Assembly: GCA_026421215.1 (NCBI GenBank)
Contig: JAPKBN010000001.1
Location: forward strand, 62,001-126,000
Direction of reading: 5' to 3'
Source: Dehalococcoidia bacterium
GTDB lineage: Bacteria; Chloroflexota; Dehalococcoidia; Lucifugimonadales; Lucifugimonadaceae
Length of the DNA: 64,000 bases
Part shown: positions 1 through 64,000 of the stretch, piece after piece
Layout of the letters: each line of letters begins with the position of its first letter
Numbering within the stretch: position 1 is the stretch's first letter
Notes under the pieces: model-generated
Seen by the model: the letters and a program-made list of their open reading frames with translations, nothing else
Told to the model about the DNA's origin: nothing
The model's database searches: none
Program-made: the position numbers and the translations under genes

Positions 1-159
1 GTAGGGCCTGACTTCGTAAGACGCGCACGCCACGACTCCCCGCCCCCCGGTGCCCCCAATGATCAGTAGTTTTCCGATCAGGTCCGGGTTGATCGAGCGT
101 TCTGCGGCGGCAAAAAATGCGTCGATATCGACGTGGAATATGGTTCGTTCGACGGCCAC
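1..159 (-). CDS. dinB: DNA polymerase IV (Y-family), N-terminal fragment
   Basis: Only the first 53 codons lie in the window; the frame is open to base 1, so the rest of the gene is outside. The translation carries the Y-family start, with HVDIDAFFAAAE followed by GKLLIIGG and RGVVACASYEVRP, matching the palm motif that holds the first catalytic Asp and the RGVV-A-SYEAR strand of DinB. The start is GTG at 159, preceded by GGAGG with a 6-base spacer. The family does error-prone translesion synthesis. Identification rests on about 50 residues but the motifs are diagnostic. It lies downstream of the flavin operon on the same strand with about 135 bases between, so it is probably a separate gene. 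Confidence 0.85.
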   Translation of the reverse strand, partial: MAVERTIFHVDIDAFFAAAERSINPDLIGKLLIIGGTGGRGVVACASYEVRPY

Positions 160-294
160 CGATGGCCTCCCGTACTCGTGGCGGGACGTGGTACAGCGTA
201 ATTTCACTGGACACGAGCGTAGCACCGGCACTTTCGCTCTCAAAGTCCGAGTGTCCGGATTCTCGAGCGTCTTGGGTTCTCGCGTCCGGGCAAA

Positions 295-771
295 CTACGC
301 CGGCTGCGAGCAGTCGCCCACTTCAAACCAGTCACGGCTTCGGTGCAGGTCGTTATTTCCAGACCATACGGATGAAGGTACGGCTATCACCTCGCCCGGG
401 ATCACAAACCTGATGCCGTAACGCTTTCCAATCGGGCCTTCCGGGAATAGTCCGATGGCGGTGACCGAAGATTTCCCCCCCGACGCTAGGTCGATTTCAC
501 TCTCAAAGAAGATCGAAATCAGACGTTCCTCGTCGACGAGAGCGATGCAGTACGGAGTTTGCCAGGCGACTTTGTCCAGATTTTCAAATTCGATGTTGAA
601 TGAGCTTTGCCCACCGCCGACGTGTTTGTTGGCCTCTCCAGAGATATTGACGATTCTGTCTGTTTCAAAGGTCCATCCAAACCTGAAACTGGCGTCTGTG
701 TTGGCGCAGGACACTGCCAGCAATATCACCGTCATCGCTGTCGCTAGAATAATGCCGGAGGGACGATGCAT
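295..771 (-). CDS. putative exported lipoprotein, unknown function
   Basis: A 158-residue protein with a hydrophobic N-terminal segment (residues about 7-20) ending at Cys22 in the context LLAVSC, a plausible but not ideal lipobox. The remainder is rich in beta-strand-like stretches (NIEFENLDKVAW, SSVTAIGLFPEG) and may be one Ig-like or beta-sandwich domain. No enzyme motif is visible. Its ATG overlaps the ribH stop by one base (TGATG), so it is translationally coupled as the last gene of the riboflavin operon. A role in flavin handling outside the membrane is only guilt by association. I do not recognise the family. Confidence 0.6.
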   Translation of the reverse strand: MHRPSGIILATAMTVILLAVSCANTDASFRFGWTFETDRIVNISGEANKHVGGGQSSFNIEFENLDKVAWQTPYCIALVDEERLISIFFESEIDLASGGKSSVTAIGLFPEGPIGKRYGIRFVIPGEVIAVPSSVWSGNNDLHRSRDWFEVGDCSQPA

Positions 772-1229
772 CAGGCGTCGTTCAACGCACGCAGTAAGTT
801 TGCCATTTCCACGGACGCTTCTGCGTACCCTGAGGCATGGCCGATACGTGCGTAGGCCTGGTCCGTGGTGTACGTAGTCTGGACGCCGAATATCACCGGG
901 ACTCCGGTATCGAGGGACAAGCGGGCGATCCCGTCTGCGGATTCTTTCGAAACGTACTCGAAATGGGCCGTCGCGCCTTCGATCACTGCGCCTATGCAGA
1001 TCACCGAATCATAGTTGCCCGAGCGCGCCATCGCTGCTGCCGTAACCGGTAACTCAAACGCTCCTGGTACATGCGCGACCGTGACATCGGCATCCGATAC
1101 GCCAAGCTCCTCGAGCCTCGCCAGTGCCGATTCCAGCATGCGGTCCGTGATGTAACTGTTAAAGCGCGCAACCGCTATGCCGATGCGTAAGCCGGACCCG
1201 TCGCCGTGGCCGTTCAATTCTCTTGGCAT
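771..1229 (-). CDS. ribH: 6,7-dimethyl-8-ribityllumazine synthase
   Basis: Condenses 5-amino-6-ribitylamino-uracil with 3,4-dihydroxy-2-butanone 4-phosphate, the penultimate step of riboflavin synthesis, in the cytosol. At 152 residues it has the normal family length. Visible signatures are ARFNSYITDR (21-30; substrate-binding Phe23), VPGAFELP (54-61), IEGATAHFEYV (83-93, with the catalytic His89) and GVQTTYTTDQA (115-125), followed by the phosphate-binding Arg128. It sits between ribBA (11 bases upstream) and the lipoprotein gene (1-base overlap). The protein usually forms a 60-mer or pentamer. Confidence 0.95.
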   Translation of the reverse strand: MPRELNGHGDGSGLRIGIAVARFNSYITDRMLESALARLEELGVSDADVTVAHVPGAFELPVTAAAMARSGNYDSVICIGAVIEGATAHFEYVSKESADGIARLSLDTGVPVIFGVQTTYTTDQAYARIGHASGYAEASVEMANLLRALNDA

Positions 1230-1240
1230 AACGCCGGGAG

Positions 1241-2503
1241 CTACCCGTCCAACCCAGCGCCGGACAGTGTGTGGCCCATTCGGTCCCGCTTCGTCTTCAG
1301 GTAGCGACGATTCTCGGGGTTGGAAGGCGCTTCTAGCCCGACCTGATTGATCTCAAGTCCGTAGCCCTGAAGACCGACTACTTTACGGGGGTTGTTGGTC
1401 ATTTGATTGAACTTCTTCACGCCTAGATCGACCAGGATCTGAGCGCCCACTCCGTAGTGACGGAGGTCCATGGCAAATCCGAGATGCTCGTTGGCCTCGA
1501 TAGTATCGAACCCCTCGTCCTGCAACTGGTACGCCTTCAGTTTGTTGTGGAGGCCAATTCCACGGCCCTCCTGACGCATGTAAAGCAAGACACCCCGTCC
1601 TTCAGCGGCGATGGCCTTCCGAGCCATTTCAACCTGGATGCCACATTCACAGCGAAGGCTTCCGAAGACGTCACCGGTCAAACATTCTGAGTGGATTCGG
1701 CCAAGGACCGGGTTTCCATCTGAGACATCTCCCATCACCAGAGCAACGTGCTCGTCATGGTCAACGAAACTCCGGTACGCGATGACGGTAAATTCGCCCT
1801 CCGGGGTTGGGAGCCGTGTTTCGGCGACCCGCTCCACAAGCTTCTCGTGCCGAAAGCGGTACTCGATGATGTCTGCAACGCTAACGATCGGGATGTCGAA
1901 CTCGGTGGAAAGCAATTCCAGCTCCGCCCGGCGGGCCATCGTGCCGTCCTCGTTCATCACTTCACATATAACTGCGGCCTCGCGCTGCCCGGCCATCCGG
2001 GCCAGATCCACGGAAGCCTCTGTCTGTCCGGCACGCACGAGTACGCCACCAGCTGCGTACCTGAGGGGGAAGATGTGACCCGGGCGTGCCAAGTTTGCGG
2101 GCACAGATTCCGGGTTTGCAAGCAGTTGCACCGTATACGAGCGGTCTGCGGAGGAGATACCAGTCGTTATACCGTCCGCAGCGTCGACCGATACGGTGAA
2201 CGCGGTGCCTAGCGAAGCCGTATTCCGGTTGACCATCAGCGGGATGTCCAGTCGCTCCAGGTCTTCGCCGAGCATCGGAACGCAGATCAGGCCGCGGCCA
2301 ACACTAGCCATGAAGTTGATGGCTTCTGGCGTGATGAAATCGGCCGCCATCGCCAAGTCACCTTCGTTCTCGCGATCTTCGTCGTCAACGATGATGACCA
2401 TACGACCCGCTGCATACCTCTTTATCGCGGCCTCAACGCTTCTGGTCGATTCATCTACGCCGGGTACGTTATTGGCGGGGTCAGCTTCCGGTGTGGTCGG
2501 CAA
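1241..2503 (-). CDS. ribBA: bifunctional DHBP synthase / GTP cyclohydrolase II
   Basis: The N-terminal half resembles 3,4-dihydroxy-2-butanone-4-phosphate synthase (DDEDRENEGD at about 40-49, RPGHIFPLR, NEDGTMARR). The C-terminal half is GTP cyclohydrolase II, with the zinc triad C-x10-C-x-C (SECLTGDVFGSLRCECG) and RQEGRGIGL. I start it at TTG 2503 because GGAG lies 7 bases upstream and this still leaves the whole DHBP domain. An ATG at 2542 has no ribosome-binding site and would overlap ribE by 62 bases. The overlap from TTG is 23 bases. Odd: the metal-ligand His of the family GHTEA motif reads Gln (AGQTEASVDL, codon CAG), so DHBP synthase activity may be altered. The GCH II half looks intact. 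Confidence 0.93.
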   Translation of the reverse strand: MPTTPEADPANNVPGVDESTRSVEAAIKRYAAGRMVIIVDDEDRENEGDLAMAADFITPEAINFMASVGRGLICVPMLGEDLERLDIPLMVNRNTASLGTAFTVSVDAADGITTGISSADRSYTVQLLANPESVPANLARPGHIFPLRYAAGGVLVRAGQTEASVDLARMAGQREAAVICEVMNEDGTMARRAELELLSTEFDIPIVSVADIIEYRFRHEKLVERVAETRLPTPEGEFTVIAYRSFVDHDEHVALVMGDVSDGNPVLGRIHSECLTGDVFGSLRCECGIQVEMARKAIAAEGRGVLLYMRQEGRGIGLHNKLKAYQLQDEGFDTIEANEHLGFAMDLRHYGVGAQILVDLGVKKFNQMTNNPRKVVGLQGYGLEINQVGLEAPSNPENRRYLKTKRDRMGHTLSGAGLDG

Positions 2504-3092
2504 GCAACTTCTCCAGATATGGGCGGGCCATCTGCTCGACATACTTTGCGGTAACGTCGACTTCGATGTTCACTTTTGAACCCGCTGTCCGCTCTGCGAT
2601 GGTCGTGTGTTCGTACGTATAAGGGATTATCGCGACGGAGAAACCGTCATCGTCCCGGTCCACCACGGTCAGGCTTGTGCCGTCGATGGTGATAAACCCC
2701 TTCGAAACGATATAACGCATTATAGATTCGTCGGCGATAAATCGTATAACGATCGAATCCCCGTCTTTCTCCACAGCCGAGACCTCGGCAATGCCGTCGA
2801 CGTGGCCCTGCACCATGTGGCCGCCGATGCGCCCACCTTCCGCCAGGGAACGCTCCAGGTTGACGCGGTTGCCCGTTTTCAGTTCGGGCAGGTTGGTACG
2901 GCTGAGTGTCTCCGGAACGACCTCGACAGACAGTTCACCTTCTTCACCGGCGACAACGGTCAGGCAGGCGCCTGCAACGCAAATTGATTCCGATTCCTTG
3001 AGTCCGGCCGTGACATATGGCGCGTGGATAGTAAGTTTCATCCCCTCGAACGAGAGGACTTCGCCAACTTCTTCTACTATTCCGGTAAACAT
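2481..3092 (-). CDS. ribE: riboflavin synthase, alpha chain
   Basis: Dismutates two 6,7-dimethyl-8-ribityllumazine molecules to riboflavin plus the pyrimidine precursor. The 203-residue protein shows the duplicated barrel typical of the family. Repeat 1 starts MFTGIVEEVGEV with later VAGACLTVV and GRIGGHMVQGHVDG; repeat 2 has SIMRYIVSKGFITIDGTSLTVV. The N-terminal MFTGIVEE is the classic start and fixes the ATG. It lies 35 bases downstream of ribD, and its last 23 bases overlap ribBA, whose ribosome-binding site is inside ribE codons. Confidence 0.95.
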   Translation of the reverse strand: MFTGIVEEVGEVLSFEGMKLTIHAPYVTAGLKESESICVAGACLTVVAGEEGELSVEVVPETLSRTNLPELKTGNRVNLERSLAEGGRIGGHMVQGHVDGIAEVSAVEKDGDSIVIRFIADESIMRYIVSKGFITIDGTSLTVVDRDDDGFSVAIIPYTYEHTTIAERTAGSKVNIEVDVTAKYVEQMARPYLEKLLADHTGS

Positions 3093-3127
3093 GCGATGCG
3101 TTTAGATGTGTTGTGTTTACGCTGCCG

Positions 3128-4234
3128 CTATTGCGGCGCGTATCCCGTGATGAGAACATCCGGTCCAATTTGCTCAACACGCATACGGTCAAGTTTAAGC
3201 GCGCTCGACACCTCCGATACACCAATTCCACCGACGGCGGTCAATGCATCGGCACCACCGATGATGACGGGAGCTATAAAAGCTGCCACTTTGTCAGCCA
3301 GCCCGGCGTCGATCACAGAACCCGTGAGGGCGGCGCCGGCTTCCATCATTACGTTGATACATCCCCGTTCGCCAAGGAGGTCCAACAGGCTTTTGACGTC
3401 AATCCCGCCCGACTTGGAACGAGGAAGCTGAACTGCCTCGAGGCTGGGTGCGTCTAGCGTTAATTTACATCCTTCTGCCTGGACCCACAGTACGTCACCC
3501 GGCTCGGCCAGTAACGCAGCCGTAGACGGCATCCGGCCGTCGCTATCGACGATCACCCGGAGCCGAGGTCGACCGGTCACACCCTCCAGTCGCGCCGTCA
3601 ACCGAGGATCGTCGGCAAGCACAGTGCCTATTCCGGTGATCACCGCGTCGGTCTGAGCACGCATCAGGTGAACTCGCTCCCGGGCCTCTTTCGATGTGAT
3701 CCACTGGGAGTCACCGGTCCTTGTCGCGATACGACCGTCAAGGCTGGCGGCGAACTTCACGGTAACGAACGGTCTCCGTGTCGCCATGTGGTGTAAAAAC
3801 CCTTCAAGTGACTCCATCGCCCTTTCGACAAGGTCCCCTTCAAGAGGCATAACGACCTGTATTCCGGCCTCCCGCAGTTTACGGAACCCTTCACCATCCA
3901 CGCGCGGATCAGGGTCTCCGACCGGGCAAACAACTCGATCAATCCCGGCTGTGATAAGCGCATCTACGCACGGACCTGTGAAATGTGTGTGTGAGCATGG
4001 CTCAAGCGTCGTGTAGATGGTGGCTCCACGCGCCCGCTCGCCGGCCTGTTGGATGGCGACGACCTCGGCATGCCTTTCGGGCGCTGGTTCAGTTCGCCCC
4101 TCACCGACTACTTCGCAGTCACGGACTATTACGGCGCCCACGGACGGGCGAGGCGACACCTCTCCCAGTCCGGCACGGCCGAGTTCGATGGCCCGTTCCA
4201 TGTACCGTCGTTGATTCGAGACTCCCGATGCCAC
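3128..4234 (-). CDS. ribD: bifunctional riboflavin deaminase/reductase
   Basis: Carries out the second and third steps from GTP: deamination of the pyrimidine and NADPH-dependent reduction of the ribose side chain. The N-terminal deaminase holds zinc ligands His55 (in RHAEVVAI, with catalytic Glu57), Cys80 and Cys89 (EPCSHTHFTGPC). The reductase starts near residue 148 (RPFVTVKFAASLDGRIA) and has GIGTVLADDPRLTAR. At 368 residues it matches full-length RibD. It starts 2 bases after the dcd stop and is followed 35 bases later by ribE. Confidence 0.95.
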   Translation of the reverse strand: MASGVSNQRRYMERAIELGRAGLGEVSPRPSVGAVIVRDCEVVGEGRTEPAPERHAEVVAIQQAGERARGATIYTTLEPCSHTHFTGPCVDALITAGIDRVVCPVGDPDPRVDGEGFRKLREAGIQVVMPLEGDLVERAMESLEGFLHHMATRRPFVTVKFAASLDGRIATRTGDSQWITSKEARERVHLMRAQTDAVITGIGTVLADDPRLTARLEGVTGRPRLRVIVDSDGRMPSTAALLAEPGDVLWVQAEGCKLTLDAPSLEAVQLPRSKSGGIDVKSLLDLLGERGCINVMMEAGAALTGSVIDAGLADKVAAFIAPVIIGGADALTAVGGIGVSEVSSALKLDRMRVEQIGPDVLITGYAPQ

Positions 4235-4236
4235 GG

Positions 4237-4824
4237 CTAATCTTTCTGGCCCGTTCGACGCTCGTCGAAATCAATATGCAACCGGGAAGTGGTGGGTTCT
4301 GACTGGCCCTGGTAACGGCTGCCAAGTTCGCTCGAACCGTACGGCCGATCAACCTCAGTGCTCATCCGTTGGAACGATATTTGGCCGATCCGCATGCCGG
4401 AATAGAGCGTGATCGGCAGGCGTGCGACGTTCGTCAATTCGAGGGTCAGATTACCCTTCCATCCCGGATCTATGTACCCGGCAGTTGAGTGGATAACGAG
4501 GCCTATACGTCCGAGCGAACTCTTGCCCTCCAGTCGTGCCACGATGTCGTTCGGCAGTTCGATGTGCTCCATCGTGCCGCCAAGCACGAACTCGCCCGGA
4601 TGTAGGATGAATGGCTTGTCGTCAGGAATCTCTTGTCGTTCCGTCAGGTCAGACAGGTCTTCACGGACATCGATATATGGCTTGCTGGAGTTCCTGAACA
4701 CAAGGATAGGTTTATCGAGATGCAAGTCCACGCTGGCAGGCTGAATATCGCGTTCGTTCAGCGGTTCGATAACGATTTGCCGGGCTGCGAGTGCTTCCTT
4801 GATTGAACGGTCGCTAAGGACCAT
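4237..4824 (-). CDS. dcd: dCTP deaminase, possibly dCTP deaminase/dUTPase
   Basis: Produces dUTP (or dUMP directly) from dCTP for thymidylate synthesis. Signatures are DIQPASVDLHL (26-36), EGKSSLGRIGL (99-109), IHSTAGYIDPGW (111-122) and catalytic Glu129 in LTLELTN. HSTAG with Gly116, rather than the His of E. coli Dcd, resembles the M. tuberculosis type, which is bifunctional; that assignment is inference. It is the first gene of the flavin operon, 2 bases before ribD. The pairing is not an obvious pathway link but both use cytosine/pyrimidine deamination chemistry. Confidence 0.93.
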   Translation of the reverse strand: MVLSDRSIKEALAARQIVIEPLNERDIQPASVDLHLDKPILVFRNSSKPYIDVREDLSDLTERQEIPDDKPFILHPGEFVLGGTMEHIELPNDIVARLEGKSSLGRIGLVIHSTAGYIDPGWKGNLTLELTNVARLPITLYSGMRIGQISFQRMSTEVDRPYGSSELGSRYQGQSEPTTSRLHIDFDERRTGQKD

Positions 4825-4992
4825 GTGGGTTCCTGATTCTGTTTGTGTCGGGTTGTGAAGTGACGTGACACCCGGGCCGGAATTCTACTGGACTGGGCGT
4901 GAGCGCGATGCCGCATGTAATCGTAATCGCGCGATGGGCGGAAATGGTTATGAAGTCACTAAGTGTTCATGCAGCCATGTCGTAAGAGTCGA

Positions 4993-5020
4993 TTGGTATC
5001 GACCCGAAGGCGGATACCAA
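4993..5020. repeat. short inverted repeat upstream of the dcd-rib operon
   Basis: TTGGTATC (4993-5000) and GATACCAA (5013-5020) form a perfect 8-base stem with a 12-base loop, about 170 bases upstream of the dcd start. The gap from 4825 to 5152 otherwise holds only a degenerate GTCATTCT half-repeat pair (about 5065-5089). I looked for an FMN riboswitch here on the minus strand and did not find its conserved core. A protein-binding operator or leader hairpin is possible. Confidence 0.35.
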
Positions 5021-5152
5021 CCCAGCATTACGGTATCGACGCGCTAAAAGTGCTTCTACATCTTGTCATTCTTAACGCCAGAGAAAGAATGACGGTTTGC
5101 TGGATTCCGGGTAAGAAGCACGGGTGCTTTGATCTCTCGAAAACGCGTTTAC

Positions 5153-5187
5153 AAAAAAGTAGGCTCCCATCCTTGACGGGAGCCTAC
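5153..5187 (-). terminator. rho-independent terminator of the SIMPL gene
   Basis: GTAGGCTCCC (5159-5168) and GGGAGCCTAC (5178-5187) form a perfect 10-base GC-rich stem with a 9-base loop. On the minus strand the stem is followed by TTTTTT (5158-5153). It lies about 50 bases past the stop of the SIMPL-domain lipoprotein gene and insulates the dcd-rib operon from it. Confidence 0.9.
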
Positions 5188-5237
5188 AGGGGAGGAGGGG
5201 TAGCAGCGTTTACGTACTGCTTACTCGGTTGTACGGA

Positions 5238-6170
5238 CTACTGGGCTGCAGGGATCACAATTGCGAAAACTGCCGACACGCTAGCCGTCACGTCCACATC
5301 GCCGGGGCTGACCTGAGTCGGGGCAAAAGAACGAGCCGAATCACCAAAAAAGGCTGCCTCAGCAACGGCGAAAGTCGGAGCTGGTGAGGTACCTCCGGTC
5401 TCCTGCAGGTACACGATCGGCCCGAGCTCAACCCCGAGTACCCGTGCGTAAAGCTCAGCCTTGTCGTAAGCGTCACGTGCAGCGAGGTCCCGAGCGGTGG
5501 CGCCGTACAGGGCAGGGTTGTCCAGACCGAAGCTAATCCCGTTAATCCGGACCTCGTCGCCCGCTGCCTCGGAAACCTTATCGATCACGTTTCCGACCTC
5601 GTCGAGATCACGAATGGTGACCTCTACCGAGTTGGAGACGATGTATCCGATGATGACAGATTCGCCGTACTTGCCAATCGCCGAGTCACGCTCCACGTAT
5701 GTGGTTTGCGGCTGGATGCTGAAGTTCCGGGTGATGATGTCATCCTGGGCAACTCCGGCGTCTGTGAGGGCGTTACGGGCGGAATCCATCGCCTCGGCGG
5801 CAACCTGGCGGGCTTCACTGACGGTGGTCTCACGCGCTTCCACCCGGAGGCTTAGCGTCGCAATGTCCGGGTCAACGGCAACCGTGCCACTTCCTGATAC
5901 GGAAATCCCGACCTGCTGGAACCCGCCGCTGACCTGGCTGGCCGCAACCCGTGCGAAGTCATTAAATCCAGTGGGAATCGCTTCGGTGGACGGTGCATAT
6001 ATCGTCCCGGCGGGCACATTGGTGATCTGACCGATCGGGGCAACCGGCGCCAGTCCGTCTTCGCCCCCGGCTTCATTTGAGTCCGAGCTGCAAGCCACGA
6101 TGGCGACCATCATCAGCGCTATGGCGCCGCCAATGAAGAGGGATTTCCTCGTCCGAATCTTCTCCAGCAT
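5238..6170 (-). CDS. SIMPL-domain (DUF541) lipoprotein
   Basis: A 310-residue secreted protein. Residues 1-26 form a basic n-region (MLEKIRTRKS) and hydrophobic core ending in VAIVAC, giving lipidation at Cys27, followed by an acidic/Ser-rich tether. From about residue 88 it reads GISVSGSGTVAVDPDIATLS, the start of the SIMPL/DUF541 domain, with the typical TTVSEARQVAAEAM helix and later ATARDLAARDAYDKAELYAR. Bacterial SIMPL proteins are periplasmic or surface proteins, some linked to oxidative stress; the biochemical role is not settled. Start is ATG with GGAG 8 bases upstream. Divergent from lepB. Confidence 0.88.
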   Translation of the reverse strand: MLEKIRTRKSLFIGGAIALMMVAIVACSSDSNEAGGEDGLAPVAPIGQITNVPAGTIYAPSTEAIPTGFNDFARVAASQVSGGFQQVGISVSGSGTVAVDPDIATLSLRVEARETTVSEARQVAAEAMDSARNALTDAGVAQDDIITRNFSIQPQTTYVERDSAIGKYGESVIIGYIVSNSVEVTIRDLDEVGNVIDKVSEAAGDEVRINGISFGLDNPALYGATARDLAARDAYDKAELYARVLGVELGPIVYLQETGGTSPAPTFAVAEAAFFGDSARSFAPTQVSPGDVDVTASVSAVFAIVIPAAQ

Positions 6171-6316
6171 TGTTTTCTCTCCTGACAGCCGTATTCGGCG
6201 TCTTTATACGTGCAGATAATTTCGGGTCGTTTGTCTTTGAATCGACCCTTCACAACTACAGACGTTCGGGGAAGCGACGCGTACAACCACGAAGGCGAAC
6301 ACAGCGTACTCTTACC

Positions 6317-6322
6317 TATAAT
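6317..6322 (+). promoter_or_regulatory. possible -10 box for lepB
   Basis: A perfect TATAAT sits in the 239-base divergent region between the SIMPL gene and lepB, about 88 bases before the lepB start. No good -35 hexamer is visible 16-18 bases upstream, so this is a weak call. Confidence 0.35.
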
Positions 6323-6409
6323 CAGCTAGACAGATTCAATAGACCGCTTGGTTCTTGATCTCGCAGCTTCCCAACTTCTCCCTGACCAGCCTGGAGTTTC
6401 CTGGGCCCT

Positions 6410-7045
6410 TTGAAATCAATACGTGATATATCTGAGACCACCATCACGGCGGTCCTCATCTTCGTGATCCTCCAGATCTCCACCCAGTCTTTTCGCGTGG
6501 ATGGCACGAGCATGGACCCGACGATGGCTGACGGCCAGCACGTCATGATCAATAAATTCATCTACGCAAGCGCGGATCGCAGCATCTTTGGCGACATTCT
6601 GCACGCCATTAAGGGCGGTGATGACGGTGAGCGCGCTTACCTGTTCCACGCACCGCAACGTGACGATGTAATCGTATTTACCCCGCCCACCGGCCCGGTC
6701 GCGGAATTTCTTGTAAAACGTGTAATCGGGATCCCGGGGGACGAGATCGATATCCGCGGTGGCCAAGTCTGGGTGAACGGAGAGCCTCGAGACGAGTCGT
6801 TTCCAGTAACCCGTGAAAACGGCGGAGTTTATCCCCTCACAGTCGATGCCGACAATTTGTTCGTGCTGGGCGACAATCGTGGCAGATCTAACGATTCACG
6901 CACTTGGGGACAACTCCCGGCGAGGAATGTGGTGGGGCGTGTCTGGTTTGGATACTGGCCGCCGGAGCAGATGAAACTGTTCTCGTCTGTCGGATCAGCC
7001 ATCACCCAGATCAATCTGGGCGCCCCGGTCGGTTTGCCAAGGTAA
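6410..7045 (+). CDS. lepB: signal peptidase I
   Basis: Membrane-bound Ser/Lys protease that removes signal peptides from exported proteins. One N-terminal membrane segment (about 9-24, TTITAVLIFVILQI) precedes the catalytic box DGTSMDPTM with Ser34. The Lys general base is Lys103 in FLVKRVIGIPGDEIDI, and the C-terminal family box is FVLGDNRGRSNDSRTWG. The 211-residue length is typical. Start is TTG 6410; GGAG lies about 14 bases upstream, a long spacing, but no better in-frame start keeps the membrane helix. A single-gene unit. Confidence 0.93.
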   Translation: MKSIRDISETTITAVLIFVILQISTQSFRVDGTSMDPTMADGQHVMINKFIYASADRSIFGDILHAIKGGDDGERAYLFHAPQRDDVIVFTPPTGPVAEFLVKRVIGIPGDEIDIRGGQVWVNGEPRDESFPVTRENGGVYPLTVDADNLFVLGDNRGRSNDSRTWGQLPARNVVGRVWFGYWPPEQMKLFSSVGSAITQINLGAPVGLPR

Positions 7046-7049
7046 TCAC

Positions 7050-7066
7050 GGCCCCACAACGGGGCC
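7050..7066 (+). terminator. hairpin after lepB
   Basis: GGCCCC (7050-7055) and GGGGCC (7061-7066) make a 6-base GC stem with loop ACAAC, 5 bases after the lepB stop. No T-run follows, so it is a weak intrinsic terminator or an mRNA 3' end stabiliser. Confidence 0.5.
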
Positions 7067-7215
7067 ACTTGCATGGGCCTTGAGCGTCTTACCTAGGTCG
7101 TGAGCTTAGGGTAAAGTTGGCCCATCCCATACTGGTGATCCGTACTTCGATCAATATCTGTCTTGCAGACGGTCGGATGGCGAATCCAAATTTGTGACGA
7201 ATTCAGGAGGATCCG

Positions 7216-8622
7216 ATGGTGGATGAGCGGCTCACGACGATGGCCCACCTGCTCCGACGTGCAGGGTTTGGCTCTTCACGTGATGAACTTGAAGAGTACG
7301 CGGCACGGCCTTACGAAGATGTGGTCGATGATCTCGTGAATCCCGAGCGGTTTGAGCCCCTGGACGAAGACACTCTCGAACGCTTCTACCCACACATTTT
7401 CTCTAACAAGGATAACCCGGCCGTTTGGAATGGCAGGTGGTTCTGGAGGATGGTCAACACGCGACGTCCTCTTGAAGAGAAGATGACCCTGTTCTGGCAC
7501 CACGTATTCGCCACGGGTTGGACCAAGAGCGAGCACACGCCGTCTATGGTCAGCCACATAGAGATGCTCCGGAAGAACGGCCTGCAGAACTTCCGAACAC
7601 TGTTACTTGAGATATCCAAAGACCCGGCCATGAGCTTCTGGCTGGACAACTCCGAGAACCACGGCGACGCCCCGAACGAGAACTACGGCCGGGAGTTGCT
7701 TGAGCTGTTCTCGATGGGAATCGGCACATACGACGAGCCGGACGTGAAGGACGCAGCGCGCGCCTTTACCGGCTGGACCTTCGAGCAACCGCTCCCGCTC
7801 TACCCGACCGGTCACTACAACGCCAGATTCCTGTTTCGTCCGGAAGACCACGATAACTCTGAGAAGACGTTCCTCGGGGTGACGGGCAACCTTAACGGCG
7901 AAGACATCATCGATCTCATCGTCAAACAAGAGGCGAACGCGCGGTTCATATGCCGCCACATCTACAACTTCTTTGTTGCAGACGAGCCTCAGATCCCGGC
8001 CTGGAGCGTGACGCCACCACAGGACGAGGCGGCAATAGACATTCTTGTGAAGTCGTACATGGATTCGGACGCGGACATCCGAACCGTGATGAAGACGCTG
8101 TTCCTGTCCGACTTCTTCAAAGGAGCTCGTGGTAAGCGGGTCAAGTGCCCGGCGGAGTTCATCGCCGGCACTATAAAGCTCACCGGCGAGTTCCGAGAGA
8201 TCGAACCCGGACTACCGACGCTGGATTCGGCGAGCATCGTGATGGGCCAGAAGTTGATGGATCCACCGACGGTCGAAGGCTGGCACACGGGCAAGGAATG
8301 GATCGACGGAGGGACGCTCACAGAGCGCATCAACTTCGCCACCGCCCGCGTCGGCAACCCGGAGATGCCGGGTACAAGAGCGATCATAGATCGACTTGCC
8401 GGCTCAGGTGATCCGATCACGCCGTCCGAACTCGTTGACGGCGTCCTGGACCTCGCCGGTCCCATCGAGGTGACGGAAGAGACACGCACGGCGCTGTTGC
8501 AGCTCGCGGGACTGGATGGAGACCTCGAATTCGGCAGTTCATCCGACCGTATGAAGAGCGAGGACCGAATTGCTCGAATGCTGGCACTCGCGGTCGCATC
8601 CCGGGAGTACCAGTTCGCTTAA
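7216..8622 (+). CDS. DUF1800 domain protein
   Basis: A 468-residue protein with the DUF1800 hallmarks: AHLLRRAGFGSS near the N-terminus, MTLFWHHVFATGW (about 94-106), PNENYGRELLELFSMG (about 153-168) and AARAFTGWTF. The biochemical function is unknown; members almost always pair with a DUF1501 protein, as here. Start ATG has AGGAGG 6 bases upstream. Unlike many members it has no visible Tat or Sec signal, so a cytoplasmic location is suggested. First gene of a three-gene operon with DUF1501 and NHL-repeat genes. Confidence 0.88.
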   Translation: MVDERLTTMAHLLRRAGFGSSRDELEEYAARPYEDVVDDLVNPERFEPLDEDTLERFYPHIFSNKDNPAVWNGRWFWRMVNTRRPLEEKMTLFWHHVFATGWTKSEHTPSMVSHIEMLRKNGLQNFRTLLLEISKDPAMSFWLDNSENHGDAPNENYGRELLELFSMGIGTYDEPDVKDAARAFTGWTFEQPLPLYPTGHYNARFLFRPEDHDNSEKTFLGVTGNLNGEDIIDLIVKQEANARFICRHIYNFFVADEPQIPAWSVTPPQDEAAIDILVKSYMDSDADIRTVMKTLFLSDFFKGARGKRVKCPAEFIAGTIKLTGEFREIEPGLPTLDSASIVMGQKLMDPPTVEGWHTGKEWIDGGTLTERINFATARVGNPEMPGTRAIIDRLAGSGDPITPSELVDGVLDLAGPIEVTEETRTALLQLAGLDGDLEFGSSSDRMKSEDRIARMLALAVASREYQFA

Positions 8623-8633
8623 TCGAATCAACG

Positions 8634-8657
8634 GCCTGCCTCCACAACGAGGCAGGC
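8634..8657 (+). other. intercistronic hairpin
   Basis: GCCTGCCTC (8634-8642) and GAGGCAGGC (8649-8657) make a perfect 9-base stem with a 6-base loop between the DUF1800 and DUF1501 genes. With no T-run after it, it more likely tunes mRNA stability or partial readthrough than terminates. Confidence 0.55.
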
Positions 8658-8709
8658 ACTTCAAATCAGTCGCATCAGGAACCGCAAACCACGGGAGGAC
8701 CGATCAGAC

Positions 8710-9879
8710 ATGACGACCAACGGAAACAGCGCCAATGGGACCAAAAAAGATCCCGTACTGGTTGTCGTGCAGCTCTCGGGCGGCAACGACTTCATGAATA
8801 CCCTCATCCCCTACACGGCCGGGATGTACTACGACAACCGGCCGCTCGTCGGGATCCCGGAAGACAAGTCCCTCCCCATCAACGACACGCTGGCATTCCA
8901 TCCGTCCGCAGCGCCATTGAAGAGCATGTTTGAGGATGGCAAGGTCGCGATCGTGCAGGGGATCGGGTACCCCAACGCCTCCCGATCCCACTTCCGGTCG
9001 ATGGACATCTGGCACACATGTGAGCCTGAAATCATCGCAACCGAGGGCTGGCTAGCCAAGGTGATCAAACAGTTCGACCCCAACTCAGCGAACCCTCTGA
9101 CGGGCGTCAGCTTCGGACGCGGTCTGCCGCGTGCGATGGCCGCACCGGGCGTCATTGCCACATCTGTGGACGATCTAGACAATTACGGTCTGATGACCAG
9201 CATCGAGGCTGACCAGCGGCGCGCCGAGGACCTTGCGATCTTCAAGCGTATGTACACGCCTGCCATCGGTTCAGGGCTCGTCATGGATTACTTCAGCGAT
9301 ACTGGCCAGAGCGTTCTCTCCGGGGCAGACCTGATCAAGGTCGCACCACAGCGATACACGTCAACTGTTGAGTACGGGAACAACCCGATCGCCAAATCCC
9401 TACGGGACGTCGCACGGGTCCACACGGCCGAACTCGGCACCCGAATTTTCTACACGCAGCACGGCGGGTATGACCACCACGCGCAAGAAGTGCCGAGTCA
9501 CGCCCGACTGCTCGCAGAACTGACCGGCGCGATCAGCGACTTCTGGCAGGACCTTCGGGAACACGATGCTGCGGACAACGTATCCATGCTTGTGTTCACC
9601 GAATTCGGCCGACGCATCAAGGACAACGGTTCCGGGACCGATCACGGCTCCGGCGGCGGTGCTTTCATCATCGGTGACAACGTCGATGGTGGACTGTACG
9701 CCGAGTACCCGTCACTTGCGCAGGCGGACTGGGAGCGCGGCGAAGATCTGGCCCACACGTTCGACTTCCGCGGCGTCTACGGCACGATGCTCCAACAGCA
9801 CCTGAACGTCGACCCGGAGCCCATTGTCGGCGGCGTTTACGAACAGCTTCACCCCTATAAAGAGACGGTGAACGCGTAG
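8710..9879 (+). CDS. DUF1501 (sulfatase-fold) protein
   Basis: A 389-residue protein of the DUF1501 family, which belongs to the alkaline-phosphatase-like superfamily. Visible motifs are VVVQLSGGNDFMNTLIPY (18-35), FYTQHGGYDHHAQE (about 247-260), FTEFGRRIKDNGSGTDHG (about 297-314) and GGAFIIGD. The HGGYDHH and GTDHGSGG boxes are the usual metal-site residues. Most relatives carry a Tat signal; this one starts directly with MTTNGNSANG and has none. GGAGG lies 11 bases before the ATG. Its partner DUF1800 gene ends 87 bases upstream. Confidence 0.88.
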   Translation: MTTNGNSANGTKKDPVLVVVQLSGGNDFMNTLIPYTAGMYYDNRPLVGIPEDKSLPINDTLAFHPSAAPLKSMFEDGKVAIVQGIGYPNASRSHFRSMDIWHTCEPEIIATEGWLAKVIKQFDPNSANPLTGVSFGRGLPRAMAAPGVIATSVDDLDNYGLMTSIEADQRRAEDLAIFKRMYTPAIGSGLVMDYFSDTGQSVLSGADLIKVAPQRYTSTVEYGNNPIAKSLRDVARVHTAELGTRIFYTQHGGYDHHAQEVPSHARLLAELTGAISDFWQDLREHDAADNVSMLVFTEFGRRIKDNGSGTDHGSGGGAFIIGDNVDGGLYAEYPSLAQADWERGEDLAHTFDFRGVYGTMLQQHLNVDPEPIVGGVYEQLHPYKETVNA

Positions 9880-9943
9880 TAAGACAGCCACCTGAAATGC
9901 CCTTTAGAAAAACCCGAAACCACAGGGGACTCGGAGAACGACC

Positions 9944-10978
9944 ATGACCACATCGGCAACAAAGCCCAGTAGCCCGCCATATGCCCTTCTGCGGGCTGGC
10001 TTCCCATTCCTGGCGACACTTGGCATGCGTCGTGTCACCACTTACCCAATGGACATCGTCATAGGAGACGATGACAAGCTGTTCGTTCTATGCCGGGCTG
10101 ACAGTCCCGGGTTGGGTGGCAGCAACATTCGACGCATCAACTGGGAGGATGAAGATCTGGACACTTTGGGCGGCGGGAAGCTGCTCTGGCCGGTACAAAT
10201 GATTCGTGACGCCGCCGGGACCCTTTATGTTTCTGACGAAGGCAGCCACCAGATTCTCAAGTTCAATCAGGACGGCACCGACGCCGGCGATTGGGGTGAG
10301 AAAGGGTCCGCAAGAGGCCAGATCAACCGCCCGTCCGGAATCGCATTTGATGCTGACGAGAACCTGTTGGTCGTGGACACCCTGAACCACCGCGTTCAGA
10401 AGTTCAACAAAGACGGTAGGTACATTTCCGGATTCGGAACAAAAGGGTCTGGCCCAGGTGAATTCGACATGCCGTGGGGCATCGCCGTGAACGGCGAGGG
10501 CAACATTTTTGTCGTGGACTGGCACAACGACAGAGTGCAGAAGTTCAACGCCGACGGCGAGTTCATCATGGAGTTCGGCTCGTCCGGCTCAGGCGATGGG
10601 GAGTTCAACCGGCCGGCCGGTATCGAGATAGACCACCACGGCGACATCTATGTCGCCGACCGAGGGAACAACCGAGTCCAGCAATTCGCGCCGGACGGTC
10701 GTTACGTGGATAAGTTCATCGGCGATGCGACGCTCTCCAAGAGCGGTGAGACTTACGTCCGGGCCAACCCGGCCGTGCTCCGAAACCGTGAGATGGCCAA
10801 TACGGAGCAGCAGAAGCGGTTCCGGGGACCGGCCGTGCTGAGGTTTGACAACGATGGACGGATGTACGTTCCGGACTTTGGAAGCCACCGGATTCAGGTC
10901 TACAAGAAGCAGGCCTATCCACTGACCCCAGATGATATTGCTCCGGTACCGAATCACCCAACTCTTTACACGGTCTAA
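9944..10978 (+). CDS. NHL-repeat beta-propeller protein
   Basis: A 344-residue protein made of NHL repeats: recurrent segments such as RPSGIAFDADENLLVVDT, MPWGIAVNGEGNIFVVDW and RPAGIEIDHHGDIYVADR, each ending NHRVQKF or NNRVQQF, spaced about 47 residues and consistent with a six-bladed propeller. Such propellers bind ligands or proteins, or act as lyases. No catalytic residue is certain here and no signal peptide is seen. It follows the DUF1501 gene by 64 bases, with GGAG 7 bases before the ATG, so it is the third gene of that operon. Confidence 0.85.
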   Translation: MTTSATKPSSPPYALLRAGFPFLATLGMRRVTTYPMDIVIGDDDKLFVLCRADSPGLGGSNIRRINWEDEDLDTLGGGKLLWPVQMIRDAAGTLYVSDEGSHQILKFNQDGTDAGDWGEKGSARGQINRPSGIAFDADENLLVVDTLNHRVQKFNKDGRYISGFGTKGSGPGEFDMPWGIAVNGEGNIFVVDWHNDRVQKFNADGEFIMEFGSSGSGDGEFNRPAGIEIDHHGDIYVADRGNNRVQQFAPDGRYVDKFIGDATLSKSGETYVRANPAVLRNREMANTEQQKRFRGPAVLRFDNDGRMYVPDFGSHRIQVYKKQAYPLTPDDIAPVPNHPTLYTV

Positions 10979-11058
10979 GGCCAATTACAGGCCGCTAAAC
11001 GAGGGGCGCCCCGGTATTAACGGGACGGCTTTCTTGTTTAACCCGCAACAAAAGGGAG

Positions 11059-11406
11059 ATGAGCCTTTTGCCGATGATGTACGGCTTCGCACAGCAACGT
11101 AAGCAGTTGCTTGAGGTGGAGTTGGAACGGCTCAAAAGCGAGATGCCACAGCTCGGTGCAATGCGGGTCGCGCTAACGGGCGATCTGGCGGTGGGGCAGG
11201 TCACGCCTGAGACGCCGCTCGAGCTTGTTGTGGTGCAGATGACGGACGAACCATTCCACCGGAGAGCCGATTTCTGGACGACGCACCTCCGGCCGCGGAT
11301 CGATACGAGTTTTTTCGTTTACACGCCAGAGGAGTACGAGGAGCTGGTAGACAGCGATCCTGTTCTCGTGGCGGTGGAACGCGACGGAGAGGTGATCATT
11401 GGCTGA
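11059..11406 (+). CDS. degenerate MNT-type nucleotidyltransferase-like protein
   Basis: A 115-residue protein placed directly before a HEPN gene, which is the usual place of a minimal nucleotidyltransferase. The segment MRVALTGDLAVGQVTPETPL (35-54) aligns with the family pattern of a GS box followed by SDxDLxV. Here the GS box reads GD and the two metal Asp positions read Pro and Glu, so catalysis looks lost. The C-terminal half (FFVYTPEEYEELVDSD) keeps the MNT-like look. ATG 11059 is only one base from GGGAG; TTG 11068, at 9-base spacing, may be the real start. The stop overlaps the HEPN gene by 8 bases. Confidence 0.6.
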   Translation: MSLLPMMYGFAQQRKQLLEVELERLKSEMPQLGAMRVALTGDLAVGQVTPETPLELVVVQMTDEPFHRRADFWTTHLRPRIDTSFFVYTPEEYEELVDSDPVLVAVERDGEVIIG

Positions 11407-11818
11407 TTCGGCAGCGCTCAAGAACGCCGGCAGGTGGATGAAGCAGGCCGGAATCGACCTGGCCGACGCAGAGTTCGTCGCCGCCTCCGGCAGACATGCC
11501 CTGGCGTGCTTCCTGTCGCATCAGAGCGCCGAGAAGGCGGTGACCGGCTATCTGCTCGCTCGCGGTGCCGAGATGGTGTGGGGGCATTCGCTGGCCGACC
11601 TGTGCGAGGACGCGATGGCGGTCGAGCCGTCGTTCGATTTCATGAAGTCGATCGGGCCCCTACTGGACAAGCACTACCTGGGCGCTCGCTACCCGGGCGG
11701 ACTGCCGGGAGGAGTTCCGGCGGAGGTGTACGAGTCGTACGACTCTGAACGTGCGTTGGAGATCGCCCGGGACATCAATCAGTTCGCACAGGAACGGATC
11801 GACCAGCTACCGGACTAA
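11399..11818 (+). CDS. HEPN-domain protein
   Basis: A 139-residue all-helical protein with PF05168-type HEPN features: ACFLSHQSAEKAVTGYLLARG (36-56), GHSLADLCED (62-71) and LDKHYLGARYPGG (89-101), followed by the A-x-x-I-A-x-x-I final helix. The RNase-type R-x4-6-H motif is not evident (RYPGGLPGG has no His), so it may be a binding rather than cleaving member. Start is TTG 11399 inside the preceding gene's last codons. MNT/HEPN pairs work as toxin-antitoxin modules or as nucleotide-binding pairs; the degenerate partner makes the second more likely here (inference). Confidence 0.75.
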   Translation: MADSAALKNAGRWMKQAGIDLADAEFVAASGRHALACFLSHQSAEKAVTGYLLARGAEMVWGHSLADLCEDAMAVEPSFDFMKSIGPLLDKHYLGARYPGGLPGGVPAEVYESYDSERALEIARDINQFAQERIDQLPD

Positions 11819-11866
11819 GATTGATCTGCTGAAACCACTATCTCTGCTGCCGCATGGGATTAATCA

Positions 11867-12103
11867 ATGGCGAAATATGGCGAGGGCGACCGGGTCGTCT
11901 TGCACCCGAACATTACCGGACAGCACGGCGACTACGAGGGCCGCATCGGCGTCGTGCTCAATATCGAGGCGGACGTGTTGCACCACCATCTAGGCGGCGT
12001 GGCACAGTACCGGGTTCAGGTCGAAGATGAGAACCCGGTCGTCGCAATCTCCGTATCTGAGAAAGAGCTGAAGCGCGCAAGGCGCGACGTCAGCAGTAGT
12101 TAA
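11867..12103 (+). CDS. small SH3/KOW-like hypothetical protein
   Basis: A 78-residue protein beginning MAKYGEGDRVVLHPNITG with EGRIGVVLNIE and YRVQVEDENPVVAISVSE. The pattern of a basic-hydrophobic strand, Gly turn and RIG-V strand recalls KOW or SH3-like barrels, but I cannot name a family. It ends in a basic helix (EKELKRARRDV). It follows the HEPN gene by 48 bases and precedes another small gene by 25 bases on the same strand, so the three may be co-transcribed. Confidence 0.6.
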   Translation: MAKYGEGDRVVLHPNITGQHGDYEGRIGVVLNIEADVLHHHLGGVAQYRVQVEDENPVVAISVSEKELKRARRDVSSS

Positions 12104-12128
12104 TACGGATACCTGAGACAGGCCACCA

Positions 12129-12332
12129 ATGGGCGTATTGCTCCGCATCCTGGTCCCGATTTTGCTGTTCCCGCTCTTGCGGTGGGGCGTGCCGCGGTTC
12201 CTGTCGTGGGTGGGCCGGAGATACGACATAAAGCAGGCGGAGAAGCGCTCCGGCGGGCCTGTGATCGAGGGACGGATGACGGACGAGGTGTTCCCGACGC
12301 GCGATTTGCGATACGTGGAGTTTGATCAGTAG
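12129..12332 (+). CDS. small membrane protein, hypothetical
   Basis: A 67-residue protein with one N-terminal membrane helix (about 4-17, LLRILVPILLFPLL) then a basic stretch (RRYDIKQAEKRSGG) and a soluble tail with acidic residues. Topology would place the tail in the cytoplasm. No family recognised. It is the last gene before a 500-base repeat-rich intergenic region. Confidence 0.5.
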   Translation: MGVLLRILVPILLFPLLRWGVPRFLSWVGRRYDIKQAEKRSGGPVIEGRMTDEVFPTRDLRYVEFDQ

Positions 12333-12406
12333 AGGTGGTCGGGTGGGCGGAGCAAGCGCAGCGCAGACGGTGCGGGACGTTTGGTATCTACGGCAACCAT
12401 TGTGTT

Positions 12407-12594
12407 GTCATCCTGAGTCCGAGGCGAAGGATCTCCCGAGTATCCGTGCGTCTGGCCGTCTATTTGTGATCAGTTCGCTCGAATCCCCGTTCATGGTGCG
12501 GCTGCGGCAGGACCGGACGGATGGTCTTGGATGCGGAAATTCGACGTTCATTTTGAATTACCCGGGAGATCCTCCGCCTCGACTCAGGATGACA
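12407..12594. repeat. dispersed inverted-repeat element, copy 1
   Basis: A left arm beginning GTCATCCTGAGTCCGAGG (12407-12440) and its imperfect reverse complement (12561-12594) bound a 188-base unit with no ORF. The arms differ at a few positions. The ends share GTCATNCTGA with copies at 15246, 17869 and 20003. It looks like a MITE or large palindromic intergenic element. Confidence 0.7.
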
Positions 12595-12635
12595 ATCGCA
12601 TGTGGGTGCGCGTAGACAGGGCGTGATCGCTCAAC

Positions 12636-12750
12636 GGGCGGGCCGCTGCCCGCCCCTACGGTGTTGTCGCGAACAAACTCTCGCGTGGGCTGCGCCCTCT
12701 CCCGGTCGGGAGAGGGCGCAGGGTGAGGGGTGTGCCGCTTGAAAAGCGGC
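12636..12750. repeat. cluster of strong palindromes
   Basis: Three palindromes follow each other. GGGCGGGCCGC-type GC palindrome at 12636-12655. A 14-base perfect stem with a GT centre at 12691-12720, beginning TGCGCCCTCTCCCG. GCCGCTT-GAA-AAGCGGC at 12734-12750. The second is the widespread intergenic motif of the CTCTCCCGGTCGGGAGAG kind. These lie downstream of convergent genes and may also stop transcription. The rest of 12333-12832 shows no gene. Confidence 0.65.
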
Positions 12751-12832
12751 ATAACGCCAGCGCGTTTCAGTTGCGATCAAGATCCTGTCAGCACAGGCGG
12801 GCGGAGCAAGGGCCGCCCTTACGGTGTTTCTG

Positions 12833-13120
12833 CTAGACGCCTTGGACCATGAAGGATTTGGTGTCTGCCGCGCGGTGGCGAATTTCCGCTATCGGGGCGT
12901 ATTCCGGTGAGGTCGCCCACTTTTGCAGGGCCTCAGCGTCCGGGAATTCGAGGATTACCACCCGGCCCGGGTTCCAACCGCCTTCTCCCGGAGTTACTTC
13001 TCCACCACGTACGAGATATCGACCGCCGTACTGGGCGATGGTTGCTGGTACAAGGGCCTGGTATTCCTTGTAGGCGGCTTCGTCTTTGATGATGATCTCG
13101 CCGATCGTGTAGACGGACAT
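12833..13120 (-). CDS. DUF1330 family protein, copy 1
   Basis: A 95-residue dimeric ferredoxin-like alpha/beta-barrel protein of the DUF1330 family. It shows MSVYTIGEIIIKDEAAYKEY at the start, YGGRYLVRGGEVTPGEGGW (31-49), RVVILEFPDAEALQKW and SPEYAPIAEIRH. The function of the family is not known; members often sit by oxidoreductase or catabolic genes. It is about two-thirds identical by eye to the next gene (13177-13464), 56 bases away, and both precede the AGPS-like FAD gene on the same strand in the reverse reading order. Confidence 0.88.
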   Translation of the reverse strand: MSVYTIGEIIIKDEAAYKEYQALVPATIAQYGGRYLVRGGEVTPGEGGWNPGRVVILEFPDAEALQKWATSPEYAPIAEIRHRAADTKSFMVQGV

Positions 13121-13176
13121 ATCGGGCTCCTTATGTGATGTGCTGGGGAGTTCTGGACAGATATCGGTAAACGAGT

Positions 13177-13464
13177 CTAGACACCTTCGACCTTGAACGA
13201 TTTCGTGTCGGCAGCCTTATGCCTTATTTCGCCGACGGGCGCGTATTCTGGCGAGGTCCTGAAGGCCACCATCGACTCGTCGTCCGGAAACTCCAGGATC
13301 ACGACCCGGTTAGGCGTCCATCCGCCTTCGCCCGGTGTCACCTGACCGCCGCGCACGAGGTATCGGCCGCCGAATTTCTCGACCAGCGGAGCTGCGAGCG
13401 CCATGTATTCCTTGTAGGCATCCGGGTCCTTGATAGTGATGTCTGAAACAGAGTAGACGGACAT
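13177..13464 (-). CDS. DUF1330 family protein, copy 2
   Basis: A 95-residue paralogue of the neighbouring gene with the same landmarks: MSVYSVSDITIKDPDAYKEY, FGGRYLVRGGQVTPGEGGW, RVVILEFPDDESMVAF, SPEYAPVGEIRHKAADTKSF. It differs mainly in the helix after the third strand. The tandem copies with identical length indicate a local duplication. It is 47 bases downstream of the AGPS-like gene and probably co-transcribed with it. Confidence 0.88.
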   Translation of the reverse strand: MSVYSVSDITIKDPDAYKEYMALAAPLVEKFGGRYLVRGGQVTPGEGGWTPNRVVILEFPDDESMVAFRTSPEYAPVGEIRHKAADTKSFKVEGV

Positions 13465-13511
13465 TCGTGGGTCTCCTTGTGGGTCGGAGTTATCGAGTGT
13501 GATTAGAAGAT

Positions 13512-15131
13512 TTACGGGTCGATCAAGACGCCGGGATTGAGGATGCTGTTGGGGTCCAGCGACTTCTTCGCCGCCCGTAGTGCAGTGGCGAAAGTCTCGG
13601 GCCGCTGTTTGTCGTACCAGGGCCGGTGGTCACGACCGACTGCGTGGTGGTGTGTGATAGTCCCGCCGGCTGCGATCAGGGCCTCAGAAGCCGCCGTTTT
13701 GATCTCAAGCCACTGGGACAACTCCGACCCGGGCGTTCCGAGCGCCGTGAACGAGTAGTACGGAGCGGGACCGTCCGGGTAGATGTGCGTGAATCGCGCC
13801 GTGATCATGCCACCGCCGCAAACCCGGTTCATGGCGTCCTGCACAGCCCCACGAACCGATCGATCGAACTCCGGCCAGCGGTCCCATGTGATAGCCGTCT
13901 CAAACGTATCGGCGATAACGCCCAGGCCGGTGAGGTCGTTCCAGTCGAAAGGCAGGCTAATGAAAGCATTACGCCACGCACCGACTGCGCCTTGTCGTCC
14001 AGCAGCATCGCTGCTCGTCTTCGCTCCGGCTGGCGCGGGCGAAATCACAATCTCGTCGTCATCAACCTGACCTCCGGCATCCCGGGCGATCGATACGGCC
14101 TCTTTGATAAATGCGTCCTGCGGCACGTCCGCCGACTCAAACCCGATGATGAGGATGGCGGTGTTGCCGTCCAACCCGGCCATCGCCGCGCCCTCCCCGG
14201 GATCAAGCACCCTGAGGTTGGCGGGCCAGAGCTTGGCCTGTGCGATGCCGCGTGCGGCCTCAGAGACCGATTCTAGCGACGGGAACGAGACGCCTGTAGA
14301 CGCCCTGAACACTGGTCGTCCCTGTATGCGCATCCACGCCTCGGTGACGATTCCCAAGATGCCCTCGCTGCCAAGTGCCAGCCGGTCGGGACTGGGGCCC
14401 GCTCCGCTCCCGGGCAGCCGGAACGACTCCCATGGGCCGGACGGAGTGATCATGCGCACCGATTCAACGAAATCATCGATGCGCGTCTCGTTCGTGGCGT
14501 AGTGGCCGCCGGAGCGGGTGACTATCCAGCCACCTACGGTCGAATACTCGAAGCTCTGCGGGAAGTGGCGCATCGTGAAGCCGTGCGGCTTCAGTTGTGC
14601 CTCGAACACCGGACCAAGAGCGCCGGCCTGTACTCGCACTGCACGAGATATGTCGTCGACCTCAAGTACGCGGTCCATGCGAGTCATATCGATCGTGACG
14701 AGGCCGTCGTAGTCCTCAGGCGCTTCCACGCCACCGACTACCGACGATCCGCCGCCGAAAGGTGTGGCCGCGTATCCGGCGCCGCCGCACCAGTCCAGCA
14801 AAGCAACGACATCGGCTTCATTGCGCGGATAGGCGACAACGTCTGTCGGGTTCGGGAAGTCGCCTTCAAACTTGCGCACGCGATCCCGGAAGCTGTGGCC
14901 GTATGTGTGGAAGGCACGCTCGTAGGTGTCTGTGGTGACGATCTCAGACAGGGAGTCCGGGGCCGTGATGCGGGGCGAGCGCAGATCGAGTTGGTCGATG
15001 GAGCGTGGCTGCACGGTCTTGAGCGATACGCCGAAGCGTTCCGACATCGTCTTCGCTGCAGATTCACGTTTCGCGGCGGTAGGTTCCTGGGACTCCATGC
15101 CCCATGCCCAGAAACTTCGGCGATCTGTCAC
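13512..15131 (-). CDS. FAD-linked oxidase, alkylglycerone-phosphate synthase-like
   Basis: A 539-residue VAO-type flavoprotein. The FAD-binding PCMH domain has VVAYPRNEADVVALLDW (about 98-114), TPFGGGSSVVGGVE and GGWIVTRSGGHYATNETR. The substrate domain ends with HHHAVGRDHRPWY (His494-496), close to the catalytic HHH loop of alkyldihydroxyacetonephosphate synthase, which makes the ether bond of ether lipids. D-lactate dehydrogenases share the fold but not this HHH-x-GR pattern. The start is GTG 15131, with AGGA 8 bases upstream. Whether it makes ether lipids or oxidises another substrate cannot be told from context. Confidence 0.82.
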   Translation of the reverse strand: MTDRRSFWAWGMESQEPTAAKRESAAKTMSERFGVSLKTVQPRSIDQLDLRSPRITAPDSLSEIVTTDTYERAFHTYGHSFRDRVRKFEGDFPNPTDVVAYPRNEADVVALLDWCGGAGYAATPFGGGSSVVGGVEAPEDYDGLVTIDMTRMDRVLEVDDISRAVRVQAGALGPVFEAQLKPHGFTMRHFPQSFEYSTVGGWIVTRSGGHYATNETRIDDFVESVRMITPSGPWESFRLPGSGAGPSPDRLALGSEGILGIVTEAWMRIQGRPVFRASTGVSFPSLESVSEAARGIAQAKLWPANLRVLDPGEGAAMAGLDGNTAILIIGFESADVPQDAFIKEAVSIARDAGGQVDDDEIVISPAPAGAKTSSDAAGRQGAVGAWRNAFISLPFDWNDLTGLGVIADTFETAITWDRWPEFDRSVRGAVQDAMNRVCGGGMITARFTHIYPDGPAPYYSFTALGTPGSELSQWLEIKTAASEALIAAGGTITHHHAVGRDHRPWYDKQRPETFATALRAAKKSLDPNSILNPGVLIDP

Positions 15132-15245
15132 GTGTGGTCCTTTTGTTGGTCGTGGGATGAAGGGTGCGGCGGCAGAGGAGAAGTTTAGGTGGTTTTGGCC
15201 CCCGCAGGGAGAAGGAGCTGCCTCACCGTCTGCCTGAACTCCACC

Positions 15246-15383
15246 CCTGTCATGCTGAAGTTGTTTCAGGATCGGCCGCTACAGCGCCATCGCCCGCAGA
15301 GTCCGTAGCCAAGAGTCTCGATCCCGCCAGCTCGCCGTCGAGCAGGGACTAGCAGATCCTGAATCGAGTTCAGGATGACAGGG
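15246..15383. repeat. dispersed inverted-repeat element, copy 2
   Basis: Left arm CCTGTCATGCTGAAGTTG (from 15246) with TTCAGGATCGGCC, and right arm from 15354 (AGATCCTGAATCGAG, then TTCAGGATGACAGGG), bound a 138-base unit. The arms are near-complementary. It occupies most of the 351-base gap between the PAP2 gene (ends 15483) and the FAD oxidase gene start. No gene is seen in the gap. Confidence 0.8.
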
Positions 15384-15445
15384 GGTAGCAGGAAGGTGAA
15401 GGCGTTCGGATGTTGAGAAACGACAAGACTTCTCCCTCATCCCAG

Positions 15446-15466
15446 CCTTCTCCCGATGGGAGAAGG
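15446..15466. repeat. intergenic palindrome
   Basis: CCTTCTCCC-GAT-GGGAGAAGG, a 9-base perfect stem just beyond the PAP2 stop (15483). It is of the same CTCTCCC/GGGAGA kind as 12691-12720 and may act as its 3' end hairpin. Confidence 0.6.
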
Positions 15467-15482
15467 AGTCGCGTCGAACAAG

Positions 15483-16211
15483 TTAAAACCCTCGGTCCGC
15501 CCCGATCAGCGATCGCAATCTCGGCGCGACCGATAGCCAGCCGGGCAGTCTCGGGTGCACCCACATGGCGATCAGGAGGAACGGCAGCGCAACGAGATAA
15601 GAACCGACTACGTCCATCGCCCAGTGATCAAGTTCGATTATTCGGGCCGGGCCCATGGTGACGATGAGCGATACCAGGAATATCCGCAGTGCCAACCGTG
15701 CCCGACCCGGCTTCATGTAGACGCCGGCCAGGTGGGTGAGTATGCCAAACACGACCACTGCGTAAACAACGTGCCCGCTCGGATATCCGCCAGACCCAAA
15801 CACGGCTTCCGACCATTCAAGCTCGGCATTTGGACGTGGCCTTGACACCAGGTCCGTAATTCGGGTCAGCGCGGCTATCCCACCGGTGCCGAAGTAGGTA
15901 AGCGCCGCATATCGGCCCCACGCGAACCACACGATCGGGATGATCAGCACAAGTATCACCGGAGCGACGGTGTCTTCCGAGATGAAGTCCAGGAAGTCGA
16001 CGACCGTCCGCACCCCGACCACATCCAGCTTGCTGAACCAGCGCGTAAGAGTTTGCTCACCAGCGAGGAGGTCGTTGCTCCTTATGACAAGCGTGAAACC
16101 GGCCGCCACGAGCGCCAGGATCGCGGTAGGCAGCAGCCATTTGAGCCAGTCAGCCGGGACCTGCTCGCCTGAGTATTCTGAGGACGCAGCCTGATTCGGC
16201 CCCTGGCTCAT
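15483..16211 (-). CDS. PAP2-family membrane phosphatase
   Basis: A 242-residue protein with about six membrane segments and the three PAP2 active-site boxes: RPRP at 124-127 (the usual leading Lys box is shortened to LVSRPRP), PSGH (144-147) and R190-x5-H196-x3-D200 in ARIIELDHWAMD. Such enzymes dephosphorylate lipid phosphates (phosphatidate, undecaprenyl pyrophosphate) at the outer membrane face. Its start overlaps the stop of the TcuA-like gene by 4 bases (ATGA), so the two are co-translated; the functional reason is not clear. Confidence 0.85.
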   Translation of the reverse strand: MSQGPNQAASSEYSGEQVPADWLKWLLPTAILALVAAGFTLVIRSNDLLAGEQTLTRWFSKLDVVGVRTVVDFLDFISEDTVAPVILVLIIPIVWFAWGRYAALTYFGTGGIAALTRITDLVSRPRPNAELEWSEAVFGSGGYPSGHVVYAVVVFGILTHLAGVYMKPGRARLALRIFLVSLIVTMGPARIIELDHWAMDVVGSYLVALPFLLIAMWVHPRLPGWLSVAPRLRSLIGADRGF

Positions 16212-17701
16212 ACTGCGGCGTGCTCAGCGGCGCCCGTCCCGGCGATCTTGCCGAACACAAAGCCGTTCGTGATGCCGGAGCCGCCCGGGTAATTCTCGTA
16301 GAAGATGCCGCCGACCAGTTCGCCCGCTGCGTACAGACCGGGAATGGGCTGGTCCTGGGTGTCGATGACGCGCCCGGTGGTATCGATCTTGAGTCCACCG
16401 AACGTGAAAGTGATCCCGCAGGTGACGACATAGCCGGTGTATGGAGGTTGATCCAAACGCAGCGCCCAGTTGCTCTTTGGCGGCGTGATGCCGACGGTGC
16501 CCTTCCCGTCCAAGATCGCCGGGTTGTAGTGCGTGTCTTGAACGGCGGCGTTGTACTCGGAAACCGTGCGTTCCAGCGCGTCGGCGTCGATATCCAGTCC
16601 CATGGCCAGTTCCCAGATCGTGTCGGCCTCGAACTTCGTCGTCTCGCGTATGTGGTATTCGTCCCGCAGCATGTCCGTGACCTGCGAGTCGAATATCTGG
16701 ACGGCAAGGCGTTGAGGTTGATTCAGGATCTCTTTGCCGTACTTGGCGTATGTGTAGTTGCGGAAGTCAGCGCCCTCGTCCACAAACCGATTGCCCTCGA
16801 TGTTCACGATCAATCCGAGCGGATAAGAGTGCTTCTGGAACAGGTCTGCGATGTTTCGATCGCCGCCTTCGTCCGGCGCCCCGGCGTCCCATGCCACGGC
16901 GTGACAGCCGCTGTAATGGCCGTGCGAGCGTGCACCGATTTCTAACGCCATGCGGATGCCGTCGCCGGTGTTGTAGCGGGTGCCGCGGACCTTGGCGAGG
17001 TCCCAGCCCGGGCCGAGGTATCGGGTGCGCATCTCGGCGTTGGCTTCAAACCCTCCACAGGCGAGGACGACCGACGTCGTGGCGATCTCCGTGAGTCCGT
17101 CGGGACCTCGTAACGCAATGCCCCTGATTCCGCCGACCTGGTCGATCAGCAGGTGATCGCCCATCGTGGCGTAAGCGATGTCTATGCCCAGATCTACGGA
17201 GCGGTCGAAGAGAGAATCGACCAGGCCCTTGCCGGCCCCAACGGTCTCGCAAGCAAGTCCGCCCCAGAACTTGTAGACGCCATCAACGAGAAACGACTGG
17301 CGGCTGTACATGAGTCCCCAGCGAACGCCCTGCTCACGGAGCCATACGGCGGTGTCATGGGCGTTGTTGACGAGAACGTCCGCCAGCTCCGGGTCAGACT
17401 TTCCGCCAGTCACGCGCATCAGGTCGTCATAGAAGGCGCTGCGCGGGTACGTGCCGACGTCTATCTTTGCGCGCTCGGCGTCCGAGATTTCGCCGAGCAG
17501 CGGGATCAGATCATCGAGATCTTCGTACGGAAATCGAACAGCGCCACCGGTGACGTACGAGTTGCCGCCACGCGCAGCCTCGGGCGCTTTCTCAAGTACG
17601 AGGACTTGTGCGCCATCCAGATTCGCTGCGATCGCAGCGCTCAGAGCGGCATTGCCCGCGCCGACGATAACAACGTCGTACTTGTCTTTCAGAGTCGGCA
17701 T
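16208..17701 (-). CDS. TcuA-like FAD-dependent dehydrogenase
   Basis: A 497-residue flavoprotein of the succinate dehydrogenase/fumarate reductase class. FAD site is DVVIVGAGNAALSAAIAA (9-26) with EKAPEAARGGNS. Later VLACGGFEANAEMRTRYLG, the catalytic-type YGKEILNQP region, TFTFGGLKIDTTGRV and PGLYAAGELVGGIFYENYPGG close the FAD domain. Overall order and the RGGNSYVTGGAVRF box resemble tricarballylate dehydrogenase TcuA; related fumarate reductases or 3-ketosteroid dehydrogenases are the alternatives. No TcuB, TcuC or TcuR genes flank it, so the substrate is open. Confidence 0.8.
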   Translation of the reverse strand: MPTLKDKYDVVIVGAGNAALSAAIAANLDGAQVLVLEKAPEAARGGNSYVTGGAVRFPYEDLDDLIPLLGEISDAERAKIDVGTYPRSAFYDDLMRVTGGKSDPELADVLVNNAHDTAVWLREQGVRWGLMYSRQSFLVDGVYKFWGGLACETVGAGKGLVDSLFDRSVDLGIDIAYATMGDHLLIDQVGGIRGIALRGPDGLTEIATTSVVLACGGFEANAEMRTRYLGPGWDLAKVRGTRYNTGDGIRMALEIGARSHGHYSGCHAVAWDAGAPDEGGDRNIADLFQKHSYPLGLIVNIEGNRFVDEGADFRNYTYAKYGKEILNQPQRLAVQIFDSQVTDMLRDEYHIRETTKFEADTIWELAMGLDIDADALERTVSEYNAAVQDTHYNPAILDGKGTVGITPPKSNWALRLDQPPYTGYVVTCGITFTFGGLKIDTTGRVIDTQDQPIPGLYAAGELVGGIFYENYPGGSGITNGFVFGKIAGTGAAEHAAV

Positions 17702-17790
17702 TCAGTTCTCCGGGGCTGGTCTGGATGATTGCGGCGGGGTGGAATCTCGGGATGGAGGAAGTGTACCGCCGCCCGGGGGAGTATTGCTGC

Positions 17791-17826
17791 GCATCGTCAT
17801 TCCCGACTACTCGGGAATGACGATGC
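17791..17826. repeat. 16-bp perfect hairpin
   Basis: GCATCGTCATTCCCGA (17791-17806) and its exact reverse complement (17811-17826) are separated by CTAC. No T-run follows on either strand. It is the strongest palindrome in the window. It lies between the agmatinase-family stop and the TcuA-like start, both read on minus, so it may be a transcript 3' end or a mobile palindrome. Confidence 0.75.
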
Positions 17827-17868
17827 GGTTTCCGTCCCCAACCCCATTTCACGCGCTATCACAAATCC

Positions 17869-18013
17869 CTGTCATTCTGAACTTGTGTCAGGATCGGCTT
17901 TTATAACGAACAAGCTCACTCCCAACCAACACACGGACGCCAAGCAACGTCCCCGTCCATCTCAAAACGCTATCGCCAAACAAACCGATCCTGAATCGAG
18001 TTCAGGATGACAG
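17869..18013. repeat. dispersed inverted-repeat element, copy 3
   Basis: Left arm CTGTCATTCTGAACTTG with TCAGGATCGG (17869-17897) and right arm CCGATCCTGAATCGAG with TTCAGGATGACAG (17985-18013). The arms are 29 bases and almost perfectly complementary; this is the best-preserved copy, 145 bases long, with no ORF. Confidence 0.85.
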
Positions 18014-18063
18014 TAAGAGTCACCTTCTGTGGCCGTTAACAACGACACCGAGTTGCGATTCCA

Positions 18064-19056
18064 TTAGCTCCCGGAGTCACGCTTCTTTGTCGCAAGCGCG
18101 CTGATCGCTTCGAGCACGACTCGGTGCGCCAGTTGCGCCGTGATGTCGGACGAGTCGTATGGCGGCGACACCTCGACGACGTCCATCGCGACCAGGTGGA
18201 CGTCAGAGCCGACGATGCGGCGCACGGCGCGCAGTAGCTCTCGACCGGACAGACCGCCCGGTTCGGGTGTGCCGGTGCCGGGCGCAAATGCTGGGTCCGC
18301 TACGTCTATGTCTACCGACAGGTACAGATGGTCTGCGCCGTCCAACGCCTCTGAGATCGCTTCCGCTATCACCTCGTCAAAGCCGCGTGTCTCGATCTCC
18401 GACATCAGGTGCCAGCGCATGCCCTGTTCCCGCATCCAGTCAAACGTGTCTTTCGGCGGCCAATAGCCGCGAAGCCCGACCTGAACGAAGTTCTTCCCGG
18501 GCACTGCGCCTGACTCGATCAAGCGCCGCATGGGGTTGCCGTGGGCGATCAAGACGCCGCCGTAGCCGGACTCGCCGGTGTCTGCGTGAGCGTCGAAGTG
18601 GAGGATACCGACGTTACCGTGGCCGTACTTATCTGCAACAGCCGTGGCGGATGGCAGAGTGATGGAATGGTCGCCCCCGAGCACGATCGGCAGCGTGTCT
18701 GCATCCAGGGCTTCCCCGACTTTCGCCTTGACCGCATCGTGGCTCAACTGGAGATCGGACGGCGGGCAGTTAGCATCGCCAAAGTCGACCACCTTCAAAA
18801 ATTCGAGCGGGTCGACATCCAGCCCGAGGTGATACAGCGTTCGCGAGGCTGTGAAGTAGGAAGCGTCGCGGATGGCGCGGGGACCAAAGCGCGTGCCCGG
18901 TCGGTACACAACACCCATATCTACGGGCGCGCCCAGGATCGCTATGTCAGCGTCAGACGACTTCAACTCGGCGGCATCCCGGGCGAACGGGAGGTGCAGA
19001 TAAGTCGGCAGCCCTACAAATGCGGGATGGGGATCGTCGCCGTGGAGGTTTGTCAT
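18064..19056 (-). CDS. agmatinase/arginase-family ureohydrolase
   Basis: Mn2+-dependent hydrolase that removes urea from guanidino compounds. With the start at ATG 19056 it has 330 residues, the normal length. A longer reading frame to 19215 would run into the upstream SDR gene and adds non-family sequence. Metal boxes are GGDHSI (127-132), FDAHADTG (154-161) and SVDIDVADPAFAPG (247-260), with YRPGTRFGPRAIRDAS near the start. Agmatinase, guanidinobutyrase or guanidinopropionase are all possible; specificity cannot be read here. No good ribosome-binding site precedes the ATG. It lies 40 bases downstream of an SDR gene on the same strand. Confidence 0.85.
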   Translation of the reverse strand: MTNLHGDDPHPAFVGLPTYLHLPFARDAAELKSSDADIAILGAPVDMGVVYRPGTRFGPRAIRDASYFTASRTLYHLGLDVDPLEFLKVVDFGDANCPPSDLQLSHDAVKAKVGEALDADTLPIVLGGDHSITLPSATAVADKYGHGNVGILHFDAHADTGESGYGGVLIAHGNPMRRLIESGAVPGKNFVQVGLRGYWPPKDTFDWMREQGMRWHLMSEIETRGFDEVIAEAISEALDGADHLYLSVDIDVADPAFAPGTGTPEPGGLSGRELLRAVRRIVGSDVHLVAMDVVEVSPPYDSSDITAQLAHRVVLEAISALATKKRDSGS

Positions 19057-19096
19057 GAAATGTCCATTCAAATCAGAGTATGGCGGTTCATCCACA

Positions 19097-19861
19097 TCAC
19101 GTGACGGTAATGCCGCCGTCCACCACGTAGGTGCCGCCTGTGGCAAATCCGGCGTCGTCTGATGCCAGGAATGCAACCCACGGAGCAATGTCCTGAGGTG
19201 TACCGAGTCGCCCAAGCGGGGTTGCAGCCAGCATCATATCGCTTCGTCCGTCTGGATCAGGAAAATCATCCCAGTCTGGCGTTCGCTCCAGCGCGCCGGG
19301 GCAAATTGCATTCGATCGTATGCCTTTGTCACCGTAGTGAACGGCGATGTGGCGATTCAGGCCAAGCAATCCAGTTTTGGCCGTCATGTAAGAGACATTG
19401 GGCGTTCGGCCGATTATCGCCGTAATCGAACTGATGATAACTATCGAGCCACCATCACCCTGTTTGATCATTTGCGCCAATCCGTGCTTACAAGTCCGGA
19501 ATACTCCACGCAGATTCACGTCCTGCGTTTGCTCCCACTCCTCTTCTTCCATCTCAAACAGATTGACGTCCGTGTTGTGGCGCTGAATTCCAGCGTTTGC
19601 GACAACTACATCAAGCCTGCCGAAGACTTCAACGGTGCGCTCAACAGCCGCCTTCACTTGGCTGTCGTCGGTCACGTCAACGATCACCGCTAGCGCCTTG
19701 CCTCCGGCCGAGGTAATCTCCGCAGCAACGTCCTCGACTCCCTGTGCAGGGATTCCCGCCAACGTTACAGACGCGCCAAGATCCACCATATAGCGAGCGC
19801 TCGCGGCACCGATTCCGCTGCCAGCGCCGGTGATGAGCGCCACCTTACCGTCGAGTCGCAT
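19097..19861 (-). CDS. short-chain dehydrogenase/reductase (SDR)
   Basis: A classical 254-residue NAD(P)-dependent SDR. The nucleotide motif is TGAGSGIG (11-18), followed by NAGIQ and the catalytic SSITAIIGRTPNVSYMTAK region with the Y-x3-K pair, then NAICPGALERTPDW. The C-terminus VAFLASDDAGFATGGTYVVDGG is the usual SDR ending. Substrate unknown; the family oxidises sugars, alcohols and acyl derivatives. It is 40 bases upstream of the agmatinase-family gene and may form a two-gene unit with it. Confidence 0.87.
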   Translation of the reverse strand: MRLDGKVALITGAGSGIGAASARYMVDLGASVTLAGIPAQGVEDVAAEITSAGGKALAVIVDVTDDSQVKAAVERTVEVFGRLDVVVANAGIQRHNTDVNLFEMEEEEWEQTQDVNLRGVFRTCKHGLAQMIKQGDGGSIVIISSITAIIGRTPNVSYMTAKTGLLGLNRHIAVHYGDKGIRSNAICPGALERTPDWDDFPDPDGRSDMMLAATPLGRLGTPQDIAPWVAFLASDDAGFATGGTYVVDGGITVT

Positions 19862-20002
19862 AGGTCCTCCAGATACGTGGGTCGCGTGGCTTCGTTCTCA
19901 AGTCTGGATGCTAGTTGATGGGCGTTCGAAATGGTGGCGAATCAGGAGGACCGAATGGCGTGTCGCCTCCTACCGGTTCAGCTTCACGTAACCTCCAACT
20001 TG

Positions 20003-20136
20003 CTGTCAGGCTGAACTCGATTCAGGATCGACTGGTCCTAAGGCAATCTTCTAATTACCCGCAAACGGAACATCCTTTGTCGCCAGAAAATCACCTGAAG
20101 GTAAGAGGAACGGATCCTGAATTAGTTCGGGATTAC
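20003..20136. repeat. dispersed inverted-repeat element, copy 4 (diverged)
   Basis: Left arm CTGTCAGGCTGAACTCG with TTCAGGATCGA (20003-20031). Right arm GGATCCTGAATTAG with TTCGGGATTAC (20112-20136) is more degraded. It fills the 353-base divergent gap between the SDR and GMC genes; no gene is visible there. Confidence 0.65.
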
Positions 20137-20214
20137 GGTGGCCTCAAGCCCGGGCGAATCGGGCGTCGGGAGCGTCTGGATACCAGCGCACCGTACTGAT
20201 ACTCTGCCGCGAAT

Positions 20215-21840
20215 ATGACAACGGCTGAACATAACCCTGGCCGTACAGCTGATGTTTTAATCGTCGGCGCTGGCGCTTCCGGCGCAGCTGTCGCCGCATC
20301 ACTGTCCGAGGCCGGCTTCGATGTGGTCTGTATCGAACAGGGCCACTGGCAGGACTCATTCAAGTACCCCACGGCCGACTCCGACTTCGAGTTCAAGGCG
20401 ATGAGTTCCTGGTCGATAAACCCGAACAAACGCCGCCTTCCCGAGGACTACCCGGTAAACGTCGAAGACTCGGCGGTCGATCCCGTAATGTTCAACGGCG
20501 TTGGCGGAAGCACCATCATGTGGGTGGCGCACACACCGCGCCTGCACCCGTCCGATTTCCGGGTCAAATCTCAGGACGGTGTGGCCGATGATTGGCCGAT
20601 TTCGTACGAGGACTTGGAACCGTGGTACGACCTGAATGATCACGTCATGGGCTGCTCCGGAATATCTGGAGATCCGGCTAACCCGCCCCGCTCAGAGAGA
20701 CCAATGCCACCCATCCCGATCGGACGGGATGGCGAAATGATCGCCGGCGCTTTCGATCGGCTCGGCTGGCACTGGTGGCCGTCCGATGCCTACATCAACT
20801 CAACTCGTTACGGACAGGGACGCGACGCCTGCAATTTCTGCGGGCACAACATGATGGGTTGCTATCAGCGCGCCAAGGCTTCGACCGATCTGACGTACTG
20901 GCCACGGGCTATCGACCAGGGCGCCGAGCTTGTGACCGGCGCCCGTGTCAGGGAGATAACAACCGACTCGGTGGGCAGGGCTACCGGCGTGAACTATCTG
21001 GACGCCGAAGGTAACGACCGGCATAGAACAGCAAGATCCGTGGTGATGGCGGCTAACGGCATCGGAACGCCTCGTCTCATGTTGCTTTCCGACTCAAAAA
21101 ATCACCCTGCTGGCCTTTCAAATTCATCAGGACTGGTCGGGAAGAACCTGATGTTTCACATGTTTGGTGGGACCTTCGGGGTCTTCCCGGAACATATGGA
21201 CCCGTGGGTGGGTCCGGTTGCCAACATCATTCTTTCGCAGGAGTTTTACGAGACGGATCCCGATCGTGGGTTCCTGCGCGGCTACACCTTCCAAATGTCC
21301 CGTGGGCAGGGACCGGGCTCGATCGCGCGAGGTGTGGCCGGCCATCGCGTGCCCTGGGGAGAAAACCATCACGCGGTCTTGGAACGACGTTTCCGAAACA
21401 CATTAGGCCTCGGCCCTATCGGCGATGATCTGCCTGAAGAACATAATTCTGTGACGCTCGATGAACGTTTAACCGACAGCTCGGGCCTCCCGGCGCCGAA
21501 GATCACGTACAGAGTCAGCGATAACTCACGCGCCTTGCTGGATCACGCCATCACACAAGGGACAAAAGTGCTGAAAGAAGCGGGCGCGACCGAGATTTTG
21601 GTCAACCCGCAATCACGAGAGACCGGCTGGCACTTGATGGGGACGGCACGCATGGGCGATGACCCGGAGCGGTCCGTGGTCGACAAAAACGGTCAGTCTC
21701 ACGATATAGACAACCTATTCATCGTGGACGGCAGTGTTTTTGTAACCGGAGGCGCTGTAAACCCGACGCCGACCATACAGGCGATTGCGCTTCGCACTGC
21801 CGACTACATCACGAACAATCGGGGGGACCTGAAAGCCTAA
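20215..21840 (+). CDS. GMC-family FAD oxidoreductase, large subunit
   Basis: A 541-residue flavoprotein. FAD motif DVLIVGAGASGAAVAASL (13-30), GVGGSTIMWVAHTPRLHPSDF (95-115), then a Cys-containing DACNFCGHNMMGCYQRAK box. It closes with GWHLMGTARMGDDPERSV and FIVDGSVFVTGGAVNPTPT, holding the His-Asn catalytic pair. It is like the catalytic subunit of gluconate 2-dehydrogenase or FAD-glucose dehydrogenase. The following gene overlaps its TAA (TAATG) and looks like the small partner. No cytochrome subunit follows. Substrate is probably a sugar or alcohol. Confidence 0.85.
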   Translation: MTTAEHNPGRTADVLIVGAGASGAAVAASLSEAGFDVVCIEQGHWQDSFKYPTADSDFEFKAMSSWSINPNKRRLPEDYPVNVEDSAVDPVMFNGVGGSTIMWVAHTPRLHPSDFRVKSQDGVADDWPISYEDLEPWYDLNDHVMGCSGISGDPANPPRSERPMPPIPIGRDGEMIAGAFDRLGWHWWPSDAYINSTRYGQGRDACNFCGHNMMGCYQRAKASTDLTYWPRAIDQGAELVTGARVREITTDSVGRATGVNYLDAEGNDRHRTARSVVMAANGIGTPRLMLLSDSKNHPAGLSNSSGLVGKNLMFHMFGGTFGVFPEHMDPWVGPVANIILSQEFYETDPDRGFLRGYTFQMSRGQGPGSIARGVAGHRVPWGENHHAVLERRFRNTLGLGPIGDDLPEEHNSVTLDERLTDSSGLPAPKITYRVSDNSRALLDHAITQGTKVLKEAGATEILVNPQSRETGWHLMGTARMGDDPERSVVDKNGQSHDIDNLFIVDGSVFVTGGAVNPTPTIQAIALRTADYITNNRGDLKA

Positions 21841-22268
21841 TGGTGATTAAGCCCGATACCTATCTTCTAACGGCCGCCCTTAACCGCGTCATTCCGCCAG
21901 TCGGTGACCTGCCTGGCGCCGGTGGAATGGAATTGGCGGAAGAAGTGATCAAACGATCGGCGACCGATTTTCGATTTCAAGACGCGCTGACCAGAGTTCT
22001 TGGCGCCCTGCCATCGCCGAACGATTTTCTGGCGCTAGATGACGATGGACAAGACGACGCGCTTCGCACCGCTGAGTCTTCTCACGCGGATGCTTTCGGG
22101 CTGTGGTTGGACGTCGTTTACACCGTCTACTACATGCACCCCGAGGTGCATCAGCGCCTAGACTGGCACGGTCGATCTCCCCAGCCGGAGGGCAATGTGA
22201 TGCCCCCATGGGACGAGTCCGTGCTCGGCCTTATTCGCAAGCGTGACCCGTTCTGGCGGAAGGCGTAG
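21840..22268 (+). CDS. gluconate 2-dehydrogenase subunit 3-like protein
   Basis: A 142-residue protein resembling the gamma/subunit-3 family that partners GMC dehydrogenases. It shows LLTAALNRVIPPVGDLPGAGG (9-29), the typical opening about damage-prone Pro-Gly turns, and WLDVVYTVYYMHPEVHQRLDW (88-108) followed by GRSPQPEGN. Family members usually carry a Tat signal that drags the large subunit across the membrane; none is visible here, so the complex may stay in the cytoplasm. It starts on the last base of the GMC stop codon. Confidence 0.72.
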   Translation: MVIKPDTYLLTAALNRVIPPVGDLPGAGGMELAEEVIKRSATDFRFQDALTRVLGALPSPNDFLALDDDGQDDALRTAESSHADAFGLWLDVVYTVYYMHPEVHQRLDWHGRSPQPEGNVMPPWDESVLGLIRKRDPFWRKA

Positions 22269-22377
22269 CTGGCGCAGACCCTTACGGGTTCGCCTCGTAA
22301 ATCGGCCTGAACAACCGGTTCCCACAAATCGTCGTCTGATGCCGACAACGCCGCTCACAACCCCTCGCCCAAAGAAC

Positions 22378-23409
22378 TCAGGCGGTGCGTGCGCACCGGA
22401 AGCCCAAGTTTCCGGTACTACTGTCTGGCGTGTTGCTCGATCGTGCGCCGTTCCGGTAGCGATTGCAGTACGAGGCGTGGCACAGGTACGAGCCGCCCTT
22501 CATGACGCGTGAAGCGCCCTCCAACGGGCCGAGCGGGTTGTCTCTCAAGGCGTCGGGTTGCTGGTGGAACGTCGGGCTCCAGTTATCGGCACACCACTCC
22601 CACACGTTGCCGGACACGCAGTGAAGGCCGAACCCGTTCGGCTCGTAAGACGCCACGGGGGCTGTTCCTGCGAACCCGTCAAGCTCACGATTTTCATCCG
22701 GAAATCGACCCTGGAAAATATTGCACATGTACTTACCGTCTAGGACGAGATCCTCGCCCCACGGGTACATCTGTTGTGACACCCCCCCCCGCGCTGCCAT
22801 CTCCCATTCGGCCTCGGTCGGCAACCGCTTGCCTGCCCAGTTGCAGTAGGCCGCTGCATCAGTCCATGACACGTGCGTCACAGGATGATCCATTCGGCCT
22901 TCCAGAGTCGAATCAAGACCATCAGGGTGCAGCCAGTCGCCGCCATCAACGCGACGCCACCACTCCGATCCAACGACGGCCTGATTCACGGTCTTCGCCG
23001 TTTCTTCAGAAATGAAGTCCTGGAACACGAAGGTCCATCCAAAGCGCTCGGCCTCCGTCTGGAATCCGGTCGCGTCGATAAACTCCTGGAATTGTTTGTT
23101 GGTCACTGTGGTGGCGTCGATATAGAACGGCTCCACGCCTACCTCACGAATCGGACCCTCCCCGTCTAGAGGGAAGCCACGTCCGTATTCGGTGCCCATC
23201 AGGAACTGCCCGCCCGGGATCTTGATCATGGAATCATCGAACGGCGCCTTGGGCGCGTTTGAGAGGCGTTGCGATTCCGCGCTAGAGGCGGCACTTTCTA
23301 GATCAGATGGACCTGGCGCATTCAGGTTCCCTGCATGCATGTCGGTGTCCTGTACCGGTACCGAGTGCCGTGACGCCGCACAGCTGACGCAATCGTGAGC
23401 TTCACTCAT
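22378..23409 (-). CDS. formylglycine-generating enzyme (sulfatase-modifying factor)
   Basis: Oxidises the active-site Cys of sulfatases to formylglycine. The 343-residue protein has a low-complexity N-terminus (1-60), then the FGE fold: KIPGGQFLMGTEYGRGFPLD, VTHVSWTDAAAYCNWAGKRL, PTEAEWEMAARGG, SGNVWEWCADNW and the C-terminal copper site GGSYLCHASYCNRYR with both Cys310 and Cys315. Keeping both Cys separates true FGE from the many look-alike paralogues. Its ATG overlaps the stop of a Cys-type sulfatase gene by 4 bases, which strongly supports the role. Confidence 0.93.
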   Translation of the reverse strand: MSEAHDCVSCAASRHSVPVQDTDMHAGNLNAPGPSDLESAASSAESQRLSNAPKAPFDDSMIKIPGGQFLMGTEYGRGFPLDGEGPIREVGVEPFYIDATTVTNKQFQEFIDATGFQTEAERFGWTFVFQDFISEETAKTVNQAVVGSEWWRRVDGGDWLHPDGLDSTLEGRMDHPVTHVSWTDAAAYCNWAGKRLPTEAEWEMAARGGVSQQMYPWGEDLVLDGKYMCNIFQGRFPDENRELDGFAGTAPVASYEPNGFGLHCVSGNVWEWCADNWSPTFHQQPDALRDNPLGPLEGASRVMKGGSYLCHASYCNRYRNGARSSNTPDSSTGNLGFRCARTA

Positions 23410-24872
23410 GCCTTCACGTCCGTTACCGGGAACGGGTACGGCCTTGAGCGACCCTCGTATCCGAACTCCGCCTGCATCGCCATGCCTCCCAGGTCCGCCA
23501 GCCGGTCGTGCATCGACATCCGCATCGAGCGCATGATTTCCTGGTCCAGTTCCGCGCTTAATCGATCTCTGAGTTCACGGTGCGATGGGTGATCAGCCAG
23601 ATTGATCTGCTCTTGTGGATCGTTGTGCAGGTTGTAGAAGGTCACTTCTCCGGTTGAATATCGGGACAGCCGCCACTCACCGTCGAAGATCATCCAACCG
23701 TCCGAGAGCATGCCATAGATGCGTTCCCGCGCCGGCTCGTCGGTCAGTCCCAACCCCGGTAGCGGTCGTGAGTCCATGTGCTTCGGGATGGCCACTCCGG
23801 CTGCCGACAACATCGTCGCCGTAATGTCCCGGACCTCTACTAGATCGTCCGACACCTGTCCGACGGGCAACCCCGGTCCCTGGATCACCATCGGGATGTG
23901 GATCGCCGCCTCGTAGAACGACGCTTTACCGATCAAACCGTGGTCACCGAGATAGTCGCCGTGGTCGGTCGCAAGTATCACGACGGTGTTGTCCAACAAC
24001 TCGTTGCGACGTAGCGCGTCAAGCACCTCGCCGACCTCGTGGTCGACCTGCTTCACCAGCCCGGCGTAGTGCGCCCGTACCTTTCGTTTCTGGGCGTCCG
24101 TGAAGTTGGCAATATCGACGCCGTTCCAGTCGTTCTTGTTGACGTCGATATTGCCTTGTCTCAACTTCGGCGTGTCACCGGCGTCGGGTGAAGGCACCGG
24201 CATGTCATCGGGATCAAAATCCCATGCATCTTCAAAGTCTGCTGCCGGGTCGTACGGACAGTGAGGTCCAGGGAACCCGACCATCATTGCGAAAGGCCCG
24301 TCGGAGCCGTATTCGTCGAGGAAGTTGACCGCCTCTCGTCCCACAAAACGATCCCACGAATGCTCCCACGGCAATTGGTGGACGATGGCGCCCTGGTTCT
24401 CAAAGTAGCCCGCGTGCTCGTTACCGTGGAGCTTCCTCAGCCCGCGCTCCCGTAAGTAGTGGAAGTAGTCGTCCCGGACGTTGAGCCAACGCTTGTCTTC
24501 GCAGATCACCCGGTGCTGAAAGCCAAACCGGGCGTCCCAAGGGTAGAAGTGCATCTTGCCGATGGCCGATGTGTAGTAACCGGCGTCGCTCATCAGCTGC
24601 GGCCAGGTTTGAATGCCAGCGGCCTGGTAGTCGAGCCGGATACCGTGGTTGTTGTCCGTGATGCCGTTACGGATGGCGTTCATTCCGGACAGGAGCGCAT
24701 TACGGGCAGGAACGCAGATCGGTGACTGCGAGTACGCCTCGTTGTAGCGAGTGCCGTTCTCGGCGACGGAGTCAATATTCGGTGTGTCGATGAAGTCCGC
24801 GCCGTAGCACGACAGGAAGTCGCGCCGAAGCTGGTCCGGGAATAGGAAAACGATGTTGGGTCGGTCGGCCAA
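23406..24872 (-). CDS. Cys-type sulfatase (alkaline phosphatase superfamily)
   Basis: Hydrolyses sulfate esters. I start it at TTG 24872 (GGAG 6 bases upstream; first residues MADRPNIVFLFPDQLRRD), giving 488 residues. A TTG at 24911 would add 13 poor residues. The formylglycine site is Cys53 in SPICVPARN, matching C-x-P-x-R. Other family boxes are GMNAIRNG, GKMHFYPW, VGFPGPHCPYD and ATDHGDYLGDHGLIGKASFYE. No signal peptide is seen, so it is probably cytoplasmic. Co-translated with the FGE gene. Substrate (algal or animal sulfated glycan, or choline sulfate) is not determined. Confidence 0.9.
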   Translation of the reverse strand: MADRPNIVFLFPDQLRRDFLSCYGADFIDTPNIDSVAENGTRYNEAYSQSPICVPARNALLSGMNAIRNGITDNNHGIRLDYQAAGIQTWPQLMSDAGYYTSAIGKMHFYPWDARFGFQHRVICEDKRWLNVRDDYFHYLRERGLRKLHGNEHAGYFENQGAIVHQLPWEHSWDRFVGREAVNFLDEYGSDGPFAMMVGFPGPHCPYDPAADFEDAWDFDPDDMPVPSPDAGDTPKLRQGNIDVNKNDWNGVDIANFTDAQKRKVRAHYAGLVKQVDHEVGEVLDALRRNELLDNTVVILATDHGDYLGDHGLIGKASFYEAAIHIPMVIQGPGLPVGQVSDDLVEVRDITATMLSAAGVAIPKHMDSRPLPGLGLTDEPARERIYGMLSDGWMIFDGEWRLSRYSTGEVTFYNLHNDPQEQINLADHPSHRELRDRLSAELDQEIMRSMRMSMHDRLADLGGMAMQAEFGYEGRSRPYPFPVTDVKA

Positions 24873-25124
24873 AGTGGTCTCCTGGAGCGAGTTCGTGAAG
24901 GAGGTGGTCAAGGCTCTTGCACGATAGCCAAGCCCACACTCTTCAAGCCTGCTGAGATGATAGCGAAATCAGTCTCACAATTCCGGAGCCTCAGCAGCGA
25001 CCCTATGTGAATGGGCCGCAGTGCAGGAACTTACGACGCGTTGAGGTACTATTCTGCGACTCTCGTCGAAATATTGCGTAACGTCCAGTCCGCGCCCGTC
25101 TTGGGCATCAGGCACGGTAACTGC

Positions 25125-25160
25125 GAGTCCCTAGCCCGACAAACCTAGGGCCGGGGACTC
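25125..25160 (+). other. leader hairpin upstream of the second sulfatase
   Basis: GAGTCCCTAG (25125-25134) can pair with CTAGGG...GGGACTC (25145-25160) around a loop with a small bulge. It is 43 bases before the GTG start of the second sulfatase gene, within the 330-base divergent region. No T-run, so a regulatory leader rather than a terminator, if real. Confidence 0.35.
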
Positions 25161-25202
25161 TTGCGTTTCAAGTGTTCGGTACCGCAACGCGGAGGCTATA
25201 AA

Positions 25203-26744
25203 GTGCGCGCCCCAAACGTCTTGTTCATCATGTGCGACCAGCTCAAGGCGACGGCGCTGAGCGTTTACGGGAATACGGTCTGCGAGACGCCGTCGCTGGA
25301 GCGGTTGGCCTCGCAGGGCGTGACGTTCCAAAACGCCATCACGCCGCACCCGTTATGCGTCCCGGCTCGTACAGCGATCATGGCGTCACGCTATCCGCAC
25401 CAGTTGGGGACTCGTCGCAACGAAACACTGATGCCGGAGGGTGTGACGCACGCGTTTGGTGTGTGGAAATCGGCCGGTTACACGACGGGGCTGATCGGCA
25501 AGAACCACTGCTTTGACCGTGAGGAGGATATCGACCTGCTGGATGTCCGCTGCGAGCTATGGCATCGAGGCCTGCAAAACCATGCGCCGCTCAAGGGCAT
25601 GGAATGGTCCCGGCCTCAGGCGGACATCCACGCAGCCGAAGCTGTACGCGCCAATATGCCCCGCCAGAGTCCCCATATCTCGTACGCCGTGACCGACTTC
25701 CCAAACGAAGACTACGGCACGTCCGTCATCACCACCACGACGGAAAAATATCTTGAAGATCATGCCGCAGCGGATAACGGCGGGGAACGCCCGCCCTTCG
25801 CACTCTGGGTCTCGTTCCCCGATCCGCACGAGCCGTACGAAGCGCCCCGCCGATACGCCGACATGTTCTCGCCGGAGTCGGTCGATCTACCGCCCCGGCG
25901 CTATGACGAGTTCGATGAATCGGCTCCCGAGCGAAATCGCATTCTGCATCGGATTCTTGGTCTCTCAGACGAGAGCGAAGAGGATATTCGGCGCTCGATC
26001 AGCATCTATTACGCGATGACGCGTTTCGTTGACGATGGGATCGGTCGAATCCTGGACACGCTGGAGGCCACAGGGCTTCGTGAAAACACGATCATCGTGT
26101 TCACGGCCGATCACGGTGATTTCATGGGCGAGCACGACATGATCGTGAAGGGCGGCGTGTTTTACGACTGCCTGGTCAGGGTGCCGCTGATCGTGTCCTG
26201 GCCCGGCCACGTACCGCAGGATGTGAGAGATAACAGCATGGTGAGCACGATCAACATCGTGCCGACGCTGCTCAAGTTGCAGGGCATCGAGGCTCCAGTT
26301 GAATTTCAAGGCGAGCCACTCCCAACAGCCACAGACGCCAAACAGCGCGACGCCGTGTTTTCGGAATACGGAAGCGGCGGTCCAGCGTTCACGATGTCGG
26401 ACCTGGAGGCGATGCCCGAACCTTACGGCTACGAGACGCTCATTGGCAGCCTTCAGTGGCGCGAGGCGGAAGGCGACCGACGGATGGTTCGAACAACCCG
26501 ATGGAAGTACGTGCACGATCCGCTAGCTGCATCCAAAGAGCGTGACGAGTTGTACGACCTTGAATCAGACCCTTCGGAGCTCACAAACGTAGCTGCAGAT
26601 CCGTCTAATGCCACGGTGATTGCTGAGATGCAGGCCCGGCTCACTACATGGCGTTCGGATACCGGAGACGGACCGGTTGTTCCGCTGCCGACGGCGGAGC
26701 ATTACACCGCGGGTGGGTACTTCGGGTCGCGTGTGCAGCATTGA
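25203..26744 (+). CDS. Cys-type sulfatase, second copy
   Basis: A 513-residue sulfatase starting at GTG 25203, which has GGAGG 7 bases upstream and gives MRAPNVLFIMCDQLKATAL; the upstream TTG 25161 lacks a site. Formylglycine Cys52 lies in HPLCVPARTAIMAS. Further boxes are GKNHCFDRE, WVSFPDPHEPYEAP and FTADHGDFMGEHDMIVKGG (metal and sulfate residues). It is divergent from the FGE/sulfatase pair, so all three probably act together. The two sulfatases are clearly different sequences, not a recent duplication. Confidence 0.92.
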   Translation: MRAPNVLFIMCDQLKATALSVYGNTVCETPSLERLASQGVTFQNAITPHPLCVPARTAIMASRYPHQLGTRRNETLMPEGVTHAFGVWKSAGYTTGLIGKNHCFDREEDIDLLDVRCELWHRGLQNHAPLKGMEWSRPQADIHAAEAVRANMPRQSPHISYAVTDFPNEDYGTSVITTTTEKYLEDHAAADNGGERPPFALWVSFPDPHEPYEAPRRYADMFSPESVDLPPRRYDEFDESAPERNRILHRILGLSDESEEDIRRSISIYYAMTRFVDDGIGRILDTLEATGLRENTIIVFTADHGDFMGEHDMIVKGGVFYDCLVRVPLIVSWPGHVPQDVRDNSMVSTINIVPTLLKLQGIEAPVEFQGEPLPTATDAKQRDAVFSEYGSGGPAFTMSDLEAMPEPYGYETLIGSLQWREAEGDRRMVRTTRWKYVHDPLAASKERDELYDLESDPSELTNVAADPSNATVIAEMQARLTTWRSDTGDGPVVPLPTAEHYTAGGYFGSRVQH

Positions 26745-26947
26745 GGATCCACCACCAACGTCGTACGACCGCGCTTCCTGCACCAACCCGAGCGCCTTAG
26801 GCCGCTCGAAAGACCACATTTAGGCGCGAACCTGCTCGGCATTTGCCGCTTTTCAAGCAGTAACCGCCAGGACCCTTGATACCTCTGGCCTTTCCTGACC
26901 GGGAGAGGAAGTTGCGCGCAACTTTGATCGTAAACGTCGTCGTTCGT

Positions 26948-28513
26948 TTAGTGGCCGCCCCCGACTCCACCTACTCCGGTTACCGTCACCCTGTACGAGG
27001 GATCAGCCTCCGGGTCTGAGTCGACTATCACATTCGCCTTCTCAAGGATCCGCTGGCAGTTCTGGCTCAGGTGCAGGAGATGCAACTGTCGGTCGGCGCG
27101 ATCGTATCGTAATGCAAGCTCAACAATCGCCTCCATCCCTGAGTGATCCCATACCCGTGAGTACTGGAAATCAATCACAACTTCCTTCGGGTCCGTAGCC
27201 GGGTTAAACAGATCGCGGAAAGTGCTGACAGAGGCGAAGAACAGCTGTCCATGGAGCGTGTAGGTCCGGCGGTATGGCTGCTCCCCGTCCTCAGCATCGG
27301 CGTCTTCAGCTATTACGTAGATTGAGCGGGCCGTATTCCAGGCGAACACCAGGGCGGAAACAATCACCCCGACGACCACTGCGATCGCCAAATTGGTGGC
27401 GACCGTCACGCCGGATACAAGAACCATGATCAGCGCGTCGGAAAGAGGCACTTTCCGGATGATACGCAGGCTAGACCAGGAAAAGGTACCGAGCACGACG
27501 ATGAACATCACGCCGACCAGAGCAGCTATCGGAATCCGTTCGATAAGCGATGAAGCGAACAGGATATAGACGAGCAGAAGGATCGCCGACACAGCGCCAG
27601 ACATACGCCATCGAGCGCCGGACTTAATGTTGATCATGCTCTGGCCGATCATGGCACATCCGCCCATGCCGCCGAAGAAGCCGGTGACGATGTTGGCGGC
27701 GCCCTGTGACATACATTCACGATTCTTTTGACTCTTCGTCTCCGTGATGCCATCGATCAACGATAGTGTCAACAAGGATTCAATCAGTCCGATGCCGGCC
27801 AGGATCAGGGCGAACGGCAGAATTATGCCAAGGGTCTCGAACGTAAAGGGTACGTCCGGGACGCTAAGAGACGGCAATCCACCGGAAATACTTGACAGGT
27901 CACCAACGGTCGGAGTGTCGACGTTGCCGAAAATCACAATGCCTGAGACGACTAGTATTCCGGCGAGCGCGGCGGGGAATTTTGAGGTGAGCCTTGGGAC
28001 CAGATAGATAACCGCCATCGTGAGTGCGATCAGCCCGAGCATGATCCCGAGATCCTTTTCCGCCAACCACGACTCGGAACCATCATGATTCTCGACTTTG
28101 AAGCTCTCAAGTTGCGCGAGGAAGATGACGATCGCAAGGCCGTTTACAAATCCCAACATAACCGGGTACGGAACCATGCGGATCAGGCCGCCGAGTTTCA
28201 GCGCCCCTATGGCCACCTGGATGACCCCCATAAGGATCACCGTGAGGAACAGCATTTCGACGCCGTGGTCGCTAACAAGTGCGACCATTACAACGGCGAG
28301 CGCGCCGGTAGCGCCGGAAATCATCCCAGGACGGCCACCGGTCAGGGATGTGATAAATCCGACGATGAACGCGGCGTACAACCCGACAAGCGGGTGAACT
28401 CCAGCCACAAAGGCGAAAGCGACCGCTTCGGGGACGAGGGCGAGCGAGACGGTTAGTCCGGCCAGTATTTCCGTACGGATCTGGCCCGGATTTCGCAACT
28501 GTTGCATTAACAC
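26948..28513 (-). CDS. SulP-family anion transporter with STAS domain
   Basis: A 521-residue inner-membrane transporter with 10-14 helices. The N-terminal motif GLTVSLALVPEAVAFAFVAG (19-38), PLVGLYAAFIVG and GMISGATGALAVVM are the SulP landmarks, and the C-terminal STAS domain contains VVIDFQYSRVWDHSGMEAIV. Likely substrates are sulfate or bicarbonate. With two sulfatases next door, sulfate export or uptake would fit, but BicA-type bicarbonate carriers have the same architecture. Starts are GTG 28513 or ATG 28507. Divergent from the methyltransferase gene. Confidence 0.88.
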   Translation of the reverse strand: MLMQQLRNPGQIRTEILAGLTVSLALVPEAVAFAFVAGVHPLVGLYAAFIVGFITSLTGGRPGMISGATGALAVVMVALVSDHGVEMLFLTVILMGVIQVAIGALKLGGLIRMVPYPVMLGFVNGLAIVIFLAQLESFKVENHDGSESWLAEKDLGIMLGLIALTMAVIYLVPRLTSKFPAALAGILVVSGIVIFGNVDTPTVGDLSSISGGLPSLSVPDVPFTFETLGIILPFALILAGIGLIESLLTLSLIDGITETKSQKNRECMSQGAANIVTGFFGGMGGCAMIGQSMINIKSGARWRMSGAVSAILLLVYILFASSLIERIPIAALVGVMFIVVLGTFSWSSLRIIRKVPLSDALIMVLVSGVTVATNLAIAVVVGVIVSALVFAWNTARSIYVIAEDADAEDGEQPYRRTYTLHGQLFFASVSTFRDLFNPATDPKEVVIDFQYSRVWDHSGMEAIVELALRYDRADRQLHLLHLSQNCQRILEKANVIVDSDPEADPSYRVTVTGVGGVGGGH

Positions 28514-28642
28514 ACCGGGAGCAAGTGAAAATTTTTACAAACGCGCTCTGTTTTACACCAGATTGCCACCAAAGGGTCGGTTTTCCGTTACGATTTTCTG
28601 CCAATCTGTTGGGAAATATGACGGTATCGACCACAGGGGCAT

Positions 28643-29464
28643 ATGGCGAGTATGAACGAAAACAGCCGTGAAACTTACATGCACGGACACCATCCGATTG
28701 TTGTGGATGAGCATGCGAGGCGAACTGCAAAGCGGAACGCCGCCCACCTACTGCCTCATCTAACACCCGGGATGTCCTTGATCGATATCGGGTGCGGCCC
28801 AGGTAGTATTACCGCCGGTCTCGCGAAGGCGACTGGTCCCGGGCAGACAGTCGGCGTAGATACGTCTGAGACGGCTCTGGAACGCGCGCGGGCCGACGCC
28901 GCCAATGCCGGGATCAAGAATCTCGAGTACCAGATCGCCGATGCTTACGATCTACCGTTCTCGGACGGGTCATTTGAAGCAGTGCATATGCACCAGGTGT
29001 TGCAGCATCTATCGAAGCCCGAGCGTGCTCTGCAGGAGGCGGTCCGGGTGTTGGCTCCGGGCGGGGTGATAGGCATCACCGAGGTAGACTGGGACACAGC
29101 AATCTTCTGGCCAAGAACATCCGCAACGGACCGTTTTCTGGAGATTTACAACGAGGTCGCCATCCGAAACGGCGGAGACCCAGATATGGGTCGTCGACTG
29201 CGCTCGATGCTGGAGCCTTTGGAGCTGGAACGGATGGAAATCGGCGCGCTCGCCTGGTCGTTTGGAGACGCGGAGGCTACGGCGCAGTGGGGCGATCTCT
29301 GGTGGTCTCGGACCCAGAAATCGAACATCGCTACGGTCGCGGTTGAGACCGGGATTTCAACGGCCGAGGAACTGGCCGAGGTCGGCGCAGACTTGCACGA
29401 ATGGGGACAGGCGCCGGACGCGTTTTTTTCGATAACGCACGGCGAGGCGTTGGGCTGGAAGTAA
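28643..29464 (+). CDS. class I SAM-dependent methyltransferase
   Basis: A 273-residue methyltransferase. Motif I is LIDIGCGPGSITAGLA (about 46-61), followed by TVGVDTSE (acidic end of strand 2), QIADAYDLPFSDGSFEAVHM (motifs II/III) and LQHLSKPERALQEAVRVLAPGG. This UbiE/Coq5-like pattern fits small-molecule methylation; the substrate is unknown. It stands alone between the SulP gene and the cobalamin riboswitch. The ATG at 28643 has an AGGGG 4 bases upstream. Confidence 0.83.
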   Translation: MASMNENSRETYMHGHHPIVVDEHARRTAKRNAAHLLPHLTPGMSLIDIGCGPGSITAGLAKATGPGQTVGVDTSETALERARADAANAGIKNLEYQIADAYDLPFSDGSFEAVHMHQVLQHLSKPERALQEAVRVLAPGGVIGITEVDWDTAIFWPRTSATDRFLEIYNEVAIRNGGDPDMGRRLRSMLEPLELERMEIGALAWSFGDAEATAQWGDLWWSRTQKSNIATVAVETGISTAEELAEVGADLHEWGQAPDAFFSITHGEALGWK

Positions 29465-29715
29465 AGACGTGGGGTGACATTGGCCTTGCAAATGATCGCG
29501 CCGATGAAATATGAATGCCTACGAAGAGATCTAAGCAGCGCGCAAGATCGGTCATTCCCGAGTTGTTGGTAATCAAGGAAACGCATGTCAGCCACATGTT
29601 TTAAGTTCAGGGACCAACGGCGATCACGTGATCGTTTACAAGACCCTGACCACGAAAACGAACCTACTCGCACAGCACTGGATTCACACCTTCCGGCACC
29701 CCTTCACCACCCTCG

Positions 29716-29744
29716 TTGACCCGCCGTGTCTGTTCCGCTACAGT
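29716..29744 (+). promoter_or_regulatory. sigma70-like promoter of the cobalamin operon
   Basis: TTGACC (29716-29721) and TACAGT (29739-29744) are separated by exactly 17 bases, and a start near 29751 would give an RNA that contains the whole riboswitch. An unexplained palindrome, GATCACGTGATC, lies about 90 bases upstream (near 29621). Confidence 0.65.
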
Positions 29745-29775
29745 CGTTTCCCTCTTAGAAAACTGAACATTCGTC

Positions 29776-29932
29776 CGACCCGGTGCCCCCGATATCATGT
29801 CAGGGGAGAATAGGGAAGGCGGTGAAAAGCCGCTGCGGTAGCGCCACTGTGAATCGGGAATCAACCCCCGAAAGCCAGGAGACCTGCCAGGTCAGACGAC
29901 GGACTGCTCCTCGCTCACCAGGGGGTCCGTCG
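29776..29932 (+). ncRNA. cobalamin riboswitch
   Basis: A leader containing the B12-box core in order: GGTGCC (29782), AATAGGGAAGGCGGTGAAAA (29809-29828), GCGCCACTGTGAA (29841), and GCCAGGAGACCTGCC (29874-29888), the most conserved element. After the aptamer CGACGGAC (29897-29904) can pair with GTCCGTCG (29925-29932) as an expression-platform stem, with no T-run, so control is probably at translation. It lies about 150 bases before btuC. The rest of the 618-base gap (29465-29770) shows no gene. Confidence 0.93.
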
Positions 29933-30082
29933 GCATTGAATCTTTATCAGAATCATTGTCGCCATGGGCTTTGCCGCCATGATGGAATCGGCACAAGCCA
30001 GCTCGATGAGGCCGCAGAAGTGCGCGCCAACGGGTTCCCCTGAAGCAAACAAGACCAATGCTGAAGGGATGACCGCTCGAAC

Positions 30083-31159
30083 ATGGCGCTCGGAATTGTG
30101 ACCCGACTCAGACCACCCCGTGAAGCCGCGCTCGGCACACGCCTGATTGCGGGCGGCGGCGTCCTGACCACTCTATTGATAGCGATAATCCTGTTGTCAC
30201 TCAGCACCGGACCGCTGGACATACCGGTGTCGCATGTTGTGTCAATAATCGTGGAACCCACCGGACTACATCTGGCCGATTACAACCACACCGAGGAGAT
30301 GGTTGTCGAGCGGATTCGCATGCCGCGAATCGTCGTCGGGGCGCTTGTCGGCATGGCCCTCGGGGTTGCCGGTGCCGCTATGCAGGCCCTGTTCCGTAAC
30401 CCACTCGCTGATCCGGGCACTATCGGCGTTGCGTCCGGAGGAGCGGCCGCGGCTGTGATCGCCATCGCCACCGGCGCATCATCGTTGTTCTTCCTCGCCC
30501 TGCCCTTGTTTGCGCTGGGCGGTGCAATCGGCACGGCCTTTCTTGTGTATGCGATCGCGATCGCAAGCGGCCGATTTTCCGTAGCCACGCTGATCCTAGC
30601 CGGTGTGGCTGTGAGCGCTTTCATGGGCGCGCTAATCACGCTCGTCATCATCGCCCAGCCAGAACAGGGCACCCTTAGGGGCATACTCTTCTGGCTGGCC
30701 GGCGGGCTCGACTCTCGATCCTGGGACCACGTGTGGTTATCCGGACCACTGATCCTCGTGGGCGGTGGAGTGATCGTCGCGTTCGCCAGAGATCTCAACC
30801 TACTGATGATGGGCGAAGACGATGCGAGGTCAATGGGCGTCAACGTGCGTGTGGTCCGGCCAATGTTGCTTACCGCGGCTTCCCTGATCACCGGCGTCGC
30901 CGTGGCGGTCAGCGGGATGATCGCATTCGTCGGTTTGATCGTCCCACACATGCTCCGGCTGGTGTTTGGACCTGACAACCGGGTCCTTATACCCCTCAGC
31001 GCCCTCGGCGGAGCGGTATTTGTTGTGCTGGCAGATGAGATCGCACGAACCGTCATTTCACCGGCCGAGTTACGTGTAGGGATCATCACCAGCTTCATCG
31101 GCGCGCCCTTCTTTTTGTTCCTGCTACTCCGACACAGTAGACGTGTGTCGTCATTGTGA
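30083..31159 (+). CDS. btuC: cobalamin ABC transporter permease
   Basis: A 358-residue FecCD/BtuC-type permease with about ten membrane segments. Diagnostic pieces are RMPRIVVGALVGMALGVAGAAMQALFRNPLADP (about 73-105, here split over motif RNPLADP), GFFVGLIVPHMLR-like AFVGLIVPHMLRLVFGPDNR and a C-terminal LRVGIITSFIGAPFFLFLL. The family moves cobalamin or iron chelates; the riboswitch and the CobO genes select corrinoids. Its TGA overlaps a GTG that opens the next ORF, but the better start of btuF is 51 bases further on. Confidence 0.9.
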   Translation: MALGIVTRLRPPREAALGTRLIAGGGVLTTLLIAIILLSLSTGPLDIPVSHVVSIIVEPTGLHLADYNHTEEMVVERIRMPRIVVGALVGMALGVAGAAMQALFRNPLADPGTIGVASGGAAAAVIAIATGASSLFFLALPLFALGGAIGTAFLVYAIAIASGRFSVATLILAGVAVSAFMGALITLVIIAQPEQGTLRGILFWLAGGLDSRSWDHVWLSGPLILVGGGVIVAFARDLNLLMMGEDDARSMGVNVRVVRPMLLTAASLITGVAVAVSGMIAFVGLIVPHMLRLVFGPDNRVLIPLSALGGAVFVVLADEIARTVISPAELRVGIITSFIGAPFFLFLLLRHSRRVSSL

Positions 31160-31209
31160 ACCGGCTAATTAAATTGCAAGCGAACAGGCCTAACACCGGA
31201 GGAAAGACT

Positions 31210-32268
31210 GTGAAAAACGGATCGCCGAACAGCCCTGACCAGCCCTGGTTCGGAGAGAGAGCATTGGCGGTTATCGCCGTGTTGCTCACTGCCATACTTG
31301 TGTTGGCAGCCTGTCGATCCGACGCCGACGTTGAAGGCGCGCTGGTCGGCGTTGGAGGAATCATCGATCCGACCAATCTTGGTTGGCCGCGTGATGTAAC
31401 CGGGCTGAACGGCCCCGTGACGATACTCGAAAAGCCGGAGCGGATAGTGACGATCTCACTCGGCCACGACGAGGTCACCTACGCATTGGTGCCACGGAAT
31501 CGTGTGGTCGCCACCAACATTTACACCCAGAGTCCCGAGCAGTCCAACGTGGCTCACCTTGCAGCGGGTCTCCCGGAGATCACATCGGACGCTGAGGTCA
31601 TCGTCGCCCAGTCACCGGACATCGTCATCGCTTCGCCGTTCACATCGCTTGAACTTATCAAAGCGCTGGAAAACGTAGGTATGGTTGTGTTGCAGACGAA
31701 CTTGCACAACGATGCTGACGGACGGCATCAGGACATCATGCTGTTGGGCTACGCGTACGGCGAAGAGGGGCGCGCTGTGGAAGTAGTTGAAGAGGTTGAA
31801 AAGCGTGAGGCCAGCCTCAGAGCCCTATGGGAGAGTAAACCTGAAGTTGAGCGCGTACGGGTACTTTCGGCGACTCTGTACGGGGACTCGCTCTACACTG
31901 CCGGTGCCGGATCCACCGAAGCCGAGATCATCAACATCGCAGGCGGGATAAACGTGGCGGCAGAAGCGGGTTTGGAGAACAATCCTGTTATCAGTTACGA
32001 GAGCCTGATCGCCATGGACCCGGAGGTGATCTTCATACCGCAACCGGTGGAGTTCGGCGGTGAAGAGTTCCGGGACGCCATGCTCGCCAATCCAATGCTG
32101 GCAAGCGTCGCTGCCATCAGGGACGGCAGGGTGTTTATGGCCGATCCCAAATACTTTACGACGCTATCGTTCTGGAATCTCAGGGGGGCGGAAGAACTGG
32201 CCCGGGATCTGTGGCCCGAGGAACTCGCGGACACGACCTTTGGACCGTTCAGTTTTCCTTCTGAATAG
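31210..32268 (+). CDS. btuF: cobalamin-binding lipoprotein (ABC transporter)
   Basis: A 352-residue periplasmic binding protein anchored as a lipoprotein. From GTG 31210 (GGAGG 7 bases upstream) the N-terminus has a hydrophobic stretch ending LVLAAC, with Cys35. The type III fold is shown by RIVTISLGHDEVTYAL, EVIVAQSPDIVIASPF and MDPEVIFIPQPVEFGG. A GTG at 31156 overlapping the permease stop is an alternative start but gives an odd n-region. It delivers corrinoid to BtuC/BtuD. Confidence 0.87.
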   Translation: MKNGSPNSPDQPWFGERALAVIAVLLTAILVLAACRSDADVEGALVGVGGIIDPTNLGWPRDVTGLNGPVTILEKPERIVTISLGHDEVTYALVPRNRVVATNIYTQSPEQSNVAHLAAGLPEITSDAEVIVAQSPDIVIASPFTSLELIKALENVGMVVLQTNLHNDADGRHQDIMLLGYAYGEEGRAVEVVEEVEKREASLRALWESKPEVERVRVLSATLYGDSLYTAGAGSTEAEIINIAGGINVAAEAGLENNPVISYESLIAMDPEVIFIPQPVEFGGEEFRDAMLANPMLASVAAIRDGRVFMADPKYFTTLSFWNLRGAEELARDLWPEELADTTFGPFSFPSE

Positions 32269-32297
32269 TTGGGCAGACAACCAGACAGAGTAGTTTC

Positions 32298-33614
32298 ATG
32301 ACGGACATTGTAGAGCGCACGGAACGACGACTCGAAGCACGCGATGTTATATACGAGGTCGATGCAGCGCGCCTGCTTGACCAGGTCGATTTTAATGCTG
32401 ACAAAGGCGAGTTAGTAGGCCTGGTAGGCCCGAATGGCGCCGGTAAGACCACGCTTCTCCGAACCATCGGAGGCCTTCTCAAGGCACGTGAGGGCGCAGT
32501 ACTGCTGGACGGCGACGAAGTAAGCCGGATGGACACAAGTCAACGCGCGAAATCCATCGCACAGGTCGCCCAGCTTGCTCCACTGGCGCAGGGATTTACC
32601 GCCCTCGAGGTGGTCATGATGGGCCGCTATCCGCATATGGGGCGGCTGCAATCGGAACGCGCTGTGGATCGTTACGCGGTGCGGCGGGCGCTTGATACGG
32701 CAGGAGCGGGCGCCCTGGCCGATCGTACGCTGGAGACATTGTCCGGAGGCGAGCGTCAGGGTGTGTTCGTGGCACGGGCGCTGGCTCAAGAGCCACGCTT
32801 GCTACTACTGGACGAACCCACTTCCAACCTGGACATCAATCACCAGGCTCGATTTTTCCAGATCATTCGCGGGCTGGTGGATGATGGTATGACGGCGGTG
32901 GCGGCGATCCATGACCTCTCGTTGGCGGCACGTTTTTGCGATCGATTGGTGTTGCTCAACAAAGGCGTCGTAGTGGCTGAAGGGCTCCCTCGAGACGTGC
33001 TTACCCCAAAAAATATCGGGGCCGCTTTTGGGGTGAGGGTCATCGTGTCTTCAGATCCGGCGAGCGGCGTGCTTGGCATATCCGTCATGGAGGCGGGTTC
33101 GGTCGGGAATAGTGCCGGCGCTGGGACGCGCGTCCATGTTGTTTGCGGTGGCGGGACGGGCGCTCGATTAATGTACAGACTGTGCGAAGCCGGGTTCGTC
33201 GTGACGGCGGGGCCGCTCGCAAACGGCGACACGGACCGGTCCGCGGCCGAGTCGCTAGGTGTCGAATTCGTGCCTGTGCAGGCATTCGGAGATATCGACT
33301 CCGTAGCCCACAACAAACACCTCCGGTTAATTCGAGAGAGTGAAATCGCCGTGCTCAGCGATGTGGCGTTTGGATCGGGCAACGTGCGCTCACTCGAGGC
33401 GCTCGTAGAAGCATCTCTGATCGTCCTCGCAACCATGGAACCTATCGCCGGCCGTGACTTCACAGACGGCGATGCGACGACTTTGTTTGATCAGCTATCT
33501 CCGGTCGCCGCATGGTCTGATCTGGAAGCACTTGTGACTGGATTATCTGGCCTCGCCCAGAATAATAAAGGCACCCAGGAAATCGCTAACAGTTCTCGGG
33601 AGAATCAACAATGA
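32298..33614 (+). CDS. btuD: cobalamin ABC transporter ATPase with C-terminal domain
   Basis: A 438-residue protein. Residues 1-255 are a BtuD/FecE-type ATPase with Walker A GPNGAGKTT (44-52), signature LSGGERQ (148-154), Walker B LLLLDEP (168-174) and His205. Residues 277-420 form an extra Rossmann-like domain (HVVCGGGTGARLMYRL at 280-295, then TAGPLANGDTD and EIAVLSDVAFGSGNVR). From memory, a longer BtuD with a similar extra domain occurs in haloarchaea. Its role is unknown. The stop codon overlaps the cobO ATG by 4 bases. Confidence 0.88.
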   Translation: MTDIVERTERRLEARDVIYEVDAARLLDQVDFNADKGELVGLVGPNGAGKTTLLRTIGGLLKAREGAVLLDGDEVSRMDTSQRAKSIAQVAQLAPLAQGFTALEVVMMGRYPHMGRLQSERAVDRYAVRRALDTAGAGALADRTLETLSGGERQGVFVARALAQEPRLLLLDEPTSNLDINHQARFFQIIRGLVDDGMTAVAAIHDLSLAARFCDRLVLLNKGVVVAEGLPRDVLTPKNIGAAFGVRVIVSSDPASGVLGISVMEAGSVGNSAGAGTRVHVVCGGGTGARLMYRLCEAGFVVTAGPLANGDTDRSAAESLGVEFVPVQAFGDIDSVAHNKHLRLIRESEIAVLSDVAFGSGNVRSLEALVEASLIVLATMEPIAGRDFTDGDATTLFDQLSPVAAWSDLEALVTGLSGLAQNNKGTQEIANSSRENQQ

Positions 33615-34147
33615 TCGATTCACAGCCTCCGAAGGGCCTTGTGATCATCCATACGGGCGACGGCAAGGGAAAGACGACGGCAGCGCTGGGTCTAATGGTA
33701 CGAGCGTGGGGGCAGGGCAAAAGCGTGAAAATGTTCCAGTTCCTGAAGCACACAGGCGCACGATTTGGTGAACACCGGGCGGCCGAAAAGGTCGGCATTT
33801 CGATCGAATCACGAGGCGACGGATTCACCTGGCTGTCAAAGGACATGGACGAGACGACGGCCATTGCGGTCGACCAATGGGCGCACTGCAAAGCGGCGAT
33901 TGAGGCCGGCGAAACCGACCTAATCATTCTTGATGAGGCCACATACCCGGTCACATACGGCTGGCTAGACGTAGACGAGGTAGCAAATACGATCACCAAC
34001 CGTCCGTCCCATGTACACGTAGTTGTCACGGGGCGTGACGCCCACGAGAAACTTGTCGCCATCGCTGATGTGGTGACGGAGATGGAAGACATCAAGCATC
34101 CCTACCGAGACCAGGGCATCAAAGCGCAGCCAGGATTGGATTTCTAA
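33611..34147 (+). CDS. cobO: cob(I)yrinic acid a,c-diamide adenosyltransferase
   Basis: Transfers the adenosyl group of ATP to Co(I) of a corrinoid, forming the Co-C bond of adenosylcobalamin precursors. The 178-residue protein has the CobA/CobO-type P-loop TGDGKGKTTAALGL (15-28), the ILDEATYPVTYGWLDVDEV box that replaces a Walker B, and VTGRDAHEKLVAIADVVTEM near the end. These match CobO rather than the PduO or EutT types. ATG overlaps the btuD stop (ATGA). Confidence 0.93.
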   Translation: MIDSQPPKGLVIIHTGDGKGKTTAALGLMVRAWGQGKSVKMFQFLKHTGARFGEHRAAEKVGISIESRGDGFTWLSKDMDETTAIAVDQWAHCKAAIEAGETDLIILDEATYPVTYGWLDVDEVANTITNRPSHVHVVVTGRDAHEKLVAIADVVTEMEDIKHPYRDQGIKAQPGLDF

Positions 34148-34149
34148 CT

Positions 34150-34704
34150 ATGCCCGACGAATTTCCAAGAGACGATCCCGGAGTCACGCCAGATGGCCCA
34201 GAAAAATCAGCGCCGGCGCGAAAGGGAATGCTGGTTGTTTATCACGGCCCCGGCGCAACCAAAGAAATCGCAGGACTCGGCGTGCTGTTCCGTGCCAACG
34301 GACGAGGGCTGCCGGTCCGCCACATGAGCTTCAAGCAGGCTCAGAAAGCCGGACCTTCAGGCGACGATCTGGCCCTTGAAAAACTGGGCATCCCGTCACA
34401 CGTTATTGATGCACCAACCGAGGATGCCGCCCTCGAACTCTGGAGCAAGGCGGTCCGCCACGTGTCGATCGTTCAGGAGGGAGTGCTGGTACTTGAAGGA
34501 TTGCTTGATGCGATAGCTGAAGGTTGGTTATCCGGAGCACAGGTTTCCGAAACCCTCTCCGGCAAAGATTCATTCCTTCACGTGATCGTCACTGGCAGCA
34601 AGGCGCCGTCTGAACTGATGGAATCGGCAGACCTTATCAGCAACATGCGAGCCATCAAACAGCGTGGATCAGATGCGCCGGTCATCGCAGGCATCGATTA
34701 CTGA
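34150..34704 (+). CDS. CobO-like paralogue lacking the P-loop
   Basis: A 184-residue relative of the preceding CobO, with a 25-residue acidic/Pro N-terminal extension. The CobO P-loop becomes YHGPGATKEIAGLGVL (31-46), with no GxGKT Lys-Thr; the DEATY box reads VLVLEGLLDAIAEGWLSG (113-130). Conserved elsewhere are LHVIVTGSKAPSELMESADL and the C-terminal short Asp-Tyr end. It cannot bind ATP in the normal way, so it is probably a regulatory or corrinoid-binding partner, or a paralogue with new chemistry. Two bases separate it from cobO. Confidence 0.8.
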   Translation: MPDEFPRDDPGVTPDGPEKSAPARKGMLVVYHGPGATKEIAGLGVLFRANGRGLPVRHMSFKQAQKAGPSGDDLALEKLGIPSHVIDAPTEDAALELWSKAVRHVSIVQEGVLVLEGLLDAIAEGWLSGAQVSETLSGKDSFLHVIVTGSKAPSELMESADLISNMRAIKQRGSDAPVIAGIDY

Positions 34705-34736
34705 ATGCGAACCGATCCCGGAAACGAATCCGTGCA

Positions 34737-35789
34737 CTAGCCATATGGGCTGTTCACCGGCGCGCCGCCACCCGGGCCATCGTTCCGCAAGCCTTTCATG
34801 TACTGCTCGAGCGCTCGACCTGACAAGCCTTGTCCGCCCGTTCCATTCGTATCGGTACGTCGCCATTTCCGCAAGCTGACGACCTCTCGCGCTGGTTCAA
34901 GACGCGAACCAAGTCCGTTGTACGACACCTCTGCGACGTATATCGAACCTTCGGAATCAACCGCGATCGCGTGCGGCGAGATGAACTGATCTGGCGCCTG
35001 CCCAGACATTTCGTTGCCGATACTCACGAGCTCGTTCAGATCACGATCCAGCACAGCGACCCGCTTGCCGAGGCGGCGCACTCCCTCCATCACCAGCGGT
35101 GGTCGGCCCTCTGCCACATAAATATTCATGTCGTCCCCCGTCCCGGCGAACAACCCTTGCGGCTTGTGAACTCGCTTCTCCAAGATGAACTCGCCGTCCA
35201 CCGTGAACATTTGCAGGCGATAGTTCTCACGATCAGCCACCAGTACGCGGTCTTCACCCACCATGCAGATGTTGTGCGGTAGGGCGAACTGGCCGGGGCC
35301 GCTGCCCGATTCTCCCCACGACATGATGTGCTTCCCGGCCGCGTCAAACCTGTGAACGGATGAGTTGCGATATCCATCAGACACGAACCAGTCCCCATTA
35401 CGGGGATCGATCGCGATGTGTGTCGGACTGTTGAATGGTTCGCCGGTGTGGCGCGGCTTCTCCACGCCACGTTGCCCCAGCGTCATCAACACCTCACCGC
35501 TCGGCGTACGCTTTTGCACAAAGTTGGCGTCGTCAGCCAGGTACATGTTGTCGTTGGCATCAAACGAAACGCCATGGGGCCTATTAAATTCACCTGCACC
35601 CCACGCATCCAGAAAGTTGCCCTCTTTGTCGAAGACAACCATCGGCCACTGCCCGCGGTTGAAAACGTAAACGCGGTCTTGCGAGTCCACGCCAACTGAA
35701 GTGGCCTCATGCAGAAATATGCCATGCGGCACAGCGGGCCAGCCAACAACGGGTTGGTATGTAGTCTCCGTGTTCGCCGGTTGCGCCAT
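34737..35789 (-). CDS. NHL-repeat beta-propeller protein
   Basis: A 350-residue propeller with NHL-type blades: FNRPHGVSFDANDNMYLAD, FNSPTHIAIDPRNGDWFVSD, FALPHNICMVGEDRVLVAD and ISPHAIAVDSEGSIYVAE. The MSWGESGSGPGQF and NYRLQMF segments are repeat linkers. The spacing resembles peptidyl-alpha-hydroxyglycine amidating lyase-like proteins, but the catalytic set is not confirmed. No signal peptide. It converges on the cobalamin operon, with a gap of only 32 bases, so transcription may interfere. Confidence 0.82.
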   Translation of the reverse strand: MAQPANTETTYQPVVGWPAVPHGIFLHEATSVGVDSQDRVYVFNRGQWPMVVFDKEGNFLDAWGAGEFNRPHGVSFDANDNMYLADDANFVQKRTPSGEVLMTLGQRGVEKPRHTGEPFNSPTHIAIDPRNGDWFVSDGYRNSSVHRFDAAGKHIMSWGESGSGPGQFALPHNICMVGEDRVLVADRENYRLQMFTVDGEFILEKRVHKPQGLFAGTGDDMNIYVAEGRPPLVMEGVRRLGKRVAVLDRDLNELVSIGNEMSGQAPDQFISPHAIAVDSEGSIYVAEVSYNGLGSRLEPAREVVSLRKWRRTDTNGTGGQGLSGRALEQYMKGLRNDGPGGGAPVNSPYG

Positions 35790-35942
35790 CTCGTATCTCC
35801 TGTTGTCTGACGCCCTACTCCGGGGCGGTCAGTGAATATCCGTTGTATGAGACCACGAGTTTGACATCAAAGCGCCATTGATGGACTTTGTGCCTCTCAG
35901 ACAAGTTTCTTGCAACCATTTTTCGAATCAGGGGAGAGCATC

Positions 35943-36842
35943 TTGGGCAGGTACAGCCAGATCGAGTACGAGACCGATGGCCGATTAGCCTACGTCACTC
36001 TAAATAGACCCGAGAAACTAAATGCACTGACCAACACGCTACGCGCGGAAGTGATGGATGCCATGCGCGAGGCCGAGCATGATGATCAGGTCGGCGTCAT
36101 CATCCTTCGCGCCAACGGGCGCTCTTTCTCTGCCGGATACGACCTATCCCAAGCACGGGCAGAAGGCAATTCTGAGCTGGCAGGCCGGTCTGGCTTGCCG
36201 GACACCGGGACCACCCATCCAGGGGACAACCAGTGGGCGCGGAGCGTGGTCATGACTAACTGGATTATCTGGGAGCTGGCGAAACCGGTCGTCGCCCAGA
36301 TCCAGGGTCATTGTCTAGCCGGTGGCACCGAGCTAGCCACGGTATGCGACTTCCGCATTGTGGCCGAGGACGCTCAGATCGGTTATCCGCCGGTGCGGGC
36401 TATGACCACGATGGACATGATGTGGACGCCCTGGTTCATGTCGCCGGCCAAAGCGCGTGAGTTCGCATATCTCGGCGACTCGATCTCGGGTACGGACATG
36501 GTAACGGCCGGGTGGGCCAACTACGCTGTTCCGAAAGAAGAACTCGGTAACTTTACAGAGACATTCGCCCGTCGTATGGCCCACATCGACAACGAGATGC
36601 TTATGTACTCCAAGCGGGCGGTGAACCGCCAGTACGAAACAATGGGCATCCGAGAAGCGCTGCACTCAGGTACCGAGATTCAGGCCCTTTCCTCGGCACG
36701 CTCCGCCGCTTCAGAGTGGCGCACCCGGGTTCAGGAAAAAGGCCTCAAAGCTGCGCTTGAGTGGCGTGATGGGCCGTTCCGAGATTTTCGTGGCGCTTAT
36801 GCCAGCGCTCCCAAGGATCGTCCCGTGGCCGGGATGGAGTAG
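35943..36842 (+). CDS. enoyl-CoA hydratase/isomerase family protein
   Basis: A 299-residue crotonase. Start is TTG 35943, with GGGGAG 6 bases upstream; a longer frame from TTG 35910 has no site. The CoA-binding and oxyanion pieces are RPEKLNALTNTLRAEVM, ILRANGRSFSAGYDLSQ (SAGYD box) and IQGHCLAGGTELATVCDFRI. A 16-residue Asp/Gly-rich insertion after the SAGYD box is slightly unusual. The family hydrates or isomerises enoyl-CoA, and the long C-terminus (WRTRVQEKGLKAALEWR) may define a subtype. Confidence 0.83.
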   Translation: MGRYSQIEYETDGRLAYVTLNRPEKLNALTNTLRAEVMDAMREAEHDDQVGVIILRANGRSFSAGYDLSQARAEGNSELAGRSGLPDTGTTHPGDNQWARSVVMTNWIIWELAKPVVAQIQGHCLAGGTELATVCDFRIVAEDAQIGYPPVRAMTTMDMMWTPWFMSPAKAREFAYLGDSISGTDMVTAGWANYAVPKEELGNFTETFARRMAHIDNEMLMYSKRAVNRQYETMGIREALHSGTEIQALSSARSAASEWRTRVQEKGLKAALEWRDGPFRDFRGAYASAPKDRPVAGME

Positions 36843-37005
36843 TTCGAGACCGTGTAGCAAGGAAGTCTGGTGGTGAGTCCCGAACTCGACAGATTTCATA
36901 ATTCCCACGCCAACGGGCACGACGGTTCAGGGATTTTCACATCCCATGGGCGTCTACGCCCGCTGCTATCATTCATTGCGAATGAGGCTCCCTATCCTGA
37001 TATTT

Positions 37006-37036
37006 TTGGGGGTCGTTCGTTTTGGACCCCAATTTT
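37006..37036 (+). terminator. terminator-like hairpin before tldD
   Basis: TTGGGGGTC (37006-37014) pairs with GACCCCAA (37025-37032), followed by TTTT (37033-37036). It is about 165 bases past the enoyl-CoA hydratase stop and 19 bases before the tldD start; the short T-run makes it a moderate candidate. The rest of the 212-base gap shows nothing. Confidence 0.45.
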
Positions 37037-37054
37037 GGCCCGGAGCACTAAACA

Positions 37055-38419
37055 TTGACCATCCGCGATCAGATGCAAGACGCCCTCACAGGGCACGGGG
37101 CGGACTTCGTAGAGATCCGTCTGGAAGAATCAGACTCGTCACGAATCCAGTACAGGGCCCAGGAGATCGAAGAGATCGGCCGCACCTCCGGTCGAGGGGG
37201 TTCTGTAAGGGCAGCCGTGAAGGGAGGATGGGGGTTCGTCAGCTTCAACGATACCGACGATCTCAACTCGCGCGTAAAGTTGGCCGTCGAACAGGCACGT
37301 GCTGTTGGCGGCGAAAAGACTACTCTTGTGGAGACCGAGCCACAGGTAGCCGATGTGCCGCCGGTGCTGGTCAACGATCCCCGCAATATATCTCTATCCG
37401 AAAAGAAAGCCCGGATGGATCACTACAATGATCTGATCTGGTCCACCCCCGGAATACAGAGTTCGACCGTGATCTACGGCGATAACCGCAGACGAGTTCA
37501 CTACGTGAACAGCGAGGGCGCCGCAGTCGACCAGGAGTTCGTCCACGTAATCTGCTACATCGCAGCGGTCGCCCGAGACGGCGGGGATGTGCAGCAAGCC
37601 GGTTTCTCCATCGGAAGTCTCGGCGATTTTAACCTTATCGAAGGGTTAGATGATGAGATCCGCGCCGTTGGGAAGCGTGCCGTTGACCTGCTCAAGGCGC
37701 CCGGAATCGAGGGCGGCGAGCGCACCGTGATCTTGGACCCGGTGCTCGCAGGCGTATTCGCCCACGAGGCGTTTGGCCACCTGTCAGAGGCAGATCACGT
37801 TTACGAGAGCGATCAACTCAAAGAGATCATGGTGCTTGGCCGACAATTCGGCCAGCCGCATCTGAACATTGTCGACGGCGGCGCCATCCCGAGCCTGCGC
37901 GGCTCTATGGAGTACGACGACGAAGGTACGCCGACCAAACGCACGGATCTCATCCGGGACGGCGTGCTTGTAGGTCGGCTGCACTCACGTGAAACCGCCG
38001 CAAAGATGGGCGAAGCGCCTTCCGGCAACGCCCGAGCCATCAGCTTCAATCACCCACCAATAGTCCGCATGACCAACACTGTGATTGAACCGGGCGATGC
38101 TTCGTTTGAGGACCTACTTGAAGATGTTGACGATGGTGTATACGTCCGTAACTGGTACGGCGGAATGACAGAAATGGAGATGTTCACCTTCTCGTCTGGT
38201 GAGGCGTACAGAATCCGTAATGGGAGAATCGAGGAGATGGTGCGCCCGGTGAAGTTGTCCGGGAACGTGTTCAAAACGCTGCACCAGATCGACGGAATCG
38301 GCAACGATCTTGGCATGAATCAGGGTGGCGGTTGCGGCAAGGCGGGACAGAGTCCCCTTCCTGTCTCCAATGGGAGTCCGCATATTCGAATCCAAAATTG
38401 CCTTGTGTCGGGAGCTTAG
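37055..38419 (+). CDS. tldD: TldD metalloprotease subunit
   Basis: Forms the TldD/TldE heterodimer that degrades unfolded peptides and matures small modified peptides. The zinc motif is HEAFGH (His237-Glu238-x3-His242), and the third metal ligand is in the C-terminal GGGCGKAGQSPLPVSNGSP. Length 454 is typical. Other boxes are DPVLAGVFAHEAFGHLSEAD, RGSMEYDDEGTPTKRT and GGMTEMEMFTFSSGEAYR. Start is TTG 37055 with GGAG 10 bases upstream. pmbA follows after 3 bases. Confidence 0.93.
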   Translation: MTIRDQMQDALTGHGADFVEIRLEESDSSRIQYRAQEIEEIGRTSGRGGSVRAAVKGGWGFVSFNDTDDLNSRVKLAVEQARAVGGEKTTLVETEPQVADVPPVLVNDPRNISLSEKKARMDHYNDLIWSTPGIQSSTVIYGDNRRRVHYVNSEGAAVDQEFVHVICYIAAVARDGGDVQQAGFSIGSLGDFNLIEGLDDEIRAVGKRAVDLLKAPGIEGGERTVILDPVLAGVFAHEAFGHLSEADHVYESDQLKEIMVLGRQFGQPHLNIVDGGAIPSLRGSMEYDDEGTPTKRTDLIRDGVLVGRLHSRETAAKMGEAPSGNARAISFNHPPIVRMTNTVIEPGDASFEDLLEDVDDGVYVRNWYGGMTEMEMFTFSSGEAYRIRNGRIEEMVRPVKLSGNVFKTLHQIDGIGNDLGMNQGGGCGKAGQSPLPVSNGSPHIRIQNCLVSGA

Positions 38420-38422
38420 CCG

Positions 38423-39730
38423 GTGGCCGATCTTCTACAGAATGCAAAAGATGCCGGATTTGACCAGGCTGAGATCTACCGAATCACCAGCCAGAGCCAG
38501 CCGATTCGTTTCGAAGCGAATCGGCTGAAAGAAGCTACCCGGCGTGACACGTCCGGGGCTGCCTTACGCGTCATCCATGACGGCAGGCTGGGCTTGTCCG
38601 CAACAACCGATCCTGCAGCAGAAGGCAAACTGCCGGCACGCGTCAAAGAGTTGACGCCATTTGGCGCTGAGGCTTCGTTTGAGTTGCCGGGACCGGGGGA
38701 TTATCCGCAGGTCCAGATATATGACGAGGCCATCGAGTCGTTAACTTTCGATGCGATGGTCCAGACCGGCCAGACGTTGATTGATGCCGTCCGTAAGACA
38801 TGGCCTGAATTGAACTGCTCGGCCAGCGTTTCGCGCGGCGTGCACAGGCAGAGCCTGATCAACACGGCCGGGTTAAATGTGGCCTTCCCGCAGACCTCCT
38901 ACTCGGTCGGATTTGGCGGCGAGTTGGTCCGTGGTGATGACATGCTATCCGTATGGGAAGGCTTTGGTGCTTCCCGAATGTTCACGGACACCGACTGGAT
39001 GATCGAATCCTTGGTCCAACAGCTCGAATGGGCGCGTGACACCGCCGATACACCGACCGGACAGGTTCCCGTTATCTTCACGCCACGTGGCGTATCGGCC
39101 GCACTACTCAGGCCTCTTCTCGGCGGGTTCAACGGCAAATCTGTCATGACCGGCAGCTCTCCAATAGGAGACCGGCTCGGCGAGAGGGTGATAGACAAGC
39201 GGATCTCTATTTTTGACGACCCGACAATAGACGGTGCGATCGGCAGTCGGCCATTTGACGACGAGGGCATATCGAGTCGGCGCATGGCGTTAATCGACCG
39301 CGGCGTTGCGAGCAACTTTCTGTACGACCTGCAGACGGCAGGGCGAATGAACGCCACCAGCACCGGTGCGGCAGGACGCGGGCTTTCCACGCTACCGGGC
39401 CCAGGTACCAGTGTCCTGGACGTAGCGCCCGGCGACACGCCGTACGACGATCTGTTCCTCGGCATCAAAGAGGGTATCGTGGTCGAACGCTTGCTCGGAG
39501 CCGGACAGGGCAACGAAATGGGCGGCGATTTCAAGGCGAACGTCTCACTTGGATATAAGATTGAAGATGGAAAGATCGTGGGCCGCATCAAGGACACGAT
39601 GATCTCCGGCAATGTGTACGACGCACTGAGCAAGGTGGAGGCGGTATCTGACAAAGCAGAATGGGTCTACGGTAGCCTGCGCACGCCGGCGATCCGCTGC
39701 CTTGGAGTAGAGGTGGCGGCGGCGGGATAG
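38423..39730 (+). CDS. pmbA: TldE/PmbA family protein
   Basis: The partner of TldD, without the zinc motif. At 435 residues it shows VIFTPRGVSAALLRPLLGGF, GRPFDDEGISSRRMALIDRGV and FLGIKEGIVVERLLGAGQGNEMGGDF. Immediately after tldD (3-base gap, GTG start with GGAG about 12 bases upstream), so the two make an obligate pair. A substrate peptide gene (for example a small RiPP precursor) was not found nearby. Confidence 0.92.
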   Translation: MADLLQNAKDAGFDQAEIYRITSQSQPIRFEANRLKEATRRDTSGAALRVIHDGRLGLSATTDPAAEGKLPARVKELTPFGAEASFELPGPGDYPQVQIYDEAIESLTFDAMVQTGQTLIDAVRKTWPELNCSASVSRGVHRQSLINTAGLNVAFPQTSYSVGFGGELVRGDDMLSVWEGFGASRMFTDTDWMIESLVQQLEWARDTADTPTGQVPVIFTPRGVSAALLRPLLGGFNGKSVMTGSSPIGDRLGERVIDKRISIFDDPTIDGAIGSRPFDDEGISSRRMALIDRGVASNFLYDLQTAGRMNATSTGAAGRGLSTLPGPGTSVLDVAPGDTPYDDLFLGIKEGIVVERLLGAGQGNEMGGDFKANVSLGYKIEDGKIVGRIKDTMISGNVYDALSKVEAVSDKAEWVYGSLRTPAIRCLGVEVAAAG

Positions 39731-39770
39731 GCCACCGGCCAAACAGGATGGGCTACAAAGGAAATCCGAC

Positions 39771-40934
39771 TTGGGACTGCCCGAATTTCTACATAAAATC
39801 GAAGAAGAACCGGAAGAAGTCGAAGACGCAGAAACGATCCCTTACTCAACTTTGTCCGAGTTGTCCGGGATCGACAAATCAGACGCCCAGGAACTCACCG
39901 AGTATTTAAGCTTCTGGAAGCCTGAACAGATCCGCGACCTTTACGCGCGCCTGACCTCGCTGATCGAGGGCGACCTCCAGATGGAGTTTGACTCGATATT
40001 CATCGAGGGCCTGCATTCAGACGACGATGTGACGCGCTCTCTCTCGGTAACCGGTCTCGCCGAGAGCACCCACCAATCTCTATTGCGAATTCTTCTCCGT
40101 ATGCTGCGGAACGACGACTCGGAAGATGTCCGGATCGCCGCCGCTCTCGGTCTATCACGTATAGCAATGCTGGCACACGAGGATAAGGTCCCGCCGCGCC
40201 AGGCAGTCGATCTACAGGCGATGTTGACCGAGAGCTTCAACGATGAGTTGGAGACTTCTGACGTGCGCCGTCGTGCGCTGGAAGCCTTGGCGATATTCCA
40301 GGGCGAGGCCATCGAGGCGTACATCGAGATCGCCTACGAAGAGGGCGAGGACGACGAGGAAGAAGGTACCCATATGCGTGAATCAGCCATCCACGCGATG
40401 GGACGCAACTGTAGTCCCAGGTGGACCGAAATCCTCGTGGAAGAGCTGGACAATGCCGACGCCTCTTGCAGGTTTGAGGCAGCCATCGCCCTCGGGAACC
40501 TCGGAAACGAGGAGCATCTCGGACACCTGATGGAGTTGATGGACGACACGGACATCGAGGTCCAGACGGCGGCCGTCCGTGCGATCGGGTTTATCGGTGG
40601 AAGCCAGGCACAGCGGACGCTCAGGAACCTCTTATCAAGTACCGAGCCGGCCGTCGTCGAGGCGGTGAAAGAGTCGCTCAGATACGTCGATGTCGAAGAT
40701 ATGTCTATGTTCGAAGAGAAACCGCAAACGGTCGAAGAGGTGACCGAGGAAGCAGATCCCTTCCTGCCAGAGGACGAAGAGAACCTGTACATCGACGACG
40801 TTGATCTTGAAGTGCAAGGGTTCCACTCACCAGGTGAACGTGATACAAGCCTGGACTGGGTGGGCGAAGAAGAGGACTGGGACGACGATCCGATGACGAT
40901 CACGGACGAGGACCTAGATCCCAACGACGATTAG
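39771..40934 (+). CDS. acidic HEAT-repeat protein
   Basis: A 387-residue protein whose middle (about 85-330) is a series of HEAT/PBS-lyase type repeats: ESTHQSLLRILLRMLRNDDSEDVRIAAALGL, ADASCRFEAAIALGNLG, DTDIEVQTAAVRAIGFIGG and EPAVVEAVKESLRYV. Both ends are strongly acidic (EEEPEEVEDAE; WDDDPMTITDEDLDPNDD), suggesting a chaperone-like or protein-binding scaffold. Start is TTG 39771 with GGA about 10 bases upstream. It follows tldD-pmbA by 40 bases and may be the last gene of that unit. No close functional analogue recognised. Confidence 0.75.
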   Translation: MGLPEFLHKIEEEPEEVEDAETIPYSTLSELSGIDKSDAQELTEYLSFWKPEQIRDLYARLTSLIEGDLQMEFDSIFIEGLHSDDDVTRSLSVTGLAESTHQSLLRILLRMLRNDDSEDVRIAAALGLSRIAMLAHEDKVPPRQAVDLQAMLTESFNDELETSDVRRRALEALAIFQGEAIEAYIEIAYEEGEDDEEEGTHMRESAIHAMGRNCSPRWTEILVEELDNADASCRFEAAIALGNLGNEEHLGHLMELMDDTDIEVQTAAVRAIGFIGGSQAQRTLRNLLSSTEPAVVEAVKESLRYVDVEDMSMFEEKPQTVEEVTEEADPFLPEDEENLYIDDVDLEVQGFHSPGERDTSLDWVGEEEDWDDDPMTITDEDLDPNDD

Positions 40935-41051
40935 GGGGCGAGTCTTGCTGGAGTGGTCTCGAAGAACAGGCGTCTCAGGTGGTCATGCCCCGTCACTCGA
41001 TGGCTATCACGCTTGTCTTAGTTGGGATCCTTATGGATCGGCTGTAGTGCG

Positions 41052-42032
41052 TTAGCCAGATCGTGAGTCAGCAAGATCAAAGGCGTGTGTGGCCGCCCCA
41101 ATGAGGCTGACATCATCGCCAAGTGGCGAAACGTAAAGCGGCACGCTGTCCTTGAAGTGCGGCAGAGCTTTATCTTCGACCAGAGCCTTCAAGTCGTCCC
41201 AGTAAGGCTGTAGACCGCCGGTTACAGCGCCTCCCACAACGAGGTACTCGGGGTCGAGCGTGTTGAGTATGTCGGCAAATCCGGTGGCAACGGCGTCGAT
41301 CACGCTCTCAACAATCTCTCTGCCAAGAGCATCGCCGTTAGCCGCGGCCTCGAAAACAATCTGCGCACTCACGGCCTCGATGTCTCCACCAGCCATATCC
41401 GACATTGAAGAGGCGCGCCCTGCGCTCATGGCAATCGTCGCAGCACGTGCGATCCCTCCGCCAGACGAGATGCCCTCAAGACAGCCGTCACACCCAACAT
41501 TGCAGCTCTGGCCCCCCGGTCTCACCAGCAGGTGCCCAATCTCTCCTGCATGGCCGTGGGCGCCGGTAACCATCTGCCCGTTGGCGATAACTCCACCACC
41601 AACCCCGGTACTCAAGGTCACGTAAACAAGGTGTTGCGCGCCTTTTCCGACGCCATAACGCGACTCCGCAAGCGCTCCGAGCGTGGCATCGTGCCCAATC
41701 GTGACTTGCAAATTTAGCGATGTCGCCAGTCCGGGCTTCATCGTCATGTCGTGCCAGCCGGGAAGGTTGGGCGGATGAACATAAATGCCGCTGTCGGGAT
41801 CAATCGGACCGGCAGACGAAATTACGACGCCTCCGACCTCATCTCGCGGGACACCAGACGCCACCTCTTCAAACAGGGCCCTCAGATTCTCTTCCGCCTG
41901 CGGCAGTCCGAGCTCAGGTTCTGTCTGGCAGGTTCCTCTCCCAATTAAAGTCCCGCTGCGATCTGCAAGCGCGGCACGCATGTTGGTGCCGCCGATATCG
42001 CCAGCAAAAACGTAATTGATTTGGCTCGACAT
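41052..42032 (-). CDS. ROK-family sugar kinase / glucokinase-like
   Basis: A 326-residue ATP-dependent sugar kinase. ATG 42032 places FAGDIGGTN (phosphate loop, Asp11-Thr15) at the N-terminus as in all ROK kinases; a longer frame to 42089 adds unrelated residues. Other boxes are VYVTLSTGVGGGVIANG, GAHGHAGEIGH and the zinc segment CNVGCDGCLE, in which the middle Cys of the usual CxCGxxGCxE is shifted by two residues. LDPEYLVVGGAV is the adenosine site. Glucokinase or N-acetylmannosamine-type specificity is open. No good ribosome-binding site precedes it. Confidence 0.86.
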   Translation of the reverse strand: MSSQINYVFAGDIGGTNMRAALADRSGTLIGRGTCQTEPELGLPQAEENLRALFEEVASGVPRDEVGGVVISSAGPIDPDSGIYVHPPNLPGWHDMTMKPGLATSLNLQVTIGHDATLGALAESRYGVGKGAQHLVYVTLSTGVGGGVIANGQMVTGAHGHAGEIGHLLVRPGGQSCNVGCDGCLEGISSGGGIARAATIAMSAGRASSMSDMAGGDIEAVSAQIVFEAAANGDALGREIVESVIDAVATGFADILNTLDPEYLVVGGAVTGGLQPYWDDLKALVEDKALPHFKDSVPLYVSPLGDDVSLIGAATHAFDLADSRSG

Positions 42033-42096
42033 GGGCAGGATTCTAACGGAGCCGGACGGGAGAATTGGTGGGGTCGCTGATATCATCAAGGACGGC

Positions 42097-42138
42097 GATC
42101 ACCCTGTCACACTCTCCGATCACCCTGTCACACTCTCC
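42097..42138. repeat. tandem 21-bp direct repeat
   Basis: GATCACCCTGTCACACTCTCC occurs twice without a spacer (42097-42117 and 42118-42138) in the divergent region between the ROK kinase and the 228-residue hypothetical gene. It may be a paired operator or a slippage product. Confidence 0.8.
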
Positions 42139-42178
42139 TCGGAGGAAGTGACGGTGAGGAATCCTTTCAAGCACCTTC

Positions 42179-42865
42179 ATGGAACAAGCCTTCACACACA
42201 GAATAGATCTTTCGCGCGTAACGCACCGCCACGGGCAGTCTCCAGATCTCGAACCAAAGCGCCAGCGTGCGTGGGATCGGCTGGATGATCGGGAACGTCG
42301 CTACGTCGTGTCGGTGTACAACAAGCCTGTCACCGATTGGGACCTGCCCTTTTCCGAGGTCAGCAGTGCGTACGAGCGCGTGCTGTATGTCCTGGTCACA
42401 ACGGACCGAGCGCTGAGCGCTGAACAGATTGCATACCTGCTGGTCGCACGCCACTATCGCAACGCCGATATCACTTCTATACGAAAACAACTCGCCATTG
42501 GGGTTCGCCAGGAGCATCTCCGGCTTGTCGGTCACAACCGATACGGGTCGACCGAGGACGCCGACGAGAAGCTGAAGGGAATCGAACAACAGTGGCGTGC
42601 CAGGCGCAATGCATCGCGCGTCGCCCGCGTGATCCGTGCGGCTCACGCGGCCGGGATCGAATCTCCAGATCTCTCGATTAGCCCGCCTGAGGACGAACAG
42701 TCTGAAGAATCAACGACGGAGTTTGCGCCGGACACTTCGCCGGAAGAGCGATTCCCAGGCCTGACTGGTGAGTATGAGGGCGGCCCTGAAAGCGACGTTG
42801 CCGAAAGATTTCCTGGGATCTCGGTAGAAACGGACGTTCGCGAAGACCCCGAGGACCAGCCCTAA
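42179..42865 (+). CDS. hypothetical protein, possible winged-helix N-half
   Basis: A 228-residue protein I do not recognise. The N-terminal 150 residues are alpha-helical and basic, with LSAEQIAYLLVARHYRNADI and SIRKQLAIGVRQEHLRLVGHNRYG, which look like a winged-helix or MarR-like fold. The C-terminal 70 residues are acidic and low complexity, with two copies of an ERFPGL/I motif (PEERFPGLTGEYE and VAERFPGISVE). This suggests a DNA-binding or RNA-polymerase-related protein with a disordered tail. It converges with the epimerase gene (4-base overlap). Confidence 0.5.
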   Translation: MEQAFTHRIDLSRVTHRHGQSPDLEPKRQRAWDRLDDRERRYVVSVYNKPVTDWDLPFSEVSSAYERVLYVLVTTDRALSAEQIAYLLVARHYRNADITSIRKQLAIGVRQEHLRLVGHNRYGSTEDADEKLKGIEQQWRARRNASRVARVIRAAHAAGIESPDLSISPPEDEQSEESTTEFAPDTSPEERFPGLTGEYEGGPESDVAERFPGISVETDVREDPEDQP

Positions 42866-43638
42866 AGCGAGTCTCGGTAATCTTCTCCGTTGTCCTCCGG
42901 CCTGTATCCAAGGACGTCTCGGGCGTGGTCGATGTCCCAGAATCGCCACTTGTTGTTCGAGACGCCGTAGAAGATGTCGAACTGTAGTGGCTCGACCTCC
43001 AAGCAACGATGGATAAGCTGAAGCAGGTCCCGGTGGCTGCACCACGTCGCTAGGTGTCTAACAACGACCGGCCGATTGTGACCGTTCACGGTCCCGATGC
43101 GCAAACAGGCGACCTCAAGCCCAAAGTTTTCCGCGTAGTAGGCGCCGGTCGCCTCCCCGAACGCCTTGCTGATGCCGTACTGGCCGTCCGGACGGATTTG
43201 GACCGTGTGATCGATCTGGGGGATGTTTTCAGGATCCAGCGCGTCGTAATCGCCTACACGGATCCTGCTGTACGGATCGTCCAATTCGTGCATGCCTACG
43301 GCGTGGTTGGAACTTGCGTATACAACGCGCTTCACCCCGGCGTCCTTGCATGCCTCGAAGACATTTCGAGTCGCTATCAGGTTGTTCGGTAGGACACTCT
43401 CCCACGGGGCGTTCTGATTTGAGTCGGCGCCCAGATGAATTACACAGTCCACGCCGTCAAACGCTTTCCGGACGCTCTCCATGTCCGAAAGATCGCCCAC
43501 AGTGATCGGCACCTCCGGGTTATCCGACGTGCCAACATCCAGTCCTGTGAACTCAAATCGATCCCCAAGTTCACGAAAAAGCGCCCCTCCTATAAGTCCA
43601 CCTGAACCGGTGACCAGAACTTTTCGTACAGGAGTCAT
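42862..43638 (-). CDS. NAD-dependent epimerase/dehydrogenase, uronate dehydrogenase-like
   Basis: A 258-residue extended-type SDR. NAD motif VTGSGGLIGGALF (9-21), LDVGTSD (adenine-ribose strand end), HLGADSNQNAPWE, and catalytic YGISK (Tyr-x3-Lys) in PDGQYGISKAFGEATGA. The ending (KWRFWDIDHARDVLGYRPEDNGEDY) is like uronate dehydrogenases, which oxidise glucuronate or galacturonate to the aldarolactone. That reaction would feed the fuconolactonase/enolase-type genes at 57-60 kb, but those are 14 kb away. Convergent overlap with the previous gene. Confidence 0.8.
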   Translation of the reverse strand: MTPVRKVLVTGSGGLIGGALFRELGDRFEFTGLDVGTSDNPEVPITVGDLSDMESVRKAFDGVDCVIHLGADSNQNAPWESVLPNNLIATRNVFEACKDAGVKRVVYASSNHAVGMHELDDPYSRIRVGDYDALDPENIPQIDHTVQIRPDGQYGISKAFGEATGAYYAENFGLEVACLRIGTVNGHNRPVVVRHLATWCSHRDLLQLIHRCLEVEPLQFDIFYGVSNNKWRFWDIDHARDVLGYRPEDNGEDYRDSL

Positions 43639-43848
43639 ATACAGCCTCTGAGTTGTTTTAGGGAGTCGATTGGGTCACGCCCATCACGGCAGGCTAGGAT
43701 AACGGCCTTGACGCACATGGTCTAAGCATTTCGACGATTCATTCGCCCCTCTCTACAGCTAATAAATATCTTACTTGTGCCGGAGACCTGTTCTACCTGG
43801 AAGGCCCGCTGATCTACCGCCGACCACACCCAAAGTTGGCATTTCAGA

Positions 43849-44682
43849 CTAGTCAGGCATCGCGCCGGGATTAAGCTCTTCCACTGCTGACCACAGGATT
43901 GCAGCGCGCTCCTCTCCGGCCGCCTCAGAGGTATCGATCACGCAGCGACAGGAACGTGTGTATGAGCCGATCGTCTGAAGTTCGGTACGGGCTGGATTCC
44001 AGTTCCATCGGCCGCCGTCCGCGCGCCTGAACACGCTCTCTGCAAGGGACCTATCGACCGGTACGCCGTATTTGAGGCGCATCGATCTATCCGATCCACC
44101 AAATACCCAGAACCCATCCCAGTTCTCAGACGGATCGTTAAACCCCCGCCTTACGTGGGCGTTTGTTCCGTATCTTTTAAGTTCGGTTTCGGACGGCTCG
44201 TTCCGTACTCCAGACAGAATCGATTCGACTTCGAGGAATCCTGCCAGGTAGAAGCCGAAATGGCCCGTGAATGCACCATCTTTCCAATCAGCGAGCCGCG
44301 CTATGAAGAACATCATGTCTCGTGGCTGAACGCCTTTTAAAGCGGCAGCGCGAGCATTTCGCCCTACATGGTCGCCGTATGTGAGAGTGGTGAACTCTGG
44401 GTCGTAGTGTGTTGCGACGCCGAGAAAACGCTCTGGAACCCATCTGCCCAGTGTCTCGACCGAGTTGTTGCCAGCGGTGTTAAAGGCGGGTACATCTGCG
44501 AACACGACCGAATGGGGGCCGGCGCCCGGCGGCGTTTCCGGTATCGGCAACAGCTCGAATGTGCCGTCCTCAAAGCGCGGACTGAAGAACGGATGGGCCG
44601 CGTTGGCACCCACATTTGCCAGCCAGATTTTGGAGGGCCGAGGACCATCCGAAGAAATGTTCATATTAACGTCGTGACTCAC
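43849..44682 (-). CDS. Nmad-like hypothetical protein
   Basis: A 277-residue protein with N-terminal IWLANVGANAAHPFF then SPRFEDGTFELLPIPETP, an arrangement I associate with proteins of the nucleotide-modification-associated (Nmad) group. Later come FGFYLAGFLEVES, TNAHVRRG and WVFGGSDRSMRLKYG, which look like ordered beta strands with conserved Asn and His. The Nmad link is from memory and weak. No DNA methylase or glycosylase gene is adjacent. Function unknown. Start is ATG 44682. Confidence 0.45.
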   Translation of the reverse strand: MSHDVNMNISSDGPRPSKIWLANVGANAAHPFFSPRFEDGTFELLPIPETPPGAGPHSVVFADVPAFNTAGNNSVETLGRWVPERFLGVATHYDPEFTTLTYGDHVGRNARAAALKGVQPRDMMFFIARLADWKDGAFTGHFGFYLAGFLEVESILSGVRNEPSETELKRYGTNAHVRRGFNDPSENWDGFWVFGGSDRSMRLKYGVPVDRSLAESVFRRADGGRWNWNPARTELQTIGSYTRSCRCVIDTSEAAGEERAAILWSAVEELNPGAMPD

Positions 44683-44766
44683 CCGGCAAGATTACCTTGC
44701 CCAATTCAACAGGGCGCATGGTGACGATAGGCGGCCGACCCTGTGCGTCTCTAGAATAGGAAGGAT

Positions 44767-45261
44767 ATGGCTGAATCTCCGCAACCCTTCCAGGCACCCC
44801 CGGATCCGACTAACCCGGAGCCCGCCCCTCGCGACCCCCACATCCAGTCGCCTCTGGACATTGAAGTCTTCCGATTTCTAGGGCTCGTGGGTATCGCACT
44901 TGCGCCCGTTGCGTGGGTATTCGGAGCGTTCGGGATCGACAACCTCTGGTTCGGATTACTACTCGGACTGCTCATTATCTGGTTGTTGTACCTGGTGGCC
45001 AGGCGGGCACTTGTTCTCACTCGGGACCAGGATAGATCCGTAAAACCCGGCGAGGGCTCGGGCGTGGTTGACGCCATCGGATGGAACTGGCTGTACTTCG
45101 GCGCACGCGGCACACATCTAGGGCTGATAGTGATCGACGGCGTCGACTACGGCCTGTCGCTAAAGGCTCTCCGCAAGCTCCGCCCCGGCGCGCACGTACG
45201 AGTCATCTACTACGCATCTTCAAAGCACATCATCCGTATCGAAGAGATCGCAGAGAAGTAG
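44767..45261 (+). CDS. two-helix membrane protein, hypothetical
   Basis: A 164-residue protein with a Pro-rich cytosolic leader (1-30), two membrane segments (about 37-53 and 59-76) and a small soluble domain (about 100-164) with strands such as THLGLIVIDGVDYGLS and HVRVIYYASSKHIIRIEEI. The soluble part may be an SH3-like or PH-like sensor. ATG has AGGAAGG immediately upstream. No family recognised. It is followed by the unusual AT-rich leader at 45271-45319. Confidence 0.55.
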   Translation: MAESPQPFQAPPDPTNPEPAPRDPHIQSPLDIEVFRFLGLVGIALAPVAWVFGAFGIDNLWFGLLLGLLIIWLLYLVARRALVLTRDQDRSVKPGEGSGVVDAIGWNWLYFGARGTHLGLIVIDGVDYGLSLKALRKLRPGAHVRVIYYASSKHIIRIEEIAEK

Positions 45262-45270
45262 CGCGTTCCC

Positions 45271-45319
45271 TTGCAGGAAATATTATCTGTAAAGTCAGGA
45301 TTCCCTGCAAATACAGATA
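45271..45319. other. two interleaved inverted repeats
   Basis: TTGCAGGAA (45271-45279) complements TTCCCTGCAA (45301-45310) with one bulge, and TATCTGTA (45284-45291) perfectly complements TACAGATA (45312-45319). The pairs are interleaved, with too short a last loop for both to form together, so they would give two mutually exclusive hairpins. It is in the 201-base AT-rich gap before the kinase-like gene; no ORF there. Confidence 0.45.
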
Positions 45320-45462
45320 GACCATTTATTATGTTGTAAACGTAAATAGTTGGTTTATGTCGTCAACGCCCAGTAGGGACCTACCAATAACGAGTTTTCG
45401 ACGGGTACCTGTTACCATTCCGGTTCGACGACACCTGATCTCAGTACCATGCGAGGGGTCAT

Positions 45463-46236
45463 ATGCCGGTTATTACTATCGAAGGACGAGTTGGAGCGGG
45501 GGGGCCCGGTGTGGGCCGCCTGGTTGCAAAAGCCTTGGACCTGGATTTCGTCGACCGACTGTTACTGTCAGAAATTGGCCGCCGGGTCGGCGCAACGGTT
45601 GAGGCGGTACAGGATTCAGAGCGACGCCTACCATCACGCGGTGATCGCTTCATCTCCTTCATACAGCGCACGCTAGAACGCACCGGCAGCGCGGGAGCGG
45701 GTGATCCATACTTCGGTCCCGGGATGGAAGTCTTGGTTTCCCGACCGTATCGGGATTTTGAAGCAGCACCTGCAACGCGCGCAGAAGAGCTTCACGAACA
45801 GGAGTTCATTGACACGACAGCGGAGGTGATCGGTGAGATCGCGGCGGCAGGCGATGCGGTCATCCTCAGCAGAGGCGGCGGTGCCATCTTGCGGGGCACG
45901 ACCGGAGTACTCAGGGTGGGGCTCCTCGGCGAGTCAGAAGATCGGGCACGCCGCATACACGAGCGCGAGCAGTTGCCGAGCCTCGAGGCGGCAAGAGAGT
46001 TGATCGAGCATTCGGATTCGGCACAGGCCAGGTATTTCGAGAAGGCATTTGAGTCCAGCCCGATAGATCCTTTCCTGTATCACTTCATGCTGAACACATC
46101 GGAGATCAGTCTGGAGTACGCAGCTGGCGTAATAATTTACGCCGCAAGGCAGATGGATGAGCAGGGACTCCTCGCAGCCGAGCACGAAGCGCTGGAGTCT
46201 GAAGAGCCACTGACGATTCCGGGAAGCTCAGACTAG
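45463..46236 (+). CDS. cytidylate kinase-like family protein
   Basis: A 257-residue P-loop protein of the cytidylate-kinase-like (PF13189-type) family. It begins MPVITIEGRVGAGGPGVGRL (phosphate-binding loop, first 20 residues), followed by LDLDFVDRLLLSEI and AGDAVILSRGGGAILRG, then RIHEREQLPSLEAARELIEHSD and ARYFEKAFESSPIDPFLYHFMLN. The family's real substrate is not known. Start ATG has AGGGG 4 bases upstream. Confidence 0.78.
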   Translation: MPVITIEGRVGAGGPGVGRLVAKALDLDFVDRLLLSEIGRRVGATVEAVQDSERRLPSRGDRFISFIQRTLERTGSAGAGDPYFGPGMEVLVSRPYRDFEAAPATRAEELHEQEFIDTTAEVIGEIAAAGDAVILSRGGGAILRGTTGVLRVGLLGESEDRARRIHEREQLPSLEAARELIEHSDSAQARYFEKAFESSPIDPFLYHFMLNTSEISLEYAAGVIIYAARQMDEQGLLAAEHEALESEEPLTIPGSSD

Positions 46237-46278
46237 GGTCACCCGGTCGGATACTTGACCTGACCAGTCTCACTCTCT

Positions 46279-46482
46279 TCACGCAGGTATGGAATTCCCG
46301 CTGCTTTCGGGCGTCTCTGGGAAGAGGGCTGTTGCAGCGGAAGACATGTGCCCGTGGGACGGACCAGTGATCGTGATCTCGCCTATTTTCAACTGGCCCA
46401 AATCGATCCTTTCAAGATCGTAGTCCAACGCGTCCAGCGTAGCGGCGGCGACGCATGATTTCACGAGCCTTGGAATGGCCAA
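46279..46482 (-). CDS. small hypothetical protein, last of a three-gene cassette
   Basis: A 67-residue reading frame starting TTG 46482, or a shorter one from an internal GTG (46464) or TTG (46428). The part DALDYDLERIDLGQLKIGEI (17-36) has regular alternating hydrophobic and polar residues typical of coding sequence, and it is on the same strand as the preceding two genes. With the long start it overlaps the 221-residue gene by about 70 bases, so a shorter start is probable. No family recognised. Confidence 0.4.
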   Translation of the reverse strand: MAIPRLVKSCVAAATLDALDYDLERIDLGQLKIGEITITGPSHGHMSSAATALFPETPESSGNSIPA

Positions 46483-47077
46483 ACCACACCATTTTGCCGC
46501 TCATAGAGTTGGTCGACTCCGAGTGCATATCCAGCTCAGCAAAGAACTTCATAAAAAACAGGCTCGCCCCACGCCCGGTCATCGGCTCCTGCTGCGCTAC
46601 AGCCACCGGCGCAAAAGTCTCTTCGCCGACTAGCACCTCGGAGCTGATGTCTGGATCTGCTGAATCCCACGTGCACATGGCAAACAGCTTTGTCTCACCT
46701 GAGAGGCTGGCCTGGAGTGCACTCCAGCACTCTCCGGCAGACGGTGATTTATCCGCACGCGCTGCAAGGAATATGCAATTGAAATCGTCCGCTGACTTGA
46801 TTGCGGTCGAGATGTCGTCCGCTCCGGCAACGACAACGGGCGCCCCGCCGACCACCGGAATGTCCCGCCGAACCAGGCTCGCTGCGATCCTCTGAGTAGC
46901 CTCGGCCTCCCAGCCACCCCGGTCTGCAACGGCGTCAAGCACGAGCACACGCGGACGCCCCTGCACGGTCACTTCGCTCCAGAACAGTGATGGACCGACG
47001 CCTTTTTTTAGGGACGTAGCAAACCCGCCGGCACCCGGACCCGGGGCACCACCCCGTCCTGTCGAAGGGCCAACCAT
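46412..47077 (-). CDS. 221-residue hypothetical, possible CHAT-like fold
   Basis: An alpha/beta protein with a Gly/Pro-rich N-terminus (1-25). Core strands are VQGRPRVLVLDAVADRGG, DFNCIFLAARADKSPS, KLFAMCTWDSADPD and a final helix-strand ASLFFMKFFAELD. This order (a short strand with Cys, then a vulnerable loop and a long helix) recalls caspase-fold CHAT proteins, but the usual catalytic His is absent and the match is weak. The ATG overlaps the stop of the 56-residue gene by one base (TAATG). Function unknown. Confidence 0.5.
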   Translation of the reverse strand: MVGPSTGRGGAPGPGAGGFATSLKKGVGPSLFWSEVTVQGRPRVLVLDAVADRGGWEAEATQRIAASLVRRDIPVVGGAPVVVAGADDISTAIKSADDFNCIFLAARADKSPSAGECWSALQASLSGETKLFAMCTWDSADPDISSEVLVGEETFAPVAVAQQEPMTGRGASLFFMKFFAELDMHSESTNSMSGKMVWFGHSKAREIMRRRRYAGRVGLRS

Positions 47078-47247
47078 TAGGCCAGCGCCTTCTTCAGTGC
47101 GTCCACATCGTTGTCGTCCAGGAAGTACTCGAGAATCGTGTTCTGCCCGAGTTTTGAGAGCGAAATAATGAGCCGCAGCTTACCCTCATCTGTCCGTTCG
47201 ATTTCCATCGTCTTCGGCGAATGTTCTGACAAAAAAATAGTCTCCAT
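47077..47247 (-). CDS. 56-residue small protein, first of the cassette
   Basis: Found by reading the gap upstream of the 221-residue gene: ATG 47247 preceded by GGAGG with 10 bases to the start, 56 codons, TAA overlapping the next ATG by one base. Begins METIFLSEHSPKTMEIERTD; ends DDNDVDALKKALA, with a LRLIISLSKLGQNTI beta/helix middle. Codon use and the tight junction make it a convincing small gene. No family recognised; it might act as an inhibitor or partner of the next protein. Confidence 0.65.
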   Translation of the reverse strand: METIFLSEHSPKTMEIERTDEGKLRLIISLSKLGQNTILEYFLDDNDVDALKKALA

Positions 47248-47375
47248 GTGCTGAATTCCTCCCTCGAAACCACAAATATTCCAATTATGGTCCGTGCTTA
47301 CTCCCCCGTTGGGAGAAGTCGAATTATTTCAAGGTGTAAGGGCGAAGAATCTCACACCTGACATTTGCCTTGCGC

Positions 47376-48140
47376 CTAAGCCTCGTCGCGCTCAGCCGCC
47401 CACCTTCGGTATCGTTCCTTGGTCTCTTCTGATATTGGGTAGTAGCGGCCGGGCGGTGCTTTTTCTGCGTCGATCAGACCGATCACGAACTCTTCCGCCT
47501 TGTCCTGTTCTTCGATCCAGTCAATCACACCCTCAGCGAGCTGGCACGGCACAACCACCACACCGTCGTCGTCTCCAACGATCACGTCACCTGGAAATAC
47601 GAGCGCACCTCCACAATTGATCGCCCCATTTGCCTCGTACGCCTCGATCCACGGTAGATTCCCGGCGGGAGAACGGTGTCCTGCAAAGACCTGGAGACCG
47701 TAATCCTCAACGATCATGTCCAGATCCCGGATGCCGCCGTCGGTCACGATCCCGACCGCGCCGTTGTGCCAGAGCTGGCGGGCCTTCATGTTGCCGACGA
47801 TGTTAGCCTCGGGCTCGGCAGCGTGGGCCTCAACCACAAGAATGTCGCCCGGGCCGCACGTGCCCATCGCGACGTACTCCGGCGAATTCTCTCCCTGACG
47901 AGTGATCTCAAGCAGGTCAGGCCTCGGCGGGACAAATCTGAGCGTCCGCGCACGTCCAACCATCGTCTTGCCGTGCGTCATCGGCAACACATTTTTCATC
48001 AGGCAGCGCTGCCAGTTGGCCGATGCGAACCACTCGCTCCCCTCGACCGGATGCCGCCACACGGCGCTGTAGACCGTAGCCGAGGTAACGCGCCGAAATC
48101 GCTCGAGAATTTCGTCGGTGACATAAACGCTAGGTTCCAT
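47376..48140 (-). CDS. RraA-family aldolase-like protein
   Basis: A 254-residue member of the RraA/HMG aldolase family, which cleaves 4-hydroxy-4-methyl-2-oxoglutarate and related compounds or, in E. coli RraA, inhibits RNase E. The family metal/substrate box GIVTDGGIRDLD (130-141) with Arg138 and Asp139 is intact, as is GDILVVEAHA. A 25-residue insertion between residues 28 and 56 makes it longer than RraA itself. The gene lies 129 bases upstream of nothing obvious on its own strand; RNase D is beyond it, on the same strand. Confidence 0.82.
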   Translation of the reverse strand: MEPSVYVTDEILERFRRVTSATVYSAVWRHPVEGSEWFASANWQRCLMKNVLPMTHGKTMVGRARTLRFVPPRPDLLEITRQGENSPEYVAMGTCGPGDILVVEAHAAEPEANIVGNMKARQLWHNGAVGIVTDGGIRDLDMIVEDYGLQVFAGHRSPAGNLPWIEAYEANGAINCGGALVFPGDVIVGDDDGVVVVPCQLAEGVIDWIEEQDKAEEFVIGLIDAEKAPPGRYYPISEETKERYRRWAAERDEA

Positions 48141-48211
48141 CTATCGCCGTCCTTCCGAGAATATTGGGGCCTGCAAATTGCAGAAGGGGGCCATTGTCTC
48201 AGGAGGAAAGC

Positions 48212-48352
48212 ATGAGGTGGCACAACTTATATGGAACTGATGTCGGCGTCGTAAGTGCGGATGGATATCCGACCATGCCCTGGTGCTGGGAGATGCTTCA
48301 GAAGCAAGCACGACACCGGGACTGTCATTCCGAGCCGGACCGAATCCCCTAG
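48212..48352 (+). CDS. possible 46-residue small protein
   Basis: An ATG at 48212 has a strong CAGGAGGAAAGC site directly upstream and opens a 46-codon frame starting MRWHNLYGTDVGVVSADGYP. The second half overlaps a remnant of the GTCATTCCGAGCC-type repeat, so the C-terminus may be repeat-derived. It lies in the 301-base gap between the RraA-like and RNase D genes. Coding status is uncertain. Confidence 0.3.
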   Translation: MRWHNLYGTDVGVVSADGYPTMPWCWEMLQKQARHRDCHSEPDRIP

Positions 48353-48441
48353 GTCTTCGACCAATAACAGTTGCAGACGTATTGCCATACGCCCCTATAG
48401 TTTTCCTGTTAATTACGCCGCATACGCCGTTCCCGCGGCTC

Positions 48442-49599
48442 TCAGCCCAGTTCATCGGGCCTCAGCACGCGCACCTGCCCTCGTTCGCCAGTCAAACCCA
48501 ACCGCCCTGCCTTCAGCTCCAGAGCGTCGTTACCAAATAGCTCACGTCTCCAGCCCTGGAGTGGGCGCAGATTCTCGTCGTTCGAGGTCGCGATTCGGTC
48601 CAGCTCATCACGTGTTGCAACCAGTTTCTGTGCGACGTCGTGATCCTCACATCTCAACCTCAAAAGGGTCTGAAGAAGGGCCACCAGCGCCTCATGACCT
48701 TTGATCGGAGGCCGGCGTGGCGGGATCTCTGGCCACTCATTCTGGGGCATATTCAGCGCCTGCTGAACCGCTTTCAACAACGACTCTCCATCACGACCCT
48801 TCGCAGCGTTGCCACGCAGACCACGCACTCGACTCAGATCCGTCACGTTTTGCGGCGCGTGTGTTGAAATCTCGACCAGCGCATCGTCCCGAATCACCCA
48901 ATTTCGCGGGAGGTTCCGACGCTGGGCCGTCTCTTCTCGCCAAGCAACAACCTCTCGCAACACGGCGAGGGCTTTTCGGCTGGGGCGACGTATCCGGACT
49001 CGGCGGTACGCCTCACGAGGGTTCGGCTTGTATGACGAGACGTCGGTAAGGGCCGACATCTCTTCGGATACCCACGACATCCGGCCGCTCTCTTCAAGCC
49101 GACCGTCGAGCTCTTCGTAGATAGTGCATAGATGTGTGACATCGCCCAATGCGTATTCAATCTGGCGATCGGACAACGGCCGCAACGACCAGTCGGTCAG
49201 TTGAGACGACTTGTCCAATGTGACACCTACGATCTGAGACGCGAGGGTCGCATATCCAACCTGCTCGCCATACCCGGCGACCATTGCAGCGACCTGTGTA
49301 TCGAAGATCGGCTCCGGCACGCGGCCCGAGACGCTGAAGAACACTTCCATGTCCTGAGACGCAGAATGAAAAACCTTCATTACGTCCTGATCGTCCATCA
49401 AGTCAAACAACGGATCGAGGTCGATGTCACGCGCCAGCGGGTCGATCGCCGCGGCGTGGTCACCGTACGCGACCTGTATGAGGCATAGTTTCGGCCAATA
49501 GGTCTTCTCTCGAAGAAATTCGGTGTCTACGGCAACGTAGGGAGCGCCCTCAAGCCGCTTGCAGAATTCGGCGAGGTCGTAGGATTCGGTAATTAGCAC
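48442..49599 (-). CDS. rnd: ribonuclease D
   Basis: A 385-residue 3'-5' exoribonuclease that trims tRNA and other small RNAs. DEDDy motifs are present: VAVDTEFLREKTYWP (Asp24, Glu26), FHSASQDMEVF and YALGDVTHLCTIYEELDGRL (Tyr-x3-Asp). An HRDC domain occupies the second half (ALAVLREVVAWREETAQRRNLPRNWV). The start is GTG 49599 giving MLITESYDLAEF. Standard length for the family. Confidence 0.93.
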   Translation of the reverse strand: MLITESYDLAEFCKRLEGAPYVAVDTEFLREKTYWPKLCLIQVAYGDHAAAIDPLARDIDLDPLFDLMDDQDVMKVFHSASQDMEVFFSVSGRVPEPIFDTQVAAMVAGYGEQVGYATLASQIVGVTLDKSSQLTDWSLRPLSDRQIEYALGDVTHLCTIYEELDGRLEESGRMSWVSEEMSALTDVSSYKPNPREAYRRVRIRRPSRKALAVLREVVAWREETAQRRNLPRNWVIRDDALVEISTHAPQNVTDLSRVRGLRGNAAKGRDGESLLKAVQQALNMPQNEWPEIPPRRPPIKGHEALVALLQTLLRLRCEDHDVAQKLVATRDELDRIATSNDENLRPLQGWRRELFGNDALELKAGRLGLTGERGQVRVLRPDELG

Positions 49600-49902
49600 G
49601 CCGAGAGTATGCCGGGAACCGCCTCAACGGCACAAGCCGAGGTCGGCGAGAGCGCCTACCTCAACCGAAACTGGCCCGAAAGAATGCATTCCCGTTCTCT
49701 CGGAGCCGGTTTCACTGACCGGTCTCCCCAGTCCTCTGGGCCCATGCGTCGGGCACCTTCGCCCGATCAGACCTCAGCTTGCCGGTCTTCTCAAAGCCAA
49801 CACTAACCACATCCCCAATTAAAGGGTGTGCGCGTGTAGGATGCGCCACGCCCAGATATCGAAACAGAGCCTCCGACAGCCAAATTTCCGGGAGATCACC
49901 GC

Positions 49903-50820
49903 ATGTCCGATCACACAATTCCGACGCGCGCAGACGTCGATTCTTACCTCAAGGATCGACGTAACTGGGGTCGTTGGGGCGACAAGGGCGCTGCCGGGGC
50001 TATGAATTTGATCGATGATGCCAAGCGGCTTGAAGCCGTTTCGCTCGTCAAAAAAGGTCGCACAGTTTCACTGAGCCGGCCGTTCCCTGTCACGCCGTCC
50101 GCCGAGAACCCGAAGCCCGCGGTCCAATTCCTGATGAAAGGCGACCGGCCACATGGGGGTGGCGCTGCGACCGACTATTACGGCGTCGCATATCATGGCA
50201 CGTCAACTACGCATATCGACGCACTGTGCCATGTGTGGGATGAGAACGGTGGTTGGGACGGCAAAGACCCGGAAAAAAACATCCTGTTCAGTGGAGTGCA
50301 GTACGGTACGGTCGACGAGTGGTCAGACGGCATCCTCACGCGCGGTGTTTTACTCGACGTGGTGAAGCACCGGGGCGGCGCCCACGTGACACTGGACACG
50401 CCGGTACACGGCTGGGAGCTTGAGGAGATCGCCGCGGCACAGGACATCGAGATCCGGCCTGGTGATGCTTTGTGCGTCTACAGCGGTCGAGAAAAATTCT
50501 CGGCCACAAACGGCGGCGTGTGGACACGAGGGGCGGAACGACCCGGACTCCACGCCTCATGCTTACCTTTTGTAAGAGACAACGACGTGTCGTTGCTCGT
50601 GTGGGACATGATGGATGCCGCCCCGAACGAGTACAACATCCCCTGGACGATGCACGGAGCGATCTTCGCTTACGGAGTGTCTCTGGTCGACAACTCTCTG
50701 TTGGAGCCGCTGGCGGACGTGTGTGCAGAGGAAAATCAGTACGAGTTCATGATCACCATCAACCCGCTAAACGTCATCGGCGGGACCGGTTCGCCCGCAA
50801 ACCCGATAGCGGTGTTTTAA
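49903..50820 (+). CDS. cyclase-family (kynurenine formamidase-like) hydrolase
   Basis: A 305-residue metal-dependent hydrolase. The metal motif is HGTSTTHIDALCH (98-110), matching the family H-x-G-T-H-x-D-x-P-x-H with a 3-residue insertion; Asp106 and His110 are the ligands. The N-terminus has TVSLSRPFPV and the C-terminus WTMHGAIFAYGVSLVDN. Members hydrolyse N-formyl groups or lactones in aromatic catabolism, but the substrate here is unknown. ATG has GGGAG about 8 bases upstream. The 303-base gap before it shows no gene I can support. Confidence 0.8.
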   Translation: MSDHTIPTRADVDSYLKDRRNWGRWGDKGAAGAMNLIDDAKRLEAVSLVKKGRTVSLSRPFPVTPSAENPKPAVQFLMKGDRPHGGGAATDYYGVAYHGTSTTHIDALCHVWDENGGWDGKDPEKNILFSGVQYGTVDEWSDGILTRGVLLDVVKHRGGAHVTLDTPVHGWELEEIAAAQDIEIRPGDALCVYSGREKFSATNGGVWTRGAERPGLHASCLPFVRDNDVSLLVWDMMDAAPNEYNIPWTMHGAIFAYGVSLVDNSLLEPLADVCAEENQYEFMITINPLNVIGGTGSPANPIAVF

Positions 50821-50936
50821 CGAGGCGGAGGTGTAGCGGCGGATACCGATACACCGACGCCGATGTTGGAAACTCACCCTATAGGCGAATGAGTGCCCCC
50901 CTGCACGCGTGAAAGGACGGCTTAACACCGCGCCGG

Positions 50937-52271
50937 TCACTCCTCCAGACCGCGCTCTCCGAACCGTTGCATGATTAGTGCGGCATGCTTCGCCCCGTAC
51001 AGGAAATCCTCTTCCGTGATGTTCTCGTTGGGAGCGTGGATCTTGTGCGACGGGTGGTCCACCCCCGACGTTGCGATCGGCATCCCAAGGATGTCGGCGA
51101 ATTCGTACATGGGACCTGTTCCGGCCATCGTCGGGGCGATCACGGGCTTGCGGCCGTAAATCTCCTCCGCCGTCTCTGCCACGAGCCGAACCCAAGGCGA
51201 ATCAATCGGCGTGCGCGCCGGGTTAACCCCAGCCAGATACTCCAGCTCGATATCATCGAACCCCTGACGATCAAGATGGGCGCGTAACTTCTTGAAAATG
51301 TCCTCAGGGCGCATGTCTGGCACCAGCCTGAAGTCCATCTTGGCTTTCGCCTCTGCCGGCAGCACTGTCTTCATCCCTGCGCCGTTGTAGCCACTTTCGA
51401 ATCCGTTGATGTTGGCACTCGGTTCGAACAGCAATTTTCGACGCAGATCTTCGCCCCCGACTCCGCCGATAAACGACTCCACTCCAAAGGTTTCTTGCCA
51501 TTCGAGCGACTCGTCTGGCAAAGACGCTACAGCAGCATTCTCGGCGTCCGTCGCCGGCCGAATATCGTCATAAAAGCCTGAGATCAGGCAGCGGTCGTCT
51601 GAAGGGTCTTTTATCACGTTCAAGGCCTGGAGCAGTCGCCAGGACGCGCTCGGCAAAATTGGAGCGTACGAAGAATGGGCGTCGCCGTGAAGAAGCTTCA
51701 CCGACATCCCTATAGTCAGGACACCCTTCAGCCCGAGGTAGATGAAAGGATCGCCCGAGAGGTTCCGTCCACCGCCCTCCCAGATACAAGCGTCCGCCTT
51801 GAACTCCTGCCCCCGGGTCTCGATCAGGCCGCGCAGATTACGGCTGCCGATCTCCTCTTCGCCCTCCACGAAGAATTTCAGGTTGCACGGCAGGCTGCCA
51901 CGCACCTCATTGAACGCCCGAATTGCTGCAAGCCGGGCAACGATGTTGCCCTTGTCGTCAGAAGTACCGCGGCCGTAGATCCGGCCGTCCCGGCGTGATG
52001 GTTCAAACGGTTCCGAGTCCCACAGCTCTAACGGCTCCGCTGGTTGGACGTCATAGTGTGTGTAGAACAACAACGTGTGCTCACTCGCGCCCGGTTTTGA
52101 CCCGAACACAGAAGGATGCCCATTGTTAGGAACGGGCACGATCTCAGCATTCAGCCCGACCGAATCAAGAGCGTCCTTGACCAACCAGGGAGCCTTATCG
52201 AAACCCATGTCCTGCGCCGAGACGCTGGGCTGCTGGACAAGCCGGGCCAGCAGTTCCATCGACTCGTCCAA
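50937..52271 (-). CDS. M20-family metallopeptidase
   Basis: A 444-residue dipeptidase/carboxypeptidase-like enzyme. Metal ligands are in FYTHYDVQPAE, GRGTSDDKGN and FFVEGEEEIGSRN; a later HAPNENITEEDF holds the last His. The start used is TTG 52271, giving MDESMELLARLVQQPSVSAQ. Upstream in the same frame the translation goes on as IQDIYDHIEGHLDES, which looks like the normal M20 N-terminus. It has no ATG/GTG/TTG, but an ATG at 52320 would join it if one G of a GGGGG run (52314-52318) were absent. A start by ATT or an assembly indel are both possible. Confidence 0.85.
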   Translation of the reverse strand: MDESMELLARLVQQPSVSAQDMGFDKAPWLVKDALDSVGLNAEIVPVPNNGHPSVFGSKPGASEHTLLFYTHYDVQPAEPLELWDSEPFEPSRRDGRIYGRGTSDDKGNIVARLAAIRAFNEVRGSLPCNLKFFVEGEEEIGSRNLRGLIETRGQEFKADACIWEGGGRNLSGDPFIYLGLKGVLTIGMSVKLLHGDAHSSYAPILPSASWRLLQALNVIKDPSDDRCLISGFYDDIRPATDAENAAVASLPDESLEWQETFGVESFIGGVGGEDLRRKLLFEPSANINGFESGYNGAGMKTVLPAEAKAKMDFRLVPDMRPEDIFKKLRAHLDRQGFDDIELEYLAGVNPARTPIDSPWVRLVAETAEEIYGRKPVIAPTMAGTGPMYEFADILGMPIATSGVDHPSHKIHAPNENITEEDFLYGAKHAALIMQRFGERGLEE

Positions 52272-52404
52272 ATGCCCCTCGATGTGGTCATAGATGTCTT
52301 GAATGTCTGACGACCCCCATGAAAGCCACGATCCCCCAATTGGTTGGATCGTGATCCGTGATACTGCTGACGTCGGAACTCCAGTAACCGACCTCGTCTG
52401 CAGC

Positions 52405-53343
52405 CTAGAAAAGGATCACGCAACGGCCTCGGGTTCCTCCGGCTTCGAGTCGTATGTGAGCCTGTGACACATCCTCAGCTCGGTAAGTCGCTATGACGCG
52501 GAGTGTGATGGCGCCTGCCTCCGCTTGTTGCCGAAGTCCATCCAAGAGATCTGACCGATGGTCGTAATCGCGCACCATCGTTCTATGGAAAATAATTCCC
52601 CGTTCTCCCGTACCGCCCCATCCCCTCACAGATGCGAATCCACCTCCATCACGCACGGCCCCCACTGCGAGCTCACCCTGGACAGCGCCGTCAGCCAGTC
52701 CATCCACTCCGCCTGGAGCCACCTTGCGGATCTGCTCCGCTATGTCGTCCCCTCTGGAGACAACCACATCCGCTCCAAGGTCCTTGACCAGTTGTACATC
52801 GGCGCTTGACGCGTCAGCGATGACCCGAAGCCCGTCCGCTTTCGCTAGTTGTACGACGTAACCACCGTAGCAACCTGCGGCACCTGTGACCGCCAACGTC
52901 TTACCGGGCTGCAATGAGAGCTGATCAAGAGACTGACGGGCCGTAAGTCCGTTCATCGGGAGGGTCGAAGCTTCAGCATGGGATACACCTTCAGGCGCTC
53001 GGACTACCGAATCAGCCGCCAGCACGATGCTCTCTCGGTAAGCGCCATGGCTCCCGCCCGGTATGACCATGGCCATCACCAGATCACCGACAGCAAGGCT
53101 GGTCACGGTACCGTGACCCACCTCGTCGATGACTCCGGCGGCATCCATTCCAGGAATGTAGGGCGGTTCAATCTGCGCCATGGATACAGCTCTGGACCCA
53201 TTCCTAAGGCCGGTATCCGTCGGATTTACCGTAGCAGCATGCACCCTGACTCGCACCTCACCTGCTCCAGCATGGACTTCGGGAAGATCGACTATTTGAA
53301 GTTGTTCGGGTCCTCCGAACTCAAGCACTCCCACACCTCGCAT
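52405..53343 (-). CDS. quinone oxidoreductase-like MDR protein
   Basis: A 312-residue zinc-free medium-chain dehydrogenase. Start ATG 53343 has GGAG 9 bases upstream; the longer GTG frame at 53373 adds 10 non-family residues. Motifs are VRVHAATVNPTDTGLRNG, PYIPGMDAAGVIDEVG, LAVTGAAGCYGGYVVQLAKA (NADPH loop) and VIADASSADVQLVKDLGADVV. The active-site residues for a Zn alcohol dehydrogenase are absent. Expected role is NADPH-dependent reduction of quinones or enones. It ends 133 bases upstream of the M20 gene start and may be co-transcribed. Confidence 0.82.
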   Translation of the reverse strand: MRGVGVLEFGGPEQLQIVDLPEVHAGAGEVRVRVHAATVNPTDTGLRNGSRAVSMAQIEPPYIPGMDAAGVIDEVGHGTVTSLAVGDLVMAMVIPGGSHGAYRESIVLAADSVVRAPEGVSHAEASTLPMNGLTARQSLDQLSLQPGKTLAVTGAAGCYGGYVVQLAKADGLRVIADASSADVQLVKDLGADVVVSRGDDIAEQIRKVAPGGVDGLADGAVQGELAVGAVRDGGGFASVRGWGGTGERGIIFHRTMVRDYDHRSDLLDGLRQQAEAGAITLRVIATYRAEDVSQAHIRLEAGGTRGRCVILF

Positions 53344-53737
53344 CGCAAGGCTCTCCTCTCTAGGCCAATCCACACCAGCGGCGCGGTGAGGATTCAGGCT
53401 AACTGATTAACTGAGCGCAATTCTGACCAATGGACGAGTTTCGGCAAATTCTTTGTCTCGAATCTTGCCAGAAACGGCCTAGGATCAAAGACCTAACATC
53501 GGTGACACTCCATTTGTACCATCCAAGTCGATGTAGATGGTGAGTATCTAGTCGCCGCCGAATTATCATGGCGGATTTACATCGCTTCCCTGACACTGCG
53601 GAATGCCCCTAGCATCGACGCTTCTAAGACCGTTTCGATTCAGGTGAAGACCAATCAGAACAACCGCCGAGACTGGCATACAAACTTGATCGGGACTTGC
53701 AGGCAGCGCTCCTGTTGCGCAAAGGATCCCTCACATC

Positions 53738-54256
53738 ATGACCGAAGACCGACACTACATAACGGTTCTGGAAAGCCAGTTCGGAGAGTTAACGCTCATC
53801 GCCACTGACAAGGGACTCCGAGCGGTGAGGTGGCCCGCTGAAATGGCTAATCGGGTGCCACTACCAGATGAAATCACATATCAACCGGACCATCCGATAT
53901 TGCTCGCCACGCAGAATCAACTACAGGAATACCTGGGTGGCGAGCGAAAGTCATTCGATCTGCGATTTGATCTACGTGGTACCGAATTTCAGGAAAAGGC
54001 ATGGCTGGCGCTCGTCTCTATTCCGTACGGAGCGACCACGACTTACGGTGACCAGGCGGCACTGCTCGGAAGGCCGAAGGCTGCCCGCGCAGTGGGCGCC
54101 GCAAACGGTCGAAACCCGATCTCGATCATCCTGCCCTGCCATCGCGTCGTAGGTGCGAGTGGGCACCTTGTCGGATTCGCGGGTGGCCTCGATACCAAGA
54201 AACAGATCCTAGCGTTCGAAAAAGAGAATGCCTTTCTCTGTCGAAAAACTAAATGA
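53738..54256 (+). CDS. ogt: O6-methylguanine-DNA methyltransferase
   Basis: Removes O6-alkyl groups from guanine by transferring them to Cys134 in ILPCHRVVGASG (131-142), a suicide reaction. Other boxes are VSIPYGATTTYGDQA (93-107) and AVGAANGRNPISI (118-130). The 172-residue length is normal for Ogt-type. The 394-base gap upstream (53344-53737) shows no gene. It is followed 49 bases later by an FAD oxidase gene. Confidence 0.93.
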   Translation: MTEDRHYITVLESQFGELTLIATDKGLRAVRWPAEMANRVPLPDEITYQPDHPILLATQNQLQEYLGGERKSFDLRFDLRGTEFQEKAWLALVSIPYGATTTYGDQAALLGRPKAARAVGAANGRNPISIILPCHRVVGASGHLVGFAGGLDTKKQILAFEKENAFLCRKTK

Positions 54257-54305
54257 ACGATGACACTCTGAACGTGATCTTTATCCGAATGGAGTCAGCG
54301 AAACC

Positions 54306-55475
54306 TTGACCATTACAACGGACGCCGTCGTAATCGGTGGCGGTGTCATGGGCACGAGCATCCTTTACAACTTAGTCTCGCGCGGCATGCAGAATCCCGT
54401 ACTTCTTGAGCGCACGACCCTCGGCGCAGGCTCCACCGGACGTTCATCTGGTGCCATCCGCATGCACTACTCGACGGAGGTGAACGCTGCCCTCGCGTGG
54501 GAGTCCTTGAACACTTATGAGAATTTTGATGAGGTCGTAGGCGGCGACGTCGGATTCGTAAAAACGGGTTACATGGTGTTTGTGCCAGGAGACGCTGTCG
54601 ATGGGCTGCGCCACAATATCGCACTGCAACGGGGCGTCGGCATCGACACCCAGATCATTTCGCGCGAGGACGCGCACGAGCTTGCGCCGGCGTTCGCGCA
54701 GTACGACGACGAAGTCTTTGCCTGGGAGCCGCGCTCCGGCCACGCCGATCCCTCAGGCACCGGGACTGCATATGCAACCCGCGCCCGTGAGTTGGGTGCA
54801 ACGGTGCTGCTTGAGACGCCCGCTACCTCGGTAGAGATAGAAAACGATCGCGTGGTAGCAGTGACCACCGCTAAAGACCGCTACATCACCGATACAGCGG
54901 TCGTGGCCACGGGTCCGTGGTCGAAAAGGTTCATGGCAGGCATCGGGATCGATCTGCCATTGGAAGCCACCCGACACGAGGTGTTCCTGCTCAAGCGAAA
55001 CCTCGAAGAGCTGCCCTTCCATCCCGGCGGGGCGGATATGGGCAACATGACCTATTTTCGACCGGAAGGAGCCGATCTAACGCTCGTAGGTAACGGCAAC
55101 CGGGAGGAGAACGCTGACCCAGACACCTACAACCCGCGGCCGAGCATGGGCTACCTGGAGGATGTGTGGCTCCGGCTGTCGAAACGGCTCCCCGGAATCG
55201 CCGGAGCCGAGTATTTCACCGGGTACGCCGGGCTGTATACGTCAACGCCTGACCTCCACCCTGTGATCGACAAGGTCGACGGTATAGAAGGTCTCTACAT
55301 CTGCACCGGCTTTAGCGGTCACGGCTTCAAACTCGCTCCTGCGGTCGGAAACGTGATGGCCGAACTAATGCTTGATGGTGCTGCCTCCACCGTGAACATC
55401 AGGGCGCTCAAGATGGATCGATTCAAGCGTGGCGAAATGAACACCACGTCCTACGACTTCAAGGTGATCGCTTAA
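54306..55475 (+). CDS. DAO-family FAD-dependent oxidoreductase
   Basis: A 389-residue flavoprotein of the D-amino acid oxidase / sarcosine oxidase beta type. FAD motif DAVVIGGGVMGTSILYNL (6-23), LERTTLGAGSTGRSSGAIR (34-52) and C-terminal YTSTPDLHPVIDKVDGIEGL with GFSGHGFKLAPAVGN. The GAGSTGRSSG box is close to sarcosine and dimethylglycine oxidases. Substrate is probably an N-methyl amino acid or a related secondary amine. Start is TTG 54306. It converges with the APH-like gene. Confidence 0.85.
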   Translation: MTITTDAVVIGGGVMGTSILYNLVSRGMQNPVLLERTTLGAGSTGRSSGAIRMHYSTEVNAALAWESLNTYENFDEVVGGDVGFVKTGYMVFVPGDAVDGLRHNIALQRGVGIDTQIISREDAHELAPAFAQYDDEVFAWEPRSGHADPSGTGTAYATRARELGATVLLETPATSVEIENDRVVAVTTAKDRYITDTAVVATGPWSKRFMAGIGIDLPLEATRHEVFLLKRNLEELPFHPGGADMGNMTYFRPEGADLTLVGNGNREENADPDTYNPRPSMGYLEDVWLRLSKRLPGIAGAEYFTGYAGLYTSTPDLHPVIDKVDGIEGLYICTGFSGHGFKLAPAVGNVMAELMLDGAASTVNIRALKMDRFKRGEMNTTSYDFKVIA

Positions 55476-55638
55476 CCGGTGGAGCGAAGAGCCTCTCCCC
55501 CAGAGGTTGAGGGCTGGGATGAGTAAGAACACTAGTCGTTCAACCAGCTCTTGCTGCACATCAAGCGTGTCCTGAGGCCCCCAAAAAGACCAGCGGTCCG
55601 GGTATCCGACCCTACACAATAACGGTGGAACAATCACG

Positions 55639-56592
55639 TTAATCCAACCGCAATCGGGTTGCCCCAAACCGAACCCTGATGCCCTCCAGCCACTCAGCGT
55701 ACCGGTCTCCCTTTTTCGTGCTATTCACGCTTATCCACCAGTAAAACCCGAGGTTCTTCATCCGGGCGAATAGCGGTAGTTCTTCGACCCATGTATCGGG
55801 AAACTCTCGAACCGCACGATAGCCAGCGAGGAACGCATCAAAGAGGGGGTCGAAGCGATCCGCGGGCAGTCGGGCGAATTCCAAAAACGGCCGCATAATG
55901 TCAGACGCATACCAGTGATAAACAGGCTCATCGAAGTCAATAATACGGACCTGCGCACCGTCCCACACCGCGTTCTCCGTGCGGATATCGGTATGCGTCA
56001 GCCCGTACACGGCCGAAGTTTCCGGCAGCGAAACCAGCCAGGGAGTGAGCTGCTCGTACTCTTCCCAGACCGGTTCACTGTCCTCCCGGTCCATGCCGTC
56101 GCGCGTCTGATCCCACAGGTTTTTCCAGGTCAGATACGTAAGTTCCGGAGAAGGCACGTACGACTCGGCAGCCCGGTGCATTTTGCCTAATGCAACGCCC
56201 CAGGCCCGAAACTCCGCAACGGTCGGGGCATCAAGCGATATCGCCCGCCCCGGCACCTCATCGGTCACCCAACCAAGGAAGACATTGCCCCCTTCCCAAA
56301 ACTCCTCGATCAGTCTTCCATTCCGGGACAAGACCGGTGCACAAACCTCTGCACCGTTGCTCGCTAAATGCCGCAAATACTCCGCCGCGGCCCGTTGCTC
56401 CGTGATCGAGCGGTTGGCGGCCGCGCACACCTTCAAAAACATGCCGCGACCACACACTTCGAACCGGTAAACGATGTTGATATTGTCGTTCACCAGCCTG
56501 AGAGAGCCAGGATCGGCGTCCCAGAGTGAGGCGATCTCCCGACCTGAGCGCTCGCGATCTAGCTCTGCATTGCGGTCAGACCAGGAGGTCAT
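55639..56592 (-). CDS. APH-family phosphotransferase
   Basis: A 317-residue aminoglycoside-phosphotransferase-fold kinase. Catalytic loop LTHTDIRTENAVW with HTDIRTEN, then the metal Asp in RIIDFDEPVY. The N-terminal lobe has NINIVYRFEVCGRGMFLKVC with the ATP-Lys. Such proteins phosphorylate homoserine, choline, sugars or hydroxy acids; a catabolic context suggests a sugar or amino alcohol here. It starts 7 bases downstream of the HpaI-like aldolase gene on the same strand. Confidence 0.82.
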   Translation of the reverse strand: MTSWSDRNAELDRERSGREIASLWDADPGSLRLVNDNINIVYRFEVCGRGMFLKVCAAANRSITEQRAAAEYLRHLASNGAEVCAPVLSRNGRLIEEFWEGGNVFLGWVTDEVPGRAISLDAPTVAEFRAWGVALGKMHRAAESYVPSPELTYLTWKNLWDQTRDGMDREDSEPVWEEYEQLTPWLVSLPETSAVYGLTHTDIRTENAVWDGAQVRIIDFDEPVYHWYASDIMRPFLEFARLPADRFDPLFDAFLAGYRAVREFPDTWVEELPLFARMKNLGFYWWISVNSTKKGDRYAEWLEGIRVRFGATRLRLD

Positions 56593-56599
56593 TACGTTA

Positions 56600-57331
56600 T
56601 TAAGCCTTGGGGCTTTCGAGAAGAACCGTAGCGCCCATCCCGATGTACTTGTCCCGCAGTGTCCAGTCGTAGTTACGGATCATGAGCTTAGTGTCCGTAC
56701 CCTCAAGCACCTTCACCGCGTACTCCACACAAGCATCGTCTGACACTGATAGCGGGTGGCTGGTATTCGCCTCGCGGTCAAACGTCAGATCGGCCGGTCC
56801 CCATGAAATCAGGTCCACGCCCGGGCGAATGAGTCGTGGGATGTTGCAGATCGCCTGAATCGACTCGACTTGCAGCATCAGGACGCCGTAATTGTTCCAA
56901 AACTCGGCGTAGTCAAGCCGCTCCGGATTCTCGGCGATCCCCACACGGGGTGCGCCACCCCAACTACGGCGACCAAACTGCCGGTAGTAGAAGTAGTCGA
57001 CGGCTTCCTGTGCAGTCGCCTCTGTCTCGGTTTGCGGAACCTCAATCAGGCTTGGGCCAAGGTCCAGCCAGTTTCCGATCTGCCAGGTGTAGTACGTGTT
57101 CTTGATCCGGAAGTGAACCGGGATACTCAGGTCCTGTGCAGCCTGAGAGACGGCCACCAGATCGGTCTCGTTCAGCGGATTGTGCTGACTGTCGACCGAA
57201 ATGTAATTGTACTGGTCGTCTTTGCCATAGATGTCTTCGATCTGGGACTTAGTGGCGTTGTATGGGACCTGCACGCCGATTGTTGTTTGGCCGCTCCGGA
57301 TTCGTTCCTTGAGATTCTCTTCGCCCGCCAT
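56600..57331 (-). CDS. HpcH/HpaI-family aldolase
   Basis: A 243-residue class II pyruvate aldolase-like protein. ATG 57331 has GGGAGG 5 bases upstream; the longer frame to 57427 adds 32 unrelated residues. Family pieces are TTIGVQVPYNATK, YNYISVDSQHNP (the usual D-x-E-H becomes Asp-Ser-Gln-His), LMLQVESIQAICN (metal Glu) and LISWGPADLTFD (metal Asp). The metal set looks intact but the substrate loop differs, so it may not be a classic HpaI. Likely a retro-aldol step on a 2-keto-3-deoxy or hydroxy-oxo acid. Confidence 0.8.
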   Translation of the reverse strand: MAGEENLKERIRSGQTTIGVQVPYNATKSQIEDIYGKDDQYNYISVDSQHNPLNETDLVAVSQAAQDLSIPVHFRIKNTYYTWQIGNWLDLGPSLIEVPQTETEATAQEAVDYFYYRQFGRRSWGGAPRVGIAENPERLDYAEFWNNYGVLMLQVESIQAICNIPRLIRPGVDLISWGPADLTFDREANTSHPLSVSDDACVEYAVKVLEGTDTKLMIRNYDWTLRDKYIGMGATVLLESPKA

Positions 57332-57628
57332 ATGGCCTCCCGAACTGATGTAGGTTGCCTGAAATTCTTTCGTGGACGCCAAGATACGCCTGAGCAGCCA
57401 TGGATACCACGCCCGTCGCATCACCACACCCTCTTACCAGCGACGACGTCTCCCAAGACTGCCATTCAGCGTCCGAGGAGAAGAATGACAGGACAGACAG
57501 GTTCGAAAATCCAAGCCTCACTCCGTAGGAGCGAATTACCAACCGCCTTCGGGTCGATACCAATCGACCACTACTACCGCCTCCACATCGGTGCCATCCA
57601 AACGAAACGACACACATCGCTCGACGAC

Positions 57629-58534
57629 TTACAGCTGGTAAAACTTCACTGCGTTGTCGTGGAAAAGCCGCCTGCGATCCTCGTCCGGCAGCCCGCTTGT
57701 GATCTCATCGTACGCCGACCATATGGCCGTGTAGTCGCTCGTCAGGCTGTCCACAGGAAAGTTGGAGGCGAACATGCAGCGATCTACGCCAAAGATTTCG
57801 ATCGTTCCCTCCACGTATGGGCGAATATCCTCAACGGTCCATCCCGGCGTCGCCATCCCAAGTGCAGATATCTTGACCGAGACATTGCCTGTGGCGGCAA
57901 GCGACCGCATCCCAACATCCCATTGCCTCCGGCTGGCGGCGTTGTTCGCGTACGGCATCCCCGTGTGATTCAGGATCACAGGCACCTCGGGGACATCGGA
58001 AGCAAGCCGGGCCGCCATCTCAAGCTGCCAAGGCCATACCTGTAGATCGAATGACGCCTCGAATTTCGCCAGTAAGCGGTAACCATCCCGCCAAACAGGG
58101 TCGTCCATTGCGTCACCGCGATCGATAAAATTCAACCCGGGATTGTCATGCGAGTGGTTCAACATCTGACGAATGCCCCGGAAGTTGGCGTGCGCTGCGT
58201 GTCGTTGCAACACGTCTTCAACATTGGATGAAAAGAAATCTGCGTTCCCGATAATTGCCGAGACCAGCCCGTTTGACTCAGGGGAATCAGCGACCCCCTG
58301 TAACCACGCCGTCTCGCCGACAGGGTCCCTGTCGTGATCCCACTCGGCCTGCACGTGGACTGACTTGACCAGCTCGTACGACCCGACAGATGCATCAGCG
58401 ATTAGATCTTTGACCAGGTACGTTTGCCGAATTTTTGAGTATTCGCCTGCAAAGTGATCAATCGGCGTCTGAAGCCACGGGTAGCGGTTATTTTCCAGGT
58501 CCCACAGATGGTGATGCGTATCGATAATTTTCAT
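57629..58534 (-). CDS. amidohydrolase 2 family (fuconolactonase-like)
   Basis: A 301-residue TIM-barrel hydrolase. The metal-binding start IIDTHHHLWDLENNRYPWL has HxH-type ligands; later VHVQAEWD, VILNHTGMPYA and MFASNFPVD (the barrel Asp/His set). This resembles L-fuconolactonase and 2-pyrone-4,6-dicarboxylate lactonase. It fits opening of an aldonolactone formed by a dehydrogenase, with the enolase-type gene next to it (8-base gap). The start is ATG 58534. Confidence 0.83.
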   Translation of the reverse strand: MKIIDTHHHLWDLENNRYPWLQTPIDHFAGEYSKIRQTYLVKDLIADASVGSYELVKSVHVQAEWDHDRDPVGETAWLQGVADSPESNGLVSAIIGNADFFSSNVEDVLQRHAAHANFRGIRQMLNHSHDNPGLNFIDRGDAMDDPVWRDGYRLLAKFEASFDLQVWPWQLEMAARLASDVPEVPVILNHTGMPYANNAASRRQWDVGMRSLAATGNVSVKISALGMATPGWTVEDIRPYVEGTIEIFGVDRCMFASNFPVDSLTSDYTAIWSAYDEITSGLPDEDRRRLFHDNAVKFYQL

Positions 58535-58542
58535 CCGGTCTC

Positions 58543-59766
58543 CTAGGGAAGAGCTTGGCGGGTGCCAACACCCACATCCGGACCGTCAACAAAAATCTCA
58601 GGGCCACTGAGGCGGTTGTCGTTGATGTAATCCCAGTTGAAATCGAAGCCCAACCCGGGTCCGTCTGGAAGGTGCACAAAACCGTGTTCATCCATCGGGT
58701 CACATGGCGTGTTCAGGTACAGGGGCGGCACATCGTAGTCCACACCCGGATATAACAGCCCGCGCTCGAAGAACTCACAGGTTTCCTCAGTTGTTGCCCC
58801 GAGAATGGCAGCGTTTCCGTGCCCACCGACATGCATCTCGCACGGCACCCCAAACGATTCGTACATATCGACGGCCTTCTTACAAGCCGTGATTCCGCCA
58901 AAATTAACGTCGATACGCCCGATATCCGATGCTTTCTGGAGCAGCCATTCCGCCCGGCTGTAGTGCATACCGTCAGTCAACTCCGGAGAACACACCGGAA
59001 TATCCAATTCCTGACACAGGCGGCGATAAGGTTCCGTCCTTCGCTCATCCATAGGGTGCTCGTAAAAATAAAAGCCAAGCCGTTCCAGTTCACGACCCAC
59101 GTACACCGCCTCTTGGTACGAGTAAACGCCCCAGGGGTCATGCATCAGCATCATGTCAGGGCCAACCGCGTCCCGCACAGCCTCGCAAATCTCGACATCC
59201 TCACGCGGCGAGGCGGGCTTTCCTGGAGTTGGCGTCATTGTTCTTGGGTCCATGAATATATAAGCGTGAACCTTGAACGCCTGATAGCCGCGTGTTTTAC
59301 ATGCCCGCGCCAGACGGGCGTACACGTCCGGGCCACCAAGGTTCGGTGCGGTACTGCCGTACGCCTTCACCTTTGTGCGAGCGCGACCCAGCAGCTTCGC
59401 CACAGAAACACCCGACGCTCGGCCAGCCAGATCCCACAGCGCCGAATCGATGTTGCCGAGCAGCCCCTCCGAGATACCGCGATGCTGCGCCATCCAGTTC
59501 CAGAGCAACTCCCTGTCCCATGGATCCTGGCCGATCAGCATCGGCTTGATGATCGACTCCACCTCTGCCGAGGTCGCTCCATAGAAGTAAGAGTGCACGC
59601 CTCCGGTCGAGTAGCCAACGGCGCCACTATCGGTCGAGATACGGGTAATCGACTGAACGCCATCATGTTCAGCAGCAACCTCTCCGTAACCCCACTTTGT
59701 GCCCTGACTACTCGTGGGCATCCGAAACGAGATGACCTCAATGTCCGTGATCATTCCAGAATTCAA
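58543..59766 (-). CDS. enolase-superfamily dehydratase/cycloisomerase
   Basis: A 407-residue mandelate racemase/muconate lactonising-type enzyme. Base region KVHAYIFMDP (the usual KxK becomes Lys-x-His), metal ligands in MLMHDPWG, FYEHPMDE and CSPELTDG, and the His of MHVGGHGNAAI acting with Asp of RIDVNFGGITACK. It resembles galactarolactone cycloisomerase or L-fuconate/L-talarate dehydratase. TTG 59766 has GAGGAG 7 bases upstream; ATG 59754 is the alternative. It pairs with the lactonase-like and aldolase genes. Confidence 0.85.
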   Translation of the reverse strand: MNSGMITDIEVISFRMPTSSQGTKWGYGEVAAEHDGVQSITRISTDSGAVGYSTGGVHSYFYGATSAEVESIIKPMLIGQDPWDRELLWNWMAQHRGISEGLLGNIDSALWDLAGRASGVSVAKLLGRARTKVKAYGSTAPNLGGPDVYARLARACKTRGYQAFKVHAYIFMDPRTMTPTPGKPASPREDVEICEAVRDAVGPDMMLMHDPWGVYSYQEAVYVGRELERLGFYFYEHPMDERRTEPYRRLCQELDIPVCSPELTDGMHYSRAEWLLQKASDIGRIDVNFGGITACKKAVDMYESFGVPCEMHVGGHGNAAILGATTEETCEFFERGLLYPGVDYDVPPLYLNTPCDPMDEHGFVHLPDGPGLGFDFNWDYINDNRLSGPEIFVDGPDVGVGTRQALP

Positions 59767-60120
59767 AAGGGCACTCCTCGTAAGGATTTAGCTGGCGTTA
59801 CATGGTCGAAGGTCGTGAGGGTAGCCGATTTCGACCGGTTCTGGCCCTCCCACAGGTTTACGCCCGCGTGATGACGAGTAACTCCTCGTCTCGCCTCCTG
59901 GTCGCATCGCGATTCCAGCCTCCGCAAACCTGTTCCCGGTAGGCCCGGCATTCTCGAGGGGGGAACGAACTTTTCTCTCAGACCGGAAATGCAGGAAGGT
60001 CCATGCGCTCGCCAGTTGGTATGGCCTGCAGATGCTCCGGCGCAACAATCGGTCCGGCCACTCCAACAAGCGTTATGTTGAGCCTGTTAGTTGGGCTTAA
60101 TTCCCCTATCCAACTGGTAA

Positions 60121-60510
60121 TTACCGCTGCTGAACCACTTCAATCCGCACATCATCAGGTCCCTGTACAAACGCAATGAGGTTGCCGCCGGGCACATCGA
60201 TCGGTCCCTCAAGTAACGGAGCGCCCAGTGCGCCCAGCCGCTCGATATCCGCCAGCAGGTCATCGGAGTTGACGCCGAAATGCTCCAGTCCCCAGTGCGT
60301 CCCAGCGTCTCCCTCCGCCATCGACTCACCGTCGCGGGCGCTCGATATGTTCACGATCAACCCGCCCGGAGATTGGCAGTTCAGACGACGATCGCCAAAA
60401 GAGCGAACCGTATCGCTGAGGATCTCAAACTGGAACGCCTCGACATACCACTCAGCGGTACGACGAGGGTTCTGTGCTTTCAAATGAATGTGGTTTATCT
60501 CGAATGCCAA
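60121..60510 (-). CDS. VOC-family (glyoxalase-fold) protein, copy 1
   Basis: A 129-residue vicinal-oxygen-chelate protein. Metal-type residues are His7 and His9 in INHIHLKAQNP and Glu in VRIEVVQQR at the end; a middle HWGLEHFGVNSDDL box supplies another His. Likely a dioxygenase, lyase or isomerase acting on a hydroxylated or keto substrate, or a binding protein. Similar to the copy at 60590-60988 (about 45% by eye). The 354-base gap 59767-60120 shows no gene. Confidence 0.85.
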   Translation of the reverse strand: MAFEINHIHLKAQNPRRTAEWYVEAFQFEILSDTVRSFGDRRLNCQSPGGLIVNISSARDGESMAEGDAGTHWGLEHFGVNSDDLLADIERLGALGAPLLEGPIDVPGGNLIAFVQGPDDVRIEVVQQR

Positions 60511-60536
60511 CTAACGTCTCACTATCAATGGGTAAC

Positions 60537-60572
60537 AAAAGACGCCCGAGCCTCTATGCTCGGGCGTCTTTT
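60537..60572 (-). terminator. rho-independent terminator of VOC copy 2
   Basis: AAAAGACGCCCGAG (60537-60550) and CTCGGGCGTCTTTT (60559-60572) form a perfect 14-base stem with an 8-base loop. It has T-runs on both strands; on minus it lies 18 bases after the VOC copy 2 stop and 26 bases before VOC copy 1's start, so the two copies are separately transcribed. Confidence 0.93.
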
Positions 60573-60589
60573 ATAAGTTCGGTTGACTG

Positions 60590-60988
60590 CTAAGGCCGCT
60601 GGATAAGCTCGATCCGGATCGGGCCAGGAACTGAGATAAAAGCGATCTTCAATCCGCCCCCAGCGTCAATCGGGCCTTCCTTGAGCTCGGCGCCAAGGCC
60701 GGTAAGCCGCTCAAGCTCGGAGTCCATGTCGTCGACATCGAACCCAAAGTGCTCTAGGCCGAAGCGAGGCTCGGCACTAGCCGCGTCCAGCTTTTCGCCA
60801 AGCTTGTCACGCTGGCCGGAAATGTTGATGTTGAACCCGTTGCCGTCGTAACAGCGCAGGAATCGGTCGCCCCCGGCCTCCCGCAAGTCGTCCGCGCGAA
60901 TCTCGATGCCGAACGCCTTAACAAACCAGTCGGCGGTCTTCCCCGGGTCTTCAGACTTCAGATGAACGTGATTAACGATGTGTCCCAT
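60590..60988 (-). CDS. VOC-family (glyoxalase-fold) protein, copy 2
   Basis: A 132-residue paralogue with VNHVHLKSEDPGKTADWF (His7, His9), FGLEHFGFDVDDM and the C-terminal IRIELIQRP Glu. The duplication is old. It is the last gene of a transcript ended by the strong hairpin at 60537-60572. A function in processing a keto or diol intermediate of the neighbouring catabolic genes is plausible but not proven. Confidence 0.85.
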   Translation of the reverse strand: MGHIVNHVHLKSEDPGKTADWFVKAFGIEIRADDLREAGGDRFLRCYDGNGFNINISGQRDKLGEKLDAASAEPRFGLEHFGFDVDDMDSELERLTGLGAELKEGPIDAGGGLKIAFISVPGPIRIELIQRP

Positions 60989-61192
60989 GAAATTCCTCTG
61001 GCAGTCTTAGCTGCCACCTGTTTCAAGTGTTATCAGTAGCCGCACGAGATTATGCCCCGCACATAAGCCGGTCAAGGAGATGTTCATCTGCATTGTTTGA
61101 TACCAACTTGCTCGGTCGGAAGCGTATTGACGTTGATGATCGATCGCAGGACGTACAGGCATATCAAATTCGCGCTCTTGACATTATTCAAA

Positions 61193-61212
61193 CAAAACCC
61201 GCACGCGGGCTA
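61193..61212 (-). terminator. short hairpin at the PIG-L gene 3' end
   Basis: CCCGC/GCGGG with a tight loop, followed on minus by TTTTG. It overlaps the stop of the PIG-L deacetylase gene. Short stem, so only a weak terminator candidate. Confidence 0.35.
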
Positions 61213-61944
61213 GATACCGATCACCTCAAACATGACACCATAGTCCACGCCGAGTCGCTCTCCGGCCGCCGCTGCGCCCCATGTGAGGAACTCCTCAGGG
61301 TCGAAATCGAACGACAAGCCCTCGATGTACCTCTTGTGCTCCTTCAACGAAGCGATACCGCGCGGAAGCGAGTCCGTTACATCCACCCCGTGCGTCGGGC
61401 TCCCGGATCCACCGGTCAGTACCGAACGAATACCATCCCAGGGTTCGTAACCTTCTGCCAGTAGCTCAGGAAATATCCATCGATTTCCAGCATCTCGCGC
61501 CGCGTCGAGCACTCCTAGCCCCGCCCAGCGATGGTCCGCCATATTCAACTTCCCACTCGGGAATAACAGTCGGTGATTTCCGCTGATCACGATGTCCGGC
61601 TTATACTTCCGAAACGCCCGAGTGATGTCACGACGAAGGTCCATGCCGTACTCAATGACGCCGTCGGTGTAGTCCAAAAAGTCGACCACCGTCACGCCGA
61701 CTTGCGCAGCCCCAGCCACCTCCTCCGCCTCGCGTAGAGGCCCTGCATCACGTGGGTGCATGCCATCGATTCCCGCCTCCCCGCGTGTGAGAAGCAAATA
61801 CGTGATCTCTTTACCCTGGTCTGTCCAGCGCGCGATCGCCGACGCGGCGCCATACTCGAGGTCATCCGGGTGAGCGGCCACGGCAACGGCGCGATCCCAG
61901 TCCTCATCCAACGTAAGTAGCTTCTGCGGATTATTCGTGCTCAT
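61210..61944 (-). CDS. PIG-L/LmbE-family deacetylase
   Basis: A 244-residue zinc deacetylase. The zinc motif is AAHPDDLEYGA (23-33, with HPDD), and the third ligand His lies in MADHRWAGLGVLDAA. Such enzymes remove N-acetyl groups from GlcNAc-inositol, GlcNAc-malate (bacillithiol) or chitin oligomers. With no mshC or bshC nearby, a role in removing acetyl groups from sugars taken up by the catabolic island is more likely. It is read after the IMPase-like gene with an 86-base gap. Confidence 0.85.
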   Translation of the reverse strand: MSTNNPQKLLTLDEDWDRAVAVAAHPDDLEYGAASAIARWTDQGKEITYLLLTRGEAGIDGMHPRDAGPLREAEEVAGAAQVGVTVVDFLDYTDGVIEYGMDLRRDITRAFRKYKPDIVISGNHRLLFPSGKLNMADHRWAGLGVLDAARDAGNRWIFPELLAEGYEPWDGIRSVLTGGSGSPTHGVDVTDSLPRGIASLKEHKRYIEGLSFDFDPEEFLTWGAAAAGERLGVDYGVMFEVIGI

Positions 61945-62030
61945 GTCTTATCTCCTTCAGATAGCAGAGTTATCAGTTGGGTTATTCCTCAAAATTCCGG
62001 AGGATGAGGCGCCACGAGACTGCCGGGAAG

Positions 62031-62846
62031 TCACCGCATTAACTCCAGTAACCCTTCATGTGCAGCGGGCCATGCTGTGATCATTACGGGCCAAGCGTCT
62101 TTCGTGCTCCAGTCCAACGCATCTCCAGAGCCATCAGTGACCTTCAACCCAAGCTCCTGAGCAATCGCCAATCCAGCGGCGAGGTGCACCGTCCCGACGT
62201 CATACGCAACAACTGCGGCGAGCCGTCCGAGACATAGCTGGCTAAGCGGGTACGCCATCGATGCAAAGGTCGTCGTGTGTTCGACTCCACGTACCCAGCC
62301 CAGACTGCCATCGCGCATCTTCTGTGCCGCAAGTTCAGAGCCGTTGATTTCAAGGTCAACAAGCTGTTCAGATAATTTTCCGAAAGGCGGTTCAGGAGAC
62401 CATGGCTTGCCATTTCGGGACACACCTCGACCAGATACGGAGGTCAGCGTCTCCCGCATCGTGGGCACAGTGATGGCGCCCAGCAGAGGATCGGATCTAT
62501 CCATCAACGCCACATTCACACCCCAGTGGCCCAACCCGGCGGCGTACGGTGCAGTGCCACACAGTGGATCGACCACCCACCGTAGTTCCGAGTTTTCGGA
62601 GCCCGCCGTACTCTCTTCAGACTCTATTCGGCCCGTGACATCGTATGTCCCGAGCGCCTCCGCAATCGCCTCATCTGCTGCAATATCGGCGTTTGTTACG
62701 ATGCCCCCGTCCGATTTAAAGCAACGCTCAAGAGTGGTGTCACCGGCATCACGAAAACGCGCCAACAGGACCTCGGCCGCCGCGCCACATGCCGTGATCG
62801 CCGCCAGTAAGGCGTCCCTGCGATTGAACTCCGTCAACGCGGTCAA
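62031..62846 (-). CDS. inositol-monophosphatase-fold protein, altered metal site
   Basis: A 271-residue protein of the Li+-sensitive phosphatase superfamily. It has GGIVTNADIAADEAI, IESEES (metal Glu) and YDVGTVHLAAGLAI (the late Asp ligand). The central DP[IL]DGT box reads VVDPLCGTAPY (91-101): the second metal Asp is Cys96 (codon TGT). This may weaken two-metal phosphatase activity. Alternatively it acts as a sugar-binding or cysteine-assisted variant. Its ATG overlaps the stop of the following gene (ATGA), so it is co-translated with the secernin-like peptidase. Confidence 0.78.
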   Translation of the reverse strand: MTALTEFNRRDALLAAITACGAAAEVLLARFRDAGDTTLERCFKSDGGIVTNADIAADEAIAEALGTYDVTGRIESEESTAGSENSELRWVVDPLCGTAPYAAGLGHWGVNVALMDRSDPLLGAITVPTMRETLTSVSGRGVSRNGKPWSPEPPFGKLSEQLVDLEINGSELAAQKMRDGSLGWVRGVEHTTTFASMAYPLSQLCLGRLAAVVAYDVGTVHLAAGLAIAQELGLKVTDGSGDALDWSTKDAWPVMITAWPAAHEGLLELMR

Positions 62847-64000
62847 ACAGCCGTGGAACTGAGCATTTCACGTCCCACTCGGAGCATGTTGTCGGTGTTA
62901 TCCGCCATGTACCTGGTAAGCATCTCGTTTGCGCCGTCCCTGTCGCCGGCGTCGATCATCTCTCGCCCCTGTGCTGCCATTGCGTAAGCCGATCCGAACA
63001 TGCCCTTTTGAAGATCCCACCAACCCTCGTGAATCTCCTTCATTCGGTCTGGCCCAGCGGCAAAACCAACCTGCCCAAGTGCGTGAAACATCCACCATGG
63101 GCTCTCTTCTGAGTGGGTGCTCCCACCGATCGACAACGCATCAGGTAACTCTCCCTCTATGAACACCGGGAAGAACAGCGCCATGCACGGCGAATACATT
63201 GCACACCAGTAGACCGGGAGACGTGACTCGTCAGCACACAGATCCGCTACGAGGCTTGCGGCCGTCACACCGCCCTCGTGCTGCGGGTGCGTGCAGATCC
63301 CACGGAGGTCGCCGGGAATCGACTCGAATTGAGCCGGGTCTGATTCCGGGGCACCGTGATCAGACAACGTGAGCATCAGTTTGCCGAAATCTATCCCGCC
63401 ATCATGATGCCCAAGGATTGAGGATGAACGGGACTGTCTACGCGCTCCGGACTTTGCGTTATCGACCGCGGAGTACGCAGCCGACCATGAGAAATCTGCC
63501 CTGCTACCCGGGTCAAACAAACGGTGGTGTATCGCCGTAGTCTGTGCGCCTTTCGATATTCTTGCATCGCCATTCATTCGGCTGACGTTGCTGATGCTGT
63601 GTACGCCGGACACCTGCCAGACTGCCCAATCATGGCCAATAGCTTCGACGACATATGCCTCGCCGGGGTCAACCACCATGTAGATGTTGTCGTAGGTCCG
63701 CACCCCGGCGTTATTTGAAAATTTTCCCTGGCCATGCTTTTCCACGAGGCCCGTGATCACGTTCACGGCCTCTTGCGCAGTTGATCCACGCTCCAGCGCT
63801 AGCCGCACTATCTCCATACCGACCAACTTCGGCTCATCCGTCTCCGGGAGAAGAGTGGGAAGCGCCTCGTTACCGATCACCACCTGATGTTCGTTGAACC
63901 CGTGTTCATACCCCCAGCACCAGTCCGGACGGGAGCCGATATGCCGATATGCCGCAGCCGGACCATCGATCTCCACAAACTGCGTTCCAGATACAACGGA
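62843..64000 (-). CDS. secernin-like C69-family peptidase, 5'-truncated by the window
   Basis: The frame is open to base 64000, so the N-terminus, including the expected nucleophile Cys, lies outside. Visible residues WGYEHGFNEHQVVIGNEALPT match the secernin motif around NE-x-G-V-x-I-GNEA. Then GSTAQEAVNVITGLVEKHGQG and YMVVDPGEAYVVEAIG follow in the family order. Secernins/C69 are N-terminal-nucleophile hydrolases acting on dipeptides or acyl bonds. It is the first visible gene of the unit that also contains the IMPase-like gene. Confidence 0.82.
   Translation of the reverse strand, partial: SVVSGTQFVEIDGPAAAYRHIGSRPDWCWGYEHGFNEHQVVIGNEALPTLLPETDEPKLVGMEIVRLALERGSTAQEAVNVITGLVEKHGQGKFSNNAGVRTYDNIYMVVDPGEAYVVEAIGHDWAVWQVSGVHSISNVSRMNGDARISKGAQTTAIHHRLFDPGSRADFSWSAAYSAVDNAKSGARRQSRSSSILGHHDGGIDFGKLMLTLSDHGAPESDPAQFESIPGDLRGICTHPQHEGGVTAASLVADLCADESRLPVYWCAMYSPCMALFFPVFIEGELPDALSIGGSTHSEESPWWMFHALGQVGFAAGPDRMKEIHEGWWDLQKGMFGSAYAMAAQGREMIDAGDRDGANEMLTRYMADNTDNMLRVGREMLSSTAV

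Follow-up and report, generated by a model that had tools for sequence, protein, structure and literature searches.

The CobO-type corrinoid adenosyltransferases (CobO/CobA/BtuR family, PF02572; 1G5R, 1G5T, 1G64 and 4HUT) are known as one-component homodimers, CobA being one of them. In CobA, the Lys-Thr pair of the P-loop and a Walker-B acid handle Mg-ATP, and Phe91 and Trp93 drive off the lower ligand, leading to four-coordinate cob(II)alamin. We know of no obligate heteromeric CobO, and none was found in a search of open-licence papers. A dead paralogue that is kept with a live enzyme is described in trypanosomatids, where the AdoMetDC prozyme of Trypanosoma brucei is reported to heterodimerise with the enzyme and to make it active (PMC6221367). 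Here we analyzed a 64,000-nucleotide stretch of a Dehalococcoidia genome (contig JAPKBN010000001.1; "the window"), in which an intact cobO is followed by a second CobO-like gene. The product of this second gene is homologous to the CobO/CobA/BtuR family over residues 25-184, and the likeness extends to its predicted fold and to its setting in a B12 operon, but it lacks the Walker-A Thr, the residues equivalent to CobA Lys39, Tyr131 and His182, the Walker-B Glu and the Phe91/Trp93 loop, Arg161 is missing in half of the orthologues, and it has a conserved N-terminus of its own. It resembles the prozymes in that a dead paralogue is kept with a live enzyme, although the enzyme and the pathway are different and the partnership at this locus is a putative one.

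All the features of the locus are on the plus strand. A cobalamin riboswitch (RF00174, positions 29764-29905, 78.5 bits, E 1.1e-17, full-length match to the model) lies ahead of the operon, as originally predicted, and one is also found upstream of the same operon at the loci of five other genus members. It is followed by btuC, encoding the vitamin B12 ABC transporter permease (30083-31159; FecCD, PF01032, 318 bits), whose top NCBIfam match is BtuC, under the cut-off of that model; by a btuF-like gene that overlaps btuC by 4 bases and encodes the corrinoid-binding protein of the transporter (31156-32268; PF01497, 79 bits); and by btuD, encoding the corrinoid ABC transporter ATPase (32298-33614), which matches PRK09536 (NF007082) over residues 13-389 with 354 bits, i.e., below the cut-off of 537. 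The C-terminal extension of BtuD (33087-33614, about 175 aa) has no Pfam match and is mostly covered by the PRK09536 model; the extension is apparently common to locus L081, and BtuD is shorter in the sister genus (L078-L080). The next gene is cobO (33611-34147; 178 aa), which encodes an intact ATP:corrinoid adenosyltransferase (PF02572, 208 bits, E 1.2e-61): its PRK05986 and TIGR00708 scores exceed the cut-offs, and the Walker A motif (GDGKGKTT), the DEATY box and the residues that are invariant among its relatives are present. Only two bases (CT) separate the TAA stop of cobO from the ATG of the last gene, the paralogue (34150-34704; 184 aa), which matches PF02572 with 78.7 bits (E 8.2e-22; gathering cut-off 25.7 bits) and is 28% identical to the neighbouring CobO over 173 aa (pairwise E 3e-19). 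Both the tandem and the two-base gap had been predicted, and both open reading frames were found as expected. With the order riboswitch-btuC-btuF-btuD-cobO-paralogue on one strand, the paralogue is probably co-expressed with CobO from a B12-riboswitch operon.

In order to locate the residues lost, the paralogues were aligned with the 1G5R chain and thereby mapped onto Salmonella enterica CobA, and 26 CobO proteins were compared. The prediction had been that the paralogue aligns with CobO along its length, which is true in general, but the segment of about 10 residues that carries Phe91 and Trp93, both invariant in the 26 CobOs, is deleted in all eight orthologues, as are the two residues that follow His182. 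The positions of CobA Lys39, Thr42, Glu128, Thr130, Tyr131 and His182 are changed or lost in 8/8 orthologues, that of Asp127 is changed in most of them and that of Arg161 in half. In the 26 CobOs the catalytic positions lost show little or no variation, with the exception of Thr42, which is Ser in some. The Walker-B DE.TY box is replaced by LEGLLD or similar, so that the predicted loss of the DEATY box was borne out, and the Walker A pattern GxGKGK[ST]T is not found in any orthologue, the stretch reading HGPGATKE in the window (residues 32-39, 34243-34266), HGDGAGKE in several other genus members, or a close variant. As expected from these changes, the paralogue falls below the curated cut-offs of TIGR00708 (62.2 vs 167.75 bits) and PRK05986 (71.6 vs 185 bits). 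Since the residues that handle Mg-ATP and the Phe91/Trp93 pair are lost, catalysis by the CobO mechanism is very unlikely to judge from the alignment, and the multiple losses shared by the orthologues, none of which has a GKT, agree with the non-catalytic character that had been proposed. A P-loop change is on record in Corynebacterium amycolatum, where a Ser change in CobO (S44F), together with a cobK mutation, accompanies the loss of cobamide production (PMC11774034).

The description of the paralogue as P-loop-less, in contrast, was too strong. The Lys-Thr pair is indeed absent, but the Walker lysine is retained (Lys38, aligned with CobA Lys41), and the Thr is replaced by a Glu (Glu39, at the position of CobA Thr42) that is invariant, as are His32, Gly33 and Gly35, in the eight orthologues. 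The CobA positions kept, which belong to the fold core, are Gly36, Gly38, Lys41, Arg51, Gly54, Trp109, Asp172 and Lys181. The former P-loop stretch (residues 25-52) is among the most conserved parts of the protein, with 19 of 28 positions invariant, and it is preceded by a paralogue-specific segment of 24 residues (34150-34221; EFPRxDPxxTPxxPxxxxPxR), 10 of which are invariant. The conservation of the former P-loop, the invariant His32, Lys38 and Glu39, and the retention of Arg48 (CobA Arg51) and Lys170 (CobA Lys181) are what would be seen if the paralogue had become a binder of a nucleotide or phosphate, in which Lys38 and Glu39 hold the ligand without the usual Mg and which serves another catalysis or as an energy sensor. 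We consider this unlikely. The Walker-B Glu is gone, and in the clade of the window even the Gly that precedes the Walker Lys is lost, so that nucleotide binding does not seem to be tightly kept; furthermore, no gap in the pathway was identified that such a protein might fill, and a cobU is found in those assemblies that include the tail of the operon. A substitute for CobU was rejected also on the ground that the paralogue has no CobU-family match.

The fold of CobO is nevertheless predicted to be retained. The AlphaFold2 model of the paralogue has a pLDDT of 80, the low values being mainly at residues 1-21 (the N-terminus is of low confidence, pLDDT ~43) and at the C-terminus. Its top four matches in the PDB were CobA chains (1g64/1g5r; E 4e-13 to 4e-11, TM 0.71-0.82), followed by RecA (3e-5) and then KaiC.

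The distribution of the paralogue was analyzed in eight metagenome-assembled genomes of one genus, the window's own being 92% complete. Orthologues were found in all of them, the other seven being 55-95% identical to the copy in the window, and each with an intact open reading frame of 184-187 aa. The prediction that the paralogue neighbours cobO was checked and is true in the seven genomes in which cobO is assembled, always with two bases between the genes. No orthologue was detected in the rest of the family (68 genomes), in the order (250 genomes in all) or in a sample of 400 genomes of the phylum: the best-match scores fall from at least 321 bits within the genus to at most 122 bits outside it, and the outside matches that were inspected are CobOs with intact P-loops. 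A scan for close relatives in about 85,000 species genomes returned genus members only. The sister genus g10 (L078-L080) has the riboswitch-btuCFD-cobO run but not the paralogue. Because it is absent outside the genus in these searches, the paralogue looks like a genus-level innovation. In the tree, all the paralogues cluster together (100/100), the stem branch leading to them measuring 1.71 changes per column, and with a midpoint root they stand apart from all CobOs; the AU test (p 0.355) does not reject that they arose by duplication from the genus's own cobO. A mobile or viral origin was discarded, as viral contigs and PHROGs gave no match and the plasmid matches were all below 60% identity and, among the matches listed, mostly annotated as cobO.

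Whether a protein with such a long stem and no catalytic residues is simply a decaying, functionless duplicate of cobO, retained by chance, was assessed from the selection acting on it. Pairwise dN/dS was 0.14-0.28 for the paralogue vs 0.03-0.17 for cobO, although the pairwise dS of distant pairs is near saturation, so that the close pairs carry the argument. Within the three-genome clade of the window, dN/dS was 0.15-0.25 and pN/pS 0.16-0.28, the pairs differing by 10-25 non-synonymous changes (about 412 sites) and 21-30 synonymous ones (about 139 sites; Fisher p 3e-7 to 7e-7). The paralogue therefore evolves faster than CobO, with several variable stretches, as a decaying copy would; however, purifying selection is significant even among the closest relatives (p below 1e-6), the open reading frame is intact in 8/8 genomes, the position is constant wherever cobO is assembled, and the N-terminus that is specific to the paralogue is conserved. 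Conservation in eight genomes and the dN/dS values rule out a pseudogene or local decay, and chance retention deserves hardly any credence. Both signs of a pseudogene named at the outset were looked for, and neither was found: no relative has a GxGKT loop and dN/dS is far from 1. The paralogue has thus been kept, as was first proposed.

The genomes were also searched for the pathway that the paralogue might serve. While the paralogue is present in all eight genomes, cobT was found in four of them and cobU in two. In the four genus members with cobT this gene continues the operon, accompanied by cobS and cobQ in the genomes in which these two could be read, and in two of the four (G004 and G005) cobU lies farther downstream. 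Neither cobT nor cobU was found in the assemblies of the window clade and of one further genome, which are 79-92% complete. When loci L071-L077 were compared with positions 34705-34736 of the window, the window clade and G002 were without the cobT tail (cobS, cobQ, cobU). This suggests that lower-ligand assembly has been lost within the genus, with the proviso that the assemblies are incomplete. Since the paralogue is kept where cobT and cobU are undetected, it seems to be tied to uptake and adenosylation rather than to nucleotide-loop assembly, and a dependence on the latter is disfavoured. A PduO-type adenosyltransferase was detected in none of the eight genomes, CobO being the only adenosyltransferase family found, and methylmalonyl-CoA mutase had no match in any of them; hence, a simpler context through a second adenosyltransferase family or this mutase was set aside. 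The class II ribonucleotide reductase NrdJ is present in 8/8 genomes (in the window genome at G000:C88:2621-4324, outside the window), and all eight also have B12-binding-domain proteins. From the absence of the PduO type and of the mutase and the presence of the reductase in all the genomes, CobO is probably the only source of AdoCbl in the genus and the reductase likely its user.

With NrdJ as a possible client, the operon shared with a B12 importer and a riboswitch, and retention in lineages in which cobT and cobU are undetected, the paralogue might be a stand-alone corrinoid or AdoCbl carrier or chaperone with a remodelled pocket, which takes up B12 just after its import or adenosylation and hands it to CobO or to a B12 enzyme such as the reductase. 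There are precedents of this kind: human ATR is described as acting also as an AdoCbl chaperone (PMC8633584), and non-catalytic roles are possible for Escherichia coli BtuR (PMC11841063). The chaperone precedent, however, belongs to the unrelated PduO-type family, and methylmalonyl-CoA mutase is absent from the genus. Furthermore, with the Phe91/Trp93 segment deleted in 8/8 orthologues and His182 and the next two residues lost, a CobA-like corrinoid pocket is unlikely and corrinoid binding in the CobA manner doubtful on the alignment, so that we regard a carrier as rather unlikely. The riboswitch operon with its importer and the same pattern of retention would also be compatible with a sensor of the corrinoid or nucleotide state whose targets would be genes or the BtuCD importer instead of CobO, but no DNA-binding or signalling domain was detected, the protein consisting only of the CobO-like domain and a short N-terminus of low confidence, and such a sensor is quite improbable.

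Of the three roles that had been proposed, i.e., a corrinoid carrier, a CobO subunit or a sensor, the second is best supported, by linkage and predicted fold, whereas the carrier is weakened by the loop deletion and the sensor has no specific support. That the paralogue is a non-catalytic, prozyme-like protein partner of CobO has, in our estimation, an even chance of being correct. Following duplication of cobO, one copy would have lost catalysis and been retained as the partner of the other. It would keep the CobO fold without the residues that face Mg-ATP and the corrinoid, and pair with the catalytic CobO, which would supply the active site, while the paralogue would provide a structural, capping or regulatory half. 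As CobA is homodimeric, such a hetero-pair would be natural. The paralogue might stabilise CobO, tune how CobO responds to the status of nucleotides or B12, or serve to dock it at the BtuCD importer or at a B12 user, e.g., the ribonucleotide reductase, and its conserved N-terminus could cap the CobO active site. Adjacency, conservation, residue losses, predicted fold and retention where cobT and cobU are undetected make a heteromer that affects CobO the most likely interpretation, but adjacency by itself is also compatible with an independent protein that requires the same regulation, and the restriction to one genus in the searches, the faster evolution than CobO and the variable stretches count against a partner. 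The stronger version, in which CobO is an obligate heteromeric corrinoid adenosyltransferase that works only with the dead paralogue as its cap or regulatory half in trans, linking importer to adenosylation, is a tentative possibility that we hold to be less than probable. CobO itself shows 18 genus-specific changes, which do not decide the matter. Its N-terminus was also considered as a complement to the extension of the paralogue, but CobO N-termini vary widely among relatives and are not diagnostic.

If a partner of CobO is indeed encoded here, the use of B12 would have an additional, new level of control or delivery, next to what is the sole adenosyltransferase family found in an organism with the B12-dependent ribonucleotide reductase, and the paralogue would be a clean test case for the origin of a pseudoenzyme by gene duplication. 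Annotation pipelines may call it a second CobO, and redundancy would then be wrongly counted. Other CobO-family arrangements with more than one unit differ from this one. The CobO-family model PRK07413 (NF005647, 382 aa) describes a protein of roughly double the normal length, which the paralogue matches in two regions, with 40 bits vs a cut-off of 426, whereas two separate genes are present here. In another Chloroflexota family (L087 and L088), an additional cobO gene lies about 3 kb away from the main copy, but these second CobOs have an intact Walker A (GLGKGKTT) and a DEFKYP or DEFTYP box, and thus are not orthologues of the paralogue. In both of them (L087:2256-2915 and L088:5371-6054) the Phe91/Trp93 positions are replaced (GDGCTARSKD, GNGCTRRSKD), and they may represent another CobO variant.
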